Below, in pieces: positions 1-64,000 of a DNA stretch of 64,000 nt. Position numbers and translations under genes: made by a program. Under the pieces are notes generated by a model. The model was not told the DNA's origin. It searched no databases and saw only the letters and a list, made by a program, of their open reading frames with translations. Origin of the DNA: Phreatobacter stygius (GTDB taxonomy: Bacteria > Pseudomonadota > Alphaproteobacteria > Rhizobiales > Phreatobacteraceae). Location of the stretch: NCBI RefSeq assembly GCF_005144885.1, contig NZ_CP039690.1, forward strand, positions 5,035,001 to 5,099,000, given 5' to 3'. Position 1 is the stretch's first letter. The number at the start of each line of letters is the position of its first letter.

Positions 1-39
1 GGCGGCGCCTGCGTCGTCACCCTCTACGAGCGGGCGTGA
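1..39 (+). CDS. Partial 3' end of a thiolase-like gene
   Basis: The first 12 codons read GGACVVTLYERA and end at a TGA (37-39), eight bases before the next ATG. A glycine-rich, hydrophobic C-terminus ending in an 'ER' motif resembles the tail of thiolase or lipid-transfer-type acyl-CoA thiolases. Such a gene is expected at the head of the beta-oxidation operon that follows. Only the tail is visible, so the family call is an inference from motif and context. Confidence 0.4.
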   Translation, partial: GGACVVTLYERA

Positions 40-46
40 GGCGGTC

Positions 47-490
47 ATGGTCGATCAATCCGCTGTCGGGCGCAGCTTCACGCCGATCACCGCCCGGGTC
101 GAGCCGGGGCGCCTGCGCTATTTTTTTAACACGATCGGCGAGCGCAATCCGGTCTATCGCGACGCCAAGGCGGCCGAGGCCGTGGGCTTCGCCGCGGTGC
201 CGGTGCCGCCGACCTATCTGTTCTGCCTGGAGATGATGGACAACGACCGCCCCTTCGAATTCCTCGAGGCGCTGAACATCGATCTCGCCCGGGTCCTGCA
301 TGGCGAGCAGGGCTTCACCTATCACGCACCCGTCGTGGTCGGCGACACCCTGACCTTCCAGTCCGAGGTGACCGATGTCACGGACAAGAAGGGCGGGGCG
401 CTGACCTTTGTCGGGGTCCGGACGCGGGTGACCAACCAGGCCGGCCTGCATGTCGCCGACACCACGCGCACCATCGTGGTCAGGAACTAG
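47..490 (+). CDS. MaoC-like N-terminal (FAS1-DH type) hydratase subunit
   Basis: 147 aa, hot-dog fold of the MaoC N-terminal / FAS1 dehydratase family. It runs through GRLRYFFNTIGERNPVYRD and ends in a beta-rich half (TFVGVRTRVTNQAG). This half usually lacks the catalytic Asp/His pair and partners a second MaoC protein; the 135-aa protein at 681 carries that pair. Together they probably form a heteromeric (R)-specific enoyl-CoA hydratase. The ATG lies eight bases after the preceding stop, so the gene is probably co-transcribed with the upstream thiolase-like gene. Substrate unknown. Confidence 0.8.
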   Translation: MVDQSAVGRSFTPITARVEPGRLRYFFNTIGERNPVYRDAKAAEAVGFAAVPVPPTYLFCLEMMDNDRPFEFLEALNIDLARVLHGEQGFTYHAPVVVGDTLTFQSEVTDVTDKKGGALTFVGVRTRVTNQAGLHVADTTRTIVVRN

Positions 491-558
491 CCGTGGTTCG
501 GACGGCCCGAAAGATCCAGCGCCTCGTCTATCTCGCGGCGGTGCTGGAGGTGGAAACC

Positions 559-583
559 AACCCTCTCCCGGAGGGAGAGGGTT
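559..583. repeat. REP-like hairpin, single A unit
   Basis: AACCCTCTCCC, a 3-nt loop (GGA), then GGGAGAGGGTT: perfect 11-bp arms. It is one copy of an intergenic hairpin family seen at least eight times in this window. It lies in the 190-bp gap between the two MaoC genes, where it may affect mRNA stability. Confidence 0.8.
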
Positions 584-680
584 ACCGGATGCGGCTTCCG
601 CCGTCGGGCCGAATTAACGCGGACGATCGGGCGCATAGCAGCGCCTGGCCCCAACAACAATCCTGCCCGAGGAGGCGTCC

Positions 681-1088
681 ATGACCACTCTGTCCCCCGC
701 CGTCGGCGAGCGTCTCGTTCACAAGGCCTTCCCGCCGATCAGCCGGCACACCCTGGCGCTCTATTGCGGCGCCTCGGGCGACCACAATCCCATGCATGTC
801 GACATCGACTTCGCCAGACAAGCCGGTTTCCCCGACGTGTTTTCCCACGGCATGCTGGTCATGGCCTATCTCGGCCAGGCGCTGACCGATGCGGTGAGCC
901 CCGTCGCCATCCGCTCGTTCTCGACGCGCTTCGCCGCTATCACCCAGCTTGGCTCGCGGCTGACCTGCGAAGGCACCGTCACCGAGCTGTTCGAAGCCGG
1001 CGGCGAGCGGCGCGCCAGGCTGGCGCTGACCGCCAAGGATGCCGACGGCGAGACCAAGCTCGCCGGCGAAGCCGTCATCGCGCTCTGA
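681..1088 (+). CDS. MaoC-family enoyl-CoA hydratase, catalytic subunit
   Basis: 135 aa. It contains the hydratase-2 motif SGDHNPMHVD with the Asp/His pair, followed by GFPDVFSHGML, typical of MaoC (R)-specific enoyl-CoA hydratases. The start is an ATG six bases after the Shine-Dalgarno GGAGG. Its probable partner is the MaoC N-type protein at 47-490. It likely hydrates a 2-enoyl-CoA made by the acyl-CoA dehydrogenase at 2754, feeding the SDR at 1125. The acyl substrate cannot be told from sequence. Confidence 0.85.
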   Translation: MTTLSPAVGERLVHKAFPPISRHTLALYCGASGDHNPMHVDIDFARQAGFPDVFSHGMLVMAYLGQALTDAVSPVAIRSFSTRFAAITQLGSRLTCEGTVTELFEAGGERRARLALTAKDADGETKLAGEAVIAL

Positions 1089-1124
1089 CATCCGTCACCG
1101 CTCTCTGATCTGAGGATATCTGAC

Positions 1125-1952
1125 ATGACCAAGCTTGCTGGGAAGGTCGCGCTCGTCTCCGGCTCCGGCCGCGGCATCGGCCGCTCGATCGCGTTGAAGC
1201 TCGCCTCCGAAGGCGCCAAGGTGGTGGTCAACGACCTCGACGCCGAACCCGGCAATGCGGTGGCCGCCGAGATCAGGGCGGCCGGCGGCGAGGCGATCGC
1301 CGTCAATGGCAGCGTCACCGAGACGGGCTTCGCCGATCGTTTCGTCGGCGCAGCGATGGAGACCTTCGGCGGCCTCGACATCATCGTCAACAATGCCGGT
1401 TATACCTGGGACGCGACCATCCAGAAGATGACCGACGAGCAATTCCAGGCCATGCTCGACGTCCATCTGGTCGCGCCCTTCCGCATCCTGCGCGCGGCTT
1501 CCGAGCCGATCCGCATCCTCTCCAAGAAGGATGCCGAGGCCGGCCGCGAGGTGTTCCGCAAGGTGGTCAATATCTCCTCGATCGCCGGTCTCTACGGCAA
1601 TGCCGGCCAGGCCAGCTATTCCTCCGCCAAGGCCTCGCTGATCGGCCTCACCCGCACGCTCTGCAAGGAGTGGGGCCGCTACAAGGTCAATGTGAACTGT
1701 GTCGCCTTCGGCCTGATCCAGACCCGGCTGACCCAGGCGATCGAAGCCGAGCAGAAGACGATCGATGTCGAGGGCCGCGCGATCAAGGTCGGTGTCCAGC
1801 CGGCGCTGCTCGCGACCATGGACCGGATGATCCCGCTCGGCCGCGCCGGCACGCCGGAGGAAGCCGCCGACGCGGTCTATCTCTTCTGCAGCCCGGAATC
1901 GAACTATGTCAGCGGCCAGGTGCTGGTCTGTGGCGGCGGCATCTTGATGTGA
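1125..1952 (+). CDS. Short-chain dehydrogenase, probable 3-hydroxyacyl-CoA dehydrogenase
   Basis: 275 aa SDR. The cofactor motif is GSGRGIGRS near residue 13, NNAG follows, then the catalytic Ser (NISSIAG) and YSSAK. The C-terminus (SGQVLVCGGGILM) is typical of FabG-like enzymes. An insertion rich in charged residues (ILSKKDAEAGREVF) precedes the active-site Ser, as in SDRs fused to or acting with MaoC hydratases in peroxisomal-type beta-oxidation. Ten bases separate it from the crotonase gene downstream. It likely oxidises the 3-hydroxyacyl-CoA. Confidence 0.8.
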   Translation: MTKLAGKVALVSGSGRGIGRSIALKLASEGAKVVVNDLDAEPGNAVAAEIRAAGGEAIAVNGSVTETGFADRFVGAAMETFGGLDIIVNNAGYTWDATIQKMTDEQFQAMLDVHLVAPFRILRAASEPIRILSKKDAEAGREVFRKVVNISSIAGLYGNAGQASYSSAKASLIGLTRTLCKEWGRYKVNVNCVAFGLIQTRLTQAIEAEQKTIDVEGRAIKVGVQPALLATMDRMIPLGRAGTPEEAADAVYLFCSPESNYVSGQVLVCGGGILM

Positions 1953-1962
1953 GGAACGTGTC

Positions 1963-2757
1963 ATGACCGATGCTTCCGCCTATCTGACCTATGACGGACC
2001 GATCGCGACACTGACGCTCAATCGCCCGGAAAGCTTCAACGCGGTCGGCGCGGAGGCGGCGGCAACGTTGGCAGGCCTCGCCCGCGAGCTCGACACCCGC
2101 GCCGACCTGCGCGTGGTGGTGATCAGGGGGGCTGGGCCGGCCTTCTGCGCCGGCGGCGATATCAACGTCTTCGCCGCTCATCTCGATGATCCCGGACCGA
2201 TGGTGCGGGGCATTCTCGACAGCCACCACGATTTCCTGCAGCGCCTGCAGGCCTTGCCGGCGATCGTCGTCACCAGCGTCCATGGCGCCGCCGCCGGCGC
2301 CGGCCTGTCGCTCGCCTTCATGGGCGATCTCTGCATCGCCGCCGATACCGCCCGCTTCACCCCGGCCTATGCCCGGCTCGGCGTCTCGCCCGATGGCGGC
2401 GGCACGGTCGGTCTCGTCCGCGCCGTTGGCGCAAGGCGGGCCCTGCAGATCTACCTGATGGAAGACGGCTTCGACGCCAGCCAGGCCGAAGCCTGGGGCC
2501 TGGTCAACAAGGTGGTGCCGGCCGACATGCTGGAGGCCGCGACGAAGGCGCTGGCCGAGCGGCTGGCGGGTTTCAATCCGGCAGCGGTCGCCGCCACCAA
2601 GCGGCTGGTCCATGCTTCGGCCGGAAGGCCGATGGCGGAGCAGCTCGAGGCCGAGATGACCGAGCTGATCGGCTGCATGAAAACCGCGCCGTTCCGTGAT
2701 GCGGTGCATCGCTTCATCGCCAAGAGTCGCGCCGCCAAACCCGGAGCATCGGCATGA
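1963..2757 (+). CDS. Crotonase-fold enoyl-CoA isomerase/hydratase
   Basis: 264 aa crotonase superfamily protein with the oxyanion-hole regions FCAGGDI and GAAAGAGLSLAFMGD. Aligning by eye to rat crotonase, both hydratase glutamates are missing: the first position is Ser (in GLSLAFMGD) and the second falls at FTPAY. An Asp is present at residue 144 in SPDGGGT, the position used by PaaG-type isomerases. It is therefore more likely an enoyl-CoA isomerase than a hydratase; the MaoC pair can supply hydration. Its last four bases (ATGA) overlap the next gene. Confidence 0.8.
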   Translation: MTDASAYLTYDGPIATLTLNRPESFNAVGAEAAATLAGLARELDTRADLRVVVIRGAGPAFCAGGDINVFAAHLDDPGPMVRGILDSHHDFLQRLQALPAIVVTSVHGAAAGAGLSLAFMGDLCIAADTARFTPAYARLGVSPDGGGTVGLVRAVGARRALQIYLMEDGFDASQAEAWGLVNKVVPADMLEAATKALAERLAGFNPAAVAATKRLVHASAGRPMAEQLEAEMTELIGCMKTAPFRDAVHRFIAKSRAAKPGASA

Positions 2758-3902
2758 TCTATCGCTCGCCTTGGATGACCGAAGAGCTCGATAGCTTCCG
2801 CGATCCGTTCCGGCGCTTCCTGGCCAAGGATCTGGCGCCGCATGCCGAACGCTGGCGGCGCGACAAGATCACCGATCGCTCGGCCTGGCGCGCGCTCGGC
2901 GACATGGGCGCGCTGCTGGCAAGCGTGCCGGAAGCTTATGGCGGGCTCGGCGCAAGCTTTGCCTATGACGCGGCGGTGACCGAAGATCTCGAGACCATCG
3001 TGCCGGAGATCGCCGGGCCGGTTGGCGTTCACAGCACGATCGTCGCCCATTACATTCTCAGCTATGGCACCGAGGCGCAGAAGCAGCGCTGGCTGCCAAA
3101 AATGGCGCGGGGCGAATTCATCGGCGCCGTCGCCATGACCGAGCCGGGCACCGGCTCGGACCTGCAGGCGGTGCGCACCACCGCGCGCAAGCGTGGCAAC
3201 TCCTATGTGCTGAACGGCTCCAAGACCTTCATCACCAATGGCCAGCTCGCCGACCTCATCGTCGTGGTGGCGCGCACCAGCGACGAGCCCGGGTCCAGGG
3301 GCGTGTCGCTCGTCGTGCTGGAGGCCGAGGGCAATGACGGTTTCCGTCGCGGCCGCAACCTCGACAAGATCGGCATGAATGCATCCGACACATCGGAGCT
3401 GTTCTTCGATGATGCGGTCGTGCCGCCGGAGAACCTGTTGGGCGAGGTCGAGGGCCAGGGCTTTGCGCAGCTGATGCAGCAATTGCCGCGCGAACGCCTG
3501 TCGCTGGCGGTCGGCGCGGTCGCCGCGATGGAAAAGGCGATCCGGCTGACCGTCGACTACACCCGCGAGCGCAAGGCTTTCGGCAAGCCGGTCATCGAAT
3601 TCCAGAACTCGGCCTTCAAGCTCGCCGAACGCAAGACCGAGGCGATGATCGCGCGGGTCTTCGTCGACTGGTGCGTGATGCAGCTGATCGCCGGCGAGCT
3701 CGACACCGTGACCGCCTCGATGGCCAAGTGGTGGTGCTCGGAGAAACAGAACGAGACCGTTGACGAATGCCTGCAACTGCATGGCGGGTATGGCTACATG
3801 CAGGAGTTCCCGATCGGGCGGATGTTCGTCGATGCGCGCATCCAGAAGATCTATGGCGGCACCAATGAGATCATGAAGGTGCTGATCGCGCGGTCGCTTT
3901 GA
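2754..3902 (+). CDS. Acyl-CoA dehydrogenase, LCAD-like
   Basis: 382 aa, normal length, FAD-dependent flavoprotein that forms the 2,3 double bond of an acyl-CoA. Visible motifs are MTEPGTGSDLQ (FAD/substrate), the arginine-containing RERKAFGKP, and QLHGGYGYMQE. The C-terminal motif is IYGGTNEIMK, so the Glu that short- and medium-chain enzymes carry here is Gly. As in long-chain enzymes, the base is probably Glu247 in LPRERLS. Translationally coupled to the crotonase through ATGA. Confidence 0.9.
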   Translation: MIYRSPWMTEELDSFRDPFRRFLAKDLAPHAERWRRDKITDRSAWRALGDMGALLASVPEAYGGLGASFAYDAAVTEDLETIVPEIAGPVGVHSTIVAHYILSYGTEAQKQRWLPKMARGEFIGAVAMTEPGTGSDLQAVRTTARKRGNSYVLNGSKTFITNGQLADLIVVVARTSDEPGSRGVSLVVLEAEGNDGFRRGRNLDKIGMNASDTSELFFDDAVVPPENLLGEVEGQGFAQLMQQLPRERLSLAVGAVAAMEKAIRLTVDYTRERKAFGKPVIEFQNSAFKLAERKTEAMIARVFVDWCVMQLIAGELDTVTASMAKWWCSEKQNETVDECLQLHGGYGYMQEFPIGRMFVDARIQKIYGGTNEIMKVLIARSL

Positions 3903-4077
3903 GGCAGGCGGAGGCCTGGCTGGTCGAGATCGAGAGGTTCGCCGCCGGCATGGCGGGTGGCGATGCCTCGCGCGCCCTCACGCGGCGCCGCCATGCTGAT
4001 GGATGTGTGGCGGGTCCGGTGGCCGCACTTTAGGCTCGGGGCCTCGCGCCCCCTCATCCGCCACCAAGGACCAGCCC

Positions 4078-4875
4078 ATGCATCCGCGCTCTCTCAAAAT
4101 CCCCGCTGGCCGCCTGCCGCCCGGCGCCATCGGGCACAATCGCGGCGTGGTCAGGCGGAACTATGCTTTCATGCCGCCGGAAGGCGTGCTGAAGAGCCGG
4201 CTGCCGGCCTATGATCTGACCGTGGTTCGCTTCCTGGCGGCGCCCGTGCTCGGTGCGCAATTCGCCCAGTTCGTCCTGGAGGTCGCGCCGGGCGGCGGCA
4301 GCAACCGCGCCGTCGTGGAAACCGGCGTCCAGCATTTCCTCTTCGTGCTGTCGGGCGCCGTGGTCATTCGGGTTGGCGCCGATCAGCCGGCCGAACTGAC
4401 CGGAGGCGGCTTTGCCTATATCCCGCCGGGCGTCGCCTTCACGCTGAAGAACGAAGGCCGCGACGAGGTTCGCGTCCTGGCCTTGCGCAAGCGCTACGAG
4501 GCGATCGATCTGCCGCCACCGGAACCGATCGTGTCGCATCGCGACCGGGTGCCGCGCGAAAACCCGACCGGGCTCGAAGGCCGCGGCTTCCAGTATCTGC
4601 TACCGTTCGGTGATATGCGCTTCGACTTCGAGATGAACCTGATGTGGTTTCAGACCGGCGCGTCGTTCCCGGACGTCGAGACCCACATCATGGAGCACGG
4701 GCTCTACATGCTGGAGGGGCAGGGGCTCTATTTTCTGGGGCAGGAATGGCACGAGATCTGGGCCGAGGATTTCATCTGGATGGGTGGCTTCTGCCCGCAG
4801 CAATTCTATCCGACCGGTTTCGGCGACGTCGAATATCTCCTCTACAAGAACGTCAATCGCGACGTGGCGTTGTAG
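4078..4875 (+). CDS. allE: (S)-ureidoglycine aminohydrolase
   Basis: 265 aa bicupin. The sequence follows AllE/YlbA closely: NYAFMPPEGVLKSRLPAYD at the start, GGGSNRAVVETGVQHFLFVLSG in the first cupin, ETHIMEHGLYMLEGQG and EDFIWMGGFCPQQFYPTG in the second, and an end in YKNVNRDVAL. AllE releases ammonia from (S)-ureidoglycine in allantoin breakdown and binds Mn. The ATG at 4078 matches the family length; the frame stays open upstream but lacks similarity. No other ureide gene is nearby, so it is an orphan after the beta-oxidation operon. Confidence 0.85.
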   Translation: MHPRSLKIPAGRLPPGAIGHNRGVVRRNYAFMPPEGVLKSRLPAYDLTVVRFLAAPVLGAQFAQFVLEVAPGGGSNRAVVETGVQHFLFVLSGAVVIRVGADQPAELTGGGFAYIPPGVAFTLKNEGRDEVRVLALRKRYEAIDLPPPEPIVSHRDRVPRENPTGLEGRGFQYLLPFGDMRFDFEMNLMWFQTGASFPDVETHIMEHGLYMLEGQGLYFLGQEWHEIWAEDFIWMGGFCPQQFYPTGFGDVEYLLYKNVNRDVAL

Positions 4876-4928
4876 GGGATTGGGACCTCGGGGAAGGTTT
4901 GCTTGGCTTAGAAAAGCGCAACGAAATC

Positions 4929-5095
4929 AACCCTCTCCCAGAGGGAGAGGGTGCCCGCGTCAGCGGGCGGGTGAGGGGTCGTCCATCTCCGGCTAGGGCG
5001 GTGTGCTCGACGAGCATTGCCACCTTCCTCAACGCTCACGCCCCTCACCCGGCGCCTGACGGCGCCACCCTCTCCCTTTGGGAGAAGGTTGATCC
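4929..5095. repeat. Inverted pair of REP-like double hairpins
   Basis: Unit 1 (4930-4985) has hairpin A, ACCCTCTCCC-AGA-GGGAGAGGGT, then hairpin B, GCCCGC-GTCA-GCGGGC, then a GGGTGAGGGG tail. Unit 2 (5041-5095) is the same element inverted: CCCCTCACCC, GGCGCC-TGAC-GGCGCC, then ACCCTCTCCC-TTT-GGGAGAAGGT. About 55 bases separate the two. The pair fills the gap between allE and the convergent DUF559 gene, where it could act as a two-way terminator. Confidence 0.85.
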
Positions 5096-5140
5096 GCTTG
5101 TGCTTTTTCGGTGTCGGGGTTTGCCGCTGACGGCAATCCC

Positions 5141-5491
5141 TCACTCCACGATCCGGCTATCCAAAATCGCCTTCAGCCGCGCCAGGCTCGGCTCAGGATG
5201 CTCCATGATCTCGCTGTTGGTGAAGCGCACGACCTCGAAACCGTAGCTGCAGATGACGTCCGAGCGCCCTGCGTCATAATCAGCCAGCGGCCCGTGCTGC
5301 CGCCCGTCGATCTCGATCACCACGCGGGCTTCGGTGCAAAGAAAGTCGACAACGTAACGGTCCACCGGCACCTGCCGTCGGAACTTGTAACCGCCAAACT
5401 GGCGGCCACGCAGAAGCTGCCAGAGTTGGTCCTCCGGCTTTGTTGCTTCATGGCGCAGGCGCCTTGCGAAACGCCGGAGAGAGGTCGTCAT
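5141..5491 (-). CDS. DUF559 endonuclease-fold protein
   Basis: 116 aa. It belongs to the DUF559 / Vsr-like restriction-endonuclease fold: LRHEATKPEDQLWQLLRGRQ, GYKFRRQVPVDRYVVDFLC, ARVVIEIDGRQH and YGFEVVRFTN. The D...E-x-D residues fit a PD-(D/E)XK active site. Members are common, short and scattered in alphaproteobacteria, with no settled role. There is no modification methylase nearby, so nothing here supports a restriction system. Confidence 0.85.
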   Translation of the reverse strand: MTTSLRRFARRLRHEATKPEDQLWQLLRGRQFGGYKFRRQVPVDRYVVDFLCTEARVVIEIDGRQHGPLADYDAGRSDVICSYGFEVVRFTNSEIMEHPEPSLARLKAILDSRIVE

Positions 5492-5520
5492 TGGATAATG
5501 ATTGCAGATGTCGCGCGTGG

Positions 5521-5552
5521 ATCAACCCTTTCTGGATCCAGAAAGGGTTGAT
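5521..5552. repeat. 32-bp perfect palindrome
   Basis: ATCAACCCTTTCTGGA followed directly by its exact reverse complement. The flanks do not pair. It lies 21 bases after the stop of the SDR at 5573 and 30 bases before the DUF559 start, both on the minus strand. The TCAACCCT ends resemble the arms of the REP-like hairpins. It has no U-tract, so it may be an mRNA-stabilising 3' hairpin or a binding site rather than a classical terminator. Confidence 0.8.
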
Positions 5553-5572
5553 GTCACAACGCCGGTGTCCGC

Positions 5573-6337
5573 TCAGGTGTGGTTGATCGACACCCCGCCA
5601 TCGACCATCAGCGTCGAACCCGTCGTGAACGATGACGCGTCGGAGGCGAGATAGAGCGCCGAGCGGGCTTGCTCTTCCGGCGTCGCGATCCGCTTCAGCG
5701 CATGCAGCCCGCGCACGAAGGCCCTGGCCTCTTCGGTGGTGGCGAATTCGGCGGCCGCCTGCGTGTCGGTCCCGCCGGGCAGCAGCGCGTTGACGCGAAT
5801 GCCCTGCGGGCCGAACTCCACCGCCAGCACCCGCATCAGGCCGAGCAGGCCGGCCTTGCTTGCGGCATAAGCCGCCATGCCCGGCATGCCGGCGGTATGG
5901 CCGACAAAGGTCGAGGTGAAGATCACCGAGCCGGCGCCGCGCTTGATCATCGCCGGGATCTGATATTTGGCGCCGAGAAAGGCACTGGTCAGATTGGTCT
6001 CGATCACCTGCGACCAGTTGGTCAGCGCCATGTCCGGCGTCGGCCCCATCTCGCCGAGGATGCCGGCATTGTTGAAGGCGACGTCCAGTCCGCCGAAGCG
6101 GCCGGTTGCTTCGTCCACCAGGGCCTTGGCGAAGGCCTCGTCCTTGACGTCGCCGGCGAGGGCCACGGCCTGGCCGCCGGCCTCGCGGATCTCGTCGACC
6201 AGTGCGTCGAGTTCGGGCTTCCGCCGGGCAGCGACGACCAGGCGGCCACCCTGGCTGGCGAACAGCCTGGCGGTGGCATGGCCGATGCCGGAGCTGGCGC
6301 CGGTGATGATGATGGTCTTGTTGTGAAGCTGGGTCAT
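5573..6337 (-). CDS. Short-chain dehydrogenase/reductase
   Basis: 254 aa classical SDR: TGASSGIGHATA cofactor loop, FNNAGILGEMG, catalytic Ser in SVIFTSTFVG, YAASK, and a C-terminal STLMVDGGVS. The ATG at 6337 is chosen because AGGAC lies nine bases upstream and the 55 extra residues from an upstream start show no SDR character. Divergent from the MFS gene at 6618, so the two may share control. Substrate unknown. Confidence 0.85.
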   Translation of the reverse strand: MTQLHNKTIIITGASSGIGHATARLFASQGGRLVVAARRKPELDALVDEIREAGGQAVALAGDVKDEAFAKALVDEATGRFGGLDVAFNNAGILGEMGPTPDMALTNWSQVIETNLTSAFLGAKYQIPAMIKRGAGSVIFTSTFVGHTAGMPGMAAYAASKAGLLGLMRVLAVEFGPQGIRVNALLPGGTDTQAAAEFATTEEARAFVRGLHALKRIATPEEQARSALYLASDASSFTTGSTLMVDGGVSINHT

Positions 6338-6401
6338 CGGGATGTCCTGGGGGTTGGGGCCGTGGGCAGCCCGGGCCTTGGGGTTGATGACGCCCTTAGA
6401 G

Positions 6402-6419
6402 CCGATGGGGCGCCATCGG
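6402..6419. promoter_or_regulatory. Dyad upstream of SDR
   Basis: CCGATGG-GGCG-CCATCGG, perfect 7-bp arms, 65 bases upstream of the SDR start in the divergent SDR/MFS region. It could be an operator; no adjacent regulator gene is present. Confidence 0.35.
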
Positions 6420-6565
6420 GCACCCTGGTTCTTGCTCTCCAATCGGATCGCTCGGACGAGCCTGCGACAAGACCGCCTGCCGGCGCCGACCCGCTGGCGC
6501 AAAATGTCTTAGAAAGAGGGTTTTACGTCATTTCAGACATCACCGTGGTGAGCGAAACTTCGCAC

Positions 6566-6588
6566 GGCGCCGCTGCAGTCGCGGCGCC
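6566..6588. promoter_or_regulatory. Strong dyad in MFS leader
   Basis: GGCGCCGC-N7-GCGGCGCC, perfect 8-bp GC arms, ending 29 bases before the MFS start codon. As DNA it has the size of a TetR-type operator; as RNA it would be a very stable leader hairpin close to the ribosome site. The sequence does not say which. Confidence 0.45.
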
Positions 6589-6617
6589 TCAATCAGCAGG
6601 TCAGGCGGCACGCTCCC

Positions 6618-7853
6618 ATGGCATCAGGTATTTTCGATCGTCTTCGTCCGCCGGCTTCCGGCACGCGCAACGCCACCGTGCTGGCCATTTGCCAGGGCCT
6701 GTTCACCGCCGCGGTTGCGATCGACCTGACGCTCACCGGCCTCACCGGTTACCAACTCGCTCCGGACAAGTCGCTTGCCACCTTGCCGTTCGCCATGATC
6801 ACGGTTGCCGGTGCGGTCGTGACGATTTTCGCCTCGTTGCTGATGGAGCGCATCGGCCGCCGCTGGGGCTTCACGCTGGGGGCCCTGTTCGGCGCGCTCG
6901 GCGGGCTCGTCTCGGTTCTGGCGGTGTTTCGCGGCGATTTCTGGCTGTTCTGCCTGGGCACGGCCGGTGTCGGGGCGTTCCAGGCCTTCGCCCAATATTA
7001 CCGGCTCGCCGCGGCGGATTCCGTGCCTGATGAAGCCAAGGCCAAGGCGATCTCGACGGTTCTCGCCGGCGGCGTCATCGCGGCCGTGCTTGGGCCGGCA
7101 CTGGCGGCCTGGAGCAAGGATCTCTATCCGGTGCTGTTCGCCGGTTCCTACCTCATGGTGTTCCTGCTCGGGCTTGCCTCCGCAGCCCTGCTCGCCATCG
7201 GCTATCGGGATGTCGCCATGCATGCCGCTGCCGGGCAAGCTTTCGAACTTCCGGCCCGTCCGCTGGCCACCGTCATGCGCCAGCCGATCTTCCTGGCCGC
7301 CGCCGCCAACAATGTCATCGGCGGTGCGGTGATGATGCTGATCATGACGGCGGCACCACTTGCGGCGGTGGCCTGCAGTCACAGCATCGACGACGGCGCC
7401 AATATCATCCAATGGCATCTCGTCGGCATGTTCGGCCCGTCCTTCTTCGCCGGCCGGCTGATCGCCCGGTTCGGGCTCGCCACCGTGTTGTTCGCCGGCA
7501 TGGCGCTGAATGTCGCCTGCGCGGTGGTCGCGGTCGCCTCCGCCAGCCTGACCGCCTTCTATCTTGCGCTGTTCTGCCTGGGCGTCGGCTGGAACTTCAT
7601 GTTCGTCGGCGGCACCACCTTGCTGGCCCGGTCATACCGGCCGGCCGAGCGGGCGAGGGTCCAGGGGGCGGCCGAAATTCTGCGTTATGGGCTGACCGCC
7701 ATCGCGACCCTCGGTGCTGGTCCGCTCCTCGAAACCTATGGCTGGTCCAATCTCAACATCGTCATTCTGCCGATGATCGTGGCCGCCGGCATCGTGACCT
7801 TGGTCTGGGTCCGGCAGGAGCGCCGGGCAGTGCTGGTACCGGCTGGCGAATGA
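6618..7853 (+). CDS. MFS transporter
   Basis: 411 aa, about 12 hydrophobic segments, inner membrane. The cytoplasmic loop between helices 2 and 3 (LLMERIGRRWGFTLGALFGALGG) carries the MFS motif-A-like R-x-G-R-R pattern. A long central loop divides two six-helix halves. The length and the pattern of YnfM/'putative MFS permease' proteins fit an exporter or organic-acid carrier, but no substrate can be assigned. It is the only gene on this strand in its neighbourhood, with a likely terminator just after it. Confidence 0.8.
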   Translation: MASGIFDRLRPPASGTRNATVLAICQGLFTAAVAIDLTLTGLTGYQLAPDKSLATLPFAMITVAGAVVTIFASLLMERIGRRWGFTLGALFGALGGLVSVLAVFRGDFWLFCLGTAGVGAFQAFAQYYRLAAADSVPDEAKAKAISTVLAGGVIAAVLGPALAAWSKDLYPVLFAGSYLMVFLLGLASAALLAIGYRDVAMHAAAGQAFELPARPLATVMRQPIFLAAAANNVIGGAVMMLIMTAAPLAAVACSHSIDDGANIIQWHLVGMFGPSFFAGRLIARFGLATVLFAGMALNVACAVVAVASASLTAFYLALFCLGVGWNFMFVGGTTLLARSYRPAERARVQGAAEILRYGLTAIATLGAGPLLETYGWSNLNIVILPMIVAAGIVTLVWVRQERRAVLVPAGE

Positions 7854-7891
7854 CCCCGGAATCGCGTGGCATTTGCGGGTTGACAGGCTCA

Positions 7892-7937
7892 GCCCGGCAA
7901 ACTACTTCGGGCTCGCTCGGTTCCGCCGGGCCTTTTT
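7892..7937 (+). terminator. Probable intrinsic terminator of MFS gene
   Basis: GCCCGGC (7892-7898) pairs with GCCGGGC (7925-7931) and is followed by CTTTTT. The loop is long (26 nt), which weakens the call. It lies 38 bases after the MFS stop codon. Confidence 0.45.
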
Positions 7938-8127
7938 CTCGAAAATCAAAGCAGAGCGATGGACAGCGACCCTAGTGGCGTCGCGGCGACCTCCTTGGTC
8001 GGCCGGGCGCTTCGACACCTGAACAGGACGGGATCCGATCTGATCGATCGGCTGAACGGCAGCAGGGCCTAGGGGGCTCCAGCGTCGCTCGCCTTCGGCC
8101 GGATTCGATCCGGTCAGGAGACGAGCC

Positions 8128-8454
8128 ATGACAATCAAGACAGAGGCCTTTCGCGGCCCAATCGAAACTTTTCGTTTCACCGCAAGCTCCCGCGTTTTCA
8201 CGCCAAAACTGAAGGCCATCGTGCCTGGCCTGCCGGGGCGCCCCGCTTCGGCGGACCAAGGCGCGCGCGTGATACCGATCAAGTCGCGGCCAAACCCTGG
8301 TGCCTTGGTCAACCGCCATGTCCTCGGCCGTCCGCGCGCGACCTGGCGCGTCAGTCCGGCGAGCGGCCGCCTCGAACTCTGCTGGAGCCTGGATACCGGC
8401 TCGAGCGCCGGATCAAAGGCGATGCCTCGGGGAGTTTTCCCATGCGTGTCCTGA
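8128..8454 (+). CDS. Small conserved-looking hypothetical protein
   Basis: 108 aa, no domain recognised. The segment ATWRVSPASGRLELCWSL looks like a motif I recall from small proteins of related bacteria (a W-x-V-x-P-x-T/S-G-R-L-E pattern). The end overlaps the DUF2493 gene by 13 bases, suggesting translational coupling. The ATG at 8128 is preceded by GGAGACGAGCC. The N-terminal third is weakly protein-like, so the true start could lie further in. Confidence 0.5.
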   Translation: MTIKTEAFRGPIETFRFTASSRVFTPKLKAIVPGLPGRPASADQGARVIPIKSRPNPGALVNRHVLGRPRATWRVSPASGRLELCWSLDTGSSAGSKAMPRGVFPCVS

Positions 8455-8900
8455 TCTGTGGTGGTCGGCATTATGACGACGCGGCCGCCATTCGGCGCGA
8501 GCTTGACCGCCTGCATGGCGGCCAGCCGATCGGCGTGCTCATCCATGGCGGGCTGGCGGCGATCGGCAATGCCGCCGAGGCCTGGGCGCGCGAGCACAAC
8601 GTCCATGTCGTGCGTTATCCGCCGAACTGGACGCTGCTCGGCAACCGAGCCGAGGCGCGGCGCAATGCCTTCATGCTCGAAGACAGCCGGCCGGATGTTC
8701 TGCTGGCCTTCCCGGGCGGGCGCGATACGGCGGATCTCGTCCGTCTCGCGCGGGTCGCGGCAACGCCGGTCCGGCTGGCGCCCGCCGGTCGGCCCGGATG
8801 CGGTGCCGAGGCAAAGTCCAGCGACAGTCCGGAGGGCCGATCGCGAGGCTTTTCCCGGCATGGCCTGACAGCCGTCGGCTGCTCGCTGTGGGCAGCCTGA
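8442..8900 (+). CDS. DUF2493 (SLOG-family) protein
   Basis: 152 aa. MRVLICGGRHYDD, IGVLIHGGLAAIGNAAEAWA and VLLAFPGGRDTADLV match the DUF2493 / YspA group of the SLOG (cpYpsA-like) Rossmann superfamily, predicted to bind nucleotide-type ligands. Domain residues fill 1-110. The tail of about 40 residues after VRLAP is low-complexity and unlike the family; it may follow a lost original stop codon. Role unknown. Confidence 0.75.
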   Translation: MRVLICGGRHYDDAAAIRRELDRLHGGQPIGVLIHGGLAAIGNAAEAWAREHNVHVVRYPPNWTLLGNRAEARRNAFMLEDSRPDVLLAFPGGRDTADLVRLARVAATPVRLAPAGRPGCGAEAKSSDSPEGRSRGFSRHGLTAVGCSLWAA

Positions 8901-8956
8901 CACACGCCCTTCACAAACTATCGAAACATAACGCAACATCTCGACACAGGTGATCA

Positions 8957-10357
8957 ATGACACGCCAGATTCGGCTTGCGATGCCCCTTGGGCTCGCCCC
9001 ACGCTTGAAGCTCCGCACCCTCGCATCGGCCGCGCTGTTGTCGCTCGCCGCCATTCCCGCTCACGCCCAGGGTTGGTCCTATCCGACCGGCGAGCGGGTG
9101 GCCGAGGATGTCCGGATCAACGCCCAGCTGACCGAGTTCATCCAGGGCTATCCGAGCTTCCGGGTACCCTATAGCGGGCAGAACAGCCTGCCGCCGGGCG
9201 GCCAGGTGCGCCAGTCGACCAGCATCACCGCCTATATGGGCTTCCGTCTGCCCTGGACCGGCGGCGAACTCTATTTCAACCCGGAATATTTCCAGGGCTT
9301 CGGCCTCGGCGATACGCTGGGCATTGCCGGCTTCACCAATGGCGACGCCCAGAAGGCCGGCAACCGGGTTGGCGTCCTGTCGGTCGCCAGGCTGTTCCTG
9401 CGCCAGACCTTCGCGCTCGGCCCCGAGACCGAATGGCGGCCGGGCGACTTCAACCAGCTCGCCGGTTTCGTGCCGACCCGCCGGGTGGTGGTCACCGTCG
9501 GCAAGTTCGCCTCCCTCGATATTTTCCAGACCAGCGCCTATGCCGGCGACACCCGGCGGCAGTTCTGGAACTGGTCGATCTGGGGGCCGGGCGCCTGGGA
9601 CGTCGCGGCCGACGTGCGCGGTTATACCCAAGGTGTTGCGATCGAGGTGATCCCGGATCCGGCGCTCGCGATCCGCTATGGCGCGCTGCTCTTGCCCTCG
9701 CAGCCGAATGGCGGCGAGCTGCCGTTCCGCATGAACAACCTCAACCATATCCTGGAGGTTGCCTATCAGCACCGCTGGTTCGGCCGGCCCGGCGCGATCA
9801 AGCCTTTCGCCTTCTATTCGGTCGGCGCCATGGGCAATTACAGCCAAGCCGGCGTGATCAGTGCCGGCGGCGGGCTGACGCCGGACGAGGCGATGGCCAC
9901 CACCCGCCGCTTCGGCAACCAGAAATGGGGTTTCGGCCTGCTGGTCGACCAGGAACTCGCCGACAATGTCGGTGCCTTCCTGCGCGCCAGCTGGAGCGAC
10001 GGCAAGACCGAGACCTTCGCGTTCACCCAGATCGACCGCTCGGTGTCGTTCGGCCTGAGTTTCAAGGGCGAGTTGTGGAACCGGCCGGGCCATTCGGCCG
10101 GCATCGCGGTGGCGCAGAACGATCTGTCCAGCCACCACAAGCAGTTCCTCGCCTCCGGCGGCACCGGCATCATCGTCGGCGACGGGCGCTTGAGGTACGG
10201 CAGCGAGCGGCTGATGGAGGCCTATTACGAGCTGCCGGTCTACCGCGACAACGTCTTCGTCGCGGCCAATTACCAGCTCGTCCACAATCCCGGCTACAAC
10301 CGCGACCGCGCCGGCCCGGTCCATGTCTTCGGCATGCGCATCCACGCCCGCTACTGA
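8957..10357 (+). CDS. Carbohydrate-selective porin, OprB family
   Basis: 466 aa outer-membrane beta-barrel. A signal peptide ends near AIPAHAQG (about residue 38). The mature part alternates aromatic beta strands (AYMGFRLPWTGGELYFNPEYFQGFG, KWGFGLLVDQELADNVGAFLRASW, NVFVAANYQLVHNPGYNRDRAGPVHVFGMRIHARY) and ends in Tyr, as outer-membrane proteins need. The repeated gorgeous 'NPGYNRDRGPV' pattern is an OprB hallmark. It may admit sugars or acids; it converges on the amino-acid ABC operon with only 16 bases between stops. Confidence 0.8.
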   Translation: MTRQIRLAMPLGLAPRLKLRTLASAALLSLAAIPAHAQGWSYPTGERVAEDVRINAQLTEFIQGYPSFRVPYSGQNSLPPGGQVRQSTSITAYMGFRLPWTGGELYFNPEYFQGFGLGDTLGIAGFTNGDAQKAGNRVGVLSVARLFLRQTFALGPETEWRPGDFNQLAGFVPTRRVVVTVGKFASLDIFQTSAYAGDTRRQFWNWSIWGPGAWDVAADVRGYTQGVAIEVIPDPALAIRYGALLLPSQPNGGELPFRMNNLNHILEVAYQHRWFGRPGAIKPFAFYSVGAMGNYSQAGVISAGGGLTPDEAMATTRRFGNQKWGFGLLVDQELADNVGAFLRASWSDGKTETFAFTQIDRSVSFGLSFKGELWNRPGHSAGIAVAQNDLSSHHKQFLASGGTGIIVGDGRLRYGSERLMEAYYELPVYRDNVFVAANYQLVHNPGYNRDRAGPVHVFGMRIHARY

Positions 10358-10373
10358 GCCGGACCGGCGCGCC

Positions 10374-11096
10374 TCACACCCGCCGGCTGAGGAAACTCTT
10401 CAGCCGCGGGTGGCTGGGGCTGTCGATCAGGTCCGCCGGCGCGCCGCGTTCGGCGACGCGGCCTTGCTCCATGAACCAGATCTCGTCGGCCACCTCGCGG
10501 GCAAAACCCATTTCGTGGGTGACACAGATCATGGTCATGCCGGCCGCCGCGAGCTGCTTCATGGCGGCGAGCACTTCGCCGACCATTTCCGGGTCGAGCG
10601 CCGAGGTCGGCTCGTCGAACAGCATGGCCTCGGGGTCCATGGCGAGCGCGCGGGCAATGGCGACGCGCTGGCGCTGGCCGCCGGAGAGCTTGCCCGGCAT
10701 CTCGTCGGCCTTGTCGGCCAAACCGACACGGGCGAGTTCGGCGAGCGCCCGCTCGCGCGCTTCCGGCTTGGCCATGTTGCGCAGCTTGGTCAGTCCCAGC
10801 GTGATATTGCCGGCCGCGGTCAGGTGCGGGAACAGGTTATAGGCCTGGAACACGAAGCCGACGCGCTGGCGCAGCGCATTGATGTCGAGGCCGCGGCCGG
10901 CAATGTCCTGGCCGTCGACCGTGACGCGGCCGCCCTGGATCGCCTCGAGCCGGGTCACCGTGCGGATCAGCGTCGACTTGCCGGAGCCCGATGGCCCGAC
11001 CAGCACCTTGACCTCGCCGCGGCGGACCTCGCCGGAGACCCCGGCGAGCGCCTGCATCGGCCCGAACCATTTGTCGACATTCTCGAAGCGGATCAT
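10374..11096 (-). CDS. Polar amino-acid ABC transporter ATPase
   Basis: 240 aa. Walker A is GPSGSGKST, the signature is [17 protein letters not shown], Walker B is MLFDEP, and the switch His is in [14 protein letters not shown], as in GltL/GlnQ-type ATPases. Last gene of the operon that runs from RraA at 15376. Seven bases separate it from the second permease. It energises uptake of a polar, probably acidic, amino acid. Confidence 0.9.
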
Positions 11097-11103
11097 GCCG
11101 GCC

Positions 11104-11814
11104 TCACGCGGTCACCGTCACGCCGGGCGCCGCACCGCGCTCGGCTGAAATGCGCCGCTCGATGAAGCGGGCGAGCGAGGTCAGCGCGAAGCACAGCGTG
11201 AAATAGGTCAGCGCCAGGATGCCATAGACCTCGAACGGCTTGGTCAGCAGCACGTTGTTGACCTGGCTCGCGGCGAAGGTCACCTCATGCGCGCTGATGA
11301 CGTAACCGAGCGAGGTTTCCTTGATGGTCGAGACGAACTGGCTGACCATGCTCGGCAGCATGTTGTGCAAGGCCTGCGGCAGCACGACCTTAAACGTCGT
11401 GGCGAAATAACCGAGGCCCAGCGCCTTGGCCGCTTCGACCTGGCCCTTGGGCAAGCCTTCGATGCCGGCGCGGATGATCTCGGAGAGATAGGCCGCCTCA
11501 TAGATCACCAGTGCGATGACCAGGGTTTCGACGCCGCCGACGGCGCGCCCGATGATCAGCGGCGAGAAGAAATAGGTCCAGAAGATGAACATGATGAGCG
11601 GCAGGCCGCGCACCCCGTGGACGATGGCTGTCGCCGGCAGGCGCAGCACCCGATAAGGGCTGAGGCGGGCCAGAGCCAGCGCGATGGCGAAGGGAAAGCA
11701 CAAGGTCAGCGCGGTCACCGCCATGAACATCGTCATGGCGAGGCCGCCGATCGGCCCGTGCGGATATTGGCCGACGAGGAACAGGAGCCAATTGTCCTGG
11801 AGGATCTGCAGCAT
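11104..11814 (-). CDS. Polar amino-acid ABC permease (GltK type)
   Basis: 236 aa His/Glu/Gln/Arg/opine-type permease with about five membrane segments. The coupling-helix EAA motif is [23 protein letters not shown]. Its start codon overlaps the stop of the first permease by one base (TGATG), so the two are translated together and should form a heterodimer. Confidence 0.9.
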
Positions 11815-12512
11815 CAGCGCGCCTCCAGCTTGAGCCGGCGGTCGGCGAAATCGCCGAGCGCCATGATGCAGAAGGACACGGCGAGATAGACCGCGGTCGC
11901 GACCGCGAAGGCCTCGAAGGTCTTGAACGTGTAGCTCTCCACCTCGCGGGTGCGGTAGGTGAGTTCGCCAACCCCGATCGCCATGGCGAGGCTGGTGTTC
12001 TTGAACAAGAGCAAGGTCTGGTTGATCAGGGGCGGGATGACGATGCGCAGTGCCTGCGGCAGCACGATATAGCCCATGGCGCCGAGATAGCCGAAGCCGA
12101 TCGAGCGTGCCGCCTCATATTGGGTCTTCGGGATCGAGCGGATGCCGCTGCGCAGGTCCTCGGCGACATAGGCCGCGGCCGCCAGGCCCAGCGCCACGGT
12201 GGCCAGCAGGAACTCGCCGTGATGGGCGTTGATCCAGAGCCTCGCCCAGCGCGGCAGGAGCGAGGGCACGCCGAAATACCAGACGAAGATCTGCACCAGC
12301 AGCGGCACGTTGCGGTGATATTCGACATAGAGCGCGACGAACCATTCGAACGGCCGGAACGGGATCATCCTGACGAGGGTGAGCAGGATGCCGACCGTCA
12401 TGGCCAGGCACCAGGCGGCCGCCGTCAGCGCCAGCGTGGTGGCGATGCCGATCAGGAACCAGTTGAGATATTGGCCGCTTAAGACCGCGCCGAGATCGAA
12501 GACATAACCCAT
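11814..12512 (-). CDS. Polar amino-acid ABC permease (GltJ type)
   Basis: 232 aa, same permease family as the next gene. The EAA motif is EAARSIGFGYLGAMGYIVLPQAL. The ATG at 12512 (MGYVFDLGAVLSGQY) gives the normal family length; the open frame extends 65 codons upstream but that part crosses the REP-like hairpin and is not coding. It follows the binding-protein gene after a 79-base gap. Confidence 0.9.
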   Translation of the reverse strand: MGYVFDLGAVLSGQYLNWFLIGIATTLALTAAAWCLAMTVGILLTLVRMIPFRPFEWFVALYVEYHRNVPLLVQIFVWYFGVPSLLPRWARLWINAHHGEFLLATVALGLAAAAYVAEDLRSGIRSIPKTQYEAARSIGFGYLGAMGYIVLPQALRIVIPPLINQTLLLFKNTSLAMAIGVGELTYRTREVESYTFKTFEAFAVATAVYLAVSFCIMALGDFADRRLKLEAR

Positions 12513-12543
12513 TGCGTCAGGTCCCGTGGGAGGGCGCTCAATT

Positions 12544-12568
12544 GACCCTCTCCCTGAGGGAGAGGGTC
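12544..12568. repeat. REP-like hairpin between binding protein and permease
   Basis: GACCCTCTCCC-TGA-GGGAGAGGGTC with 11-bp arms. It lies between the solute-binding-protein stop (12592) and the permease start (12512) on the same transcript. A 3' hairpin here would protect the upstream mRNA and so favour high binding-protein output relative to the permeases, as REP sequences do in malEFG. Confidence 0.8.
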
Positions 12569-12591
12569 GATGAAGGCAGCCCGTTCCCGCC

Positions 12592-13419
12592 TCAGCGGAT
12601 CTCTTCGATCTTGAAGTCGCGGCGGATGTTGAACACCGTGCCTTCGCCCAGCCACTTGGTGAAGATGCGGTCGATCTCACCGGAGCTTTCGAGCCCGGCG
12701 AGCACACCGTTCACGTGGTTGCGGAACGCCGTCTCGCCACGGCGCAGGCCGAGGCCCCAGGGTTCGGCGAACAGCGACTTCTCGATCACCACCATCGGGT
12801 TGGTCGCCTGCGCCTGCTGGCGCAGCTTCACCAGGATCAGTTCCGAGGCGCAGAAGGCGTCGACCTTGTCCTGCACCAGCGCCAGGAAGGCGGACGAGGT
12901 GTCCTGGAAGGTGACGGTGTCGGCGGTCGGGATCAGTCGGCGCACGCCCTGTTCGGAGGACGAGCCCTTGATCGCCGTCACTTTCTTGCCGGCGAGCTGT
13001 TCCAGCAAGGTGAGGCCGGACTCGCGCGTCACCATGATCTTCTGCTGGCTGACGAAATAGGAGAACGAGAAGTCGATCTGCTGGGCGCGCTCGGGCGTAT
13101 GGCCGAGATTGGCGGCGAGGATATCGACCCGGCCCTGGGTCAGCTCGGGGATGCGCGCTTCCACCGCGATCGGCTTCAATTCCAGCGCCACGCCGAGCGA
13201 TTCCGCCACCTTCTGGCAAATGTCGACGTCGTAACCGACGATCTGCCGGGTCTGCGGATGCTGGAACGAGAACGGCTCGGCGGTGCCGAGCGTGCCGCAG
13301 ATGAGCTTGCCGCGCGAGCGGATGTCGGCGAGCTGGTCGGCCTTGGCGGCGAGCGTCGCGCCCGCGACGAGGGCCGCGCCGAGCGCCAGGACGGAGGTGA
13401 GCTGGGATGCGCGTTTCAT
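12592..13419 (-). CDS. Amino-acid ABC transporter substrate-binding protein
   Basis: 275 aa family-3 periplasmic binding protein with a signal peptide cut near KADQLADI. GYDVDICQKVAESLG, then EARIPELTQGRVDILAANLGHTPERAQQIDFSFSYF, is the GltI-like core. The short distance to the aminotransferase (39 bases) puts it in one operon with it. The ligand is probably a glutamate-like amino acid. Confidence 0.9.
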   Translation of the reverse strand: MKRASQLTSVLALGAALVAGATLAAKADQLADIRSRGKLICGTLGTAEPFSFQHPQTRQIVGYDVDICQKVAESLGVALELKPIAVEARIPELTQGRVDILAANLGHTPERAQQIDFSFSYFVSQQKIMVTRESGLTLLEQLAGKKVTAIKGSSSEQGVRRLIPTADTVTFQDTSSAFLALVQDKVDAFCASELILVKLRQQAQATNPMVVIEKSLFAEPWGLGLRRGETAFRNHVNGVLAGLESSGEIDRIFTKWLGEGTVFNIRRDFKIEEIR

Positions 13420-13457
13420 GGTAGGTCCCCTTGTGGTCTTGATCTGCTGTTTCTTGA

Positions 13458-14675
13458 TCAGTTGAGCGCCTGGCTCGCGCGTTTCAGCCGCGTACAGGCT
13501 TCTTCGATATCGCTGAGCGAGGTGGCGATCGACAGGCGGAGATACGGCGACAGCCCGTAGGCCGCGCCGTCGAGCACAGCGACGCCGGCCTCTTCCAGGA
13601 AGAACAGCGCAACGTCGAAATCGGTCTTCAGCTCACGCCCGTCCGCCCGCTTCCGGCCGATCAGCCCGGCAACGGAAGGGTAGACATAGAAGGCGCCATC
13701 CGGCGTCTGGCAGGTGATGCCGTCAATGCCGTTCAAGAGTTCCACCGCCCGGTCGCGCCGCGCCCGGTAGGCGGTGCGCGCCTCGGCGACGAAGCTCTGG
13801 TCGCCTTCGAGCGCCGCCGCCGCGGCCGCCATGCTCATCGAGGCGGCGCCCGACGTCGTCTGCGACTGAATGACGTTGATCGCGCCGATGAGCGGCTTCG
13901 GGCCCGCGCCATAACCGATGCGGAAACCGGTCATGGCATAGGTCTTGGAGACGCCGTTGACCAGCAGCGTGCGGCCGGCGAGACGCGGCTCGATCGCCAC
14001 CGGCGAAACCGGCTCGCCGCCGTCGAAGCGGATATGCTCGTAGATGTCATCGGTCATCAGGGCCACATGCGGGTGGCGCATGAGCACGTCGGTCAACGCC
14101 TTCATTTCGGTCGCCGAATAGAATGCGCCGGTCGGGTTCGACGGGGTGTTGAGGATCAGCCAGCGGGTCTTTGGCGTGATCGCCTGTTCGAGCGCCTCCG
14201 CCGTCAGCTTGAAACCGGAATTCTCGCCGCAGGCGACAATGACCGGCGTGCCGTCGCAGGCCAGCACCATGTCGGGATAGGACACCCAAAAAGGCGCGGG
14301 AACGATCACCTCGTCGCCTTCGCCAAGGGTTGCGGCCAGCGCGTTGAAAAGGACCTGCTTGGCGCCGGTGCCAACGGTGATCTGGTCGAGCCCATAGGTG
14401 ACGCCGTTCTCGCGGGCGAGTTTGGCGGCGATCGCCTTGCGCAGGCGTGGCGTGCCGTTGACCGGCGTATAACGCGTCTCGCCGGCCGCCATGGCTGCGG
14501 TCGCGGCGGCCTGGATATGGGCCGGCGTATCGAAGTCCGGCTCGCCGACGGTCAGGTCGATGATGTCGTGACCCTGAGCCTTCAGCTCCTGGGCGCGCAT
14601 GCGCGCGACCATGCTGGGCGAGGGTTTGATGCGCTTGACGCGCGGCGACAGCGGGATCTCGGTGACGACGGTCAT
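13458..14675 (-). CDS. Class I/II aminotransferase, aspartate-aminotransferase type
   Basis: 405 aa PLP enzyme. LTVGEPDFDTPAHI, LNTPSNPTGAFY, MTDDIYEHIRFDG and the Schiff-base lysine in NGVSKTYAMTGFRIGYG match rhizobial-type aspartate aminotransferases (subgroup I-gamma). It lies between an RraA-family gene (two bases upstream) and an amino-acid importer. This suggests it deaminates the imported amino acid to a 2-oxo acid for the aldolase rather than serving general metabolism. Confidence 0.85.
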   Translation of the reverse strand: MTVVTEIPLSPRVKRIKPSPSMVARMRAQELKAQGHDIIDLTVGEPDFDTPAHIQAAATAAMAAGETRYTPVNGTPRLRKAIAAKLARENGVTYGLDQITVGTGAKQVLFNALAATLGEGDEVIVPAPFWVSYPDMVLACDGTPVIVACGENSGFKLTAEALEQAITPKTRWLILNTPSNPTGAFYSATEMKALTDVLMRHPHVALMTDDIYEHIRFDGGEPVSPVAIEPRLAGRTLLVNGVSKTYAMTGFRIGYGAGPKPLIGAINVIQSQTTSGAASMSMAAAAAALEGDQSFVAEARTAYRARRDRAVELLNGIDGITCQTPDGAFYVYPSVAGLIGRKRADGRELKTDFDVALFFLEEAGVAVLDGAAYGLSPYLRLSIATSLSDIEEACTRLKRASQALN

Positions 14676-14677
14676 GA

Positions 14678-15376
14678 TCAGGCCTTCTCCACGACGCCGG
14701 CGTCGCTGGTATGAGTCTTCTCGGCGACGCCGGTGGCGCCGATATAAGAATTGTCGAAGCGGCCCTCTGCGATCGCGCTGAGCGCACCGGCCTCGCGCGC
14801 CTCCTGTTGCTGCACCAGCGCCAGCAACTCCTCGGCGTCGGCGCGGTCGAAACAGATGACGCCGTCCTCGTCGCCGACCACCACGTCGCCGGGCATCACC
14901 ACCATGCCGTCAATGGCAACCGGCACATTGATCTCGCCGGGGCCGGCCTTGTAGGGACCGCGATGGGTGACGCCGCGGGCATAACAGGGGAAGTCGGCGC
15001 TGGCGAAGGCGGCGACGTCGCGGATCGCGCCGTCGATCACGAAGCCGGCGACCCCCATCACCTTGGCCCGGCTCATCATGACCTCGCCGACCAGCGCCTG
15101 GATCAGGTCGCCGCCGCCGTCGACCACCAGCACGTCGCCAGGCCGCAGGATCTCATAGGCCTTGTGCAGCATGAAATTGTCGCCTGGCCGGGTCTTCACG
15201 GTCACCGCGGTGCCGACGAGCTTGCCGGCGCGGTGGTAGGGGCGCAGCGCCCGCGTGCCATGCAACCGGTTCATGTTGTCGGAGATGACCGCCACCTGGG
15301 CCGAACGGAAGGCGTCGAGAATGCCCTCGGGAACCGGCGGCGCGGATGGGTTGGAACGATGACCAATGAGCGACAT
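14678..15376 (-). CDS. RraA-family 4-hydroxy-4-methyl-2-oxoglutarate-type aldolase
   Basis: 232 aa. VVDGGGDLIQALVGEVM, VAGFVIDGAIRD and GDVVVGDEDGVICF match the RraA / HMG-CHA aldolase family. The Arg-Asp pair used by aldolases is present, unlike E. coli RraA. The acidic residue usually three positions after that Asp is Ala here (RDVAAF), so aldolase activity is not certain. First gene of the operon, divergent from the LysR gene at 15528. Alternatives are a 2-oxo-acid decarboxylase or another lyase of the family. Confidence 0.8.
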   Translation of the reverse strand: MSLIGHRSNPSAPPVPEGILDAFRSAQVAVISDNMNRLHGTRALRPYHRAGKLVGTAVTVKTRPGDNFMLHKAYEILRPGDVLVVDGGGDLIQALVGEVMMSRAKVMGVAGFVIDGAIRDVAAFASADFPCYARGVTHRGPYKAGPGEINVPVAIDGMVVMPGDVVVGDEDGVICFDRADAEELLALVQQQEAREAGALSAIAEGRFDNSYIGATGVAEKTHTSDAGVVEKA

Positions 15377-15445
15377 GGGCGTAAGGACCGTGTGCTGGAA
15401 TGCGGGCTGGATGAAGATTATGTGACCCGCGCGGGATGACAGAAA

Positions 15446-15460
15446 GCGAATATTATTCGC
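15446..15460. promoter_or_regulatory. Dyad between RraA operon and lysR
   Basis: GCGAAT-ATT-ATTCGC, a perfect 6-bp dyad in the AT-rich centre of the 151-bp divergent region. It is the best candidate site for the LysR protein encoded at 15528 to control the minus-strand transport and degradation operon. Confidence 0.45.
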
Positions 15461-15527
15461 ATTCTCAATCGCTTTTGTTCATTGAACGGGATAGGGACGA
15501 TCACGTCTGTCGCGAGGAGTTGTGCCC

Positions 15528-16436
15528 ATGCCGGTCACTCTGAAACAACTCGAAGCCTTTTACTGGACCGCCAGCCTTGGCGGATTCGTCGAAGCGGCCG
15601 ACCGGCTGAACCTCGCGCAATCGACCATTTCGAAGCGCATCCTCGAGCTCGAGGACGTCATTGGCGGCCAGCTGCTCGACCGTTCCAGCCGGACCTTGCG
15701 GCTGACCCGGGCGGGAGAGGCGAGCCTTGGCCTTGCCGCCGACATGCTGTCGCTGGAGCTGCGCTTCCGCGAGGCGGCCGGCGGCGCCGCGACGTTTTCC
15801 GGGCCGTTCCGCTTCGGCGTCACGGAACTGGTCGCGCTCACCTGGCTGCCGAATTTCATCGTGGCGATGAAGGCCGACTATCCAGGCTTGGTGCCGGTAC
15901 CGGAAGTGGCCGCCAGCATCGATCTGTTCGAAAAGCTCGGCGCCAATGAACTCGACCTGGTCATCGGGCTCGACCCGCCGCCGGGCTCGACCGTCACCGC
16001 GGTGCCCTTGCAGGGCGTCAAGCTGGAATGGGTCTGCGCGCCCGGCTTCGGCCCGGCGAAGGACAAGATCCCGCTGAAGGAACTGAACAACTATCCGATC
16101 CTGACCCAGGGCCAGGGCTCCGGCCTGCAGCGCCTTGTGCTCGACTGGGCTGTGGTCAACGGCTTGACCGTCAATCAGGTGGTCCAGTGCAACAGCCTGA
16201 ATGTGCTCGCCGGCCTGGCGGCCTCGGGGCTCGGCATCACCTTTCTGACCGCCAGCTATTTTGCGCCCGAGATTGCCAGCGGCAAGCTCAGGATCATCGA
16301 GACCGAGCCGGCCATTCCGCTCTTGCATTATTTCGCCGTCCACCGCGCCCAGGATCTGTCGCCGCTCGGCGCCCGCATGGCGGCGATTGCTCAAGGGTGC
16401 TGCGATTTCTCGGCGCGCAGCCTGCCCGGGCGCTAG
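15528..16436 (+). CDS. LysR-family regulator
   Basis: 302 aa. The N-terminal winged helix (LKQLEAFYWTASLGGFVEAADRLNLAQSTISKRILELEDVIG, residues about 4-45) is a standard LysR DNA-binding domain, with an effector domain from about residue 85. The ATG at 15528 is favoured over a GTG two codons earlier because AGGAG lies eight bases before it and only two before the GTG. Divergent position suggests it controls the RraA-aminotransferase-ABC operon. Confidence 0.9.
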   Translation: MPVTLKQLEAFYWTASLGGFVEAADRLNLAQSTISKRILELEDVIGGQLLDRSSRTLRLTRAGEASLGLAADMLSLELRFREAAGGAATFSGPFRFGVTELVALTWLPNFIVAMKADYPGLVPVPEVAASIDLFEKLGANELDLVIGLDPPPGSTVTAVPLQGVKLEWVCAPGFGPAKDKIPLKELNNYPILTQGQGSGLQRLVLDWAVVNGLTVNQVVQCNSLNVLAGLAASGLGITFLTASYFAPEIASGKLRIIETEPAIPLLHYFAVHRAQDLSPLGARMAAIAQGCCDFSARSLPGR

Positions 16437-16442
16437 GGTGCG

Positions 16443-17123
16443 TCAGCCGCCATGCGCGCGGAACAGCGCCAGCGTGCGCTGGAAGGCGAGCCCGGCACTG
16501 ACCGAGTCATAGTCGGCGCGGCGGTCGGAATTGAAGCCGTGGCCGGCGTCATAGAGATAGACCTCGACCTCCGGCCGGGCCAGTTTGAACGCTTCGATGC
16601 TGTCGAGCGGAATGCCGCTGTCCTGTTTGCCGAAATGCAGGATGGTCGGGCAGCGTGGCGCTTCCGCCGCGAGGCGCGGGACCATGCTGCCGTAATAGCC
16701 TGAAGCTGCCGACAGCCCTGCACAGCGCGCCGCCGCGGCATAGGTCACCGAGCCGCCGTAACAATAGCCGGTGATGAACACCGGACCGGCGGACCGCAGC
16801 ATCTCGATGCAGCTCTGGGTATCGGCAATCGACAGGTCGAAAGGATGTTGCTCGCGGGCGATCTTGATCGCCATCGCGATGCCCTCGGGGCTGTAGGGCG
16901 CCTGCAGGCCCGGGGCTTCGCGGTCATAGAGCGCCGGCGCCAGGACCTCGTAGCCTTCCGCCGCGTAGACGTCGCATTGCTCGCGGATATGATCGGTCAG
17001 GCCGAAAATCTCCTGGATCAGCACCAGGCCGCCACGCCGTCCGGCCTTGGGCTTCACGTGATAGACGTCGATCTCGGCGCCGTCGGCCATGCGATGCGCC
17101 GTGACCTTACCCTGTTGAGCCAT
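16443..17123 (-). CDS. Dienelactone hydrolase family protein
   Basis: 226 aa alpha/beta hydrolase. The nucleophile is Cys in ITGYCYGGSV, the Asp lies in HFGKQDSGIP and the His in YDAGHGFNSD, the dienelactone-hydrolase triad. QEIFGLTDHIREQCDVYAAEGY is the family's N-terminal signature. The ATG at 17123 gives the usual length; upstream extension is unsupported. No aromatic-degradation genes are nearby, so the substrate is unknown. Confidence 0.85.
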   Translation of the reverse strand: MAQQGKVTAHRMADGAEIDVYHVKPKAGRRGGLVLIQEIFGLTDHIREQCDVYAAEGYEVLAPALYDREAPGLQAPYSPEGIAMAIKIAREQHPFDLSIADTQSCIEMLRSAGPVFITGYCYGGSVTYAAAARCAGLSAASGYYGSMVPRLAAEAPRCPTILHFGKQDSGIPLDSIEAFKLARPEVEVYLYDAGHGFNSDRRADYDSVSAGLAFQRTLALFRAHGG

Positions 17124-17321
17124 GCCGTACCCCGCTTTCGCCGCCAAGCGGCAGAACAACCGATGCCGATGATCCCGCCGCTTCACCCGGCTTGTCCAGC
17201 AGGCGCGGCCCCCGCCACGGCTTTGTGAACCGCGGCATCCGGCATGCGACACATCGGGTGCTTGGCGGCCGGCTTGCGTGCGGCTAAGGCTCTTATTCTG
17301 GTTTTCACAGTCCCGGTCGCC

Positions 17322-17711
17322 ATGCTGGCTCGCCTGCGCCATCCCGATCTCCGGCCCGTCGTCGCGGCATTGTTCGCCGTGGCGATGATCTGGCTCGGCT
17401 TCGGCCACAGGCCGGTCGTGCTTGGCGAAGCCAGCGGTCCGCCCGGTTTCGCGCAACTGGTCCTGCCGGATGGCAGTCCGGCCGAATTCTGTGCGCCGGC
17501 CTCCGACGCGGCGCCGCGCGGGAAGCCGCATGCCGGTGCGCATTTGTGCGACGCCTGTGTGCTGGCCGTCCGCCCGGTGCCGGCGGCGGTCATGGCGCGT
17601 GCCGCTCCGGCCATGCCGGGCGCAGCACCTGTCACCATCGCTTCGGCCGAGGTCAGGCCGCGGGATCAGCTCGGCCGCCCGCAATCGCGCGCGCCGCCGC
17701 CGGCCGCCTGA
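17322..17711 (+). CDS. DUF2946-like small membrane protein
   Basis: 129 aa. One N-terminal membrane segment (VVAALFAVAMIWLGF) is followed by an exported, proline- and alanine-rich part with HLCDACVLA, the Cys-x-x-Cys pattern seen in DUF2946 proteins near copper genes. It precedes SCO1 by 153 bases, which supports a role in copper handling. The ATG at 17322 places the hydrophobic stretch at a normal distance; an upstream ATG at 17244 is also possible. Confidence 0.65.
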   Translation: MLARLRHPDLRPVVAALFAVAMIWLGFGHRPVVLGEASGPPGFAQLVLPDGSPAEFCAPASDAAPRGKPHAGAHLCDACVLAVRPVPAAVMARAAPAMPGAAPVTIASAEVRPRDQLGRPQSRAPPPAA

Positions 17712-17864
17712 CGGCGCCCGGCCGTGCCCGCTGAGGGCATCCGGCAGCGCGCCTTTGTGGCATTCTCATCCCGGCGTGACAGGCCGGCATTCCGGCGCAA
17801 GTCTGCGACAGCGTGAGCAGGCCTTGCCTCAAGCCGGCATTTCCGTTTCCGACGAGCAAGCTTG

Positions 17865-18479
17865 ATGACACCTCTTCGTTTCATTCGTTACGGCCTCTGG
17901 GGCCTGATCGCGGTCATCGCCGCCGCGGGCGCCTGGGCCTATTGGCAGGGGCCGCTGCCATCACCGCGCAGCGCCACCACCTTGCTCGACCGCGACGCCA
18001 TCGGTGGCCCGTTCGAGCTGACCGATGAAAATGGCCGGCGCCTGTCGTCGACAAGCCTCGCCGGCAAGCCCTATGCGATCTTTTTCGGCTTCACCCACTG
18101 TCCGGATGTCTGCCCGACGACGATGATGGAAATGGCCAATGTGATCCAGGAGCTTGGCGATGCCGCACGCGATTTCCGCGTCTTCTTCGTGTCCGTCGAC
18201 CCCGTGCGCGACACGCCCGAACTCCTGAGGGTCTATACCGATTCCTTCGATCCCAGGATCATCGGGCTGACCGGCTCGGAAGCCGAGATCGCCGCGGCGG
18301 CCAAGGCCTTTCGGGCGGTCTACATGAAGGTGCCGACCGAGGGCGAGACCTATACGATGGAACACACCGCCATCGTCTATCTCATGAACGGCGAGGGCCG
18401 GCTGGCCGGCACCATCGCCTATGGCGAGGCCCATGACGCCGCACTCGACAAGGTGAAGCGGCTGCTGGCCGGGGGGTGA
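17865..18479 (+). CDS. SCO1/SenC-family copper chaperone
   Basis: 204 aa. A membrane anchor (residues 9-27) is followed by a thioredoxin fold with the copper ligands Cys79 and Cys83 (THCPDVCPTT) and the later His in MEHTAIVYLM. SCO proteins deliver copper to the CuA site of cytochrome c oxidase or act as thiol reductants. A TTG one codon upstream is open too; the ATG is preferred. The GCGAATGG-type repeat follows the stop codon. Confidence 0.9.
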   Translation: MTPLRFIRYGLWGLIAVIAAAGAWAYWQGPLPSPRSATTLLDRDAIGGPFELTDENGRRLSSTSLAGKPYAIFFGFTHCPDVCPTTMMEMANVIQELGDAARDFRVFFVSVDPVRDTPELLRVYTDSFDPRIIGLTGSEAEIAAAAKAFRAVYMKVPTEGETYTMEHTAIVYLMNGEGRLAGTIAYGEAHDAALDKVKRLLAGG

Positions 18480-18488
18480 GGGGCGCGC

Positions 18489-18605
18489 GAATGGTGAGTG
18501 GCGAATGGCCAATGGGGCCGCGGCACGCGTCTAGAGCGGCAACCACAAGTCAAGCAGGTCGGCGCGCGACGCGTCCATCCCTATTCGCCGCTCGCCATTC
18601 GCCAG
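18489..18605. repeat. GCGAATGG-type repeats in inverted orientation
   Basis: GAATGGTGAGTGGCGAATGG (18490-18509) begins nine bases after the SCO1 stop. Its inverted relative, CTATTCGCCGCTCGCCATTCGCC-like, lies at 18581-18603, eight bases past the convergent LysR stop. Similar blocks follow the stop codons at 28657 and 31910. Confidence 0.6.
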
Positions 18606-18612
18606 CAGTTTC

Positions 18613-19551
18613 TCACTTGCCCCCGTCTTCCGCGGCATCGTTGGCAGCCTCCTCCGCCAGCCAGGTACAGAAATCCTGCACCTGCGGCTTGGCCGCCGCG
18701 GCACTCGAGCGGATCAGGAAATAGCCGCGCGAGCCGACCACGGTCTTGTCGAACGGCGCGATCAGCAGCCCCGAGCGGATCGGCTCGTTGATCAGCGGCG
18801 ACAGGCCGAGTGCGACGCCCTGGCCGCTGATGGCGGCCTGGATCATCTGCTCGTAGCGGGTGAAATGCAGCGTCCCGGCCGGTTTCAGATCCTCGATGCC
18901 GAGCGCCGTCAGCCAGGTGCCCCAGTCGTACCAGGTCCGCTGCATGCCGGGATAATCGAGGTGCAGGAGCGTGTGGTGGCGAAGGTCGGCCGGTTCGCGC
19001 AGCGGCGTTGCCGGATCGCGCGAGACGAGCGGCGAGCAGACCGGCAGGATTTCCTCGCCGAACAGCGGGATGGCATCTTTCGGCGCGGTTTCGCGCTGGG
19101 CATACCGAATGGCGATGTCGACCAGGCTGCGATCGAGGTTGAGCGGCCGGTCATTGGCGACGATGCGCACGTCGATATGCGGATTGACCTTGGTGAAACG
19201 CCTCAGGCGCGGGATCAGCCAGAGCGAGGCCAGCCCGGTGGTCGTGGTGATCGACAACTGGTCCGATGTGCGGCTCTGCCGCATCTGGTCGATCGACGAT
19301 TGCAGCCGGTCGAGCACATCCATGGCGATGCGGTAGAACGTCTGGCCGTCGTCGGTCAGCCGCAGCGCCCGATGCCGGCGCTCGAACAGCACCGTGCCCA
19401 GCGCCTCTTCGAGCGCCTTGATCTGCCGGCTGACCGCCGACTGGGTGATGAACAATTCGCGCGCCGCCTTGGTGAAGCTGAGGTTTCGGGCGGCGGCCTC
19501 GAAGCCTTGCACGAAATCGAGCGGAGGCAGGTCATAGCGCCGGTTTGACAT
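18613..19551 (-). CDS. LysR-family regulator, GcvA type
   Basis: 312 aa. The start (LPPLDFVQGFEAAARNLSF, then TKAARELFITQSAVSRQIKALEEALG) is the GcvA-subfamily helix-turn-helix. The effector domain has VDIAIRYAQRE typical of the group. It is divergent from the DUF2917-GNAT pair at 19691, its most likely target. The ligand is unknown. Confidence 0.9.
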   Translation of the reverse strand: MSNRRYDLPPLDFVQGFEAAARNLSFTKAARELFITQSAVSRQIKALEEALGTVLFERRHRALRLTDDGQTFYRIAMDVLDRLQSSIDQMRQSRTSDQLSITTTTGLASLWLIPRLRRFTKVNPHIDVRIVANDRPLNLDRSLVDIAIRYAQRETAPKDAIPLFGEEILPVCSPLVSRDPATPLREPADLRHHTLLHLDYPGMQRTWYDWGTWLTALGIEDLKPAGTLHFTRYEQMIQAAISGQGVALGLSPLINEPIRSGLLIAPFDKTVVGSRGYFLIRSSAAAAKPQVQDFCTWLAEEAANDAAEDGGK

Positions 19552-19690
19552 TCCCTCAACTCATGCAAAGCGTGAGAATTGATCGTTTGAACAGGCACGA
19601 TCTTGCGCGCAACATCCAGGCTTGTCGAGCCTGTTCTGCGAAATTGACATCAATAGGCATGCATCAGGCTCATGCTAACAGGAGGCGGAC

Positions 19691-19975
19691 ATGGTCTGTC
19701 TTTCAAACGATGCTCTGATCCATCTCGAGCGCGGCGGCCTGGTTCGCCTGGGCGATAGCGCCGGCGCGACGGTGGCTTGCCTGGAAGGTGCGGTCTGGAT
19801 CACCCAGGACAACGACCGGCGCGATATCGTGCTGACCGGCGGCGATAGCTATGTGGTCGAAAGCTCCGGCCTGACCGTCGTCTGCGCCATTGCCGGGCCG
19901 GCTTCGCTGACCGTCGGCAAGCCGGTGGTGGTTGAACCGGTGCTGGTCGAAACGCTGCACGAGAAGGCGGCGTGA
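19691..19975 (+). CDS. DUF2917 protein
   Basis: 94 aa. The pattern LERGGLVRLGDSAGATVACLEGAVWITQ-DNDRRDIVLTGGDSYVV is the small cupin-like DUF2917 family, often found beside GcvA-type LysR genes. It has a strong AGGAGG four bases before GCGGACATG. It shares an operon with the acetyltransferase four bases downstream. Function unknown. Confidence 0.8.
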   Translation: MVCLSNDALIHLERGGLVRLGDSAGATVACLEGAVWITQDNDRRDIVLTGGDSYVVESSGLTVVCAIAGPASLTVGKPVVVEPVLVETLHEKAA

Positions 19976-19979
19976 CGTC

Positions 19980-20579
19980 ATGGCCACGGCGCTTTTCGAG
20001 ACACCCGCAAGCGCGATCGACGTGCTTCGCCTGCCGGCCGCGCGCATTACGGTCCGGGCCATCGAGCCCGCGGATGCCGCGCTGCTGCAGGGACATGTGC
20101 GCGGCCTGACGCGCGCCTCGCGGCAGAACCGTTTTCTTGGCGGCATCAACGAATTGACCGCAGCCGAACTCGACCGCATCACCCATCACGGCGCCGGCAA
20201 CATTTTCGGCCTGTTCGCCGAGACCGATGTCCGGGGCGAGACCCTGGTGGTCGGCGAAGCGATCTACGCGGTCGAGGCTGCGACCGGCATTTCGGAATTT
20301 GCCCTGTCGGTCGCCGATGCCTGGCACGGCCGCGGCGTCGGCCAGGCGCTGATCACCAGCGTCGAATGCCGGGCGGCGCGCGCCGGCAGCCTCATTCTGG
20401 CTGGCGAGACGTTGCGCTCCAACGATGCCATGCTGGCGCTCGCCGCGAAGTCGGGCTTCGTGACCCGCAGGCATCCCGACGAGGCGCGGCTCTGGCGGCT
20501 GGAAAAGGTCATCGGCGCGTTTCAGGGCATGACCCCGTGCAGCCGGCTCGACAGCATGCGCTGGTCGATGGCTGCATGA
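19980..20579 (+). CDS. GNAT-family N-acetyltransferase
   Basis: 199 aa. FALSVADAWHGRGVGQALITSV contains the acetyl-CoA loop (Q/R-x-x-G-x-G/A) of GNAT enzymes, preceded by ITVRAIEPADAALLQGHVRGLTRASRQNRFLGG as in the Pat-like single-domain group. The ATG at 19980 starts four bases after the DUF2917 stop. The target amine is unknown. Confidence 0.85.
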   Translation: MATALFETPASAIDVLRLPAARITVRAIEPADAALLQGHVRGLTRASRQNRFLGGINELTAAELDRITHHGAGNIFGLFAETDVRGETLVVGEAIYAVEAATGISEFALSVADAWHGRGVGQALITSVECRAARAGSLILAGETLRSNDAMLALAAKSGFVTRRHPDEARLWRLEKVIGAFQGMTPCSRLDSMRWSMAA

Positions 20580-20777
20580 AGCAGCCGGCTTGATCATGAC
20601 GCAGGGGCGGCCAAACGGCCTCTCCGGCGCGGCAATGGTGCGCCCGATTGCCTGGCCCGGCCGGTGCGCAGGCACGAGACCGTGATGGTGGGCGCCATCA
20701 AACCGCGGTTATTTGCGGGTAGCGTTTCCGATCCGGGAAGATGCGGGGGCAGCCGAGCAAACGGGAGGGCTCGTGTC

Positions 20778-21041
20778 ATGCAATCCGCAACGACGTTCTC
20801 GATTGGCGATCGGGTGGTGGCAAAGAATGGCGAAGGGCGGCTGATGGAAGTCCTCGGCGTTCGCCCGGCCGGCGCGGACAAGTTCGCCGTCTACTGTGCA
20901 TGGTGGACACCTGGCTACGGGCGCGTCACCAGGCGGTTCCTGGCCAGTCAGCTCGCAAAGGCGCCGCGCCTGGGCAAGGCGTTTCACGACCGCCTGGTGA
21001 GGCGCAACGCGCCCGTCGGTCACGCTCGTGAATTGCGCTGA
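20778..21041 (+). CDS. Small DUF2158 (YodC)-like protein
   Basis: 87 aa. FSIGDRVVAKNGEGRLMEVLGV followed by VYCAWWTPGYGRVTRRFLASQL fits the small beta-barrel DUF2158/YodC pattern (G-D-x-V-x-x-K-x-G ... C-x-W), though it is divergent. The ATG at 20778 follows GGGAGGGCTCGTGTC, a good ribosome site. Function unknown. It converges on the QueD-family gene. Confidence 0.6.
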   Translation: MQSATTFSIGDRVVAKNGEGRLMEVLGVRPAGADKFAVYCAWWTPGYGRVTRRFLASQLAKAPRLGKAFHDRLVRRNAPVGHARELR

Positions 21042-21109
21042 GCCGGGCGGCGGCCGAAGCCGCCGCGGTCGGTATGGGCATGGTTCGCAGGCAACTGCCG
21101 TGAGGCGGT

Positions 21110-21625
21110 TCAGCCGCCCAAGCGCTCGTAGACGGCCGAATTGCCGGCATGCTCGCGCACCTCGACGGATTCGAGCCAGACCCGGCCATGGGTCTCGGCC
21201 TTGATCGACGGCGCCACGTGGTCGAAGACGAATTTTGCCGTCGCCTCGCAGCCGACCGCCGGCAGGATGCGCAGGTCGACCAAGCCGTCCGCGGCCATCT
21301 TGCGGAATGTCGCGAGCTCGGGGTCGTCCTCGGCCACCACCATGGTGTGGTCGAACATCTCGTGCAGCCACGCCTTGACCGGCTTCATGCCGCCGAAGTC
21401 GTAGCACCAGTTGCGCTCATCGAGTTCATGGGTGGCGAAAACGAACTTGAAGGCCAGCGCGTAGCCGTGGACGAAACGGCAATGGGAATGGCTCGCCCGC
21501 CATTGCCGGAAGCAGCAGGACAGGCCCTCATTGTGGTCGTAGCTTTTGGTCGACCGGTAGGTCTCGCGCTGGCTCGGCTTGAGGCGTTGCACGTCGGGGA
21601 TGATCGAAACCGCTGAATCGGCCAT
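21110..21625 (-). CDS. queD: 6-carboxytetrahydropterin / 6-pyruvoyl-tetrahydropterin synthase family
   Basis: 171 aa T-fold enzyme acting on dihydroneopterin triphosphate, the product of FolE. The catalytic Cys and a zinc His are in HCRFVHGYAL; DFGGMKPVKAWLHEMFDH and the Glu-containing VREHAGNSAVYE complete the fold. Canonical QueD has HGH where this has HGY, so one zinc ligand must differ or come from the nearby HSH. It is 34 bases downstream of folE on the same strand. It may make the queuosine precursor or a signalling pterin; no queC or queE is nearby. Confidence 0.75.
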   Translation of the reverse strand: MADSAVSIIPDVQRLKPSQRETYRSTKSYDHNEGLSCCFRQWRASHSHCRFVHGYALAFKFVFATHELDERNWCYDFGGMKPVKAWLHEMFDHTMVVAEDDPELATFRKMAADGLVDLRILPAVGCEATAKFVFDHVAPSIKAETHGRVWLESVEVREHAGNSAVYERLGG

Positions 21626-21659
21626 GTCGGTGCCTCGTGTCAGTGCTTCGCTCGACGCT

Positions 21660-22325
21660 TCATCGCCGGTCCAGGGCTGCGCATTCCTGCAGGAATTCCG
21701 CCTTGAGCGCCGATGACGTGGCCATCTCGCCGTAAAATGTGCTGTTGACCATCCGGCTCGCGTGGCTGGCGCGCACGCCGCGGTGGGTCTTGCACATATG
21801 GACAGCGCTGATACGCACCGCCAGCCCGCGCGGATTGGTGGTCTCGACGATATATTGCTCGATCTGCTTAACCAGCTCTTCCTGGATCTGCAGGCGGGTG
21901 CCGAAATAATTGACGATCCGGTCGTATTTGGACAGGCCGATGATCTTGCCGTCGACCGAGGGCAGCACGCCGATATAGGCGCTGCCGTAGATCGGCATCA
22001 TGTGATGGGCGCAGGTCGAGCGCAGCTCGATCGGTCCGGTGACGATCAACTGGTCGTAGCGGGCGGCATTCTCGAACTCGGTGATCTTCGGCGGCGGCAC
22101 ATAGCGCCCGTGAAGGATCTCCTCGACGAACATCTTGGCGACGCGGGCCGGCGTGTCGCGGGTGTTGTGATCATTGCGGTGATCGATCTTCAGGACATCG
22201 AACAGCTCTTCGAGCTTTTCGGCCGCGGATGCCATCATCGCGGCACGCTCGGCCTTGTCCAGGAAGCCGTCGACGGCCTCGTTGCCGAACCGAGCGCAAT
22301 TCGCCAAAACGTTGTTCTTTGTCAT
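21660..22325 (-). CDS. folE: GTP cyclohydrolase I
   Basis: 221 aa. RDTPARVAKMFVEEILHG, STCAHHMMPIYGSAYIGVLP, IIGLSKYDRIVNYFG and HMCKTHRGVRA match FolE, including the zinc ligands Cys, His and Cys. It converts GTP to 7,8-dihydroneopterin triphosphate. The ATG at 22325 is preferred because GAGAGAA lies just upstream; an ATG four codons earlier lacks a site. It forms an operon with the QueD-family gene and is divergent from the PruR-DcpA-like pair. Confidence 0.92.
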   Translation of the reverse strand: MTKNNVLANCARFGNEAVDGFLDKAERAAMMASAAEKLEELFDVLKIDHRNDHNTRDTPARVAKMFVEEILHGRYVPPPKITEFENAARYDQLIVTGPIELRSTCAHHMMPIYGSAYIGVLPSVDGKIIGLSKYDRIVNYFGTRLQIQEELVKQIEQYIVETTNPRGLAVRISAVHMCKTHRGVRASHASRMVNSTFYGEMATSSALKAEFLQECAALDRR

Positions 22326-22362
22326 GCGTTCTCTCAATGGCTGTACGCCGATATGAAAAGTA

Positions 22363-22376
22363 TAACCTATTGGTTA
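22363..22376. promoter_or_regulatory. Dyad between folE and the pruR-like gene
   Basis: TAACC-TATT-GGTTA, perfect 5-bp arms in the only AT-rich stretch of the divergent region, 38 bases from the folE start. It could control both directions. No regulator gene is adjacent, and I do not recognise a preQ1 or tetrahydrofolate riboswitch here. Confidence 0.4.
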
Positions 22377-22515
22377 CCGGAATATTGTGTGTCCCGGATC
22401 AGCGGGCGTATCATGCTGGTAACGTGCAACTGCCAGGATCAGCTGGCGGGTTCACCGATTGTTATGTGCATTTGTGGGAATTTCAGGTCGCCTTCGCGTA
22501 GCAAGGGAGTTCATG

Positions 22516-23040
22516 ATGCCGGTCAACAATATCAGGCGTTCATTTAGCTTGGGTGCAATCGCCGCGGCGGGCCTCCTTATCTGTGGCCGCGCTTCCGCTC
22601 AAGGTCTGGCGACCCCGGCCGAAAGGGTCATGTTGACGATCTCCGGTAAGATCTCCGTGACCAATGTCGGCAATACCGCGCAATTCGACCGCGCCATGCT
22701 CGAAGCCATGGGGCTGGTGTCCTTCGAGACCTCGACGCCGTGGCATTCGGGTCCGCAGAAGTTCGAGGGCGTGTCGATCGACAAGCTCTTGAAAAGCGTC
22801 GGCGCCAGCGGCGACCGCATCCAGGCGATCGCGCTCAATGATTATACCACCGAGATTCCGATCGAGGATTTCACCCGCTACAACGTCATTCTCGCGCTCA
22901 AGCGCAACAACGAATACATGCCTGTGCGGGACAAGGGCCCGCTGTTCATCGTCTATCCCTACGATTCCGACCCCGAGCTGCGAAGCCAGAAATATTACAG
23001 CCGCTCGGCCTGGCAGCTCTCCCAGATCATTGTCCGCTGA
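22516..23040 (+). CDS. pruR: Periplasmic SUOX-fold protein, PruR-like pterin-binding
   Basis: 174 aa with a signal peptide ending near GRASAQG. The mature part has the molybdopterin-oxidoreductase fold pattern (LTISGKISVTN, KFEGVSIDKLLKSVG, IQAIALNDYTTEIPI, GPLFIVYPYD). It contains no cysteine at all, so the molybdenum-coordinating Cys of true enzymes is absent. In Agrobacterium such a protein, PruR, binds pterins and controls the GGDEF-EAL enzyme DcpA encoded next to it, exactly the order seen here. The ATG at 22516 sits six bases after GGGAG. Confidence 0.7.
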   Translation: MPVNNIRRSFSLGAIAAAGLLICGRASAQGLATPAERVMLTISGKISVTNVGNTAQFDRAMLEAMGLVSFETSTPWHSGPQKFEGVSIDKLLKSVGASGDRIQAIALNDYTTEIPIEDFTRYNVILALKRNNEYMPVRDKGPLFIVYPYDSDPELRSQKYYSRSAWQLSQIIVR

Positions 23041-23092
23041 CTGACGTGGCAGCCTCACCGGTCCCCATCGCGCGGCACGCCCAAACCGGACC

Positions 23093-25501
23093 ATGGTCAT
23101 GCCGAAGCTGAGCCGGGTTGGGATCCTGTTCGGGCTGATCATGTTGGGCCTGGTGGCGGCGGCCGTCTATGTCTCGGTCCTGATCGTCGAGCGGCAGAGC
23201 ATCATCCGCCAGACCGCGCGCTACAACGTGACCTGGCTGGCAAGCCAGGCGGCCTTCGAAGTGGTGCGTTTCGAAGAGGTCGTCGCGGCTTCGGCGCTGC
23301 CGAACAGCCCGGTCACCGCCGACGACGTCGACCTGCGTTATCAGATCCTGCTCAACCGGCTCGAGCTGATGAACTCGGGCGAGTTCGAGGATTTCGTCGA
23401 GCAGGATCCCGAGCGGCGGCAGATCGTGGCCGATCTCGGCCGGGTCCTGGCCGAGATCGCGCCGCTGGTGGAGAAGGTCAGCCAGGGCGACAATGTCAGC
23501 CGTATCCGGGCCATGCTCGCCCCGCTCGACAAGAAACTGGCGGGCCTCGCCGCTTCGGCCAACCGGGTCTCGGGCGACAATGTCGATGCCGACCAGCGCA
23601 ATCTGCTGCGCCTGCACTGGATCTTCTCCAGCCTGATCGCGGCGCTGGTCATCGCCGGCCTCGTGCTGATGCTGATGCTCTATCGCCGCCATATCCAGCT
23701 CAACCGGGCCCATGACGAAGTGCATGTCCTGGCCGGCGTGCTGGAAGAGGCCAAGCTCGACCTGGAACAGGCCAATGTCGAAATCCTCAGCACCAATGCC
23801 GACCTCAAGCAGCGCAACGAGATGCTGCAGATCCGCGACGTCGAGCTCAGAACCCAGAACCAGCGTTTCGACGCGGCGTTGAACAACATGTCGCAAGGCC
23901 TGCTGCTGGTTGACGGCATGCATCGCCTGATCGTCTGCAATCAGCGCTATCGCGAAATATTCAACCTGAGGGAGCAATGGGTGCAGCCGGGGGCGACGAT
24001 ACGCGCACTCGGCACTCAGCGTTTTGCCGGGCTGATCGACCGGCAGAACAGCATCGCCGCCGATCGCGCCTCGGCGACCTTCGCCTTTGAGCTGGACGAC
24101 GACACGATCGTCTCGGTCTCGCAGCAGCCGATGCCGGACGGCGGCTGGGTCTCGACCTACGAAGACATTACCGAGCGGCGGCGTTCCGAGGAGCGCATCG
24201 CCCATATGGCGCACCACGATGCGCTGACCGATCTGCCGAACCGCACCCTGTTTCGCGCGCGGATGGACGATGCCTTGGCCGACAAGCGGGGCAGCAAAGC
24301 CAATTTCGCGATCTTCTATCTCGATCTCGACAACTTCAAGATCGTCAACGACTCGCTCGGTCATGCGGTCGGCGATCTGCTGCTCAGGAGCGTCGCCGAC
24401 CGGTTGAAGGAATGCGTCCGCGATGGCGATATCGTCTCCCGTTTCGGCGGCGACGAATTCGCCATCATGTTCCGTGGCGGCGGCGGCAGCGCCGAGATGC
24501 AGGGCATGGCGCAACGCCTGGTCGACCGGACCCGGCAGCCGTTTTCGATCGAGGGCAACGAGCTCAGCATCGGCACCTGTGTCGGCATCGCGATCGCCGG
24601 CAAGGACGGCCTGGATTCCGACGAACTGCTGCGCAACGCCGACATGGCGCTCTATCGCGCCAAGAACGAGGGACGTGGCAGCTATCGCTTCTTCGAGGCG
24701 TCGATGAAGGCCGAGCTCAATGCCAGGCGTGCGCTGGAGGAGGACCTGCGCTCGGCCCTCGGCGCCGGCGAATTCGCCGTCCACTATCAGCCGATCGTCA
24801 ACCTGAAGACCATGACGGTGGTCAGTTTCGAAGCGCTGATCCGGTGGAACCATCCTGAGCGGGGCGAGGTCGTCCCGGCCGAATTCGTGCCTGTCGCCGA
24901 GGAGACCGGGCTGATCGTCGCCATTGGCGAATGGGTTCTGCGGCAGGCCTGCGTCGATGCCGCGTCATGGCCTGGCCCGACCCGCGTCTCGGTCAATCTG
25001 TCCGCCGTCCAGTTCAGGACGGGACAGTTCGCCCAGACCGTCTTTGCCGCCTTGTCCGCCTCGGGGCTCGCGCCCAACCGGCTGGAACTCGAGATCACCG
25101 AGACGGTGCTTCTGCAGGACAGCGAGGCGACGCTGGCGATCCTGCATCAATTGCGCTCGTTCGGCATCCGCACCTGCATGGACGATTTCGGCACCGGCTA
25201 TTCCTCGCTCAGCTATCTCCGCAGCTTTCCCTTCGACAAGATCAAGATCGACCGCTCCTTCGTCAGCGAGGTCAACGACCGCGAGGACTGCCGCGCCATC
25301 GTTACCTCGATCACCGATCTCGGCCGCAGTCTCAACATGGTGACCACCGCCGAGGGCGTCGAAACGCGCGCCCAGTTCGACACGATCAACGAGATCGGCT
25401 GCGCCGAGATCCAGGGCTTCTATTTTGGTCATCCGGTGCCGGCGGCGGAGGTCGAGGAAGCCTTCACCCGGATCGAGCGGCTCTTGAGCCAGGCGGCCTG
25501 A
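23093..25501 (+). CDS. dcpA: Dual GGDEF-EAL c-di-GMP enzyme, DcpA-like
   Basis: 802 aa. Membrane helices near 10-32 and 181-203 enclose a periplasmic sensor region; a coiled coil follows (about 205-260), then a PAS-like domain (262-360), GGDEF (GGDEF at 452-456) and EAL (EAL at 580-582, DDFGTG later). Both catalytic motifs are intact, so it may synthesise and degrade c-di-GMP. It lies 52 bases after the PruR-like gene. By analogy with Agrobacterium DcpA, ligand-bound PruR would contact the periplasmic domain and favour phosphodiesterase output. Confidence 0.85.
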   Translation: MVMPKLSRVGILFGLIMLGLVAAAVYVSVLIVERQSIIRQTARYNVTWLASQAAFEVVRFEEVVAASALPNSPVTADDVDLRYQILLNRLELMNSGEFEDFVEQDPERRQIVADLGRVLAEIAPLVEKVSQGDNVSRIRAMLAPLDKKLAGLAASANRVSGDNVDADQRNLLRLHWIFSSLIAALVIAGLVLMLMLYRRHIQLNRAHDEVHVLAGVLEEAKLDLEQANVEILSTNADLKQRNEMLQIRDVELRTQNQRFDAALNNMSQGLLLVDGMHRLIVCNQRYREIFNLREQWVQPGATIRALGTQRFAGLIDRQNSIAADRASATFAFELDDDTIVSVSQQPMPDGGWVSTYEDITERRRSEERIAHMAHHDALTDLPNRTLFRARMDDALADKRGSKANFAIFYLDLDNFKIVNDSLGHAVGDLLLRSVADRLKECVRDGDIVSRFGGDEFAIMFRGGGGSAEMQGMAQRLVDRTRQPFSIEGNELSIGTCVGIAIAGKDGLDSDELLRNADMALYRAKNEGRGSYRFFEASMKAELNARRALEEDLRSALGAGEFAVHYQPIVNLKTMTVVSFEALIRWNHPERGEVVPAEFVPVAEETGLIVAIGEWVLRQACVDAASWPGPTRVSVNLSAVQFRTGQFAQTVFAALSASGLAPNRLELEITETVLLQDSEATLAILHQLRSFGIRTCMDDFGTGYSSLSYLRSFPFDKIKIDRSFVSEVNDREDCRAIVTSITDLGRSLNMVTTAEGVETRAQFDTINEIGCAEIQGFYFGHPVPAAEVEEAFTRIERLLSQAA

Positions 25502-25514
25502 TCGCGGGGTCGCG

Positions 25515-26540
25515 TCAGATCGTGTGCAAGACCACCGCAGCGTCGGTCTCGATGCTCCGCTCGATGGTGAGGCAGATCGCGACCGCGGCGCGCGCGGCGG
25601 CAAGCGGCATGACCAGCTGGCCGGTGCGGAACCCGTCCAGCGCCCGGCGGATATTCTCCTCCAGCTCGAAGATCTCGCCGGAGCGTGGGATGGCCACCGG
25701 CTCCGCCGCTTCGGCGCCGCGCCGGCATACCGCGAGCGCGAAGCCGGGTGTCGCCGTGCGGTCGCTGACACCGGCCCACCAGGTGCGGACGGCACCGGCA
25801 TCACCGGCGATCTCCAGGAGCGTGTGATGTTCGAAGCCGGCGAGGCATTGGGTAACGAGCGCGGTCGAGCCGTCGGCCCAGCGCAGCATCACCGAGACGG
25901 TATCGGCGAGACCGCCGGCCGACGAGGCGAACGCTTGCAGCGACACCGGCTGGCCGTTCTCCGCGCCATACCAGAGCACCAGGTCGACGAAATGCACGAG
26001 CTCTTCCAGGATCCAGGAGCCGACCCTTTGGCGGTCGTGGCGCCAGCCGCCGGAGCCGAGCCGGAACGGCTTGCGGAACAGCGAGAAATGCTGGTGCCGC
26101 ACCTGGCCGATCTCGCCGGCTGCGATGATCTCGCGGACCTTGCCCCACTGATGCGAGACGCGCAGCTCGTGATTGACCGCGACATGCCGGCCGGCCGCGG
26201 CCGAAGCCGCCAGCACCTGGTCGCATTCGGCCAAGGTGACGCCGAGCGGTTTTTCCAGGATGACATGGGCGCCGGCCTCGAGCGCGGCCATCGCGAAACC
26301 GGCGTGGCGGTCGTTCGGCACCGCGACCGTCACCGCGTCGAAGCCGCCGGCCGCCAGCATGGCGTCGTAGCTGCGGAAACGGGGGACATCGGGCAGCGCC
26401 TCGGCCGCCGCGCGTTCGGAGCTCTCGCCATGGCAGAACACCGCGGTCAGCCTGGCATCGTCGATCGCGGCGATCGCGCGGGCATGCATCTGGCCCCAGG
26501 CGCCGAAACCCGCCAAGCCGATCTTGGTGATCTCAGCCAT
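25515..26540 (-). CDS. Gfo/Idh/MocA-family oxidoreductase
   Basis: 341 aa. Rossmann start KIGLAGFGAWGQMHARA and the family motif VILEKPLGV are clear, with a C-terminal alpha/beta domain. NAD(P)-dependent oxidation of a sugar or cyclitol hydroxyl is typical. The start overlaps the end of the ABC ATPase gene by eight bases, so it is the last gene of an operon with the ATPase and HpcH aldolase. Confidence 0.85.
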   Translation of the reverse strand: MAEITKIGLAGFGAWGQMHARAIAAIDDARLTAVFCHGESSERAAAEALPDVPRFRSYDAMLAAGGFDAVTVAVPNDRHAGFAMAALEAGAHVILEKPLGVTLAECDQVLAASAAAGRHVAVNHELRVSHQWGKVREIIAAGEIGQVRHQHFSLFRKPFRLGSGGWRHDRQRVGSWILEELVHFVDLVLWYGAENGQPVSLQAFASSAGGLADTVSVMLRWADGSTALVTQCLAGFEHHTLLEIAGDAGAVRTWWAGVSDRTATPGFALAVCRRGAEAAEPVAIPRSGEIFELEENIRRALDGFRTGQLVMPLAAARAAVAICLTIERSIETDAAVVLHTI

Positions 26541-27630
26541 GGGCCTGCGGCGCTCCGATCGCCCGGCCGGTCGCGGTGTCGAACAGGTGCATGCGATCGA
26601 GATTGAAGCGCAGTTTCAGGTTTTCGCCGGGCTTCGGACGCACCTCGGGACGGACACGCGCCGCCACCGGATGGCCGGCGACGCTGGTGAACACCAGCGT
26701 GTCGGCGCCGAGCGGCTCGACCACCTCGACCTGTGCCGGCACGTCGAGGCGGCCCGCGGGTGTCTCGCCCTCGGCGACTTCGACGTCTTCGGGCCGCATG
26801 CCGAAGGTGAGATCGTCGGCCGCCGGCTTGCGGTCCGCCGGCAGGGGCGCCTCGGCCGCGCCGCCGGCGAGCTTGAGCATGGCGCCTGATGTCAGCTGGG
26901 CCGGAATCAGGTTCATCGTCGGCGCGCCGATGAAGCCCGCGACGAACAGGCTGGCCGGCGCGTGATAGACCTCGTCCGGCGTGCCGGTCTGCTCGATATG
27001 GCCGCCGTTCATCACCACCACCCGGTCGGCCAGCGTCATCGCTTCGACCTGGTCGTGGGTGACATAGACGGTGGTGACGCCGAGCCGCTGGTGCAGCTTC
27101 TTCATCTCCACCCGCATCGAGCCGCGCAGCTTGGCGTCGAGATTGGACAGGGGCTCGTCGAACAGGAAGACCTGGGGTTTGCGCACGATGGCGCGGCCCA
27201 TGGCGACGCGCTGGCGCTGGCCGCCGGACAATTGTTTCGGCCGGCGTTGCAAATAGGGTTCGAGGCCGAGAACCGCGGCGGCGTCGCGCACCCGCACGTC
27301 GATGTCGCGCTTGGCGACGCCCCGGTAGCGCAGCGAGAAGGCCATGTTCTCGTAGACCGACATATGCGGGTAGAGGGCATAGTCCTGGAACACCATGGCG
27401 ATGTCGCGGTCGCGTGGCTCGATCTCGTTGACCACCCGGTTGTCGATCAGGATGTCGCCCGCGCTGATGTCCTCGAGACCGGCCAGCATGCGCAGCGTCG
27501 TCGACTTGCCGCAGCCTGATGGCCCGACCAGCACGATGAATTCGCCGTCATGGATCGCAAGATCGATGCCGTGGACGATTTCCAGCGTGCCGTAGCGTTT
27601 GGTCAGCTTGCGGAATTCAACCGTCGCCAT
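26533..27630 (-). CDS. Sugar ABC transporter ATPase (UgpC/MalK type)
   Basis: 365 aa. Walker A GPSGCGKST, signature [19 protein letters not shown], Walker B VFLFDEPLSNLD, and a C-terminal TOBE region are the CUT1 ATPase pattern. The ATG at 27630 starts MATVEFRKLTKRYG; upstream codons are not conserved. No permease lies in this operon. The CUT1 importer at 33223-36263 has no ATPase of its own, so this is its likely motor. Five bases from the HpcH stop. Confidence 0.9.
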   Translation of the reverse strand: MATVEFRKLTKRYGTLEIVHGIDLAIHDGEFIVLVGPSGCGKSTTLRMLAGLEDISAGDILIDNRVVNEIEPRDRDIAMVFQDYALYPHMSVYENMAFSLRYRGVAKRDIDVRVRDAAAVLGLEPYLQRRPKQLSGGQRQRVAMGRAIVRKPQVFLFDEPLSNLDAKLRGSMRVEMKKLHQRLGVTTVYVTHDQVEAMTLADRVVVMNGGHIEQTGTPDEVYHAPASLFVAGFIGAPTMNLIPAQLTSGAMLKLAGGAAEAPLPADRKPAADDLTFGMRPEDVEVAEGETPAGRLDVPAQVEVVEPLGADTLVFTSVAGHPVAARVRPEVRPKPGENLKLRFNLDRMHLFDTATGRAIGAPQAHG

Positions 27631-27635
27631 GGGCT

Positions 27636-28442
27636 TCAGGCCTTTCCCGTCCCGGCCGCTTCGGCCACCGCGCGGAAACGCACCGCGCCGGCATCGGCAT
27701 TGCGAAACAGGATGGCGCAATCATTGGCCACCGAAACGAAATCGAAGCCGGAGCGGATGTGCCGCTCGGAGATCTCGTCGTTCGGTGCGAGCACGCCGAC
27801 CGCCTTGCCGGTCGGCCGGCAGCGCTTCAAGCCCCGTTCGATCGCGGCCGTCACCTCCGGATGCGCGGCTTCGCCTGGCTTGCCCATGCTGGCCGCGAGA
27901 TCACCGGGGCCGAAGAACACCGCCGAGACGCCATCGACCCGGGCGATCTCCTCGCAGGCCTCGAGCGCGGCCATGGTCTCGATCTGGACGATCAGGAAGA
28001 TCTCGTCATTGGCCCGCGCCACATAGTCCTTGAACCGGCCATAGCGGCTCGCCCGGTGCATGGCGGCGACGCCGCGCTGGCCCTTGGGCGGATACATCAT
28101 GGCATCGACCGCGGCCCGGGCTTCATCGGCGCTCTGCACATAGGGCAGCATGATGGTCGAGAGGCCGGCATCGAGATGTTGCTTCAGCAATGCCGGATCG
28201 TTCCAGACGAGCCGCAGGATCGGCACGGCGGGCGTCGCGGCGAGCGCGCGCGAATGGTCCATCGCGTCATGCAGCGAGACCGGAGAGTGCTCGCCGTCGA
28301 TCAGGATCCAGTCATAACCCGACCAGCCGAGCCCCTCGGTGGCATTCACCGAGTTGAGCATGGACCAGATGCCGATCAGCGGCCGGCCCTGGCCGAGCGC
28401 GGCGCGAAACGGGTTCTTCGGCGTGGAATGGATGTCGGGCAT
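27636..28442 (-). CDS. HpcH/HpaI-family aldolase
   Basis: 268 aa. GYDWILIDGEHSPVSL (catalytic His), QIETMAALEACEEIA (metal Glu) and FFGPGDLAASMGKPGE (metal Asp) are the class II pyruvate aldolase signature. Such enzymes cleave 2-keto-3-deoxy sugar acids to pyruvate and an aldehyde. It is the first gene of the operon with an ABC ATPase and an oxidoreductase. The dehydratases at 30464 and 48876 could supply its substrate. Confidence 0.85.
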   Translation of the reverse strand: MPDIHSTPKNPFRAALGQGRPLIGIWSMLNSVNATEGLGWSGYDWILIDGEHSPVSLHDAMDHSRALAATPAVPILRLVWNDPALLKQHLDAGLSTIMLPYVQSADEARAAVDAMMYPPKGQRGVAAMHRASRYGRFKDYVARANDEIFLIVQIETMAALEACEEIARVDGVSAVFFGPGDLAASMGKPGEAAHPEVTAAIERGLKRCRPTGKAVGVLAPNDEISERHIRSGFDFVSVANDCAILFRNADAGAVRFRAVAEAAGTGKA

Positions 28443-28596
28443 GCGGCCTCCCTGGCACGCGCCGGGTGGCTCTTGAGCGGCTGCCTCAGCGTCGCATCAC
28501 GATAGGTGGGTGCGCGAAGTTTGCCAAGGAAATTCCACCAGAAGAAAATGAGTTGCGGAGAGTGAAACTTTGGAATGGTGGAGAGCGCGCCGAATT

Positions 28597-28663
28597 GACC
28601 CTCTCCCGCGGGACAGGGTTTGCGCGAAGCCTTTGGCATCATGCCCCATTCGCCACTCACCCC
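28597..28663. repeat. Degenerate REP-like hairpin plus GCGAATGG-type repeat
   Basis: GACCCTCTCCC-GCG-GGACAGGGTT is a decayed A hairpin. CCCATTCGCCACTCACC (28646-28662) is the octamer-type repeat and includes the stop codon of the epimerase at 28657. They fill the 214-base gap between the epimerase and HpcH genes. Confidence 0.6.
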
Positions 28664-29532
28664 GCATCCACCTCTCGGTACACAAAATCGACCCCATGTC
28701 CGGCCTTCGCCCCGGGCGCCAGCAGGCGCATGCCGGGTTTGTCGACGAGTTCGCCGCTATAACCTTGCGGGTCACCATGACCGGTCCAGACCTCCATCGA
28801 CACGAAAGGCGCGCCCGGTTTGGCCCAGAGCGCCAGATGCGGAAAATCGTCGGCCTCCAGCGCGATGCTCGGGCCCTTGTCGCCGGCAACCAGGCGGAAC
28901 GAGCGGCTGTTGGCGTCGAGAAAACAGAGCGCGTCCGCCGCGAACAGGTCATCGGTGAGTTTCAGCCTGCGCCCGTCGAGCGGCACCGGGCGCCTGGCCG
29001 GTGAAATCAGGCCGCCCGGCGCGATGACCGGCACCTCGGGGTTTTCCGGCTTTTCGAACAGGATGGCATGGTCGGCCCGATCGAGGCCGGCCAGCGGCCA
29101 GCGAAAGGCCGGGTGCAACCCGAGTGCATAGGGCAGGGCGCGCGCGCCCGGGTTCGTCACCTCGAAACGCACGGCGAGCCTGGCCTCCTCGAGCCGGTAG
29201 GCGATCCGCAGATGGAACGGATAAGGATAGACCTCGCGGGTCGCGGCATTGTCGGTCAAGACCAGGCTGACATTGGCGCGGTTGTGAGCTTCGAGGGTGA
29301 ATTCGCTCGTGGCGGCGAAGCCGTGCACGCCCATCGGCCGCACCTTGCCGTCGGCGCGGATCACGCCCTGGTTGGCCCAGCCGACGATCGGGAACAGCAC
29401 CGGCGACGATTTGGCCCACCAGGCGGGGTCGCGCGTCCACAGCAGGTCGCGACCACCGGCGTGCCAGGCGTGCAGCTCGGCGCCGGTCGTCGCGATGGTG
29501 GCGCGCGCCGGTCCGTTCTCAAGCTCGATCAT
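28657..29532 (-). CDS. Aldose 1-epimerase family protein
   Basis: 291 aa, galactose-mutarotase fold. GAELHAWHAGGRDLLWTRDPAWW, FPIVGWANQG, MGVHGFAATSEF and GLHPAFRWPL carry the paired catalytic histidines expected in the LacX/YeaD-like branch. It interconverts anomers of an aldose or sugar derivative. Twelve bases after the IclR stop, so the two are likely one transcript. Confidence 0.85.
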   Translation of the reverse strand: MIELENGPARATIATTGAELHAWHAGGRDLLWTRDPAWWAKSSPVLFPIVGWANQGVIRADGKVRPMGVHGFAATSEFTLEAHNRANVSLVLTDNAATREVYPYPFHLRIAYRLEEARLAVRFEVTNPGARALPYALGLHPAFRWPLAGLDRADHAILFEKPENPEVPVIAPGGLISPARRPVPLDGRRLKLTDDLFAADALCFLDANSRSFRLVAGDKGPSIALEADDFPHLALWAKPGAPFVSMEVWTGHGDPQGYSGELVDKPGMRLLAPGAKAGHGVDFVYREVDAG

Positions 29533-29544
29533 GCCCTGATATCC

Positions 29545-30378
29545 TCAACGGGTTGCGCCCGGCGTCCAGCCGATGCGTTCGGAAATCCGCTCGGCAGTGG
29601 CGCGAGCCTGGCGCGTCAGCTCGGCGAAGCGCGCCGATTTGGCCGATTGGCCGAAGCTCGAAATGCTCAGTCCCGCCACCACCTGGCCGTCGGCGCCACG
29701 GATCGGCGCCGCCACGCAGGTGACCAGCTGGTTGAACTCGCCGAGGTCGAAAGCATGGCCCTCGCGGCGCACCTTGGCCAGCGCCTTGTGCAGCGCTTCG
29801 GCCGTGGTGATGGTGCTTGCGGTATAACGTGTCAGCCCGGCCTCCGCGATGATGGCGTCGACCGCTGTCGGGTCGCGCCAGGCCGCCAGGACCTTGCCGA
29901 GCGCGGTGCAATGGATCGGCCGTCTGGTGCCGATCTGGGTGTTGATGCGCAGGGGCGCGTCGAGCGGCTCGACCTTGGCGATATAGACGATGCTGTTGTC
30001 CGGCAGGATGGCCATCTGCACCGTCTCGTTGGTCAGCTTGACCGCTTCTTCCATCAGGGGGCGCGCGATCTCGGCGAGATCCTGCTCGGCGATGGCGCGC
30101 GACTTGATATCGAGAAAGACCGGTCCCGGCCGCCAGCCTTTGCCGCCGGGGCCGCTCGCGACGAAGCCGCCCTGTTCCAGCGTCCTGAGGAAACGCAGCA
30201 CGGTCGACTTGTGCAGGTCGATGCTCTGGCTGAGTTCGGTCAACGTCACGTAACCGGGGCTCGAGCCGAGCGCCCGCAGGATCTTCATGGTGCGCTCGAT
30301 GGCGCGCACCGGCGAGGCCGCGATGGCTTCGGGCCTGGCCTTGTCGGCGGTCCTGGACGTGAGCGCAGCCGTCGGCAT
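29545..30378 (-). CDS. IclR-family regulator
   Basis: 277 aa. The winged helix (AIERTMKILRALGSSPGYVTLTELSQSIDLHKSTVLRFLRTLEQ, about 26-70) is followed by an effector domain with TALGKVLAAW and VAAPIRGADGQVVAGLSIS. It is divergent from the enolase-superfamily gene at 30464 and heads the epimerase transcript; both are likely targets. Confidence 0.92.
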   Translation of the reverse strand: MPTAALTSRTADKARPEAIAASPVRAIERTMKILRALGSSPGYVTLTELSQSIDLHKSTVLRFLRTLEQGGFVASGPGGKGWRPGPVFLDIKSRAIAEQDLAEIARPLMEEAVKLTNETVQMAILPDNSIVYIAKVEPLDAPLRINTQIGTRRPIHCTALGKVLAAWRDPTAVDAIIAEAGLTRYTASTITTAEALHKALAKVRREGHAFDLGEFNQLVTCVAAPIRGADGQVVAGLSISSFGQSAKSARFAELTRQARATAERISERIGWTPGATR

Positions 30379-30444
30379 GATCGGGATGCCTTCTGATGAT
30401 CGGCCTGTTGCCCTTATGGCAGGCTCGGCTATTCCTAAGCGCCG

Positions 30445-30459
30445 TGAAACTGGATTTCA
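30445..30459. promoter_or_regulatory. Possible IclR operator
   Basis: TGAAA-CTGGA-TTTCA, a 15-bp dyad five bases before the enolase-superfamily start and 67 bases from the IclR start. Size and AT-rich arms fit IclR-type sites. A repressor bound here would cover the ribosome-site region of the downstream gene. Confidence 0.4.
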
Positions 30460-30463
30460 ACAG

Positions 30464-31621
30464 ATGACATCGTTGATCACATCTGAACCGGCAAGCCCTG
30501 GCGCCGACATCAGCATCGTCACGGTCGAGGCGCTGGCCTTGCGCGCGGCGATCGCCGTGCCGGTCAAGACCTCGTTCGGCGTCATGACCGATCGCCCCGC
30601 CGTCTTCTTGAGGGTGCGCGATCAGGCCGGCGCCGAAGGCTTCGGCGAGGTCTGGTGCAATTTTCCATCCGTCGGCGCCGAGCACCGGGCGCGCCTGGCG
30701 CTCTCGGTGATCGGCCCGGCCCTGGTCGCGCTCGGGCCGCTCGCCGCCGGCCAGGTCTTCGACCGCCTGATGAGCCGCCTCCATATCCTGGCGATCCAGT
30801 CGGGCGAATGGGGGCCCATCCGCCAGGTGGCCGCCGGCCTCGACATGGCCTGCCATGACCTCGCGGCGCGCAAGGCCGGCTTGCCGCTCTGGCGTCATCT
30901 CGGCGGGCTGAGCGGCCGCATCCGCGCCTATGCCAGCGGCATCGGGCCCGAGCATCCGGCGGATGTGATCGCGCGCGAGCGCAGCCACGGCCACACCGCC
31001 TTCAAGCTCAAGGTGGGCTTCGGCGAGATGACCGACCGGCGGTCGCTGGAGGCGGCGCGCCGGACGCTCGGCGACGCCGCGACCTTGATGATCGATGCCA
31101 ATCAGGGCTGGACCGCGCCGGAAGCGGCGCGGCTCGGGGCGGACCTTGCGCGCGCCTATGGTCTCGCCTGGATCGAGGAGCCGATCGCCGCCGACCGGCC
31201 ATCGGCCGAATGGCTGGAGGTCGCGGGCCGCATCGGCACGGCGCTGGCGGCGGGCGAGAACATGAATGCCATGGCCGAGTTCGACGCCGCCATCGGCTCC
31301 GGCTGTTTCGGGGTCCTGCAGCCGGACGCGGCGAAATGGGGCGGGGTTTCCGGTTGCCTTGCCGTGGCGAAGCGGGCGCTGGCCGCCGGCATCAGCTATT
31401 GCCCGCATTATCTTGGTGGCGGCATCGGCCTGATGGCCTCGGCGCATCTGCTGGCCGCGGCCGGCGGGCCGGGCCTGCTCGAGATCGACAGCAATCCCAA
31501 TCCCTGGCGCGACCGGCTGGCGGGAGAGGCGCTGAAGGTGGAAGCGGGGTTGGTGACGCTGTCCGAGGCCCCGGGGCTTGGCATCGATGTCGATTGGGAT
31601 CGGCTGGCAAGGGGCGGGTGA
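30464..31621 (+). CDS. Mandelate racemase/muconate-lactonizing enzyme family dehydratase
   Basis: 385 aa enolase-superfamily protein. The catalytic Lys pair is in FKLKVG; the metal ligands lie in MIDANQG, WIEEP and AGENMN; the Asp/His pair follows as LQPDAAKWGG and YCPHYLGGGIG. This is the mandelate-racemase subgroup, mostly sugar-acid dehydratases. The ATG at 30464 gives the family length; the frame is open upstream over the IclR gene but not conserved. Probably forms a 2-keto-3-deoxy acid for the HpcH aldolase. Confidence 0.85.
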   Translation: MTSLITSEPASPGADISIVTVEALALRAAIAVPVKTSFGVMTDRPAVFLRVRDQAGAEGFGEVWCNFPSVGAEHRARLALSVIGPALVALGPLAAGQVFDRLMSRLHILAIQSGEWGPIRQVAAGLDMACHDLAARKAGLPLWRHLGGLSGRIRAYASGIGPEHPADVIARERSHGHTAFKLKVGFGEMTDRRSLEAARRTLGDAATLMIDANQGWTAPEAARLGADLARAYGLAWIEEPIAADRPSAEWLEVAGRIGTALAAGENMNAMAEFDAAIGSGCFGVLQPDAAKWGGVSGCLAVAKRALAAGISYCPHYLGGGIGLMASAHLLAAAGGPGLLEIDSNPNPWRDRLAGEALKVEAGLVTLSEAPGLGIDVDWDRLARGG

Positions 31622-31657
31622 GGCACTGAGGGCGAAGAGAAAAACGCTGTTGAATCA

Positions 31658-31860
31658 AACCTCTCCCGGAGGGAGAGGGTGCCGGCGTAGCCGGCGGGTG
31701 AGGGTCGTAAGCTCCAAGAACTATCGATCGTGTTCGTCGGGCATGCCGCCCTCTCCTGATATGGACGTCCCCTCATCCGGCGGCTCATAGCATCGAGCGA
31801 ACGCGAGATGCGTTCGCATCTCGCTATGCGCCGCCACCTTCTCCCCATGGGAGAAGGTCA
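31658..31860. repeat. Inverted pair of REP-like elements, one with an enlarged stem
   Basis: Unit 1: CCTCTCCC-GGA-GGGAGAGG (31660-31678), then GCCGGC-GTA-GCCGGC (31681-31695) and a GGGTGAGGGT tail. Unit 2 is inverted: CCCCTCATCC (31769 on), an enlarged B stem, and ACCTTCTCCC-CAT-GGGAGAAGGT (31836-31858). The enlarged stem (about 31779-31835) contains the palindromic CGAGATGCG-TT-CGCATCTCG. It lies between convergent genes. Confidence 0.75.
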
Positions 31861-31864
31861 TTTC

Positions 31865-31912
31865 ATGATGCGTTTCGCATCATCCCCATTCGCTATTCGC
31901 CACTCGCCCTCA
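31865..31912 (-). terminator. 3' hairpin and GCGAATGG-type repeat after LacI gene
   Basis: ATGATGCG-TTT-CGCATCAT (31865-31883) is a perfect 8-bp hairpin. Directly next to it, CCCCATTCGCTATTCGCC runs into the LacI stop codon. No U-tract is present, so it is a 3'-end hairpin rather than a textbook terminator. Confidence 0.45.
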
Positions 31913-32953
31913 CGTACTGCCGCGCACCACCAGGTCGAAGCCGAGATCGACGACCCGGTCGCCGGCTTCGCCGCCGGCCAGCCGCTTCAGCAGGATTTCG
32001 ATCGTCTGCTGGCCGATCTCGCGCCGGGGTGGCCGGACCGTGGTCAGCCTTGGTTCGCTCGCCGCGCCGAATTCGAGATCGCCGAAGCCGCAGAGCTTCA
32101 ACCGCCGGGGAATGGCAAGGCCTTGCCGCTGCGCTTCGAACAGCACGCCAAGCGCCAATGTGTCATTGGTGGCGAACACCGCATCGACATCCGGATGCCG
32201 GGCGATGAGGTCGGCAAAGGCCCTGGCACCGCCAACCGTGCTGGCCCGTTCCGCCACGGTGACCTCGGCGGGGGCCGGGAAGCCGGCGGCCAGCGCGGCT
32301 TCGACAAAGCCGGCGTGCCGCTCCACCGCCCGGTAGTCGCGGTCCATCATGGCGCCGATGAAACCCAGGCGTTTTGCCCCGCGCGCCTTGAAATGGTCGA
32401 TGACGATCCGGCCCGCCGCACGCTGGGAAAAGCCGATGATCGTATCGATCGGATGGTCGGTCAGTTCCCAGGTCTCGATGACAGGGATCTCCGCCTCGAT
32501 CAGCGCCCTGATCGTGTTGCGCGTGTGCCGCCGCCCGGTCAGCACCATGGCCGCCGGCGACCAGGCCAGGAAGGAGGCGACCAGCCGCTCCTCGTTGGCT
32601 TCGGAATGGTCGCTATTGCCCAGCATCAATTGATAGTCGGTGCCCTTCAAGGCCTGTTCCATGGCCTCGACGGTCGCGGCAAAGAACGAATTGACGATCG
32701 AGGGAATGATCACGCCGATGGTCATGCTGCGGGCGCTGGCAAGCGCACCGGCCATCAGGTTGCGCCGGTAGGACAGCCGCTCCACCGCCTCCTGGACCCG
32801 CGCCCTGACGGCCGGCGAGACCAGGTCCGGCTGGCGCAAGGCCCGCGACACGGTGGCCGTCGACACGCCGGCGAGCCGGGCGACATCGGCCATGCGCGAG
32901 CGCGCCGAATTGAGCCGCTCGCGTATATGAGGCGATCCGCTCTCCATCACCAC
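31910..32953 (-). CDS. LacI-family repressor of sugar-acid genes
   Basis: 347 aa. The DNA-binding part (MADVARLAGVSTATVSRALRQPDLVSPAVRARV, about residues 21-53) includes the hinge helix; the ligand domain resembles GntR/PurR-type LacI proteins. Residues before the helix are extra, and an ATG at residue 3 or 21 could also serve. A matching operator lies over its own promoter (33021), another before the importer at 33223 and a third before the 48-kb operons. Confidence 0.9.
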   Translation of the reverse strand: MVMESGSPHIRERLNSARSRMADVARLAGVSTATVSRALRQPDLVSPAVRARVQEAVERLSYRRNLMAGALASARSMTIGVIIPSIVNSFFAATVEAMEQALKGTDYQLMLGNSDHSEANEERLVASFLAWSPAAMVLTGRRHTRNTIRALIEAEIPVIETWELTDHPIDTIIGFSQRAAGRIVIDHFKARGAKRLGFIGAMMDRDYRAVERHAGFVEAALAAGFPAPAEVTVAERASTVGGARAFADLIARHPDVDAVFATNDTLALGVLFEAQRQGLAIPRRLKLCGFGDLEFGAASEPRLTTVRPPRREIGQQTIEILLKRLAGGEAGDRVVDLGFDLVVRGST

Positions 32954-33020
32954 CTGATATCCCTTGCCCTGCCGGCCGCATGCCGCGCCGGCCGCGAAAC
33001 CGAGCGCCCGGTTGCACCAG

Positions 33021-33047
33021 ATGATACCGCTTGCACGGGACTGTCAA
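33021..33047 (-). promoter_or_regulatory. LacI operator 1 with autoregulated promoter
   Basis: Read on the plus strand the operator (33021-33036) is ATGATACCGCTTGCAC. On the minus strand TTGACA (33047-33042), a 15-base spacer and TATCAT (33026-33021) form a promoter for the LacI gene, with the -10 box being the end of the operator. It differs from operator 3 at two of 16 positions. Confidence 0.65.
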
Positions 33048-33108
33048 TGCGCAAGCCAGAGTTGAAAACAGCTGTCTTGATGGATTCCATTGCGCTCCCG
33101 TCCAGTGC

Positions 33109-33136
33109 TTGACCCCATCAATGTAAACGCTATCAT
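33109..33136 (+). promoter_or_regulatory. LacI operator 2 and ABC operon promoter
   Basis: TTGACC (33109-33114), a 16-base spacer and TATCAT (33131-33136) form a good sigma-70 promoter. The operator ATGTAAACGCTATCAT (33121-33136) overlaps spacer and -10 box. Its reverse complement, ATGATAGCGTTTACAT, matches operator 3 at 14 of 16 positions. It lies 86 bases before the binding-protein start. Confidence 0.7.
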
Positions 33137-33222
33137 TTGCCTTGTGACCGCGGCCGATTGATCCGGCCACGCCGCCAAGCCCGGCGCAAAAGCGTCCCAG
33201 AGGGCAGACCAGGGAGGATGAG

Positions 33223-34473
33223 ATGGACCGCAGGACAATCGTCAAGGCGGGCGCGGTGCTGGCCGGAAGCCTCGGCCTGCCGGCCTATCTGAGGGCCCAG
33301 ACCAGCCGCAAGCTGAGCATCCTGACCTGGAACATCTCGGACCAGGAGGCGCTGTTCCGCGAGGAGTTCACCGATTTCCAGAAGCTCAATCCGGGCGTCG
33401 AGATCGAATGGCTGGACAAGAAGGGGCCGGAACTGCCGGCCTTTTATCAGACCCAGCTGGTGGCCGGCACCGCGCCTGATATCGTCGACCTGCAAGGCGC
33501 GATCTGGGTCGAATGGGCCGCCAATGGCGCGCTGCTCGATCTGACCCCTTACCTCGCCAGGGACCCGGAGGTCGCCAAGCTCTACAATCCGGATTACCTC
33601 CAGGGTTTTGCCTATAACGGCAAGACCTTCGTCATTCCCTTCTATGTCGCCAAGACGTTGCTCTACTACAACAAGATCATGTTCAAGGAGGCTGGCCTGT
33701 CGGGGCCGCCGACCTCTTTCGACGAGATTCTGAGCTTCTCGCAGGCCATGGCCAAGGGCGAAAAGACCGGTTTCCTGACGCTGAATTTCGACTGGCTCTA
33801 TTGGCCGCTGTTCAAGATGAACGGTGTCGAGCTGTTGAAGCCGGACCTGAAGACCCCGGCCGTCAATACGCCGGAGACCGCGGCGATGCTCGACAAGCTG
33901 GCCAAGGCGACCCAGTCGGGCGCGATCAACAAGGTCGCCTGGACCGGCCGCTGGGTCGAGCCGAACGGCGCCTTCGCCGCCGGCAATGTCGGCATGCTGC
34001 AAGCCCATTCCGCCTCCTATTTTTTCGTCAAGGGGCAGGGCCCCTGGGTCAATGGCGACACGCTGGGCGCGGTCCAGGCGCCGGGCAATTGGTCGACGCC
34101 GACCAATCACGGCCTGGCCGTGTCGAAGACCTCGAAGCACCCGGAGCTTGCCTTCGCCCTGGTCAAACATATGACCGGCAACAAATGGGCGACCGAGTTT
34201 TCCACCCGCCGGCGCATCCTCACCGGCAATGTCGCGGCCGACGCCGCCGGCCTCGCCAAGGTCAAGGCCGAGGATCCGCTCGCCCATGCGGTGCTCGAGA
34301 CCCAGCTCGCCCATACCGACAAGATGACCGGCAACTGGCCGCTGCCCAATGATGCCCAGGTGAAGGACGCCTTCTGGCCGGAGATCCAGAACGCGCTGCT
34401 CGGCCGCAAGGACGCCAAGACCGCGCTGAACGATGCCGAACGCGCGGTCGTCCGTGTCATGCGGCGGTCGTGA
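33223..34473 (+). CDS. Sugar ABC transporter substrate-binding protein
   Basis: 416 aa family-1 (CUT1) binding protein. A twin-arginine-like signal (MDRRTIVKAGAVLAG) is cut near LRAQTSRK. ILTWNISDQEALFREEFTDFQ and YQTQLVAGTAPDIVDLQG match the fold. GGAGG sits upstream (GGGAGGATGAG before the ATG). First gene of the importer operon and placed behind LacI operator 2. Ligand probably a sugar or sugar acid. Confidence 0.9.
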   Translation: MDRRTIVKAGAVLAGSLGLPAYLRAQTSRKLSILTWNISDQEALFREEFTDFQKLNPGVEIEWLDKKGPELPAFYQTQLVAGTAPDIVDLQGAIWVEWAANGALLDLTPYLARDPEVAKLYNPDYLQGFAYNGKTFVIPFYVAKTLLYYNKIMFKEAGLSGPPTSFDEILSFSQAMAKGEKTGFLTLNFDWLYWPLFKMNGVELLKPDLKTPAVNTPETAAMLDKLAKATQSGAINKVAWTGRWVEPNGAFAAGNVGMLQAHSASYFFVKGQGPWVNGDTLGAVQAPGNWSTPTNHGLAVSKTSKHPELAFALVKHMTGNKWATEFSTRRRILTGNVAADAAGLAKVKAEDPLAHAVLETQLAHTDKMTGNWPLPNDAQVKDAFWPEIQNALLGRKDAKTALNDAERAVVRVMRRS

Positions 34474-34501
34474 GGGCAGTGCTCAGCCAAGAGGCGACGA
34501 C

Positions 34502-35440
34502 ATGACGATCGCGCTTGCCGAGCCGGCCGGGATACGCCGCGGTTCCTTCATGGCGAAGAAGAAGACGCGCCAGGCGGTGCTGATCTGGTGCTTCCTGGCG
34601 CCCTCGCTGCTGATCTTCCTGCTCTACCGCATCCTGCCGCTCGGCTGGAACCTGGTGCTGTCGTTCCAGGCCTGGTCGCCGCTGAAACCCGCCGTCTGGG
34701 TCGGGCTGGAGAATTACGAAGAGATCCTCACCGACGAGGTGTTCTGGCAGGCGCTGTGGAACACCCTTTACGTCATCGGCTCGGCGCCGATCGGCATCGC
34801 CATGGCGCTCGGCCTGGCGCTGCTGGTCAATTCCGACATTCGTGGCCGCAATGTCTATCGGACCCTGATTTTCCTGTCCTATCCCTTGATGACGGTGGCG
34901 GTCGCCATCATCTGGCGCTGGATGTTCGACGAGCGGGTCGGCCTGATCAATTACGCCGCGCGCGCCCTCAATCTCACCGACACGCCGATCCAGTTCCTCA
35001 ATTCCTTCACCTGGGCGCTGCCCTCGGTGATCGCCGCCAATATCTGGCAGATGCTCGGCTTCTATATGATCATCCTGCTGACCGGCCTGCAGAACATTCC
35101 GGGCAATCTCTACGAGGCGGCCGAGATCGACGGCGCCAATGCTTTTCGCCGCTTCCTGCGCATCACCGCGCCGCTGCTGAAACCCTCGATCTTCCTTTGC
35201 TTCGTCATCGGCATGCTGAACTCGGTGACCAGCTTCGACCTGATCTATGTGATGACCGGCGGCGGCCCGGGGCGCGCCACCGAGATCCTGGTCACCTATA
35301 TCTACAAGCTCGGTTTCGTGCAGACCCGTTTCGACTATGCCGCCGCCGTCACCATCGTCTTCTTCGTGCTGCTGATCGTCATTGCCTGGGCCGCCAACCG
35401 GCTCTCCGGCGGCAATGCCGGCGCGGTCGATCAGGATTAG
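34502..35440 (+). CDS. Sugar ABC permease (UgpA type)
   Basis: 312 aa, six membrane helices. The coupling EAA motif is YEAAEIDGANAFRRFLRITAPLLKPS. The ATG at 34502 follows GAGGCGACG; the open frame extends upstream over the binding-protein gene. It pairs with the next gene, and the partner ATPase is probably the one at 26533. Confidence 0.9.
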   Translation: MTIALAEPAGIRRGSFMAKKKTRQAVLIWCFLAPSLLIFLLYRILPLGWNLVLSFQAWSPLKPAVWVGLENYEEILTDEVFWQALWNTLYVIGSAPIGIAMALGLALLVNSDIRGRNVYRTLIFLSYPLMTVAVAIIWRWMFDERVGLINYAARALNLTDTPIQFLNSFTWALPSVIAANIWQMLGFYMIILLTGLQNIPGNLYEAAEIDGANAFRRFLRITAPLLKPSIFLCFVIGMLNSVTSFDLIYVMTGGGPGRATEILVTYIYKLGFVQTRFDYAAAVTIVFFVLLIVIAWAANRLSGGNAGAVDQD

Positions 35441-35450
35441 GAGAGGGGCG

Positions 35451-36263
35451 ATGCACCGCTATCCGCGCTGGCCCATCCATCTCGCCCTGATGCTCGCCTG
35501 CTTCGTCATGCTGGTGCCGTTCTACTGGGTGCTGAAGACCTCGGTGTCGGGCGAAAACATCTTCTCCTATCCGCCCAACATCATTCCGCGCGATCCGCAC
35601 CCGTTCTTTTATGTCGATGTCTGGTACGCCATTCCCTTCGCCCGCTATTTCCTGAACAGCGTGGTGGTTTCGGTCATCACCATTGCCGCCAATGTCATCT
35701 TCAACGCCATGGCCGGCTATTCGCTGTCGCGCGGTTTTGCCGGCAAGGGCGTGGTGCTCATGCTGTTCCTGTCCTGCATGATGGTGCCGTTCCAGGCGAC
35801 CATCATCCCGGCCTATCTGATCACCGGCAAACTTGGCCTGCTCGACAGCTATCTCGGCCTGGCATTGCCGCAATTCTCCACCATCATCTGCATCTTCGTG
35901 TTCAAGGCGAGCTTCGACGCCGTGCCGCGCTCGCTGATCGACGCGGCCAAGATCGACGGCCTGTCGGAATGGCGGATCATCTGGAAGGTCATGATGCCAC
36001 TGGCCAAATCGGCCATGGCGACCAATGTCATCCTGTCCTTCATCTGGTCCTGGAACAATTTCCTCTGGCCGCTGATCATGACCCGTTCGGCCGATATGCA
36101 GACCTTGCCGCTCGGGCTCGCCCGCTTCCTGTCCTACCAGGAGGACACGACCGGCGCGCTCTACGCCTTCTGCATCATGGTGCTGGCTCCCGGCATCATC
36201 CTGTTCCTGCTGGCGCAGAAGGAATTCATTCAGGGCCTGACGTCAGGCGCGACCAAGGGGTGA
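35451..36263 (+). CDS. Sugar ABC permease (UgpE type)
   Basis: 270 aa, six membrane helices, ten bases after the first permease. The EAA motif is LIDAAKIDGLSEWRIIWKVMMPLAKSAM. GGAGAGG lies six bases before the ATG at 35451. Forms the translocation channel with the UgpA-like partner. Confidence 0.9.
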   Translation: MHRYPRWPIHLALMLACFVMLVPFYWVLKTSVSGENIFSYPPNIIPRDPHPFFYVDVWYAIPFARYFLNSVVVSVITIAANVIFNAMAGYSLSRGFAGKGVVLMLFLSCMMVPFQATIIPAYLITGKLGLLDSYLGLALPQFSTIICIFVFKASFDAVPRSLIDAAKIDGLSEWRIIWKVMMPLAKSAMATNVILSFIWSWNNFLWPLIMTRSADMQTLPLGLARFLSYQEDTTGALYAFCIMVLAPGIILFLLAQKEFIQGLTSGATKG

Positions 36264-36270
36264 GCCGGGG

Positions 36271-36678
36271 ATGAGCGACGAGGACGACATCACCCGCCCG
36301 CGCTGGCAGCGGCTTCTGCTCAATCGCTTCGTGCTGGTGCCGTTGACCCTGGCGCTGGTCGCCGGCGGCTGGAACCTCTACACGCTCCGCCATGACGACG
36401 GCATCGTCACCGGCCAGGTGGTCGATGACGCCGGCGCGCCGGTGGCGGACGCGACGGTGACACTCTGGACTTTCAACTTCACCACTTTCGCCGAGACCGC
36501 CAAGGTGATGTCCCGGCGGGATGGCCGTTTCTCTTTTGTCGGCAATCCCTCGCACAATATCCAGGTGAGTGCCGAGAAGCCGGGCACCGGGCGCTCGGCC
36601 CGCGTGCCGATAAGGCTCTATTTCCGGTCGCAGAATGTCGGCCTGCCCGAGCCGCTCCGGCTGAGGCAGGGCGGGTGA
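36271..36678 (+). CDS. Membrane-anchored carboxypeptidase-regulatory-like domain protein
   Basis: 135 aa. One N-terminal helix (FVLVPLTLALVAGGWNLY, about 20-37) is followed by a transthyretin/Ig-like CarboxypepD_reg domain (GIVTGQVVDDAGAPVADATVTLWTF, then SRRDGRFSFVGNPSH). Domain on the periplasmic side is expected. It is the fourth gene of the importer operon, seven bases after the permease stop, so it probably assists this transporter. Such domains are usually extracellular spacers; a role in a CUT1 importer is not established. Confidence 0.75.
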   Translation: MSDEDDITRPRWQRLLLNRFVLVPLTLALVAGGWNLYTLRHDDGIVTGQVVDDAGAPVADATVTLWTFNFTTFAETAKVMSRRDGRFSFVGNPSHNIQVSAEKPGTGRSARVPIRLYFRSQNVGLPEPLRLRQGG

Positions 36679-36702
36679 GCCCCGCCTCGTAGCGGCCGGA
36701 CC

Positions 36703-37710
36703 CTAATTCGCGGGTTCGATCCTGGCGCGTTCGATGGTGGCCTTCCAGCGGGCGCTGTCTTCGGCGATGAAGCGCGCAAAGGCATCCCCGCTGCGGACAT
36801 CGATATCCGCGCCGAGATCGGCGAGGCGCCTGGCGACGGCGGGCTCGGTGACGGCCTTTTGCAGGGCGCGGGCCAGCGGCGTGGTGACGGCGGGGGCGAG
36901 CCCGCGTGGACCGAGCAGGCCATACCAGGTGCCGACGCCGACATTGCCGACACCGGCTTCGTCCAGGGTCGGAACGTCGGGCGCCGAGGCGATGCGGGCG
37001 GGCGCGGTGACCGCCAGGGCGCGCAGGCTCTTTGCGGTGACCTGCGCCATCAATTGGGGGACATTCTCGAACAGGAAGTCGATATGGCCGCCAAGCAGGT
37101 CGTTCACCGCGGGCGCGCCGCCGCGATAAGGCACATGGACGGCCTCGAACCCGGCCTCGAGGCGGAACAGCTCGGCCAAGAGATGAACCGATGTGCCGAC
37201 ACCGGGTGACGCGAAATGCAGTTTTCTCGACTGCGTCTTGCCGGCCGCCACGAGTTCGGCCACCGATTTCGCGGGATTGTTCGGGTTGACCACCAGGAAG
37301 CTCGGCACCTGGCTTAACAGCCCGATGGGCGTGAAGTCGGTGGCGGTGCGATAGGGCGTGCCCTTGCTGAGATTGGGGCCGATGGTCAGCGGGCCGCCGG
37401 CGCTGAACAGCAGCGTGTAGCCGTCATCGGTGGCCTTGGCGACGGCATTGCTGCCAATGGTGCCGCTTGCGCCGGCCTTGTTCTCGACGATGAAGGATTG
37501 CCCGAGCGCCGTGCTGAAGGCTTCGGCGACGATGCGCGCGAGAATATCGGCCGTGCCACCGGCGGCGTAGGGCACGATCAGGGTCACCGGACGGGCCGGG
37601 TAGTCGGCGGCCTGGCCGCCGCGCGGCGCAAGCCCGACCAGCGGCAGCGCAAGACAGGCGCGCCGGGTCAGGCCTTTCGGGAAAATCTGGTCCAAGGGAA
37701 ACCTCGTCAT
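36703..37710 (-). CDS. TctC/Bug-family periplasmic binding protein
   Basis: 335 aa. A signal with twin arginines (LTRRACLALPLVGLA) is followed by YPARPVTLIVPYAAGGTADILARI and VVENKAGASGTIGSN, the Bug signature, here as FIVENKAGASGTIGSNAVA. Bug proteins normally feed TctAB carriers; none is present. It is the last gene of the ABC operon that runs from 40531, 39 bases after the second permease, so it could act as an extra ligand-binding or sensor protein. Confidence 0.85.
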   Translation of the reverse strand: MTRFPLDQIFPKGLTRRACLALPLVGLAPRGGQAADYPARPVTLIVPYAAGGTADILARIVAEAFSTALGQSFIVENKAGASGTIGSNAVAKATDDGYTLLFSAGGPLTIGPNLSKGTPYRTATDFTPIGLLSQVPSFLVVNPNNPAKSVAELVAAGKTQSRKLHFASPGVGTSVHLLAELFRLEAGFEAVHVPYRGGAPAVNDLLGGHIDFLFENVPQLMAQVTAKSLRALAVTAPARIASAPDVPTLDEAGVGNVGVGTWYGLLGPRGLAPAVTTPLARALQKAVTEPAVARRLADLGADIDVRSGDAFARFIAEDSARWKATIERARIEPAN

Positions 37711-37749
37711 GTTGGCATGGCGGTTGTCGTTTCGGCCTCGGCCGAAGGC

Positions 37750-38541
37750 TCAACCGCCCGGAACGCTTTTCAGCCAGCCAAGGCGCTGGACGAGGAGCGT
37801 GATGGAGAACCCGGCGACGACCAGCACCGTCGACACCGCGGCGGCCACCGGATCGTTCACGTCGTAGAGGTATTTGTAGATTGCCACCGGCAGCGTGATC
37901 TGCTCGCGCTGGGTGATCAGCAGCGAGACGGTGAACTGGTCGAACGAGACGATGAAGGCCAGGATCGCTCCCGCCACGATGCCCGGCGTCAGCGCCGGCA
38001 GGATCACCCGCCGGAATGTGGTGAAGGGTGATGCTCCGAGCAGTTCGGAGGCTTCTTCCAGTTGCGGATTGAGGTCGTGGATGCTGACCAGCACCGTGCG
38101 GAACAGGAAGGGGAGGATCATCACGACATGGGCGGCGAGCAGGCCGGCGAAGGTGTCGATCAGGCCCGGTGGATTGTAATAATGCAGCAGCGCGATGCCG
38201 AGGATGAGATGGGGCACGATCAGCGGCGACAGAAAAACGAACTCCAGGGCCTGCGCCACGCGGTTCGCCTTCAGCTCGCGGATGGCGAGGCCGGCGCCGA
38301 TCGCCAGCGCCGCGGCCAGCGCGGTGGCGCAGGCACCGACGACCAGGCTGCGCAGCGCCGGCCATAGGAACAAGCCGCTGTCCCAGGCGCGGCCATACCA
38401 TTTCAGCGAGAAGCCTTGCGGCGGAAACTGGAAGAACGAGCGTTCGCTGAACGAGAACAGCACGATCACCGCGAGCGGGGTGAGCATGAAGGCGTAAGCG
38501 AGCCAGGCCGCGAGACGCACCGGCATCGACGGGGGCTTCAT
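37750..38541 (-). CDS. ABC permease (PotC type)
   Basis: 263 aa, six membrane helices. The EAA motif is EEASELLGASPFTTFRRVILPALTPG. The ATG at 38541 overlaps the end of the preceding permease by four bases. The long frame extending to 39483 is a shadow of that permease. With the PotA- and PotB-like genes it forms a polyamine/iron/putrescine-type importer whose substrate is unknown. Confidence 0.88.
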   Translation of the reverse strand: MKPPSMPVRLAAWLAYAFMLTPLAVIVLFSFSERSFFQFPPQGFSLKWYGRAWDSGLFLWPALRSLVVGACATALAAALAIGAGLAIRELKANRVAQALEFVFLSPLIVPHLILGIALLHYYNPPGLIDTFAGLLAAHVVMILPFLFRTVLVSIHDLNPQLEEASELLGASPFTTFRRVILPALTPGIVAGAILAFIVSFDQFTVSLLITQREQITLPVAIYKYLYDVNDPVAAAVSTVLVVAGFSITLLVQRLGWLKSVPGG

Positions 38542-39431
38542 CGGGCGTCGTCCTTGTAGCTGCGCACGAAACGGCGCTGAAGCGCATAGATCGCGATGAC
38601 CACGACCAGGAGAACGACGCTGAGGGCCGTCGCGCGCGGCAGGTCGAACAGCACCAGCGCATCGGTATAGATCGCGACCGACAGGAAGCGGATCGCCGTT
38701 CCGCCCAGCATCAGGGGTGTGACGATGGCGCCGAGCATCAGGCTGAACACCAGCACCGACCCGGCGATCAAGCCCGGCATCGCCAGCGGCAGCGTGATGT
38801 CGCGGAAGGCCCTGGCTCGCCCCGCGCCGAGAATTTCCGCCGATTCCAGCAGGCGCTGGTCGATGCCTTCGAGCGAGGCGGCGAGCGACAGGATCATGAA
38901 GGGCAGGAACACCTGCGTCGCGCCGATCACCATGCCGAGCGTATTGCCGGAGAGCGGCAGCGGTTCGTCGATGACGCCGAGCGACATCAGCGACGCATTG
39001 ATGACGCCGCGATTGCCCAGCATCAGAAGCCAGCCATAACTGCGCACCACGGTGTTGACCAGGAGCGGGGCGGCGACCAGGAAATAGAGGATCGGCTTGC
39101 GGCGCGCCGGCGCGCTGGCGATCATCAGCGCCACTGGAAAGCCGAGCAGCGCGCAGAGCAGGGTGACGAGCGCGGCGGCGAAGCCGGTCTTGTAGAACAG
39201 CTCGGCATATTGCGCCGAGGCCAGGATCTGCCGGTAGTTGTCGAGGGTGAAACCGGGCAGGAGAATGCCGAAATCCTGGCGGCGGAAGCTGGCGTCGACC
39301 ATCTGCACCAGCGGCACGGCCAGCAAGAGCAGGATGACCAGCAAGGCTGGCCCGGCGAGGCCGGCAATGCGCAACCCGCGTCTGCGCCGCTGTTTGGCCG
39401 GCGGGCCCGATGCAAGGACAGCGGCGGTCAT
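38538..39431 (-). CDS. ABC permease (PotB type)
   Basis: 297 aa with an N-terminal basic tail, six membrane helices and EAA motif LESAEILGAGRARAFRDITLPLAMPG. It overlaps the ATPase by four bases and the next permease by four, so translation is coupled throughout. Confidence 0.9.
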   Translation of the reverse strand: MTAAVLASGPPAKQRRRRGLRIAGLAGPALLVILLLLAVPLVQMVDASFRRQDFGILLPGFTLDNYRQILASAQYAELFYKTGFAAALVTLLCALLGFPVALMIASAPARRKPILYFLVAAPLLVNTVVRSYGWLLMLGNRGVINASLMSLGVIDEPLPLSGNTLGMVIGATQVFLPFMILSLAASLEGIDQRLLESAEILGAGRARAFRDITLPLAMPGLIAGSVLVFSLMLGAIVTPLMLGGTAIRFLSVAIYTDALVLFDLPRATALSVVLLVVVIAIYALQRRFVRSYKDDAR

Positions 39432-40531
39432 GAGGACGCGGCCGGCAGGCCGATGCCCGCCCCTTCGACGATGGCGTCGACATCGGCGCGGCGGCTGAGA
39501 TCGAACGATGGCCGGCCCATCAGCCTGGCCTTCAGGCCGTGTCCATCCGCGCTGCGCAGCAGGACCAGGGTCGTGCTGCCCTCATTGATCACCTCTTCGA
39601 TCGCGGCCGGCAGGCCGATCCCGCTGCGCGGCGCCAGGCGCACCTGTTCCGGGCGCACCACGAGCCGGAAGGTCTCGTGCCGCGCCGGTTCGGCAAGCGT
39701 GATGGCCGCCGCGCCCGGCCAGCCCTCGGCATGAGCACGGCTGCGATCGGTGGCGTCGACCGAGCAGGGCAGCAAGGTCACGTCGCCGATGAAGTCGGCG
39801 ACATAGTCGTTGACGGGCCGGTGATAGATGGCGTCCGGCACGTCGAGCTGCTCGATCCGGCCATCGCGCATGACCGCGATCCGATCGGACAGGAACAGCG
39901 CCTCCTCCTGGTCGTGGGTGACGAACAGGAACGTCATTCCGGTTTCGCGGTGGATGCGTTTCAGCTCGCCCTGCAACTGGCGGCGAAGCTTCAGGTCGAG
40001 CGCGCCGAGCGGCTCGTCGAGCATCAGCAGCGACGGTTCGGTGGCGAGCGCGCGGGCAAGCGCGACGCGCTGCTGCTGGCCGCCCGATAGCGCCGCCGGC
40101 TTCCGGTCGGCGACCTGGGGCAGCCGGATCAGGTCGAGCATGGCGGCGACGCGGGCTGCAACCGCTGCTTTCGGCCGGCCCTTCACCGCAAGCCCGTAGC
40201 CGATGTTGTCGGCCACCGTCATATGGGGGAACAGCGAGTAGTTCTGGAACACCATGCCGAGCCCGCGATGGCGCGGCGGCGCGTGTGTCACGTCGCGGCC
40301 ATCGATCGCGATCGTGCCGCTGTCGCTCGTCTCCAGGCCCGCGATGATCCGCATCAAGGTGGTCTTGCCGCAGCCGGACGGGCCGAGCAGTGTCAGAAAC
40401 TCGCCCGAGCGGATCTCCAGGTCGACATTTCTGAGCGCTTGATAGGCGCCGAAACTCTTGGCGAGTGCCCGCGCCGAGACCTTGACGGCCGCCGGCGATG
40501 CCTCCCCGTGGGACTTCTGCGCCTCGATCAA
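39428..40531 (-). CDS. ABC ATPase (PotA/FbpC type)
   Basis: 367 aa. Walker A GPSGCGKTT, signature LSGGQQQRVALARALAT, Walker B LLMLDEP and a TOBE tail. A TTG start at 40531 is chosen because AGGAGG lies five bases before it; the GTG at 40570 has no ribosome site and would place the operator-like GAAATTTCACTG inside the coding region. First gene of the minus-strand operon, divergent from the binding protein at 40758. Confidence 0.88.
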   Translation of the reverse strand: MIEAQKSHGEASPAAVKVSARALAKSFGAYQALRNVDLEIRSGEFLTLLGPSGCGKTTLMRIIAGLETSDSGTIAIDGRDVTHAPPRHRGLGMVFQNYSLFPHMTVADNIGYGLAVKGRPKAAVAARVAAMLDLIRLPQVADRKPAALSGGQQQRVALARALATEPSLLMLDEPLGALDLKLRRQLQGELKRIHRETGMTFLFVTHDQEEALFLSDRIAVMRDGRIEQLDVPDAIYHRPVNDYVADFIGDVTLLPCSVDATDRSRAHAEGWPGAAAITLAEPARHETFRLVVRPEQVRLAPRSGIGLPAAIEEVINEGSTTLVLLRSADGHGLKARLMGRPSFDLSRRADVDAIVEGAGIGLPAASS

Positions 40532-40553
40532 GCGGCCCTCCTGTGTTGCTAAA

Positions 40554-40565
40554 GAAATTTCACTG
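40554..40565. promoter_or_regulatory. GntR-box candidate 1
   Basis: GAAATTTCACTG, 23 bases upstream of the TTG start of the PotA-like gene and about 25 bases past a minus-strand TTGACA (40595-40590), so it would overlap the start of transcription. It matches box 3 at 11 of 12 positions when read as GAAATTTCACAG. Confidence 0.5.
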
Positions 40566-40629
40566 GACACAAATCTATCCCATGTCTCTTGTCAACTCCA
40601 TATTCTTTGGTCCATAAGTTCAAAATAGA

Positions 40630-40641
40630 GAAACTTCACAG
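40630..40641. promoter_or_regulatory. GntR-box candidate 2
   Basis: GAAACTTCACAG, in the same divergent region 117 bases before the binding-protein gene. It follows a possible plus-strand promoter, TTGTCA (40589) and CATAAG (40613). One mismatch to the motif at 43591-43602. Confidence 0.5.
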
Positions 40642-40757
40642 ACGTTGTCGGGGCCAAGAAAGGTGGGCGCGCCTGTTCGATTCCGGCCGGCGACGTCGGC
40701 AATGACAAGCCTGACGCCTCCCCGGAAGCCGCAGGCCAACCCTAGCGAGGACATCCA

Positions 40758-41792
40758 ATGAGCCATGATCTGACCCGCAGAATGCTTTTGGCGTCGGGCG
40801 CCGCGGCGGCGGTCTCGTCGCTGGCCGGCACCGCCGGGGCGCAGGAGGCCAAGCTGGCGGTGAGCTGGTATCCAGGATTGCTCGGCGCCAATTTCAAGCG
40901 GGCTTTCCTCGATACCTTTGCCGAGAAGGACAAGGTCCAGGTCACGGAGGCCTGGGACAGCCCGCGCTTCACCCAGATGCAGGCCGGTCGCGCCCGTCCG
41001 AATACGGATGTCGCCGCCTTCATCGATGTTCTGATGCCGCTGGTGGCGCGTTCCGGTCTCGTCGCCAGGCTGGATCCGGCCAAGATCCCCAACCTCGCCA
41101 AGGTCGATCCGGCGCTGTTGATCTGGGATGGCCAGGCCGTGCCGGCGGCCTATGGCAGTTGGGGCATCGTCTACAACGCCAAGCGGGTGACGACGCCGCT
41201 GAAGTCATGGGGCGATCTCCTGCGCGCCGACCTCAAGGGCCGCGTCTCGCATCCCAACATCACCTATAACTCGTCGGTCTATTCCCTCGACGCCCTGGCG
41301 CGCCTGGGTGGCGGAGGCCTCAAGTCGCCGGAAGCCGGAATGAAGGCGATCCGTCAGATCCGCACCTCCGGCCCGGGCTTGTGGGAGCAGGAGAGTGTCG
41401 CCGTCGGCTGGCTGAAGACCGAAGAGATCTGGGCGACGCCCTATTTCAGCGGCAACGTGCTGGCGCTGATGCAGGACCGCGACCTGCCGGAGCTGAAGTT
41501 CGTCGTGCCGGAGGAGGGCGCCTATGCGGTGCCGCTCAACGTCACCAAGGTGGCCAACAGCCAGAACCCGGCGCTCGCCGACCGCTTCATCGATCATCTG
41601 CTGGGCACCGAAGCGCAGGCCGCCTGGATCGTCAACGGCCGTAGCCGGCCGGCCAATCGGGACGTTCCGGTGCCCCGCGACATCGCCGATTCGGTGCCGG
41701 AAATATCCAGGCTGCACCGCATCGACTGGCAATATTTCGCCGAGAACCGCAACGCGCTGGTGAATGCCTGGAACGAGATCGTCAACCGCTGA
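40758..41792 (+). CDS. ABC transporter substrate-binding protein (PotD/FbpA-like)
   Basis: 344 aa. A twin-arginine signal (LTRRMLLASGAAAAVSSLAGTAGAQ) is followed by KLAVSWYPGLLGANFKRAFLDTF and the conserved AAYGSWGIVYNAKRV. The match is to family-1 binding proteins acting with PotA-type ATPases. It is the ligand receptor of the divergent importer operon and heads a plus-strand operon with RidA and the GntR regulator. Confidence 0.88.
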   Translation: MSHDLTRRMLLASGAAAAVSSLAGTAGAQEAKLAVSWYPGLLGANFKRAFLDTFAEKDKVQVTEAWDSPRFTQMQAGRARPNTDVAAFIDVLMPLVARSGLVARLDPAKIPNLAKVDPALLIWDGQAVPAAYGSWGIVYNAKRVTTPLKSWGDLLRADLKGRVSHPNITYNSSVYSLDALARLGGGGLKSPEAGMKAIRQIRTSGPGLWEQESVAVGWLKTEEIWATPYFSGNVLALMQDRDLPELKFVVPEEGAYAVPLNVTKVANSQNPALADRFIDHLLGTEAQAAWIVNGRSRPANRDVPVPRDIADSVPEISRLHRIDWQYFAENRNALVNAWNEIVNR

Positions 41793-41884
41793 AACAGCGC
41801 CGCCAGGCCGTCTTTTTTCCATCGATCGTGGCGAGCATTCGCCGCATTTTTCGCCACATCTTTGACCCCTTGGAGCTATCCCGC

Positions 41885-42289
41885 ATGTCGTCCATCACCC
41901 GCGCCGTCAGCCCGCATGTTTCCGAACCCGCCGATGGCCTCTGGTCCAATTGCCTTGTTGTCGGCGGCGTCGCCTATCTCTCGGGCATGACCGCGCGCGA
42001 CCGCCAGATGAAGGCCGTCGAGGGCCTCGATGAATATGAGCAGTCCAGGATCATCTTCACCAAGTTGCAAAACCTGGTGGAGGCCGCCGGCGGCCGGGCG
42101 AGCGACATCGTGAAGCTGACGATTTTCGTCACCGACATCAGCCGGCGCGAGCTGGTCTGGAAGGCGCGGCAGGAGTTCTTCAGCGGAAATTTTCCCGCCT
42201 GCTCGCTGGTCCAGGTAGCAGCCCTTGCGGAGCCTTCGATAAAGGTTGAAATCGAAGGCATTGCCCATATTGGCGCGGGCGCCGGCTGA
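41885..42289 (+). CDS. RidA-family protein
   Basis: 134 aa. VGGVAYLSGMTARD, FTKLQNLVEAAGGRASDIVKLTIFVTD and FFSGNFPACSLVQVAALAEPSIKVEIEG match the YjgF/YER057c/UK114 family. RidA hydrolyses reactive enamine/imine intermediates, so an amine or amino acid substrate for this system is plausible. The ATG at 41885 gives the family length. The Arg that binds the carboxylate in RidA proper is replaced by Pro-Ala-Cys (NFPACS), so it may belong to another RidA subgroup. Confidence 0.85.
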   Translation: MSSITRAVSPHVSEPADGLWSNCLVVGGVAYLSGMTARDRQMKAVEGLDEYEQSRIIFTKLQNLVEAAGGRASDIVKLTIFVTDISRRELVWKARQEFFSGNFPACSLVQVAALAEPSIKVEIEGIAHIGAGAG

Positions 42290-42305
42290 CCGCCGGCGAG
42301 GTCGC

Positions 42306-43043
42306 ATGTTGAAGCGAGGTCACATGGCGCGCGAGGCCGGTCAGATCCGCGGCGGAGTGCAGTCGTCGCGGTCCAGCCCGGAGCGCGTCAGTCTCAAGCA
42401 GGCGGCCTATGATGAAATCAAGCGCCTGATCGTGACGTTGAAGCTGCGGCCGGGCGAGCGGATCAACGAACAGGTGATCAGCGATCTGATCGGCATCGGC
42501 AAGACGCCGGTGCATCAGGCCTTGCAGATGCTGAGCGCCCAGGGCTTCGTCGAGATCGTCCCGCGCAAGGGCATCATCATCACGCCGGATTCGCTCAACG
42601 ACGCCTTGACGGTGCTCGAGGCGCGCATCGTCATCGAAACCGAAATGGCGCGGTTTGCTGCCCAGCGCGCCGACACCACCGTGGTCGAGGCGCTCGAACG
42701 CATTCTTTCCGGCGGCCGCCGCGCGCTCGACGCGGAGGACTTCGACGCGTTCATGCGGCACGACAGGATGTTCCACGAAAAGATCGCCGAGGCGGCGGGC
42801 AACGCCATCCTGCTCGAAACGCTTGGTGCCCTGCACGCCCGCATCAGCCGGATCTGGCATTTGCGGTCCTGGAAGCTCGACAATCTCCAGAAGACCCAGG
42901 AAGAGCACACCGCGGTGTTCAGGGCCTTGGCGGCGCGCAATGCCTCGGGCGCGGCCGACGCCATGCGGCTTCATATCGAGACGCTGCGCCAGAACATCGT
43001 CGATGCCTCGATCGCCGCCGGCGACCTCGCTTTCACGCCGTGA
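42306..43043 (+). CDS. GntR-family (FCD) regulator
   Basis: 245 aa. Winged helix LKQAAYDEIKRLIVTLKLRPGERINEQVISDLIGIGKTPVHQALQML (about 33-80), then an all-helical FCD domain with the metal histidines in MRHDRMFHEKIAEAAGN, EEHTAVFRAL and MRLHIETLRQN. Starts at 42306 and 42324 both have GAGG four bases upstream. Position between the importer and cupin genes, and the shared GAAATTTCAC boxes, point to both as targets. Confidence 0.88.
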   Translation: MLKRGHMAREAGQIRGGVQSSRSSPERVSLKQAAYDEIKRLIVTLKLRPGERINEQVISDLIGIGKTPVHQALQMLSAQGFVEIVPRKGIIITPDSLNDALTVLEARIVIETEMARFAAQRADTTVVEALERILSGGRRALDAEDFDAFMRHDRMFHEKIAEAAGNAILLETLGALHARISRIWHLRSWKLDNLQKTQEEHTAVFRALAARNASGAADAMRLHIETLRQNIVDASIAAGDLAFTP

Positions 43044-43091
43044 CGGCGGGGCGCTCGCCCGGCGCGAGCGCCCATCTCCGTCAGAGCGTGA

Positions 43092-43505
43092 TCAGGTCTT
43101 CGCCGGCCGGTCCTTGGCCAGGAGCCCGCCAATGGTGGCATCGGTGTGGAACACCGGCCGCTCGTAATAATGCGGGCCGTCATAGATTTCGATGAGCAGG
43201 CTGCGTTGGCGGGCGATCGTCGGGCCGTGCGGATGGTCCTTCGGATTCATGTAGAAGGCGCCCGGCACCAGCAGCAATTTGCTGTCGGTATATTCATAGG
43301 CGCCCTCCAGGCAGTACATGAACTGGTTGGAGGCATGCGCGTGCTTGATCGGCACACCGCCGCCTGCGGCGAAGTCGAGCAGCGCGATGCTCGCCCCGGT
43401 CGCCTCGTTCTTCCAGAAGAAGAACTGGCGAAAGCCGTAATCCGGAAAATCGAGCCAGGCTTCGGGCGCGATCTGGCTCATCTGCAGCAGCATTTCCTTG
43501 GTCAA
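43092..43505 (-). CDS. Cupin-domain protein
   Basis: 137 aa single cupin: PIKHAHASNQFMYCLEGAYEY (metal motif 1) and PGAFYMNPKDHPHGPT (motif 2). It converges on the GntR gene. A complete GTGAAATTTCAC palindrome lies 83 bases upstream, tying it to the importer regulon. It could be a sugar- or amine-modifying dioxygenase or isomerase; no substrate can be assigned. Confidence 0.8.
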   Translation of the reverse strand: MTKEMLLQMSQIAPEAWLDFPDYGFRQFFFWKNEATGASIALLDFAAGGGVPIKHAHASNQFMYCLEGAYEYTDSKLLLVPGAFYMNPKDHPHGPTIARQRSLLIEIYDGPHYYERPVFHTDATIGGLLAKDRPAKT

Positions 43506-43899
43506 CCAGCTCTCCTCTCGGCGATCGCCGGACCTTCGGCGCGGCCGTTCAGCCGGTCGCCGATGGCATCGGTACCGACGCTTTCTCAGTGAAATTTCAC
43601 AGTGAAAGAACTACGCGATCCCGTTGTTCTGGTCAAGCAATGACGAGCCACGGAAAGGGCGGGCTGGAGCGAAATGAGGAAGGAGAAGTGCAGAACGCTG
43701 CGATTCCTTACCGAGTGATTGCCCGTTTCAATTGTCGTCGCCCGTGAATGTCAGTGAAGTTTGTAAGCCGCAAAACTCGTGCCGCATCCGCAATCGCCGG
43801 TGCCGGCGCCGGGAGCCTCCGCCATGGCGGTTCATCCCGGTCCGCCGCCACCGGTGCGAGCGTCACGAGCGCCGCGTCGCGAGCGGGCGCGTCGGACGT
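43506..43899. other. Non-coding gap before the small secreted genes
   Basis: 394 bases with no supported gene. They hold the cupin promoter region with the GTGAAATTTCAC dyad and a weaker half-match (AGTGAAGTTTG near 43753). Open frames from 43748 on are antisense shadows of the secreted protein at 43900. Confidence 0.6.
43589..43602. promoter_or_regulatory. GntR-box candidate 3, complete palindrome
   Basis: GTGAAATTTCAC (43589-43600) is a perfect 12-bp palindrome, with AGTGAAAG repeating one half directly after it. The two ABC boxes match its right half exactly or with one change. Confidence 0.55.
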
Positions 43900-44121
43900 T
43901 CAGCGCCTGGCATGCGGGGTCTGGTCCCGGCGGATTGCCGGCGCGCCGCGCGGCCGCGACCCCTCGAAGACATTCTGCGGCTGCTCGCCAGGGAAGCGAT
44001 AGCTGTAGTCGTAATTGGCCCGGCTGCCGCCGCCGCCATTGCCGGCGTCGCCCGCACCCTGGGCAAAGGCCGGCGAACTGATCGCGGCGGCGAAGATCAA
44101 GGCGAGAAACGGGAACTTCAT
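43900..44121 (-). CDS. Small secreted protein A, NYDYSYRFPG family
   Basis: 73 aa. Signal peptide MKFPFLALIFAAAISSPAFA, then a Gly/Asn linker and NYDYSYRFPG, then a basic, Arg/Pro-rich tail. AGGAG lies nine bases before the ATG. Its neighbour at 44365 has the same layout, and about 26 bases over the shared motif are nearly identical in DNA. No family recognised; periplasmic or secreted role inferred from the signal only. Confidence 0.65.
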   Translation of the reverse strand: MKFPFLALIFAAAISSPAFAQGAGDAGNGGGGSRANYDYSYRFPGEQPQNVFEGSRPRGAPAIRRDQTPHARR

Positions 44122-44180
44122 GGCTGAATTCTCCTGTGGCGAGTGGTCGGAGAGGCCAAGGTGGGGGCGGCACCCGGCAA

Positions 44181-44200
44181 TGGCATCCGGTGATCACTCG
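44181..44200 (-). promoter_or_regulatory. Conserved upstream element of gene A
   Basis: TGGCATCCGGTGATCACTCG on the plus strand, 60 bases before the gene A start. The matching stretch before gene B (44641-44660) differs at three of 20 positions, while the DNA between element and start codon is not conserved. That pattern suggests a shared promoter or operator. Confidence 0.5.
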
Positions 44201-44364
44201 ATTGGGAATTGTTGTGTTGAACGCGGCACGCGGAATTGAGTGCGGCAGGCCGCCGCCCCGTACCGAATGGCCGAAATGACGAAAAATCAGCGCCCTTGAG
44301 CCACGGGTCGCCGGCCCGTCACCGACGCCGGGCGGCCGGATCCTGTGGTGCCGCGGCCTTGCGA

Positions 44365-44577
44365 TCAGTGCCGCGCGCGTGAGCTGCGGGCCGGGCGTCG
44401 CGACGGCTCCGTTTGGGCCCGGTCGGCATCATAGCCGCTGGATGGCAGGTCGCCGGGAAAACGATAGCTGTAGTCGTAATTGGCCGCGCTGCCGGCATTG
44501 CCGACGCCGGCCTCCTGGGCGAGCGCCGGCGCACTGATCGCCGCGCCGCAGAGCAGGACGAGAAGGGGCAATCTCAT
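44365..44577 (-). CDS. Small secreted protein B, NYDYSYRFPG family
   Basis: 70 aa paralogue of the gene at 43900. Signal peptide MRLPLLVLLCGAAISAPALA, a shorter linker, an identical NYDYSYRFPG block and a basic tail rich in Arg and Ser. AGGAG again lies nine bases before the ATG at 44577. An upstream extension to 44709 is open but adds non-signal residues. Confidence 0.65.
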   Translation of the reverse strand: MRLPLLVLLCGAAISAPALAQEAGVGNAGSAANYDYSYRFPGDLPSSGYDADRAQTEPSRRPARSSRARH

Positions 44578-44640
44578 GGCTGGTCGCTCCTGGACAAGGA
44601 CGATGGTCATGAGGCGATGTTTGGCGCCGGACGCCGGAAT

Positions 44641-44660
44641 TGGCATCGGGTGATCCCCCG
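44641..44660 (-). promoter_or_regulatory. Conserved upstream element of gene B
   Basis: TGGCATCGGGTGATCCCCCG on the plus strand, 64 bases before the gene B start; counterpart of 44181-44200. Both are followed by GGGAATT on the far side. Confidence 0.5.
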
Positions 44661-44710
44661 AACCCGACCGCGGGAATTCCCGCGGGCAGCCCGCGGCCGC
44701 GCGGGCCACC

Positions 44711-45589
44711 TCATCCGCCGAAATGGGGTTCCGGCAGGCCTCTCACGCCGAGGTCGTGAATGGCGAACAGCGCGCCGGCATGCGGCGTCGCCGTCCGTTC
44801 GGTTTCGGGCACCATGGCGGCGGCCGAGGTGACATAGAGGATGTCGAGCTTGCGGCCGCCGAAGGTACACATGGTCGGATGTTTCACCGGCAGGTCGATC
44901 AGCCGGTCGAAGCGGCCCTTGGGGTCGACCCGGGCGACCTGGCCGCCATGGATCAGTGCGCACCAGTAAAAGCCTTCGGCATCGACGGTGGCGCCGTCGC
45001 AGCGCCCGGCAATGTCGCGGGTCGAGAAGAACACCCGGCGGTTGGAAATCACCCCGTCGTCGATGTCGAGATCATAAGCGAATACCGTTTCGGCCCGGCT
45101 GTCGGCGAGATAGAGGGTCCGGTCATCGGGCGAAAAGGCGATGCCGTTGGAGACGATGAAGCCCTGGTCCATGCGCCGGACCGAAAGATCCGGGTCGAGC
45201 CGGTGCAGCGCGCCGGTCGGGTTGATGAGTTCGCCATTGCGCGAGCCGCACCAGTAGCGGCCGCGCCGGTCGCATTTGCCGTCGTTGAGGATATTGGTCG
45301 GCCGGTCGGGTTCGGGGTCGACGATGGTGCTGACCGCACCGTCGGCGAGGTCGATGGCCGCGAAGCCGCTCTTCAGCGCGCCGACCAGCCCGCCCGCGCG
45401 GCGAAACACGAAGGAGCCGATGATCTCCGGCATGGTCCAGGTGCTGAGTTCGCCGGCGGCGTCCAGCCGGTGCACGGCGGGTGCCAGCGCATCGACCCAG
45501 TAGAGCGCCTGTTCACCGCCATGCCAGCACGGGCCTTCGCCGAGCTGATTGGTCCTATCAAGGACGATCTCGATCGACGGCTCGGGCAT
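44711..45589 (-). CDS. SMP-30/gluconolactonase family lactonase
   Basis: 292 aa six-bladed propeller. Metal ligands are visible as the Glu in QLGEGPCWH, the Asn in NILNDGKCDRRGRYW, the Asn in VSNGIAFSPDD and the Asp in YLADSRAET. It hydrolyses sugar lactones to acids, which would link a sugar dehydrogenase to the IlvD/EDD dehydratase at 48876. Three bases separate it from the SDR gene upstream in the same operon. Confidence 0.9.
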   Translation of the reverse strand: MPEPSIEIVLDRTNQLGEGPCWHGGEQALYWVDALAPAVHRLDAAGELSTWTMPEIIGSFVFRRAGGLVGALKSGFAAIDLADGAVSTIVDPEPDRPTNILNDGKCDRRGRYWCGSRNGELINPTGALHRLDPDLSVRRMDQGFIVSNGIAFSPDDRTLYLADSRAETVFAYDLDIDDGVISNRRVFFSTRDIAGRCDGATVDAEGFYWCALIHGGQVARVDPKGRFDRLIDLPVKHPTMCTFGGRKLDILYVTSAAAMVPETERTATPHAGALFAIHDLGVRGLPEPHFGG

Positions 45590-45592
45590 GGT

Positions 45593-46264
45593 TCACCAGG
45601 GCAGGGGCTGATCGGAATAGGTGACGAAATTGCCGGTGTGGTGGCGGCCGGCGCGGTGGATGACGCCACGCATGCCGGCGACGCTTTCGCTCACTGGCAC
45701 GCGACCGCCAGGCTCGGTTGCCGCCCAGCCCGGATGCAGCGCCAGCACGCAGATCTGCCGGTGCGCGAGATCGACGGCCAGCGTCTTCACCACCATGTTG
45801 AGCCCGGCCTTGCTCGAGCGATAGCCATAGGAGCCGCCGGAATTGTTGAGCGCGATCGAGCCCATGCGGCTCGACACGAAGACCATCTGCTTCAATTCGC
45901 TGGCCGCCACATGCTCGACGAAACATTCGGCGAGTTTCATCGGCCCGATCAGGTTGGTCTCCAGGATGCGACGCCAGTTGGCGTAATCGGTCTGGCCGAA
46001 GGGCGGGTGCGGCCGGCCGATGCCGGCATTGTTCAGCACGATGTCGACCGGCTCGCCGTCGAGCCGTTCGGCCAGCGCCTCGATGGCCCGGTGATCGGTG
46101 ACATCGAGCTTCGACACCTCGATATCGCCGGCAATCGCGCGGGTCTCATGGGCGGCCTGGGGATCGAGGCAGGTCGCCAGCACGCGATGGCCGTCGGCGG
46201 CATATTGGCGGGCGAATTCGACGCCGAGGCCGGTGTCGCAGCCGGTGATCAGGATGGTCGCCAT
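45593..46264 (-). CDS. Short-chain dehydrogenase
   Basis: 223 aa, compact SDR: TGCDTGLGVEFA, NNAGIG, the Ser in VFVSSRMGS and YGYRSSKAG. It belongs to the CsgA/YciK-like branch. Next to a lactonase it is plausibly the sugar dehydrogenase of a non-phosphorylative pathway, though the Gfo/Idh enzyme at 46550 could do this too. Confidence 0.8.
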   Translation of the reverse strand: MATILITGCDTGLGVEFARQYAADGHRVLATCLDPQAAHETRAIAGDIEVSKLDVTDHRAIEALAERLDGEPVDIVLNNAGIGRPHPPFGQTDYANWRRILETNLIGPMKLAECFVEHVAASELKQMVFVSSRMGSIALNNSGGSYGYRSSKAGLNMVVKTLAVDLAHRQICVLALHPGWAATEPGGRVPVSESVAGMRGVIHRAGRHHTGNFVTYSDQPLPW

Positions 46265-46332
46265 GTCTGGTCCTTGCGATCGATGGGCATTGCAGTTTCG
46301 AAAGGCCCCGCGGTCCGGTAGGGCTGCGCGTC

Positions 46333-46500
46333 ACCTCTCCCCGGCGGGGAGAGGTCGACCGGAGCGTCAGCGGAGGTCGGGAGAGGGGGCGAGGCGCTCA
46401 ACGGACGAGGGCCGTGCGAAATGGGTGCGACCGTTCGATGAGGGCAAATCCCCCTCTCCCGGCGCTGACGCGCCGACCTCCCGCCGCCGGCGGGAGGTGG
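46333..46500. repeat. Inverted pair of REP-like elements
   Basis: ACCTCTCCCC-GGC-GGGGAGAGGT (46333-46355) with a GGAGGTCGGGAGAGGGGG tail, and the inverted unit CCCCTCTCCC, GGCGC-TGAC-GCGCC, ACCTCCCGCC-GCC-GGCGGGAGGT (about 46449-46500). They fill the 285-base gap between the SDR and the Gfo/Idh gene, where they may end or tune the upstream transcript. Confidence 0.8.
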
Positions 46501-46549
46501 GAGCCTGCGCGTCGAAGGGCCGCCGTACGGGTGCGCAGACGCTGAGCCC

Positions 46550-47731
46550 TCATCCATGCGTCGCCAGCTCCACATGCGCGCCACCCGCCGCTGAACTCGC
46601 CAGGCAAGCCTCGACGAAGGCCAATCCCGCGACGCCGTCGGCGATCGACGGCGTAAGCGTGGCCGCCGCCGGGGCCAGCCCGCGTCGCGCCAGCATCTCG
46701 TCGGCGAGGCCGCAATAAAGATTGGCCACCGCCTCCTGCAGGCCTTCCGGGTGGCCCGGCCGCATCAGCCGGGTCGCCGCCTTGGCCATATCCGTCAGGT
46801 TCGGTTGGCCGGAACCGATGATCCTGATGTCGCCGTCGAGATTGGCCTGGACGAGACGGCCGTGATGGCGATGCTCCCAGCGCAAATGGCCGGTCTCGCC
46901 ATAGACGGTCAGCGATACCTGGTTGGACGCGCCGGCGGCGGCGTTGCAGGCGTCGATCCGGCCGCGCGCGCCATTGCCCAGGCGAAAGCGCACCTGCGCG
47001 ATGTCATGCACCCGCCGGCCCGGCATCAGCGTTCCGACATCGGCCGAGACGCTGGCAAGCCGCTCGCCGGTGACGAAACCGACGAGGTGATGGGCATGGG
47101 TGCCGATATCGCCGAGCACCAGCGATGGCCCGCTGACCGCAGGATCGAGCCGCCAGCGCCGGGCGGCATCAGGCGCGTCCTCGACCCGGGTGGCAAGGCC
47201 GCCGGCCATGTAATCGACCTGGACGAGGCGGATCTGGCCGATCTCGCCGGCCTCGATCCGCGCGCGCATGTCGCGGATCATCGGATAGCCGGAATAGGTA
47301 TGGGTCAGCGCCACCGCCCGGCCGGTCCGGCGCGCCAGATCGGCCAGCGCCAGGGCCTCGCCGAGATCGTTGCACAATGGCTTTTCGACCATCACGTCGA
47401 GGCCGCCCTCCAGCGCCAGGCGGACATAGCGGGCATGGCTGTCATTCGGCGTGATGATGGCGACGGCCTCGATGCCATCGGGCCGGCGCGCCTCGCCCGA
47501 TATCATCGCCTCGACGCTGGCATAACAGCGGTCTTCGGCCAGGCCGGCGGCGCGGCCTTCGGTCAGCGCGCGCTCGGGGCGCGACGACAGCACGCCGGCG
47601 ACCAGCTGGAAGCGCTGGTCCATCACGCTCGCCGTCCGATGCACCGGCCCGATCAGCGAGGGCGGCGCGCCGCCGGCAAGGCCCAGGCGGAACGGCCGGC
47701 CGAAGCGTTCGAGAACCGGATTGGGCATCAT
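46550..47731 (-). CDS. Gfo/Idh/MocA-family oxidoreductase
   Basis: 393 aa. RLGLAGGAPPSLIGPVHRTA is the Rossmann start of the subgroup with a bulkier N-terminus; VMVEKPLCND is the EKP motif and GDIGTHAHHLVGF holds the conserved Asp/His. The end of the isomerase gene overlaps its start (ATGATG). It probably oxidises the sugar or sugar derivative that the isomerase handles. Confidence 0.85.
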   Translation of the reverse strand: MMPNPVLERFGRPFRLGLAGGAPPSLIGPVHRTASVMDQRFQLVAGVLSSRPERALTEGRAAGLAEDRCYASVEAMISGEARRPDGIEAVAIITPNDSHARYVRLALEGGLDVMVEKPLCNDLGEALALADLARRTGRAVALTHTYSGYPMIRDMRARIEAGEIGQIRLVQVDYMAGGLATRVEDAPDAARRWRLDPAVSGPSLVLGDIGTHAHHLVGFVTGERLASVSADVGTLMPGRRVHDIAQVRFRLGNGARGRIDACNAAAGASNQVSLTVYGETGHLRWEHRHHGRLVQANLDGDIRIIGSGQPNLTDMAKAATRLMRPGHPEGLQEAVANLYCGLADEMLARRGLAPAAATLTPSIADGVAGLAFVEACLASSAAGGAHVELATHG

Positions 47732-48795
47732 GGTCTCCTGAGGCCGAGCATGGCGTCGAGCCTATCGGGCGAGCCTTGCGCCCGCATCCCCGCATCGAAC
47801 GGCGTCTCACCGACGCGGATGATGTGGTCGGCGATGAAGCGGGCGCCCTCGGCCGCGCCGTCGAGCCGGTTCTTCAGGCAGCATTCCCATTCGAGCACCG
47901 CCCAGCCGTCATAGCCATGCCGGGTCAGCCGGGAGAAGATCGCCTTGAAGTCGATCTGGCCGTCGCCTGGGCTGCGGAACCGGCCTGGCCGCTCCAGCCA
48001 GTCGCCATAACCGCCATAGACGCCACGCTGGTCGCTGACGACGAATTCGGCGTCCTTGACGTGAAAGGCGCCGATGCGGTCGTGGTAGCGATCGATGAAG
48101 CCGAGATAGTCCATGTGCTGGAGCAGCATGTGGCTCGGATCATAGAGGATCTTGGCACGCGGGTGGCCGTCGACCAGGGCCAGGAAGCGATCGAAGGTGG
48201 CGCCGTCATGCAGATCCTGGCCCGGATGCAGCTCGAAGCAGATGTCGACATTGGCCTGGTCGGCATGGTCGAGCAGCGGCCGCCAGCGCGCCGCCAGTGC
48301 CGCGAAAGCCCGGTCGATCAGGCCCTCCGGCGGTGGCGGGAAGGGGTAGAAGAATGGCCAGGCCAGGCTGCCCGAAAAGGTCGCGAGCCTGACAACGCCG
48401 AGCCGGCCGGCGAGCGTGATGGCGGCGCCAAGATCGGCCGCCGCTCGGGCCTGGCGCCTGGCCGGATCGCCACGGCAATCGGCTGACGCAAAGCCATCCA
48501 TGACCGCGTCATAGGCCGGGTTGACCGCCATGAGCTGGCCGGCGCGATGGGCGGCGATCTCGCTGATCGCGAGGCGATCGCCGTGCAGCGTGGTCTCCAG
48601 CTTGCCAATGTAACCGCTTTCGTCGAGGCGCTGAAGATCGATGAAGCGCGGATCGTGGACCGGGATCTGCAGGGCGACGAAACCATTGCCGGCGGCAAAG
48701 CGCGCCATGCCGTCCAATGTATCGAAAGGCGGCTCATTGCTGATGAATTGGCTGATGAACAGGCCGGGGCCACGGATCGTGCGGGGTGGCGACAC
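47728..48795 (-). CDS. Sugar phosphate isomerase/epimerase (xylose isomerase-like TIM barrel)
   Basis: 355 aa AP-endonuclease-2/IolE-like barrel. Metal ligands fit Glu in VDICFELHPGQD, the Asp/His in ILYDPSHMLLQ, AFHVKDAEF and the Glu in AVLEWECC. The GTG at 48795 is chosen because AAGGAAGG lies eight bases upstream; the ATG at 48825 would fall inside operator 3. First gene of the operon under that operator. Confidence 0.85.
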   Translation of the reverse strand: MSPPRTIRGPGLFISQFISNEPPFDTLDGMARFAAGNGFVALQIPVHDPRFIDLQRLDESGYIGKLETTLHGDRLAISEIAAHRAGQLMAVNPAYDAVMDGFASADCRGDPARRQARAAADLGAAITLAGRLGVVRLATFSGSLAWPFFYPFPPPPEGLIDRAFAALAARWRPLLDHADQANVDICFELHPGQDLHDGATFDRFLALVDGHPRAKILYDPSHMLLQHMDYLGFIDRYHDRIGAFHVKDAEFVVSDQRGVYGGYGDWLERPGRFRSPGDGQIDFKAIFSRLTRHGYDGWAVLEWECCLKNRLDGAAEGARFIADHIIRVGETPFDAGMRAQGSPDRLDAMLGLRRP

Positions 48796-48824
48796 GCGTC
48801 TTGCCTTCCTTCGATGAGGCAGCA

Positions 48825-48852
48825 ATGATAGCGCTTACACCGATCATTGCAA
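48825..48852 (-). promoter_or_regulatory. LacI operator 3 with promoter
   Basis: Operator ATGATAGCGCTTACAC (48825-48840) between the divergent isomerase and dehydratase genes. On the minus strand TTGCAA (48852-48847), a 16-base spacer and TATCAT (48830-48825) form the isomerase promoter, the -10 box again being the operator's end. The plus-strand gene starts 36 bases beyond it. Confidence 0.7.
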
Positions 48853-48875
48853 TTGCCGAACGCGAGCGAACCAGC

Positions 48876-50606
48876 ATGACCAAGCGCATCAAGACGCCCG
48901 AGACCCTGCGCAGCCACCGCTGGTACGGGCCGAACGACATGCGCTCGCATTCGCACCGCCAGCGCACCCAGCAGATGGGGTTCCGCCGCGACGAGTTCAT
49001 GGGCCGGCCGGTCATCGGCATTCTCAACACCTGGAGCGAGATGAGCCCTTGCCATTTCCACCTGCGCGACCGGGCGGAAGCGGTGAAGCGCGGGGTGATC
49101 CGAGCCGGCGGCTTTCCGGTGGAACTGCCGGCCATGTCGCTCGGCGAAGTGCTGGTGAAACCCACCACCATGTTCTACCGCAACTTCCTGGCCATGGAGG
49201 CCGAGGAGCTGATGCGCCAGTTGCCGATCGACGGCGCGGTGCTGCTCGGCGGCTGCGACAAGACCACGCCCGGCCTGATCATGGGCGCGACCTCCATGGA
49301 CATTCCGGTGATCTTCTGCTCGGCCGGCCCCATGATGAACTCTCGCCGCAACGGCCAGGCCATCGGCTCCGGCACCCATACCCGCAAGTTCTGGGACGAC
49401 TATCGCGCCGGCAATCTCTCCGATGCCGACTGGATCGAGATCGAGGGCATTTCGTCGCGCTCGCCCGGCACCTGCAACACCATGGGCACGGCCACCACCA
49501 TGACCGCGATCGCCGAGACCATCGGTTTTTCGTTGCCTGGTGCTTCCTCCATTCCAGCCGCCGATTCCGCCCATCCGCGCATGTGCTCGCAGGCCGGCGA
49601 GCGCATTGTCGAAATGGTCTGGGAAGACCTGAAACCCTCGAGCCTGCTCAGCGCCGGCAGCTTCGCCAATGGTGTCGAGGTCTGTGCCGCGCTCGGCGGT
49701 TCGACCAATGCCGTCGTGCATCTCGTCGCCATGGCCAGGCGCGCCGGCATTCCGCTGACCATCGATGCCTTCGACGCGGCGGCACGGCGCACGCCGGTCA
49801 TGGCCAATCTCTATCCGGCCGGCCGCTTCCTGATGGAGGATTTCTACTTTGCCGGCGGCCTGCCGGCTCTGCTCTCACGCATTGCCGACCGGCTGGATCT
49901 CACGGCCATGACGGTGACCGGCAAGACGCTCGGCGACAATATCGCCGGTGCCGTGGTGCGCGACGAGGCGGTCATCTGCACGCTCGACAAACCGGCGTCA
50001 TCCGAGCCGGGGCTTGCCGTGCTCTACGGCAATCTCTGCCCCGATGGGGCGGTGATCAAGCCCTCGGCCGCCAGCCCCACCCTGATGACCCATCGCGGCC
50101 GTTGCGTGGTGTTCGACGATCATGCCGCGCTGACCCGCGGCATCGACGACGAAACGCTTGGCATCGACGAGAACAGCGTCATCGTGCTGCGCAATGCCGG
50201 CCCGGTCGGCGGTCCCGGCATGCCGGAATGGGGCGCGCTGCCGATCCCCAAGACGCTCCTGGCGCGCGGTGTCCGAGACATGGTGCGGCTGTCGGACGCG
50301 CGCATGAGCGGCACCCATTTCGGCACCTGCGTGCTGCATATCTGCCCGGAATCGCGTGTCGGCGGGCCGCTGGCTCTGCTGCAGACCGGCGACGAGATTC
50401 TGCTCGACGTGCCCAACCGCCGCCTCGACATGCTGGTCGACGAGGCCGAGATCGCGCGGCGCAAGGCGGCCTGGGTTCAGCCGCCCAAACGCTTCGCGCG
50501 AGGCTATGGCGCGCTGTTCGAGCAGCATGTCCGCCAGGCCAATCTCGGCGCCGATTTCGACGTGCTGGAGCGCGGCGAGCCGACGCCCGAGCCGGAGATC
50601 TTTTGA
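48876..50606 (+). CDS. IlvD/EDD-family sugar-acid dehydratase
   Basis: 576 aa, the length of L-arabinonate/D-xylonate-type dehydratases. The cluster cysteines are in EMSPCHFHL, LGGCDKTTPG and SPGTCNTMGTATTM. The N-terminus (TPETLRSHRWYGPNDMRSH) is that of the sugar-acid branch rather than IlvD itself. The ATG at 48876 is favoured; an earlier ATG at 48786 would include operator 3. Product would be a 2-keto-3-deoxy acid, matching the HpcH aldolase at 27636. Confidence 0.88.
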   Translation: MTKRIKTPETLRSHRWYGPNDMRSHSHRQRTQQMGFRRDEFMGRPVIGILNTWSEMSPCHFHLRDRAEAVKRGVIRAGGFPVELPAMSLGEVLVKPTTMFYRNFLAMEAEELMRQLPIDGAVLLGGCDKTTPGLIMGATSMDIPVIFCSAGPMMNSRRNGQAIGSGTHTRKFWDDYRAGNLSDADWIEIEGISSRSPGTCNTMGTATTMTAIAETIGFSLPGASSIPAADSAHPRMCSQAGERIVEMVWEDLKPSSLLSAGSFANGVEVCAALGGSTNAVVHLVAMARRAGIPLTIDAFDAAARRTPVMANLYPAGRFLMEDFYFAGGLPALLSRIADRLDLTAMTVTGKTLGDNIAGAVVRDEAVICTLDKPASSEPGLAVLYGNLCPDGAVIKPSAASPTLMTHRGRCVVFDDHAALTRGIDDETLGIDENSVIVLRNAGPVGGPGMPEWGALPIPKTLLARGVRDMVRLSDARMSGTHFGTCVLHICPESRVGGPLALLQTGDEILLDVPNRRLDMLVDEAEIARRKAAWVQPPKRFARGYGALFEQHVRQANLGADFDVLERGEPTPEPEIF

Positions 50607-50652
50607 CGCGGCCGGCAGCTCCGACGGACGCTGGCGATAATTGATGCCCTTA

Positions 50653-50703
50653 TTGCAAAATTGCACTTGATGCATATTTATCGTCCAGTCGATCACTGGA
50701 CGA
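50653..50703 (+). promoter_or_regulatory. Promoter and dyad before SDR 50713
   Basis: TTGCAA (50653-50658), a 16-base spacer and TATTTA (50675-50680) form a promoter. Directly after it, TCGTCCAG-N7-CTGGACGA (50681-50703) is a perfect 8-bp dyad over the expected transcription start, ten bases before the ATG: a typical repressor site. A second dyad, TGCAA-AA-TTGCA, overlaps the -35 box. Confidence 0.5.
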
Positions 50704-50712
50704 GCAAAAGCC

Positions 50713-51642
50713 ATGGCGCCTTTCACATCAGCAGACATCCCCTCGCAGCTTGGCCGTTCGGCTATCGTCACGGGCACCGGCGGCCTCGGCTTCGAGACCG
50801 CCCTGGCGCTGGCACGCGCCGGGGGCGAGGTCATCCTGGCCGGACGCAATCCGGACAAGGGGATTGCTTCGGTCGCGGCGATCCGCAAGGCGGTTCCGGC
50901 CGCCAGCATCCGTTTCGAACCGCTGGATCTGGCAAATCTCGGCTCGGTCGCGGCCTTTGGCGAGCGTATGCGGGCCGAACGCCCGAGCCTCGATCTGCTG
51001 GTCAACAATGCCGGGGTCATGACGCCACCCGAGCGGCGGACCACTTTCGACGGCTTCGAACTGCAATTCGGCACCAATTATCTTGGCCATTTTGCGCTGA
51101 CCGCCCATGTGTTGCCGCTGCTCAGGCAGGGCGACAAGCCTCGGGTGGTCAATCTGAGCAGCCTTGCCCATCGCAGCGGTCAGATCCATTTCGACGACCT
51201 GCAAGGGCAGAACGCCTATTCGCCGTGGCGGGCCTATGCGCAATCGAAGCTCGCCATGCTGATTTTCGCTCTTGAACTGCAGCGCCGGAGCGATGCCGCC
51301 GGCTGGGGCCTGATGAGCAATGCCGCTCATCCCGGTTATGCCCGCACCGAGCTGATCCCGAATGGCCCCGGCACCGGTGGCCTGCTGTCGAGGCTCAGTC
51401 TCCTGCTGCAGCCGCTGGCGAGCCATTCGGCCGCGGATGGCGCCTTGCCGACCTTGCTCGCGGCGACATCGCCCGAGGCCGTCGGCGGCGCCTATTACGG
51501 GCCGGATTGGTTCTATGAACTGAAAGGGCCGCCGAAGCTCGCCAAGGTCATGCCGCAGGCCAAGGACGAGGCGGCCGCCGCCCGCTTGTGGGACGTGTCC
51601 GAGCAATTGACCAAGACGTCTTTCAGCGCTCGGGCCCGCTGA
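50713..51642 (+). CDS. SDR oxidoreductase, retinol-dehydrogenase-like
   Basis: 309 aa. VTGTGGLGFETALALARAG, NNAGVMTPP, NLSSLAH and YAQSK give a complete SDR active site; the long C-terminus (GGAYYGPDWFYELKGPP) is typical of the WWOX/retinol-dehydrogenase-like group. It stands alone behind a promoter with an operator-like dyad. Substrate unknown. Confidence 0.85.
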   Translation: MAPFTSADIPSQLGRSAIVTGTGGLGFETALALARAGGEVILAGRNPDKGIASVAAIRKAVPAASIRFEPLDLANLGSVAAFGERMRAERPSLDLLVNNAGVMTPPERRTTFDGFELQFGTNYLGHFALTAHVLPLLRQGDKPRVVNLSSLAHRSGQIHFDDLQGQNAYSPWRAYAQSKLAMLIFALELQRRSDAAGWGLMSNAAHPGYARTELIPNGPGTGGLLSRLSLLLQPLASHSAADGALPTLLAATSPEAVGGAYYGPDWFYELKGPPKLAKVMPQAKDEAAAARLWDVSEQLTKTSFSARAR

Positions 51643-51674
51643 GGCTGGGGGCCGCGCCGGGCGAAGGCCTGATG

Positions 51675-52514
51675 TCAGGCCGCCGCCCTGGCGACCGCGA
51701 ACGAGTCCTCGAGCATCCGGTAGCGTGTGATCAGCCCTGCCTCGACGGTGAAATCGAGCGCGAACTCCGTTTCAATGGTTTTGCCGGTGTTCGTCACCTT
51801 CGAGACGAGCGCACCCATGGCGACCGCTCGCTTGCCGTCGACCAGGATCGAGCTCACCTCGAAACTGACCGGTTCGATCCGTTCGCGCAGGTCCTGGACG
51901 AAACTGGCGACGCCGGCGCGACCGGTCTTTCGGCCGATCCAGGGCACAAGGGTGGTATCGCCGGCAATGTCCCAGTCGATAGCCTCACTGAACAGTGAGG
52001 CGATCGCTTCGGGCTCGGCACCCGTCAGCATCATCATGAAATAGCGGTTGACGACGCCACGGGTCTCGTCCCCGGGCGTCTTTCCTCCGCGCAGCAGTCG
52101 GACGCGCTCGTCATGGCTGTTGGTAAAGTCGGGGTCGACATAGATGTGGATGCGCCGGATCTTGAGCCCGTCGAACTCGAAAACGTTGCAGAAGCGGCCC
52201 TCCGACACGACGCCATCGGGCCAGCGCAGGCCGGCGCGGGTGACGCCGCTCTCCTGGCCCTCGACGACGATCGTGTCGCCGGCGACGATGACGTTGAACC
52301 CATCGATATCGTGGCTGAGGCTTTCGAGATCACTTCCCAGCCGTTCACCGAACAGGGCCAGCGCGGCCTTGCCGTGGCCTATGCCGAATTTCGGGAAGAA
52401 CAGCTGAACGTCCTCGGCGACATCGTCGAAGAAGCTCGGATCGCGTTCGTCGATCTTGCGGAAATAGCTCCTGATGATCGCGATCCGCTCGCTGTCGCGG
52501 CTGTTCTCGGCCAT
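51675..52514 (-). CDS. Double NTF2-like (SnoaL) protein
   Basis: 279 aa, two tandem NTF2-like cone domains. The first (about 5-130) has IRSYFRKIDERDPSFFDDVAEDVQLFFPKFG; the second (about 145-275) has VNRYFMMMLTGAEPEAIASLFSEAIDWDIAGD. Such domains bind or isomerise small hydrophobic molecules. Divergent from the TetR gene at 52612, which probably represses it. Confidence 0.75.
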   Translation of the reverse strand: MAENSRDSERIAIIRSYFRKIDERDPSFFDDVAEDVQLFFPKFGIGHGKAALALFGERLGSDLESLSHDIDGFNVIVAGDTIVVEGQESGVTRAGLRWPDGVVSEGRFCNVFEFDGLKIRRIHIYVDPDFTNSHDERVRLLRGGKTPGDETRGVVNRYFMMMLTGAEPEAIASLFSEAIDWDIAGDTTLVPWIGRKTGRAGVASFVQDLRERIEPVSFEVSSILVDGKRAVAMGALVSKVTNTGKTIETEFALDFTVEAGLITRYRMLEDSFAVARAAA

Positions 52515-52611
52515 GCTCGCCTCATTTCCATAATTGTGGCTACAGATTCCTGTCAGGCTTGAGCGCCGAGGTCAACGGGGTTATGTAAAATCGACTACAG
52601 AAAGGTTCGGG

Positions 52612-53241
52612 ATGACCAGCCGGGGACGTCCGCGCAATTTCGACCGGAGCCACGCGCTCGCCTGCGCGATGCGGGTGTTCTGGGCGAAAGGTTACGAGGG
52701 CGCGCAATTGGTCGACCTCACCGCCGCCATGGGCATCAACCCGCCGAGTTTTTATGCCGCCTTTGGCTCCAAGCAAGCGATCTTCCGCGAGGCGGTCGAC
52801 CTCTACCTCGGAACCGCCGGCGCTGGCGCCATGCGCGCGCTGGAAGAGACAGCGGCAACGCGCGATGCCGTCGAGAACATGCTGAAGGCGAGCGCCGATG
52901 TCGCGCTGGCGGCTCCGGGATCCGGTGGCTGCCTGGTGATCCTCGGGCTGGTCAATGGCCTGGCCGAGAACGAGCCGTCGCGCGCCTATCTCCAGGATAT
53001 CAGGCGCCAGACCATCGAGCGGGTCCGCGAGCGGCTCGACCGCGGCCTGCGCGAGGGGGATCTCATCGCCGGCACCGACACGGCGAGGCTTGCAACCTTT
53101 TATGCCGCGGTGATGCAGGGCTTGTCGCTCCAGGCGCGCGACGGGGCATCGCGGGACGAACTCGACGGCGTGGTCGCCGCCGCGATGAGCGCGCTGGACG
53201 GCGGCCGATCACCTCAAGCAATGCCCGGGCGGCGGGGCTGA
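52612..53241 (+). CDS. TetR-family regulator
   Basis: 209 aa. RGRPRNFDRSHALACAMRVFWAKGYEGAQLVDLTAAMGINPPSFYAAFGSK (about 4-55) is the TetR helix-turn-helix, with a C-terminal ligand domain. The ATG at 52612 follows GGTTCGG. The 97-base divergent region holds two direct copies of a GRCTACAGA motif (52535 and 52595 areas), possible binding sites. Confidence 0.9.
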   Translation: MTSRGRPRNFDRSHALACAMRVFWAKGYEGAQLVDLTAAMGINPPSFYAAFGSKQAIFREAVDLYLGTAGAGAMRALEETAATRDAVENMLKASADVALAAPGSGGCLVILGLVNGLAENEPSRAYLQDIRRQTIERVRERLDRGLREGDLIAGTDTARLATFYAAVMQGLSLQARDGASRDELDGVVAAAMSALDGGRSPQAMPGRRG

Positions 53242-53348
53242 CGGCCGGCAGGCGTCTGTCCGGCCGGATGTCTCTGGAGTAGCATCGCTTTGGCTGTCCG
53301 TTCGCGGTGAGCAGCGAACGAGCCGCGTCCCGCACGGGGGAGCGCGCC

Positions 53349-53846
53349 ATGAAATTCATCGCCGGATTTATCGTCGCTCTTGTTGCCCTCGCGATCGCCG
53401 GCTTCGCGGTCGTCTATAGCGGCGTCGTCAACGTTGCCGCACGCGGGCCGGACAGCGCACCGGTCGCCTGGTTGCTGACCACTGCCATGCAGCGTTCGGT
53501 CGCGCGCCGGGCGGCGGCCGAACCGCAACCTGCGCCATCCACCGACCTCAAGCTCGGCTTCCGCTTCTACAACGAGACCTGCGTCTATTGTCACGGCGGT
53601 CCGGGCAAGGACCCCGTGGACTTCGGCAAGGGCCTGATCCCGGAGCCGCCTTATCTCGCCGATACCGTCGCCGGCTGGACCGGCGCCGAGCTCTACTGGA
53701 TCGTCAAGAACGGTGTCAGGATGACCGGCATGCCGTCATTTGCCGATAGCCACAAGGACGAGGAGCTGCGGGCAGTCGTCGCTTTCATCCAGAAGCTGCC
53801 CGGCATGACGCCGGAGCAATATGCCGAATACGAAAAGGCGCAATGA
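53349..53846 (+). CDS. Membrane-anchored mono-haem cytochrome c
   Basis: 165 aa. An N-terminal helix (residues 2-24) anchors a periplasmic c-type domain. The haem site is Cys78-Val-Tyr-Cys81-His82; the distal Met lies in VRMTGMPSF. It ends in a family-typical helix (AVVAFIQKLPGMTPEQYAEY). It converges on the spoVR gene and stands alone, so its redox partner is unknown. Confidence 0.88.
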   Translation: MKFIAGFIVALVALAIAGFAVVYSGVVNVAARGPDSAPVAWLLTTAMQRSVARRAAAEPQPAPSTDLKLGFRFYNETCVYCHGGPGKDPVDFGKGLIPEPPYLADTVAGWTGAELYWIVKNGVRMTGMPSFADSHKDEELRAVVAFIQKLPGMTPEQYAEYEKAQ

Positions 53847-53894
53847 GGCGCGCGGCGAGGCGGGTTCGCTCCGGCGCTTTCGGGCCGCCGGCGG

Positions 53895-55445
53895 TCAGTT
53901 CGCCGTCTCGTCGGCGGAGACCTCGTAGAGTTGGTTGCCGCTTTCCGCGTCGACCCCGGCAAGGCTGACATTGTAGCCCCACAGGCGGCGCACGTGGCGC
54001 AGGGTCGCCTGGCGGCCGGCCTCCGCCAGCACGACGCCGTTCTGCACCATGTGTTGCAGGCGCAGATGCCGGTCGCCCAGCAGATCGACGTCGGCCACCT
54101 GGATGTCCGGCCGGTTGGCGCCGACATCGTAGCTGTTGGCGATCGCCGAACGGACCTTGTCGTAGCCGCGCTCGTCATGGATCGAGGCGACCTTGTAGTG
54201 ACTGTCATCCGGCTCGTCGGCCAGCACGAACAGCCGGAATTTGCGGATCAATGCCGGGCTCAGATATTGCCGCAGGAAGGATTCGTCGCGGTGATTGGCC
54301 CAGGCGTCGATGAGCGTTGCGCGCCAGTCGCCATTGCCGGCGAAATCGGGAAACCAGTCGCGGTCCTCGGATGTCGGCTTCATGCAGATGCGCTCGATAT
54401 CCTGCATCAGCGCGAAGCCGAGCGCATAGGGGTTGAGGCCGGAATAACGCGGGTCGTCGAAATTTGGCTGGAACACCACGTTGGCATGGCTCTGCAACAC
54501 CTCGAGCATGGTGCCTTCGCCGACTTTGCCCTGGTCGAACAGCGTGTTCAGGATAGTGTAGTGGACAAAGGTGGCGCAGCCCTCGTTCATCACCTTGGTT
54601 TGCCGTTGCGGATAGAAATATTGCGCGACGATGCGGACGATCCGCACCAGTTCGCGCTGCCAGGGCTCCAGGATCAGGCTGTTCTTTTCCAGGAAATAGA
54701 GCAGGTTCTCTTCCGGCAGATTGAGGAACTTCTTGCGCTCCTGAGCCTCGCGTTCGGCCTCCGACGGGGTGATGCTCTCCTTGCGCCGCGGCAGCGTCCG
54801 CCACAGGTCGGAGAACGACTGCTCCTCATATTCCAGGCGCTCGCGGATGCGATCCCGCTCCTTTTCCGAGGACAGCCGTGGCGGCCGCCGATAGCGGAAC
54901 ACCGCCTGGTCCATCAGGGCATGCGCCGCATCCAGGATCTGCTCCACCGCTGCGATGCCGTGGCGCTCCTCGCAGCGCGCGATATAGGTCTTGGCGAATT
55001 CCATGTAGTTCAGGATCGCGCCGGCATCGGTCCATTGCTGGAACAGATAGTTGTTCTTGAAGAAGTGGTTGTGGCCGAAGGCCGCATGCGCGGTCACCAG
55101 GGCCTGCAGTGCCATGGTGTTCTCTTCCATCAGATAGACGATGCAGGGGTTGGAGTTGATCACCAGCTCATAGGCCAGCCCCCGGCGGCCTTTCCGATAG
55201 AGATGTTCCTCGTGAATGAAGTGCTTGCCGAAGGACCAGTGCTGATACATCAGCGGCATGCCGATGGAGGCATAGGCATCGAGCATCTGCTCGGAGGAAA
55301 TGATCTCCATCTGGTTGGGGTAGACGTCGAGCTTCAGGTCGTCGAGCGCCACCGTCTCGATGGCATCATAGGTGCGCGACAGGGTCTGGAAGTTCCAGTC
55401 GGAACCTGAAAACAAGAGGCTGGAGGCTTTGGCACGCTTTTCCAC
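53895..55445 (-). CDS. SpoVR family protein
   Basis: 516 aa, the normal length for SpoVR/YcgB. LYHWSFGKHF-like motifs appear as YQHWSFGKHFIHEE, with INSNPCIVYLMEENTM and MNEGCATFVHYTI, the latter a His-rich segment typical of the family. The molecular role is unknown; with PrkA and YeaH it forms a stress or stationary-phase module in Gram-negative bacteria and does not imply sporulation. Last gene of the operon, 12 bases after yeaH. Confidence 0.92.
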   Translation of the reverse strand: MEKRAKASSLLFSGSDWNFQTLSRTYDAIETVALDDLKLDVYPNQMEIISSEQMLDAYASIGMPLMYQHWSFGKHFIHEEHLYRKGRRGLAYELVINSNPCIVYLMEENTMALQALVTAHAAFGHNHFFKNNYLFQQWTDAGAILNYMEFAKTYIARCEERHGIAAVEQILDAAHALMDQAVFRYRRPPRLSSEKERDRIRERLEYEEQSFSDLWRTLPRRKESITPSEAEREAQERKKFLNLPEENLLYFLEKNSLILEPWQRELVRIVRIVAQYFYPQRQTKVMNEGCATFVHYTILNTLFDQGKVGEGTMLEVLQSHANVVFQPNFDDPRYSGLNPYALGFALMQDIERICMKPTSEDRDWFPDFAGNGDWRATLIDAWANHRDESFLRQYLSPALIRKFRLFVLADEPDDSHYKVASIHDERGYDKVRSAIANSYDVGANRPDIQVADVDLLGDRHLRLQHMVQNGVVLAEAGRQATLRHVRRLWGYNVSLAGVDAESGNQLYEVSADETAN

Positions 55446-55457
55446 GGGAACCGCCGT

Positions 55458-56780
55458 TCATTGGCCCTTGGAGGCCTGCTGTTTCGCGAAGAGCTTGCGA
55501 AAGACCGGATAGATGTCGGACGGCTTGGCGATGCGGGTCATCTGGAAGTTCGGCCATTTCTCGCCGACCTTGCAATAGGACCGCCAGAGCGACGTGCCAT
55601 TGTCGGTCGAGCCGAAAATATGGCTCTCGCGCTCGTCGATGATCTCGACATAGGCGTAATATTGGCAGAGCCGCATCACCTCGCTGTTGAGCAGCATCGT
55701 GCAGTAATCGCTATCGTCATAGCCGTTGTCGCCGTCCGAGGCCTGGGCGGCATAGATGTTCCATTCCTTGCTGGGATAACGTTCCTCGATGACGCGCTGC
55801 ATTTCCTTCAGGGCGGTGGAGACCACCGTGCCGCCGCTTTGCGTGCTGTAGAAGAACGTCTCCTCGTCGACCTCCTGCGCTTCGTGGGTGTGCCTGATGA
55901 AGACGATGTCGATGCGTTCGTAGCGCCGTTTCAGGAACAGGTGCAGCAGCACGAAGAAGCGCTTGGCCAGGTCCTTCTCCCGCTCGCCCATCGAGCCGGA
56001 GACGTCCATCAGGCAGAACATCACGGCCTTGGCATTGGGCAGCGGTTGCGGCTCGAAGCGATTGAAGCGGATATCGACCGGATCGACATAACCGATCAGC
56101 TTGCGCCGCCGCCTGAGCTTCGCCAGGTCCTCGCGCAGCAGGGCGATGCGCGCCCGCACTGCGGCGCCCGGCTGAGGCTTGGCCTCGAGCTTGGCGAGCT
56201 CCTCGGAGACCGAATCCAGTTCCTTCAGTTTCGGCCGTCTCAGCGCGATGCGGCGGCCGAAGCTGTTGCGCATGGTGCGGCCGACATTGATGTTGGTCGG
56301 CGCCCCGGCGATGGTGTAGCCGGCCCGGCGCGACTTGAAGGACACCACTTCCTTCAGGTTCAATTTGATCAGATCGGGCAGTTCCAGGTCCTCGAAGAAC
56401 AGATCGAGGAATTCCTCACGCGACAGCACGAAGCGGAAATCGTCCTCGTCGCCGCCGCTGCCGGATGGACCCTTGCCGGCGCCGCCGCCGCCACCCTGGC
56501 CACTCGGTTTCGGCAGCCGGTCGCCGGTGACGAACTCCTTGTTGCCCGGCAGGACATGGTCCCGCCGGCCGCTGCCCTGGGCATGCTGGAAGCTCGGCTC
56601 GGCCGTGCCTCTGACCGGCACCGGCACGGCGTGATCGCCATCGACATCGGTGATCTTGCCTGATGTGATCTGGTCGTTGACGATGCGCTTCAATTCGTCG
56701 CGCGCCCGCCTCAGGAAGCGTTGCCGGTTGCTGAGGCTCTTGTCCTTCGGGTTCAGGCGCCGATCGATATAGTTCGGCAT
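55458..56780 (-). CDS. yeaH: DUF444 family protein YeaH
   Basis: 440 aa. FCLMDVSGSMGEREKDLAKRFF is the von Willebrand A-like metal site, and IVFIRHTHEAQEVDEETFF and SGGTVVSTALKEM are DUF444 hallmarks. A Gly-rich, basic stretch (GQGGGGGAGKGPSGSGG) precedes it. The ATG at 56780 has GAGGTG nine bases upstream; the ATG three codons earlier does not. Middle gene of prkA-yeaH-spoVR. Confidence 0.93.
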   Translation of the reverse strand: MPNYIDRRLNPKDKSLSNRQRFLRRARDELKRIVNDQITSGKITDVDGDHAVPVPVRGTAEPSFQHAQGSGRRDHVLPGNKEFVTGDRLPKPSGQGGGGGAGKGPSGSGGDEDDFRFVLSREEFLDLFFEDLELPDLIKLNLKEVVSFKSRRAGYTIAGAPTNINVGRTMRNSFGRRIALRRPKLKELDSVSEELAKLEAKPQPGAAVRARIALLREDLAKLRRRRKLIGYVDPVDIRFNRFEPQPLPNAKAVMFCLMDVSGSMGEREKDLAKRFFVLLHLFLKRRYERIDIVFIRHTHEAQEVDEETFFYSTQSGGTVVSTALKEMQRVIEERYPSKEWNIYAAQASDGDNGYDDSDYCTMLLNSEVMRLCQYYAYVEIIDERESHIFGSTDNGTSLWRSYCKVGEKWPNFQMTRIAKPSDIYPVFRKLFAKQQASKGQ

Positions 56781-56843
56781 GCGGTTCACCTCGGTTGATG
56801 CAAAACGTGGGCTATCTCCCGGCGCGTCTCAAGCGCCGGGACG

Positions 56844-58793
56844 TCAGCCGGCCTTGTTCACCCGCATGTACCAATCGACCAGACGCCGTACCTGCCTTTC
56901 GGTATAGCCGCGTTCGACCATGCGCTGGACGAACTCGGTATGCTGCTTCTCGGTGGCGCTGTCCTTTTTGGAGCCGAAGCTGATCACCGGCAACAGGTCC
57001 TCGACCTGGCCGAACATACGCTTCTCGATGACTTCCCTGAGCTTCTCGTAGCTTGTCCATGCCGGGTTGCGACCGCTGTTCCTGGCGCGTGCCCGGAGCG
57101 TGAACTTGACCACCTCGTTGCGGAAGTCCTTCGGGTTGGCGATGCCGGCCGGCTTCTCGATCTGCGACAATTCGCTGTCGAGGATCTCCCGGTTGAGGAT
57201 CTGGCCGGTGTCCGGGTCCTTGTAGTCCTGGTCCTCGATCCAGGCATCGGCATAAGCGATATAGCGGTCGAACAGGTTCTGCCCGTATTCGCTATAGGAT
57301 TCGAGATAGGCCTTCTGGATCTCATGGCCGATGAACTCGGCGTAGCGGGTCGCCAGCTCCGACTTGATGAAGTCGAGATATTTGGCCTCGACCTCCTGCG
57401 GGAACTGGGCGCGCTTGATCGCCTGTTCCAGAATATACATGAGATGCACGGGGTCGGCGGCGACCTCCTTGGTGCCGTAGTTGAAGGTCTCGGAGAGGAC
57501 CTTGAAGGCGAAGCGGGTGGAGACGCCGGTCATGCCCTCGTCGACGCCGGCGGCATCGCGATATTCCTGCACCGACTTGGCCTTGGGGTCGACGTCCTTC
57601 AGGTTCTCGCCGTCATAGACCCGCATCTTGGTGTAGAGCGGCGAATTGCCGTGCTCGACCAGCCGTGTCGCCACCGTGAAGCGGCTCAGGATCTCCAGCA
57701 CTTCCGGCGCGCAGGGGTTCTTGACCAGGTCGCTCTCGCGCAAGAGCTTTTCATAGATCTGCCGTTCCTCGGTGACCCGGACACAATAGGGCACCTTGAC
57801 CACCAGGATGCGATCGAGGAAGGCCTCGTTGTTCTTGTTGTTCTTGAACTGCAGCCACTCGGATTCGTTGGAGTGGGCCAGAACAATGCCTTGAAAGGGG
57901 AAGGCGCCGAAATTCTCCGTGCCGTTGTAATTGCCTTCCTGGGTTGCGGTCAGCAGCGGATGCAGCACCTTGATTGGCGCCTTGAACATTTCGACGAATT
58001 CCAGCAGCCCCTGCGTCGTCCGGTTCAATCCGCCGCTGAAAGAATAGGCATCGGGATCGGCCTGGCTGAAATTCTCCAGCTGCCGGATATCGACCTTGCC
58101 GACGAGGGCCGAAACGTCCTGGTTGTTCTCGTCGCCGGGTTCGGTCTTGGCGATGCCGATCTGGCGCAGGCGCGACGGCATCAGCCGGACCACGCTGAAT
58201 TTGGAGATGTCGCCGCCGAGCTCGTCCAGCCGCTTCGCCGCCCAGGGCGAAATCAGGCCGTTCAGCCGCCGGCGCGCGATGCCATATTTGTCTTCCAGGA
58301 GATCGGCCATGCGCTCGGGATGGAACAGACCGAGCGGCGATTCGAAGATCGGGCTGATCTGGTCGCCGATCTTCAAGGTGTAGATCGGCCGCTTCTCCAT
58401 GAGCTTCTTCAGCCGTTCGGCCAGCGAGGATTTGCCGCCGCCGACCGGGCCGAGCAGGTAGAGGATCTGTTTGCGTTCCTCGAGGCCCTGGGCCGCGTAG
58501 CGGAAATAGCCGACGATCCGCTCGATCGTATCCTCCATGCCGTAGAAATCGGCGAAGGTCGGATAGATCTTGATGGTGCGGTTCGAGTAGATGCGGCCGA
58601 GGCGCTCGTCGGCGCTCGTATCGACCAAGGTCGGCTCGCCGATCGCCTCCATCATTCTTTCTGGAGCCGTGGCGTACATTGACGGATTTTCACGGCACGC
58701 GAGGAGGTATTGCTGGAGGCTCATCTCCTCCTGTGTCTCGCTTCTGTAAATCTCCGAAAAGAGATTGAAGACGTCGGATTCATGCGGATGCAT
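56844..58793 (-). CDS. prkA: PrkA serine protein kinase
   Basis: 649 aa, close to E. coli YeaG (644). An AAA-type ATPase part with Walker A GPVGGGKS at 115-122 is followed by the PrkA C-terminal domain ending RRLVDWYMRVNKAG. The ATG at 58793 has GGGAGG close upstream and gives the conserved N-terminus (SDVFNLFSEIYRSE). Head of the operon; probably induced under starvation as its relatives are. Confidence 0.94.
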   Translation of the reverse strand: MHPHESDVFNLFSEIYRSETQEEMSLQQYLLACRENPSMYATAPERMMEAIGEPTLVDTSADERLGRIYSNRTIKIYPTFADFYGMEDTIERIVGYFRYAAQGLEERKQILYLLGPVGGGKSSLAERLKKLMEKRPIYTLKIGDQISPIFESPLGLFHPERMADLLEDKYGIARRRLNGLISPWAAKRLDELGGDISKFSVVRLMPSRLRQIGIAKTEPGDENNQDVSALVGKVDIRQLENFSQADPDAYSFSGGLNRTTQGLLEFVEMFKAPIKVLHPLLTATQEGNYNGTENFGAFPFQGIVLAHSNESEWLQFKNNKNNEAFLDRILVVKVPYCVRVTEERQIYEKLLRESDLVKNPCAPEVLEILSRFTVATRLVEHGNSPLYTKMRVYDGENLKDVDPKAKSVQEYRDAAGVDEGMTGVSTRFAFKVLSETFNYGTKEVAADPVHLMYILEQAIKRAQFPQEVEAKYLDFIKSELATRYAEFIGHEIQKAYLESYSEYGQNLFDRYIAYADAWIEDQDYKDPDTGQILNREILDSELSQIEKPAGIANPKDFRNEVVKFTLRARARNSGRNPAWTSYEKLREVIEKRMFGQVEDLLPVISFGSKKDSATEKQHTEFVQRMVERGYTERQVRRLVDWYMRVNKAG

Positions 58794-59855
58794 ATCAACC
58801 TCCCGCCATGTGCTGGCTGAATAAGATATGAGTCTCCTAAGCCGCTTCCCTGCCCCGAAATCATGCGCCTCTTGATCGATGCCCGAGCCCCGCGGCGCTG
58901 CGGGGAGCATCAGAGCGACTCAGTGCCCGCTCCCTACGATGATAACGCTTGAATTGCCTGGCGGTCATGCACTCTGGACCTTTTCTTCTGCTTTCCTCCC
59001 TCAGGATTCATATAGGTACCGCCTGGGCGTCCGGTATGGTCGTTCGCTGACGAAGGAACGCGCTTATGGGCTTCTTGATCCAGGCCAAGCAAAATGCGGG
59101 CCTTGGAGCCTCGATCCATCGAAGGACCGAACCGTGGCGGGGGCATGTCGCGGGCTGTCGCCGAGCGGCGCCCGGGTGGGTGCCGTCCCGGCAAAGCCAA
59201 GCTGTCGGCCGAGAAACGATCGTGAAGAGTTTTTCGCGCCGGCGTGCCGGCAGCGGCCGTTTTGGCGGTCCGACCGGGCGCGCAGCGCGGCTTTCGGCGG
59301 CTCTCCGCCGACGGGAACCGGCATGGTCGGGCCGTGCACGACGGTGCGTCACCGTCGCCTGTCACTCTTGCGTGACGTTCAGCCGGACCGGAAGGAACGG
59401 CCGAGCGGCAACAGCCGTCATCCGGGCGGTCCTTGTCGCGGTGGGACAGGCGCGCGACCGGCACTGCCTCATCCTGGAACGGTCGTGTCAATTTGACGCG
59501 GCTCGGCGGTCGCCGGGCTCTACGCCTTTGAGCGCGGTTCGCGGCGCGGGCTGAAGCATTGACCGCCACGCTGTCGTCGCATGACGAGACAGGCGCGCGG
59601 GCGTCTTCGGCAATGGAGCCGCAGTCGCCGGGCTTTCCCCAGTCATTCAGGCGTCGGCCATGCCCATTGGGTTGGCGTTGTCATGTTAGTCATGATCATA
59701 ATTCTTGATGACCGTGACGTGACATTCAATATTTGTGAATTTCTGAAGAATAATACAATATTGCTGTGTAATTACTGGATAACGTGTCGTTAACAATAGC
59801 ATAGGATGCTTTTGCAGGTTGTGCTTGCAGCGGGCGATTCGCGCGGAGATTGAAA
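58794..59855. other. Long gap without a supported gene
   Basis: 1062 bases between the divergent prkA and chemoreceptor genes. Overlapping open frames exist on both strands, but all are Arg/Ser/Pro-rich and unlike known proteins. The right end (59690-59855) is AT-rich and should hold the chemoreceptor promoter. A dyad TCGGCGG-CTCT-CCGCCGA lies at 59294-59311. An uncharacterised RNA gene cannot be excluded. Confidence 0.55.
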
Positions 59856-61532
59856 ATGAGGCTGACGTTGAAAATGGCCCTCATGGGCGGATGCGTGTTG
59901 CTTCTTGGAATGATCATGGTGCTCGGCGCCACCGCCTATGTCGGGCTTGCGCGCACCCACCACAGCACGATCGATATCGCGACCAACTGGCTGCCGGCCC
60001 TCGACGCGGCCAACGCGATGAACACCAGCGCGGCGAAGTTTCGTGCCTCCGAGGGCGCGCTCATCGTCTCGATCGAGGCGGCGGACGTGCTGGCCGCCGA
60101 GCAGAGGATGAGCCAGGCCCTCGCGGCGCTTCAGGCCAATCAGCGCAAATTCGAGATCTTGATCGCATCTCCGGAGGAGCGTGCCGCCTATGAGAAGCTC
60201 GGTCCGGCGTGGCAGGCCTATATGGTTGTCGACGCGCAGCTCGTGCAGCTCACTCGCGCGCGCAAAAGCGCCGAAGCCGGCGCCCTCTTCAGGACGGAAA
60301 GCCGCAACCGCTTCGACGCGGTATCGCTGATCCTGGCAGAATTGGTCGAGATCAATCGCCAGGGCAGCGCCGCCGCGCATGCCACGGGCGAAGCCGCCTT
60401 CGCGAACACGCGAATGCTGACAATGGCGGTGCTCTCGGTCGCGCTGATGCTGGCATGCGGTGTGATGATCTTTGTGGTGACCTGCGTGACCAGGCCGCTG
60501 AGCCGCCTCAACGCCACGATCACGGCGCTTGCCGACGGCAACCTGCAGGTCGATGTCGCGGACACCGAACGAACCAATGAGATCGGCGACATCGCCAGGT
60601 CGGTTCTGACCTTCCGCGACCAGTTGCAGGAGGCCGAGCGAATGCGCGCCGAGCGGGCTGCCGGCGAAGCCGTCGATCGAGAGCGGCTGGCGCGACGCAA
60701 CAGCATTTCCGAACGCTTCGTCGCCACCATGGAAAAATTGGCCGGCAGCTTCGGATTGTCGTCGAAGGAGGTCGCGGACGCGGCGACCAACCTGTCGGCC
60801 ACCGCCGAGGAAACCTCGCGTCAGGCGCAGACGGTCGCCGCGGCGGCCGAGGAGGCCTCGATCAACGTCCAGACCGTTGCCTCCGCCGCCGAGGAGCTGT
60901 CCACGTCGATCCGGGAGATCAGTGGCCAGGTTCTGCATTCTGCCAAGATTTCCGACAAAGCCTTTGGCGAGGCCTCGTCGTCGAACGAGCGGATCCGGAC
61001 GCTCGCCGAGGCGGGAAACGCAATCGGCGAAGTCGTCGGCTTGATCAAGGGCATTGCCGACCAGACCAATCTCCTCGCGCTCAACGCCACGATCGAGGCG
61101 GCGCGTGCGGGCGAGGCCGGAAAGGGCTTCGCGGTGGTCGCGGCGGAAGTGAAGCAGCTGGCCTCCCAGTCGGGCAAGGCGACGGAGGAAATCTCCCGTA
61201 AGGTGGCCGAGATCCAGGTGGCGACCGAAACCACGGTTGGCTCGATCGGTGAAATCGTCCGCACCATCGGTGGGATCAAGGAGACGACGACCCTGATCGC
61301 CACCGCGATGGAGGAGCAGGGAGCGGCAACGGCGGAGATCGCGTCCAACTGCCAGCGGGCGGCTCAAGGCGCGAACATGGTCACGGCCAATATCAGCGGG
61401 GTTGGTCAGGCCGCCGAGATGACGGGCGCGGCGTCGACGCAGCTCATGACCTTGTCCGGCGGCCTGTCCGGACAGGCAGGCGAACTCCAGCAAGCGGTGA
61501 GCGGGTTCATCAACGATCTGCAGGCGGCATAG
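59856..61532 (+). CDS. Methyl-accepting chemotaxis protein
   Basis: 558 aa. Membrane helix near 7-27, a periplasmic four-helix-bundle sensor, second helix near 190-208, HAMP, and a signalling domain with [31 protein letters not shown]-type hairpin tip. No CheR-binding pentapeptide at the C-terminus. The ATG at 59856 sits seven bases after GGAG; a TTG two codons earlier has no spacing. Ligand unknown. Confidence 0.93.
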
Positions 61533-61988
61533 GCGGTCGGGAGGATCGTCCTGGAATGGCGCCGAGGCGGTTGTCCCGCTTTCGAGCGGCGCGCGAGGTC
61601 CGCGATCGCGATGGGTCAGGCCCGCAGGACGGCTGTGACGCGAGCGCCGGAAATCCGGCTGCCCGACCCCGATCAGGTTCGGCATCGTCCATCAGGCTGT
61701 CGGTCTCTGCCGCCGGCTTGTCGCTGTTGCCGGGTGACAGGCGCCAGGAGGTGGCAAAAGGCATATTCTCCACACGGTTGAGCCGGCCGAGGCCGCGGAT
61801 GTCCGCCGCAACGGCAACCTTGTCGGACCGAAGCGGCTGACGGAGTGTGTCGAAAAGCTCGACCGATGATAGATTTCTCGCCTGCGCTGTCGGTCCCTTG
61901 GGACGGCGCAGGCGGTAGCCGTGTGAGAAATTCGAGTTAAGCTCGCACGAGGCCAGCCGGCGGCCAGCAATGCGATAACTGGCAAGCG
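61533..61988. other. Gap before the fds regulator
   Basis: 456 bases. No gene supported; a good ribosome site (AGGAGGTGG at 61746) is not followed by a start codon in a protein-like frame, so a degraded small gene is possible. Confidence 0.4.
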
Positions 61989-62903
61989 ATGATCATCAAG
62001 CAGCTGATCTACCTGGATGCCCTGGCGCGGGAGAAACATTTCAGGCGTGCGGCGGAAGCCTGCAACATCTCCCAGCCGACCCTGTCGACGGCGATCGCCC
62101 AGCTGGAAGAGGAACTCGGCGTGCTGATCGTCGAGCGCGGACGGCAGTTCAAGGGCCTGACCAAAGAGGGCGAGGTGGTGGTCGCCCATGCCCGGCGCAT
62201 CCTGGCCGAATCCGACCTGCTCAAGCAGTCGATCGCGGAGCTCAGGCAGGGCGTCAGCGGCCGGCTCCGGCTCGGCGCCATCCCGACCGCCCTGCCGATG
62301 GTCGCCCATATCACCGGGCCGTTCTCGGCCCGCTTCCCCGAGGTGTCGCTGACCGTGCTGTCGCTGACCTCGCAGGAGATCCAGAGCCGGATCGACAATT
62401 TCGAGCTCGATGTTGGCCTGACCTATCTCGACAACGAGCCGCTGGAGCGGGTCGTTTCCAAGCCGATCTACCAGGAATCCTATGTCCTGCTGATGCGCGA
62501 GGACAGCGCCATGGCAGCGCGCAGCGAAGTGACCTGGGAAGAGGCGGCCAAGCTCAAGCTCTGCCTTCTGACCTCGGACATGCAGAACCGCCGGATCATC
62601 GACGGCATCTTCCGCTCGGTTGGCCAGATGCCGGTGCCGACCATGGAGACCAATTCGATCTTCAATCTCTGCTCCCATGCCGGCCTGCTCGGCATTTCCT
62701 CGATCGTCTCGCGGCAATTGCTGGAGTTCTTCGGCATTCCCTTGGGCACCAGGGCGTTGCCGCTGGTGCAGCCCGACGCGCAGCGCACCATTGGCCTCAT
62801 CGTGGCCGATCGCCAGCCGATCGCGCCGCTCGCGCGAAACCTGCTGATGGTGGCCGAACCGGTCAGGAATGCCGGGATCCCCAGGACCTTGGCGGCGCAA
62901 TAG
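61989..62903 (+). CDS. LysR-family regulator of formate dehydrogenase, OxyR-like
   Basis: 304 aa. Helix-turn-helix LIYLDALAREKHFRRAAEACNISQPTLSTAIAQLEEELG (about 6-45); the effector domain lacks the OxyR redox cysteine motif. LysR genes of this subgroup sit next to fds operons (FdsR in Cupriavidus). Transcribed in the same direction as fdsG, 220 bases upstream. The stop codon lies within an ATAG-N7-CTAT box. Confidence 0.88.
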   Translation: MIIKQLIYLDALAREKHFRRAAEACNISQPTLSTAIAQLEEELGVLIVERGRQFKGLTKEGEVVVAHARRILAESDLLKQSIAELRQGVSGRLRLGAIPTALPMVAHITGPFSARFPEVSLTVLSLTSQEIQSRIDNFELDVGLTYLDNEPLERVVSKPIYQESYVLLMREDSAMAARSEVTWEEAAKLKLCLLTSDMQNRRIIDGIFRSVGQMPVPTMETNSIFNLCSHAGLLGISSIVSRQLLEFFGIPLGTRALPLVQPDAQRTIGLIVADRQPIAPLARNLLMVAEPVRNAGIPRTLAAQ

Positions 62904-62917
62904 TCTGGACCTATTGC
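62897..62917. promoter_or_regulatory. LysR box 1 (ATAG-N7-CTAT)
   Basis: GCAATAG-N7-CTATTGC, perfect 7-bp arms, T-N11-A spacing as LysR proteins need. It covers the last codons of the lysR gene, 207 bases before fdsG. Confidence 0.65.
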
Positions 62918-63009
62918 TAGCGGCTATCGATTGCCGGGATTTGAGTGAAGTCGGCCCAATGTGGCTTATCACAAGGTCAATTGCTCAGGCGCGACGGCCG
63001 AGAGGGACA

Positions 63010-63034
63010 ATTTGATAGTCCTTGGCTATCAAAT
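63010..63034. promoter_or_regulatory. LysR box 2 (ATAG-N7-CTAT)
   Basis: ATTTGATAG-N7-CTATCAAAT, perfect 9-bp arms with the same ATAG-N7-CTAT core, 90 bases before fdsG. The centres of the two boxes are 115 bases apart, about eleven helical turns, so they lie on the same face of the DNA. Confidence 0.7.
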
Positions 63035-63123
63035 GTTCGGAACAAACAATTTGAACTCTTCCAGTCTGCAGGCACCATGGCTCCAGCAAGGTCGCCGGTT
63101 CAACGGCGGCGACTGGAGGAAGC

Positions 63124-63630
63124 ATGGGACATTATGCGGCTTGGGATATCGAGGTTGCGCGGGCGCTGATCACGCGCCTGAGCAGTCTCGACGGCGCGGT
63201 CATGCCGATCCTGCACGCGCTTCAGGACGAGTTCGGTTATGTCGACCGGGCAGCCGTGCCGCTGATCGCGGATGCCTTGAACCTGTCCCGCGCCGAGGTC
63301 CAAGGCACCATCAGTTTTTACCATGATTTCCGTGATGAGCCTGCCGGCCGCCGCGTCATCAAGCTGTGCCGCGCCGAGGCCTGTCAGGCGGTCGGCTGCG
63401 AGAACCTGGTCGATCATCTGAGAACGCGCCATGGCCTGGCGGTCGACGCAACCACGGCCGATGGCGATCTGACGATCGAGACGGTCTATTGCCTGGGCAA
63501 TTGCGCGCTTGGGCCGGCGGCGCTGGTCGACGGCGAGCTGGTTGGCCGGCTCGACGCCCAGCGCCTCTCGGCGCTCTGCGAGGGCAGGGCGGTCGAGACC
63601 GCCCAGATCATCGAAAGGGTGCCGGCGTGA
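63124..63630 (+). CDS. fdsG: NAD-dependent formate dehydrogenase gamma subunit
   Basis: 168 aa NuoE-like thioredoxin-fold protein. The [2Fe-2S] ligands are Cys-x4-Cys (LCRAEACQAVG) and Cys-x3-Cys (VYCLGNCALGP). PILHALQDEFGYVD and GTISFYHDFRDEPAG match FdsG. GGAGG lies before the ATG. It passes electrons with FdsB to NAD in the soluble molybdenum/tungsten formate dehydrogenase. Confidence 0.92.
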   Translation: MGHYAAWDIEVARALITRLSSLDGAVMPILHALQDEFGYVDRAAVPLIADALNLSRAEVQGTISFYHDFRDEPAGRRVIKLCRAEACQAVGCENLVDHLRTRHGLAVDATTADGDLTIETVYCLGNCALGPAALVDGELVGRLDAQRLSALCEGRAVETAQIIERVPA

Positions 63631-64000
63631 GCGATAAAGCCAAGCCCGTTCGTATCTATGTGCCGATCGACGCGGCCGCCCTGTCGGTTGGTGCCGAGGC
63701 TGTCGCAACCGCGATCCGCCGCGCGGTGGAGCAGCGTGGCCGACCGGTCGAGATCATCAGGAACGGCTCGCGTGGCATGCTCTGGCTCGAGCCGCTCGTC
63801 GAGGTCGAGACATCCGCCGGCCGGGTCGCTTATGGGCCGGTCTCGCCAGCCGACGTCGCCGGCCTGTTCGAGGCAGGTTTCCTGGAGGGAGGAGCCCATC
63901 CGCTCGGCCACGGCCCGACCGAGGAACTCGATTGGCTGAAGCGCCAGCAGCGCCTGACCTTCGCGCGCGTCGGTCTCACCGATCCGCTGTCAGTCGCCGA
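63627..64000 (+). CDS. fdsB: Formate dehydrogenase beta subunit, 5' part
   Basis: Starts with a GTG that overlaps the fdsG stop by four bases (GTGA) and runs off the window after about 124 codons (RIYVPIDAAALSVGAEAVA, then GMLWLEPLVEVET, VAYGPVSPADV). This is the N-terminal thioredoxin-like part of FdsB, ahead of the NuoF-like FMN/NAD domain. fdsA, fdsC and fdsD are expected downstream. Confidence 0.88.
   Translation, partial: MSDKAKPVRIYVPIDAAALSVGAEAVATAIRRAVEQRGRPVEIIRNGSRGMLWLEPLVEVETSAGRVAYGPVSPADVAGLFEAGFLEGGAHPLGHGPTEELDWLKRQQRLTFARVGLTDPLSVA

Follow-up and report, generated by a model that had tools for sequence, protein, structure and literature searches.

A FolE-QueD pterin-synthesis pair recurs beside PruR-DcpA sensor genes in alphaproteobacteria and may supply the sensor's ligand

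In the genome of Phreatobacter stygius, a pair of pterin-synthesis genes lies beside genes for a PruR sensor and a c-di-GMP switch, and the same partnership, in varying gene order, is found in many alphaproteobacteria. This recurrence suggests a putative signal that has both a dedicated route of synthesis and a dedicated receptor. Judging by the gene families involved, the locus is probably a pterin signalling cassette in which FolE and QueD make the ligand that loads PruR. It lies within a window of 64,000 nucleotides (the whole stretch analysed here; NZ_CP039690.1, positions 5,035,001 to 5,099,000). The four open reading frames of the original prediction are all present where it placed them, and the four gene assignments are confirmed:

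21110-21625, minus strand: QueD-family gene (COG0720/PTPS; Pfam PTPS) of the C-x3-HGY type, predicted 6-carboxytetrahydropterin synthase-like
21660-22322, minus strand: folE, GTP cyclohydrolase I of a phage-like subtype (Pfam GTP_cyclohydroI, 148.9 bits), the second folE of the genome
22323-22515: divergent intergenic region, with a GC content of 0.50 against 0.655 for the window
22516-23040, plus strand: pruR, predicted periplasmic SUOX-fold pterin-binding protein (Pfam Oxidored_molyb) without the molybdenum-ligand cysteine
23093-25501, plus strand: dcpA, membrane protein with a periplasmic WX7E domain followed by PAS, GGDEF and EAL domains (Pfam PAS_7, GGDEF and EAL)

By its sequence, the periplasmic protein is PruR. 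Read from the ATG at 22516, which was chosen over a TTG at 22459, it has 174 amino acids, close to the approximately 170 used to define PruR together with the SUOX-type fold, a secretion signal and relatedness to 7kos. Its hydrophobic N-terminus, ending in ASAQ, was judged by eye to be a signal peptide, and the protein matches Agrobacterium PruR (7kos) with 190 bits and 7rkb with 180 bits. Equivalents of Asn102, Tyr104 and Trp160, which a 2026 review (PMC13259868) names as contacting the pterin, are all kept, with Trp160 replacing the molybdenum-ligand cysteine, and they are also present in 44 of 44 aligned QueD-linked PruR proteins, counted after L073 and L080 had been dropped. The match to 7kos and these residues sustain the original identification of PruR. 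The accompanying claim that the protein has no cysteine holds beyond the predicted signal peptide, inside which a single cysteine occupies residue 23.

The membrane protein encoded directly downstream, after a gap of 52 bases, is DcpA by the same kind of evidence. It contains the periplasmic WX7E motif (WLASQAAFE, residue 48), GGDEF at residue 452 with an RxxD site just upstream, EALIRW at residue 580 and a DDFGTGYSS motif, so that both GGDEF and EAL are intact, as anticipated. Among 43 PruR-linked loci the output domain of the sensor varies, with GGDEF in 31 and a histidine kinase in 9, and the WX7E input domain is kept in 42.

The linkage was surveyed in 80 fetched QueD loci, comprising 51 close relatives (at least 60% identity) and 29 more distant ones. 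In 43 of the 51 close loci the fetched flanks include PruR, and all four genes are found together in 40; the neighbourhood is thus not peculiar to one genome, and, with the family assignments, its recurrence upholds the view of a single locus uniting pterin synthesis and sensing. The eight close loci without a nearby PruR include one truncated at a contig end. PruR was found in 52 of 150 genomes of an order-level sample, so that its chance occurrence within about 8 kb of a given gene should be rare. Genes are arranged divergently in 26 of the 43 PruR-linked loci, co-directionally in 8 and convergently in 5; two more (L062 and L068) retain QueD alone beside PruR without FolE, one is split and one is cut by a contig end. 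The QueD genes of the PruR-linked clade form one group in the tree (support 95/96), and the QueD-linked PruR proteins group with Agrobacterium PruR, on one side of a branch (support 94/84) that separates them from 27 unlinked PruR proteins. Viewed in reverse, the linkage is one-sided: among 29 PruR loci from the order sample, QueD adjoins one, and FolE lies at a contig end in one more.

Both synthesis enzymes resemble phage proteins. The cassette FolE exceeds the Pfam GTP_cyclohydroI cut-off of 27 bits by a wide margin, and scores 171 bits against phrog_2197 versus at most 145 bits against the NCBIfam FolE models, below the cut-offs of those models; the other folE of the genome (C1:6360061) reaches 237 bits. 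The cassette FolE contains TCAHH and MCKTHRG, consistent with the metal site, a Cys-His-His followed later by a further Cys. The QueD-family protein matches phrog_2389, the profile marking its subtype, at 7.9e-41 over positions 4-149 of 158, and carries C-x3-HGY instead of the CxxxHGH that defines PTPS-I, the queuosine QueD (PMC5041015). It likewise falls short of the NCBIfam QueD equivalog (29.6 bits against a cut-off of 89.25), and its neighbours are pruR and dcpA instead of queC and queE.

The original prediction had read HGY as the mark of a special pterin, and this interpretation must be abandoned. C-x3-HGY occurs in 78 of the 80 fetched loci, the remaining two being one broken and one fragmentary frame, and a marine archaeal operon, folE-queE-queC-msrB-queD, carries an HGY-type QueD. 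Being family-wide and present in an archaeal preQ0 operon, HGY accompanies ordinary preQ0 synthesis. That QueD makes some other ligand pterin, for instance of the pyruvoyl or hydroxymethyl type, through a metal site altered relative to E. coli QueD appears very improbable: alignment to the E. coli enzyme does place a tyrosine at the zinc ligand His33 and leaves the His16 region unalignable, but the positions of Cys27, Asp70-His71 and Glu110 are kept, and the HGY family belongs to complete preQ0 gene sets, in which 6-carboxytetrahydropterin is required.

In the cassette reading preferred here, FolE would convert GTP into dihydroneopterin triphosphate, the substrate from which the HGY-type QueD would make a fully reduced pterin, no PruA-type reductase being needed. 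The likeliest product is 6-carboxy-5,6,7,8-tetrahydropterin or something closely derived from it. The reduced pterin would enter the periplasm and bind PruR, and loaded PruR would dock on the periplasmic WX7E domain of its partner, which is DcpA here and a histidine kinase in some relatives, and set its output, in DcpA the balance between c-di-GMP synthesis and breakdown. Families, intact motifs and recurring linkage are read directly from sequence; what we infer is which pterin is made, that it is exported and bound by PruR, and in which direction the output changes. According to the review, A. tumefaciens PruR prefers tetrahydropterin to dihydropterin (PMC13259868).

The review attributes the ligand to PruA (PMC13259868), and a PruA/FolM-type reductase with the Arg motif is encoded in the P. 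stygius genome, where the cassette as a plain substitute for PruA is consequently unsupported. With no pterin exporter identified either, the description of the module as self-contained is unproved. Among 47 genomes of relatives (3 of the 50 loci being left out), PruA was found in 31, one of which (L166) reads TGAARRIG at the motif. Given its presence in these genomes and in P. stygius, the ligand may be made by PruA, as it is in Agrobacterium. The other 16 genomes yielded no PruA; 13 of these are PruR-linked, including 7 from isolates. SDR genes are abundant in the 16, and the motif could be read in 27 of 30 fetched SDR loci, in each case without Arg. As a control, a C-terminal PruA pattern matched 21 of the 31 positives and 1 of the 16 negatives. 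This distribution bears on an explanation in which FolE raises dihydropterin flux, PruA makes the true ligand, of the tetrahydromonapterin type, and QueD drains the precursor to turn the signal off. The published pathway requires PruA (PMC13259868), in agreement with such a scheme, but the 13 PruR-linked genomes without detected PruA, and the two loci in which QueD stands beside PruR without FolE, make it distinctly unlikely.

A further explanation takes QueD to be an ordinary queuosine enzyme that lies close to pruR-dcpA because the genes are regulated together or share a history, and not because it supplies the ligand. Full-length QueC is present in 36 of 49 genomes, a second and stronger PTPS-family match (at least 92 bits) in only 12 of 49, and complete preQ0 clusters hold an HGY relative in the archaeon and a relative in a phage (queE-queC-queD-folE-tgt), such relatives occurring in 105 of 50,697 phage records. 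P. stygius itself encodes QueC (231 bits) and no other obvious QueD: its only other PTPS-family gene, rejected as a second canonical QueD, has HGA at this motif and belongs to a different gene group, where it adjoins dehydrogenase-like and glycosyltransferase-like reading frames. In P. stygius the cassette QueD may hence serve queuosine, either alone or in addition to signalling. Against a purely queuosine function, the 13 genomes without full-length QueC retain QueD, always beside PruR, and the PruR linkage persists through several rearrangements; on balance this explanation seems unlikely. QueC calls were made from a bit-score gap (at least 185 versus at most 31.6, plus fragments of at most 59 bits beside a full QueC) and not from trees, and one negative, L055, is doubtful, as it holds a 34-residue piece of QueC. 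As a statistic the association is weak (PruR linkage in 13 of 13 genomes without QueC against 28 of 36 with it; Fisher p 0.09, genomes being counted irrespective of kinship). The original suggestion that QueD does not serve queuosine is supported by the 13 genomes but stays conjectural for P. stygius, which has QueC.

An inverted repeat, TAACC-N4-GGTTA, lies between folE and pruR at approximately 22366-22379 and is nearly conserved in L039 only among the upstream regions compared, beyond which simple k-mer and inverted-repeat counts revealed no common regulatory motif. GCGGC-N4-GCCGC occurs in 6 of 46 upstream regions, where 20 mononucleotide shuffles gave no more than 2; the motif is GC-rich, however, and some of these regions are near copies. 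An Rfam search of the intergenic region for riboswitches gave no match.

The locus shares with the PruA-PruR-DcpA system of A. tumefaciens, as described in the review, the PruR fold, the pterin-contact residues, a DcpA with WX7E, GGDEF and EAL, and the two-gene pruR-dcpA unit (PMC13259868), and differs in the added FolE-QueD pair and in the 16 of 47 relatives in which PruA was not found. PruR-DTB systems have a histidine kinase output, the type seen in the nine kinase sensors noted above, whereas the sensor in the window is of the DcpA type and the FolE-QueD linkage is extra. Phage and archaeal FolE-QueD pairs of 7-deazaguanine (preQ0) clusters share the best matches to phrog_2389 and phrog_2197, but lie with queC and queE, and PruR is encoded near none of the 29 distant QueD loci. 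PruR-DcpA pairs are already published, and the linked FolE-QueD pair looks to be the new part: neither QueD nor a folE linkage appears in the main text of the review (PMC13259868), and the literature searched, which did not extend to the primary PruR paper, makes no mention of a FolE-QueD linkage to PruR. More tentatively, the cassette might be an autoinducer system resembling LuxI/LuxR, in which a synthase pair of the preQ0-cluster type makes a secreted 6-carboxytetrahydropterin, or a derivative, with PruR and DcpA or a kinase as dedicated receptor; such a system could then be the origin of Agrobacterium PruR, which groups with the QueD-linked proteins and would since have turned to a ligand made by PruA.

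The review poses as an open question which pterin loads PruR and where it comes from, and notes that some bacteria have PruR without PruA (PMC13259868). The recurrence of a synthase pair beside the receptor suggests 6-carboxytetrahydropterin as a candidate ligand, and the genomes without QueC or PruA provide a short list in which it could be tested free of confusion with queuosine or monapterin. If the cassette does work in this way, an intermediate of queuosine synthesis would gain a second role as a signal.

The QueD-family gene and folE of the window lie divergent from pruR and dcpA, with approximately 190 bases separating the two pairs:

21110-25501 (four genes together)
Minus strand: QueD-family gene and folE
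Plus strand: pruR and dcpA

Their products match the Pfam families PTPS, GTP_cyclohydroI, Oxidored_molyb and PAS_7-GGDEF-EAL, respectively. The nearest solved relatives of the window PruR are the Agrobacterium PruR structures (7kos, 190 bits; 7rkb, 180 bits), and alignment with Agrobacterium bears out the predicted relationship, since the residues named by a review (Asn102, Tyr104 and Trp160) are all kept. The same three residues are present in 44 of 44 aligned QueD-linked PruRs, a count that leaves out L073 (28% match) and L080 (cut by a contig end). The absence of cysteine claimed in the original prediction holds outside the signal peptide, within which the sole Cys falls. The window DcpA carries WX7E, the periplasmic motif of DcpA-type sensors, at residue 48, GGDEF at residue 452, EAL at residue 580 and an RxxD site. 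Upstream of folE, within 22323-22515, an inverted repeat (TAACC-N4-GGTTA), nearly identical in locus L039, may act as operator for the divergent promoters.

Across 150 genomes sampled at the level of the order, QueD relatives above 45% identity were limited to the window's genome, G145 (70%) and G037 (48%, with phage-like surroundings); PruR was detected in 52 at a threshold of E 0.001, many of the matches being weak. The four other genomes of the window's genus yielded neither a QueD relative above 45% identity nor PruR. In G145, which belongs to a different family, the four genes occur in the identical divergent order. When 84,980 species genomes were scanned, this neighborhood proved to be recurrent: among the best 80 of 85 QueD loci, 51 are near (60 to 87% identity) and 29 distant (43 to 55%). 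Of the near loci, 46 contain FolE, 43 contain PruR and 40 contain the complete set of four. The distant loci among these best 80 of 85 show FolE (31 to 38% identity) in 21/29 and PruR in 0/29, and PruR was not found in the other eight near loci (L041, where QueD lies at a contig end, L059, L061, L064, L073, L076, L078 and L079). The median PruR-QueD gap is 959 bases, and the 43 PruR-linked loci comprise 26 divergent, eight co-directional (FolE-QueD-PruR-sensor) and five convergent arrangements, the last in Bradyrhizobium, as well as two divergent loci lacking FolE, one split (L081) and one cut by a contig end (L080). That the linkage persists through such reshuffling is the chief argument that the cassette genes function jointly. 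At L010 (G026:C198), a PruR-sensor pair accompanies a 56% identical FolE at a contig end, probably a further cassette cut off before queD.

The 43 sensors identified through the DcpA N-terminal region vary in output. Of these, 42 carry WX7E, 31 have GGDEF and nine have a histidine kinase. The kinase was called from its motif in seven cases and from the ATPase tail in L072 and L077; a contig end truncates L074, and the reading frame is disrupted in L083 and L092. In the latter two, both from Bradyrhizobium, pruR, folE and queD persist beside the broken dcpA, with queD and folE split in L092. The sole sensor without WX7E, in Lichenibacterium (L061:8555-10899), lies directly 3' of queD, has lost the motif's Trp and is likewise the only one of the 43 to adjoin no pruR, which may reflect joint loss of the receptor and the docking residue.

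HGY is carried by 78 of the 80 fetched QueD relatives (best 80 of 85). In the window QueD, Cys49, His53, Asp92-His93 and Glu158 align with Cys27, His31, Asp70-His71 and Glu110 of E. coli QueD, and Tyr55 occupies the position of His33; in the E. coli enzyme, His16, His31 and His33 bind zinc. The structure predicted by AlphaFold (pLDDT 89.6) agrees with the PTPS fold. Relatives occur in a marine archaeal run of folE-queE-queC-msrB-queD (named from translations) and in an Acinetobacter phage whose queE, queC, queD, GTP cyclohydrolase and tgt genes adjoin one another (annotation as deposited), and the family product is hence most likely 6-carboxytetrahydropterin. In the QueD tree, where several long branches were flagged, the near QueDs cluster together (support 95/96), separate from archaeal, phage-like and other sequences, and PruR linkage requires at least five changes, three of them forced by well-supported branches. 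The QueDs of L112 (Euryarchaeota bin) and L113 (Flammeovirgaceae bin) are identical, probably through a binning error in one of the two.

For both FolE and QueD of the window, the highest-scoring families are of phage, and neither protein reaches the curated cut-off for its bacterial counterpart; the genome also encodes a second, ordinary folE (237 bits). QueD relatives appear in 105 of 50,697 phage records, all below 60% identity. The pair may have originated in phages, the trees being silent on direction. The pair also occurs in other settings. On Rhizobium rhizogenes plasmid pC6.5b (L246:8001-11831), a QueD relative (65%) and folE lie on either side of a condensation-domain gene, with SDR and phosphopantetheine-binding genes close by, perhaps for a natural product derived from a pterin or 7-deazapurine. 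In Rhizobium lusitanum, Neorhizobium galegae and AFS068226 (L064, L078 and L079, respectively), folE-queD without PruR neighbors GHMP-kinase-like, amidohydrolase, xanthine-dehydrogenase-like or luciferase-like genes, and seems to have been recruited into a different pathway.

A role in queuosine synthesis was weighed through QueC. Of 49 genomes searched, 36 encode full-length QueC (at least 185 bits), and the remaining 13 give at most a 31.6-bit match; QueD is PruR-linked in all 13, and QueC is present in 8/8 genomes with no PruR at the QueD locus. With a Fisher p of 0.09, uncorrected for kinship, this association is no more than suggestive. More telling is that genomes exist with QueD beside PruR and no full-length QueC, among them eight isolates (six Microvirga and two Aurantimonas) and G145, a genome in one contig. 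The window's cassette may also feed queuosine, since its genome encodes QueC (231 bits) and its sole other PTPS-family gene has HGA and belongs to a different gene group. This other PTPS-family protein (L122:1450-1893; C1:1851401), of a type with a GPAQ-x2-HGA/T motif, is encoded between dehydrogenase-like and glycosyltransferase-like ORFs, and the type recurs at loci such as L227, L229 and L233-L239.

The main text of PMC13259868 describes a tetrahydropterin made by PruA and bound in the periplasm by PruR, the pairing of PruR with DcpA or with DTB in over 5500 unique sequences, and TGX3RXG as a motif of pteridine reductases; it names folE only as a general first step and does not mention QueD. 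No mention of folE-queD-pruR linkage was found in a literature search whose scope stopped short of the original 2024 PruR paper. A TGX3RXG reductase is present in the window's genome. Across 47 genomes (three of 50 loci lying outside this count), a PruA homologue at E 1e-30 or better occurs in 31; in the other 16, neither a profile search nor inspection of the motif, which was readable at 27 of 30 fetched loci, turned up the Arg-bearing PruA motif. Thirteen of these 16 are PruR-linked, including seven isolates (two Aurantimonas, five Bradyrhizobium). Since the known QueD-type product is already a tetrahydropterin, such an enzyme would remove the need for PruA in these genomes.

In the PruR tree, where long branches were flagged, a branch with support 94/84 parts 27 PruRs without QueD from the QueD-linked ones. 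The two solved PruRs, A. tumefaciens PruR among them, lie with the linked ones, and the founding PruR may hence descend from a QueD-linked form, on the reading of this one tree. At the level of sequence, a recurring cassette of FolE-QueD with PruR-sensor is well supported, a variant of the PruR-DcpA/DTB systems with FolE-QueD linked, and its arrangement would be best explained if the product of the cassette QueD were the PruR ligand.
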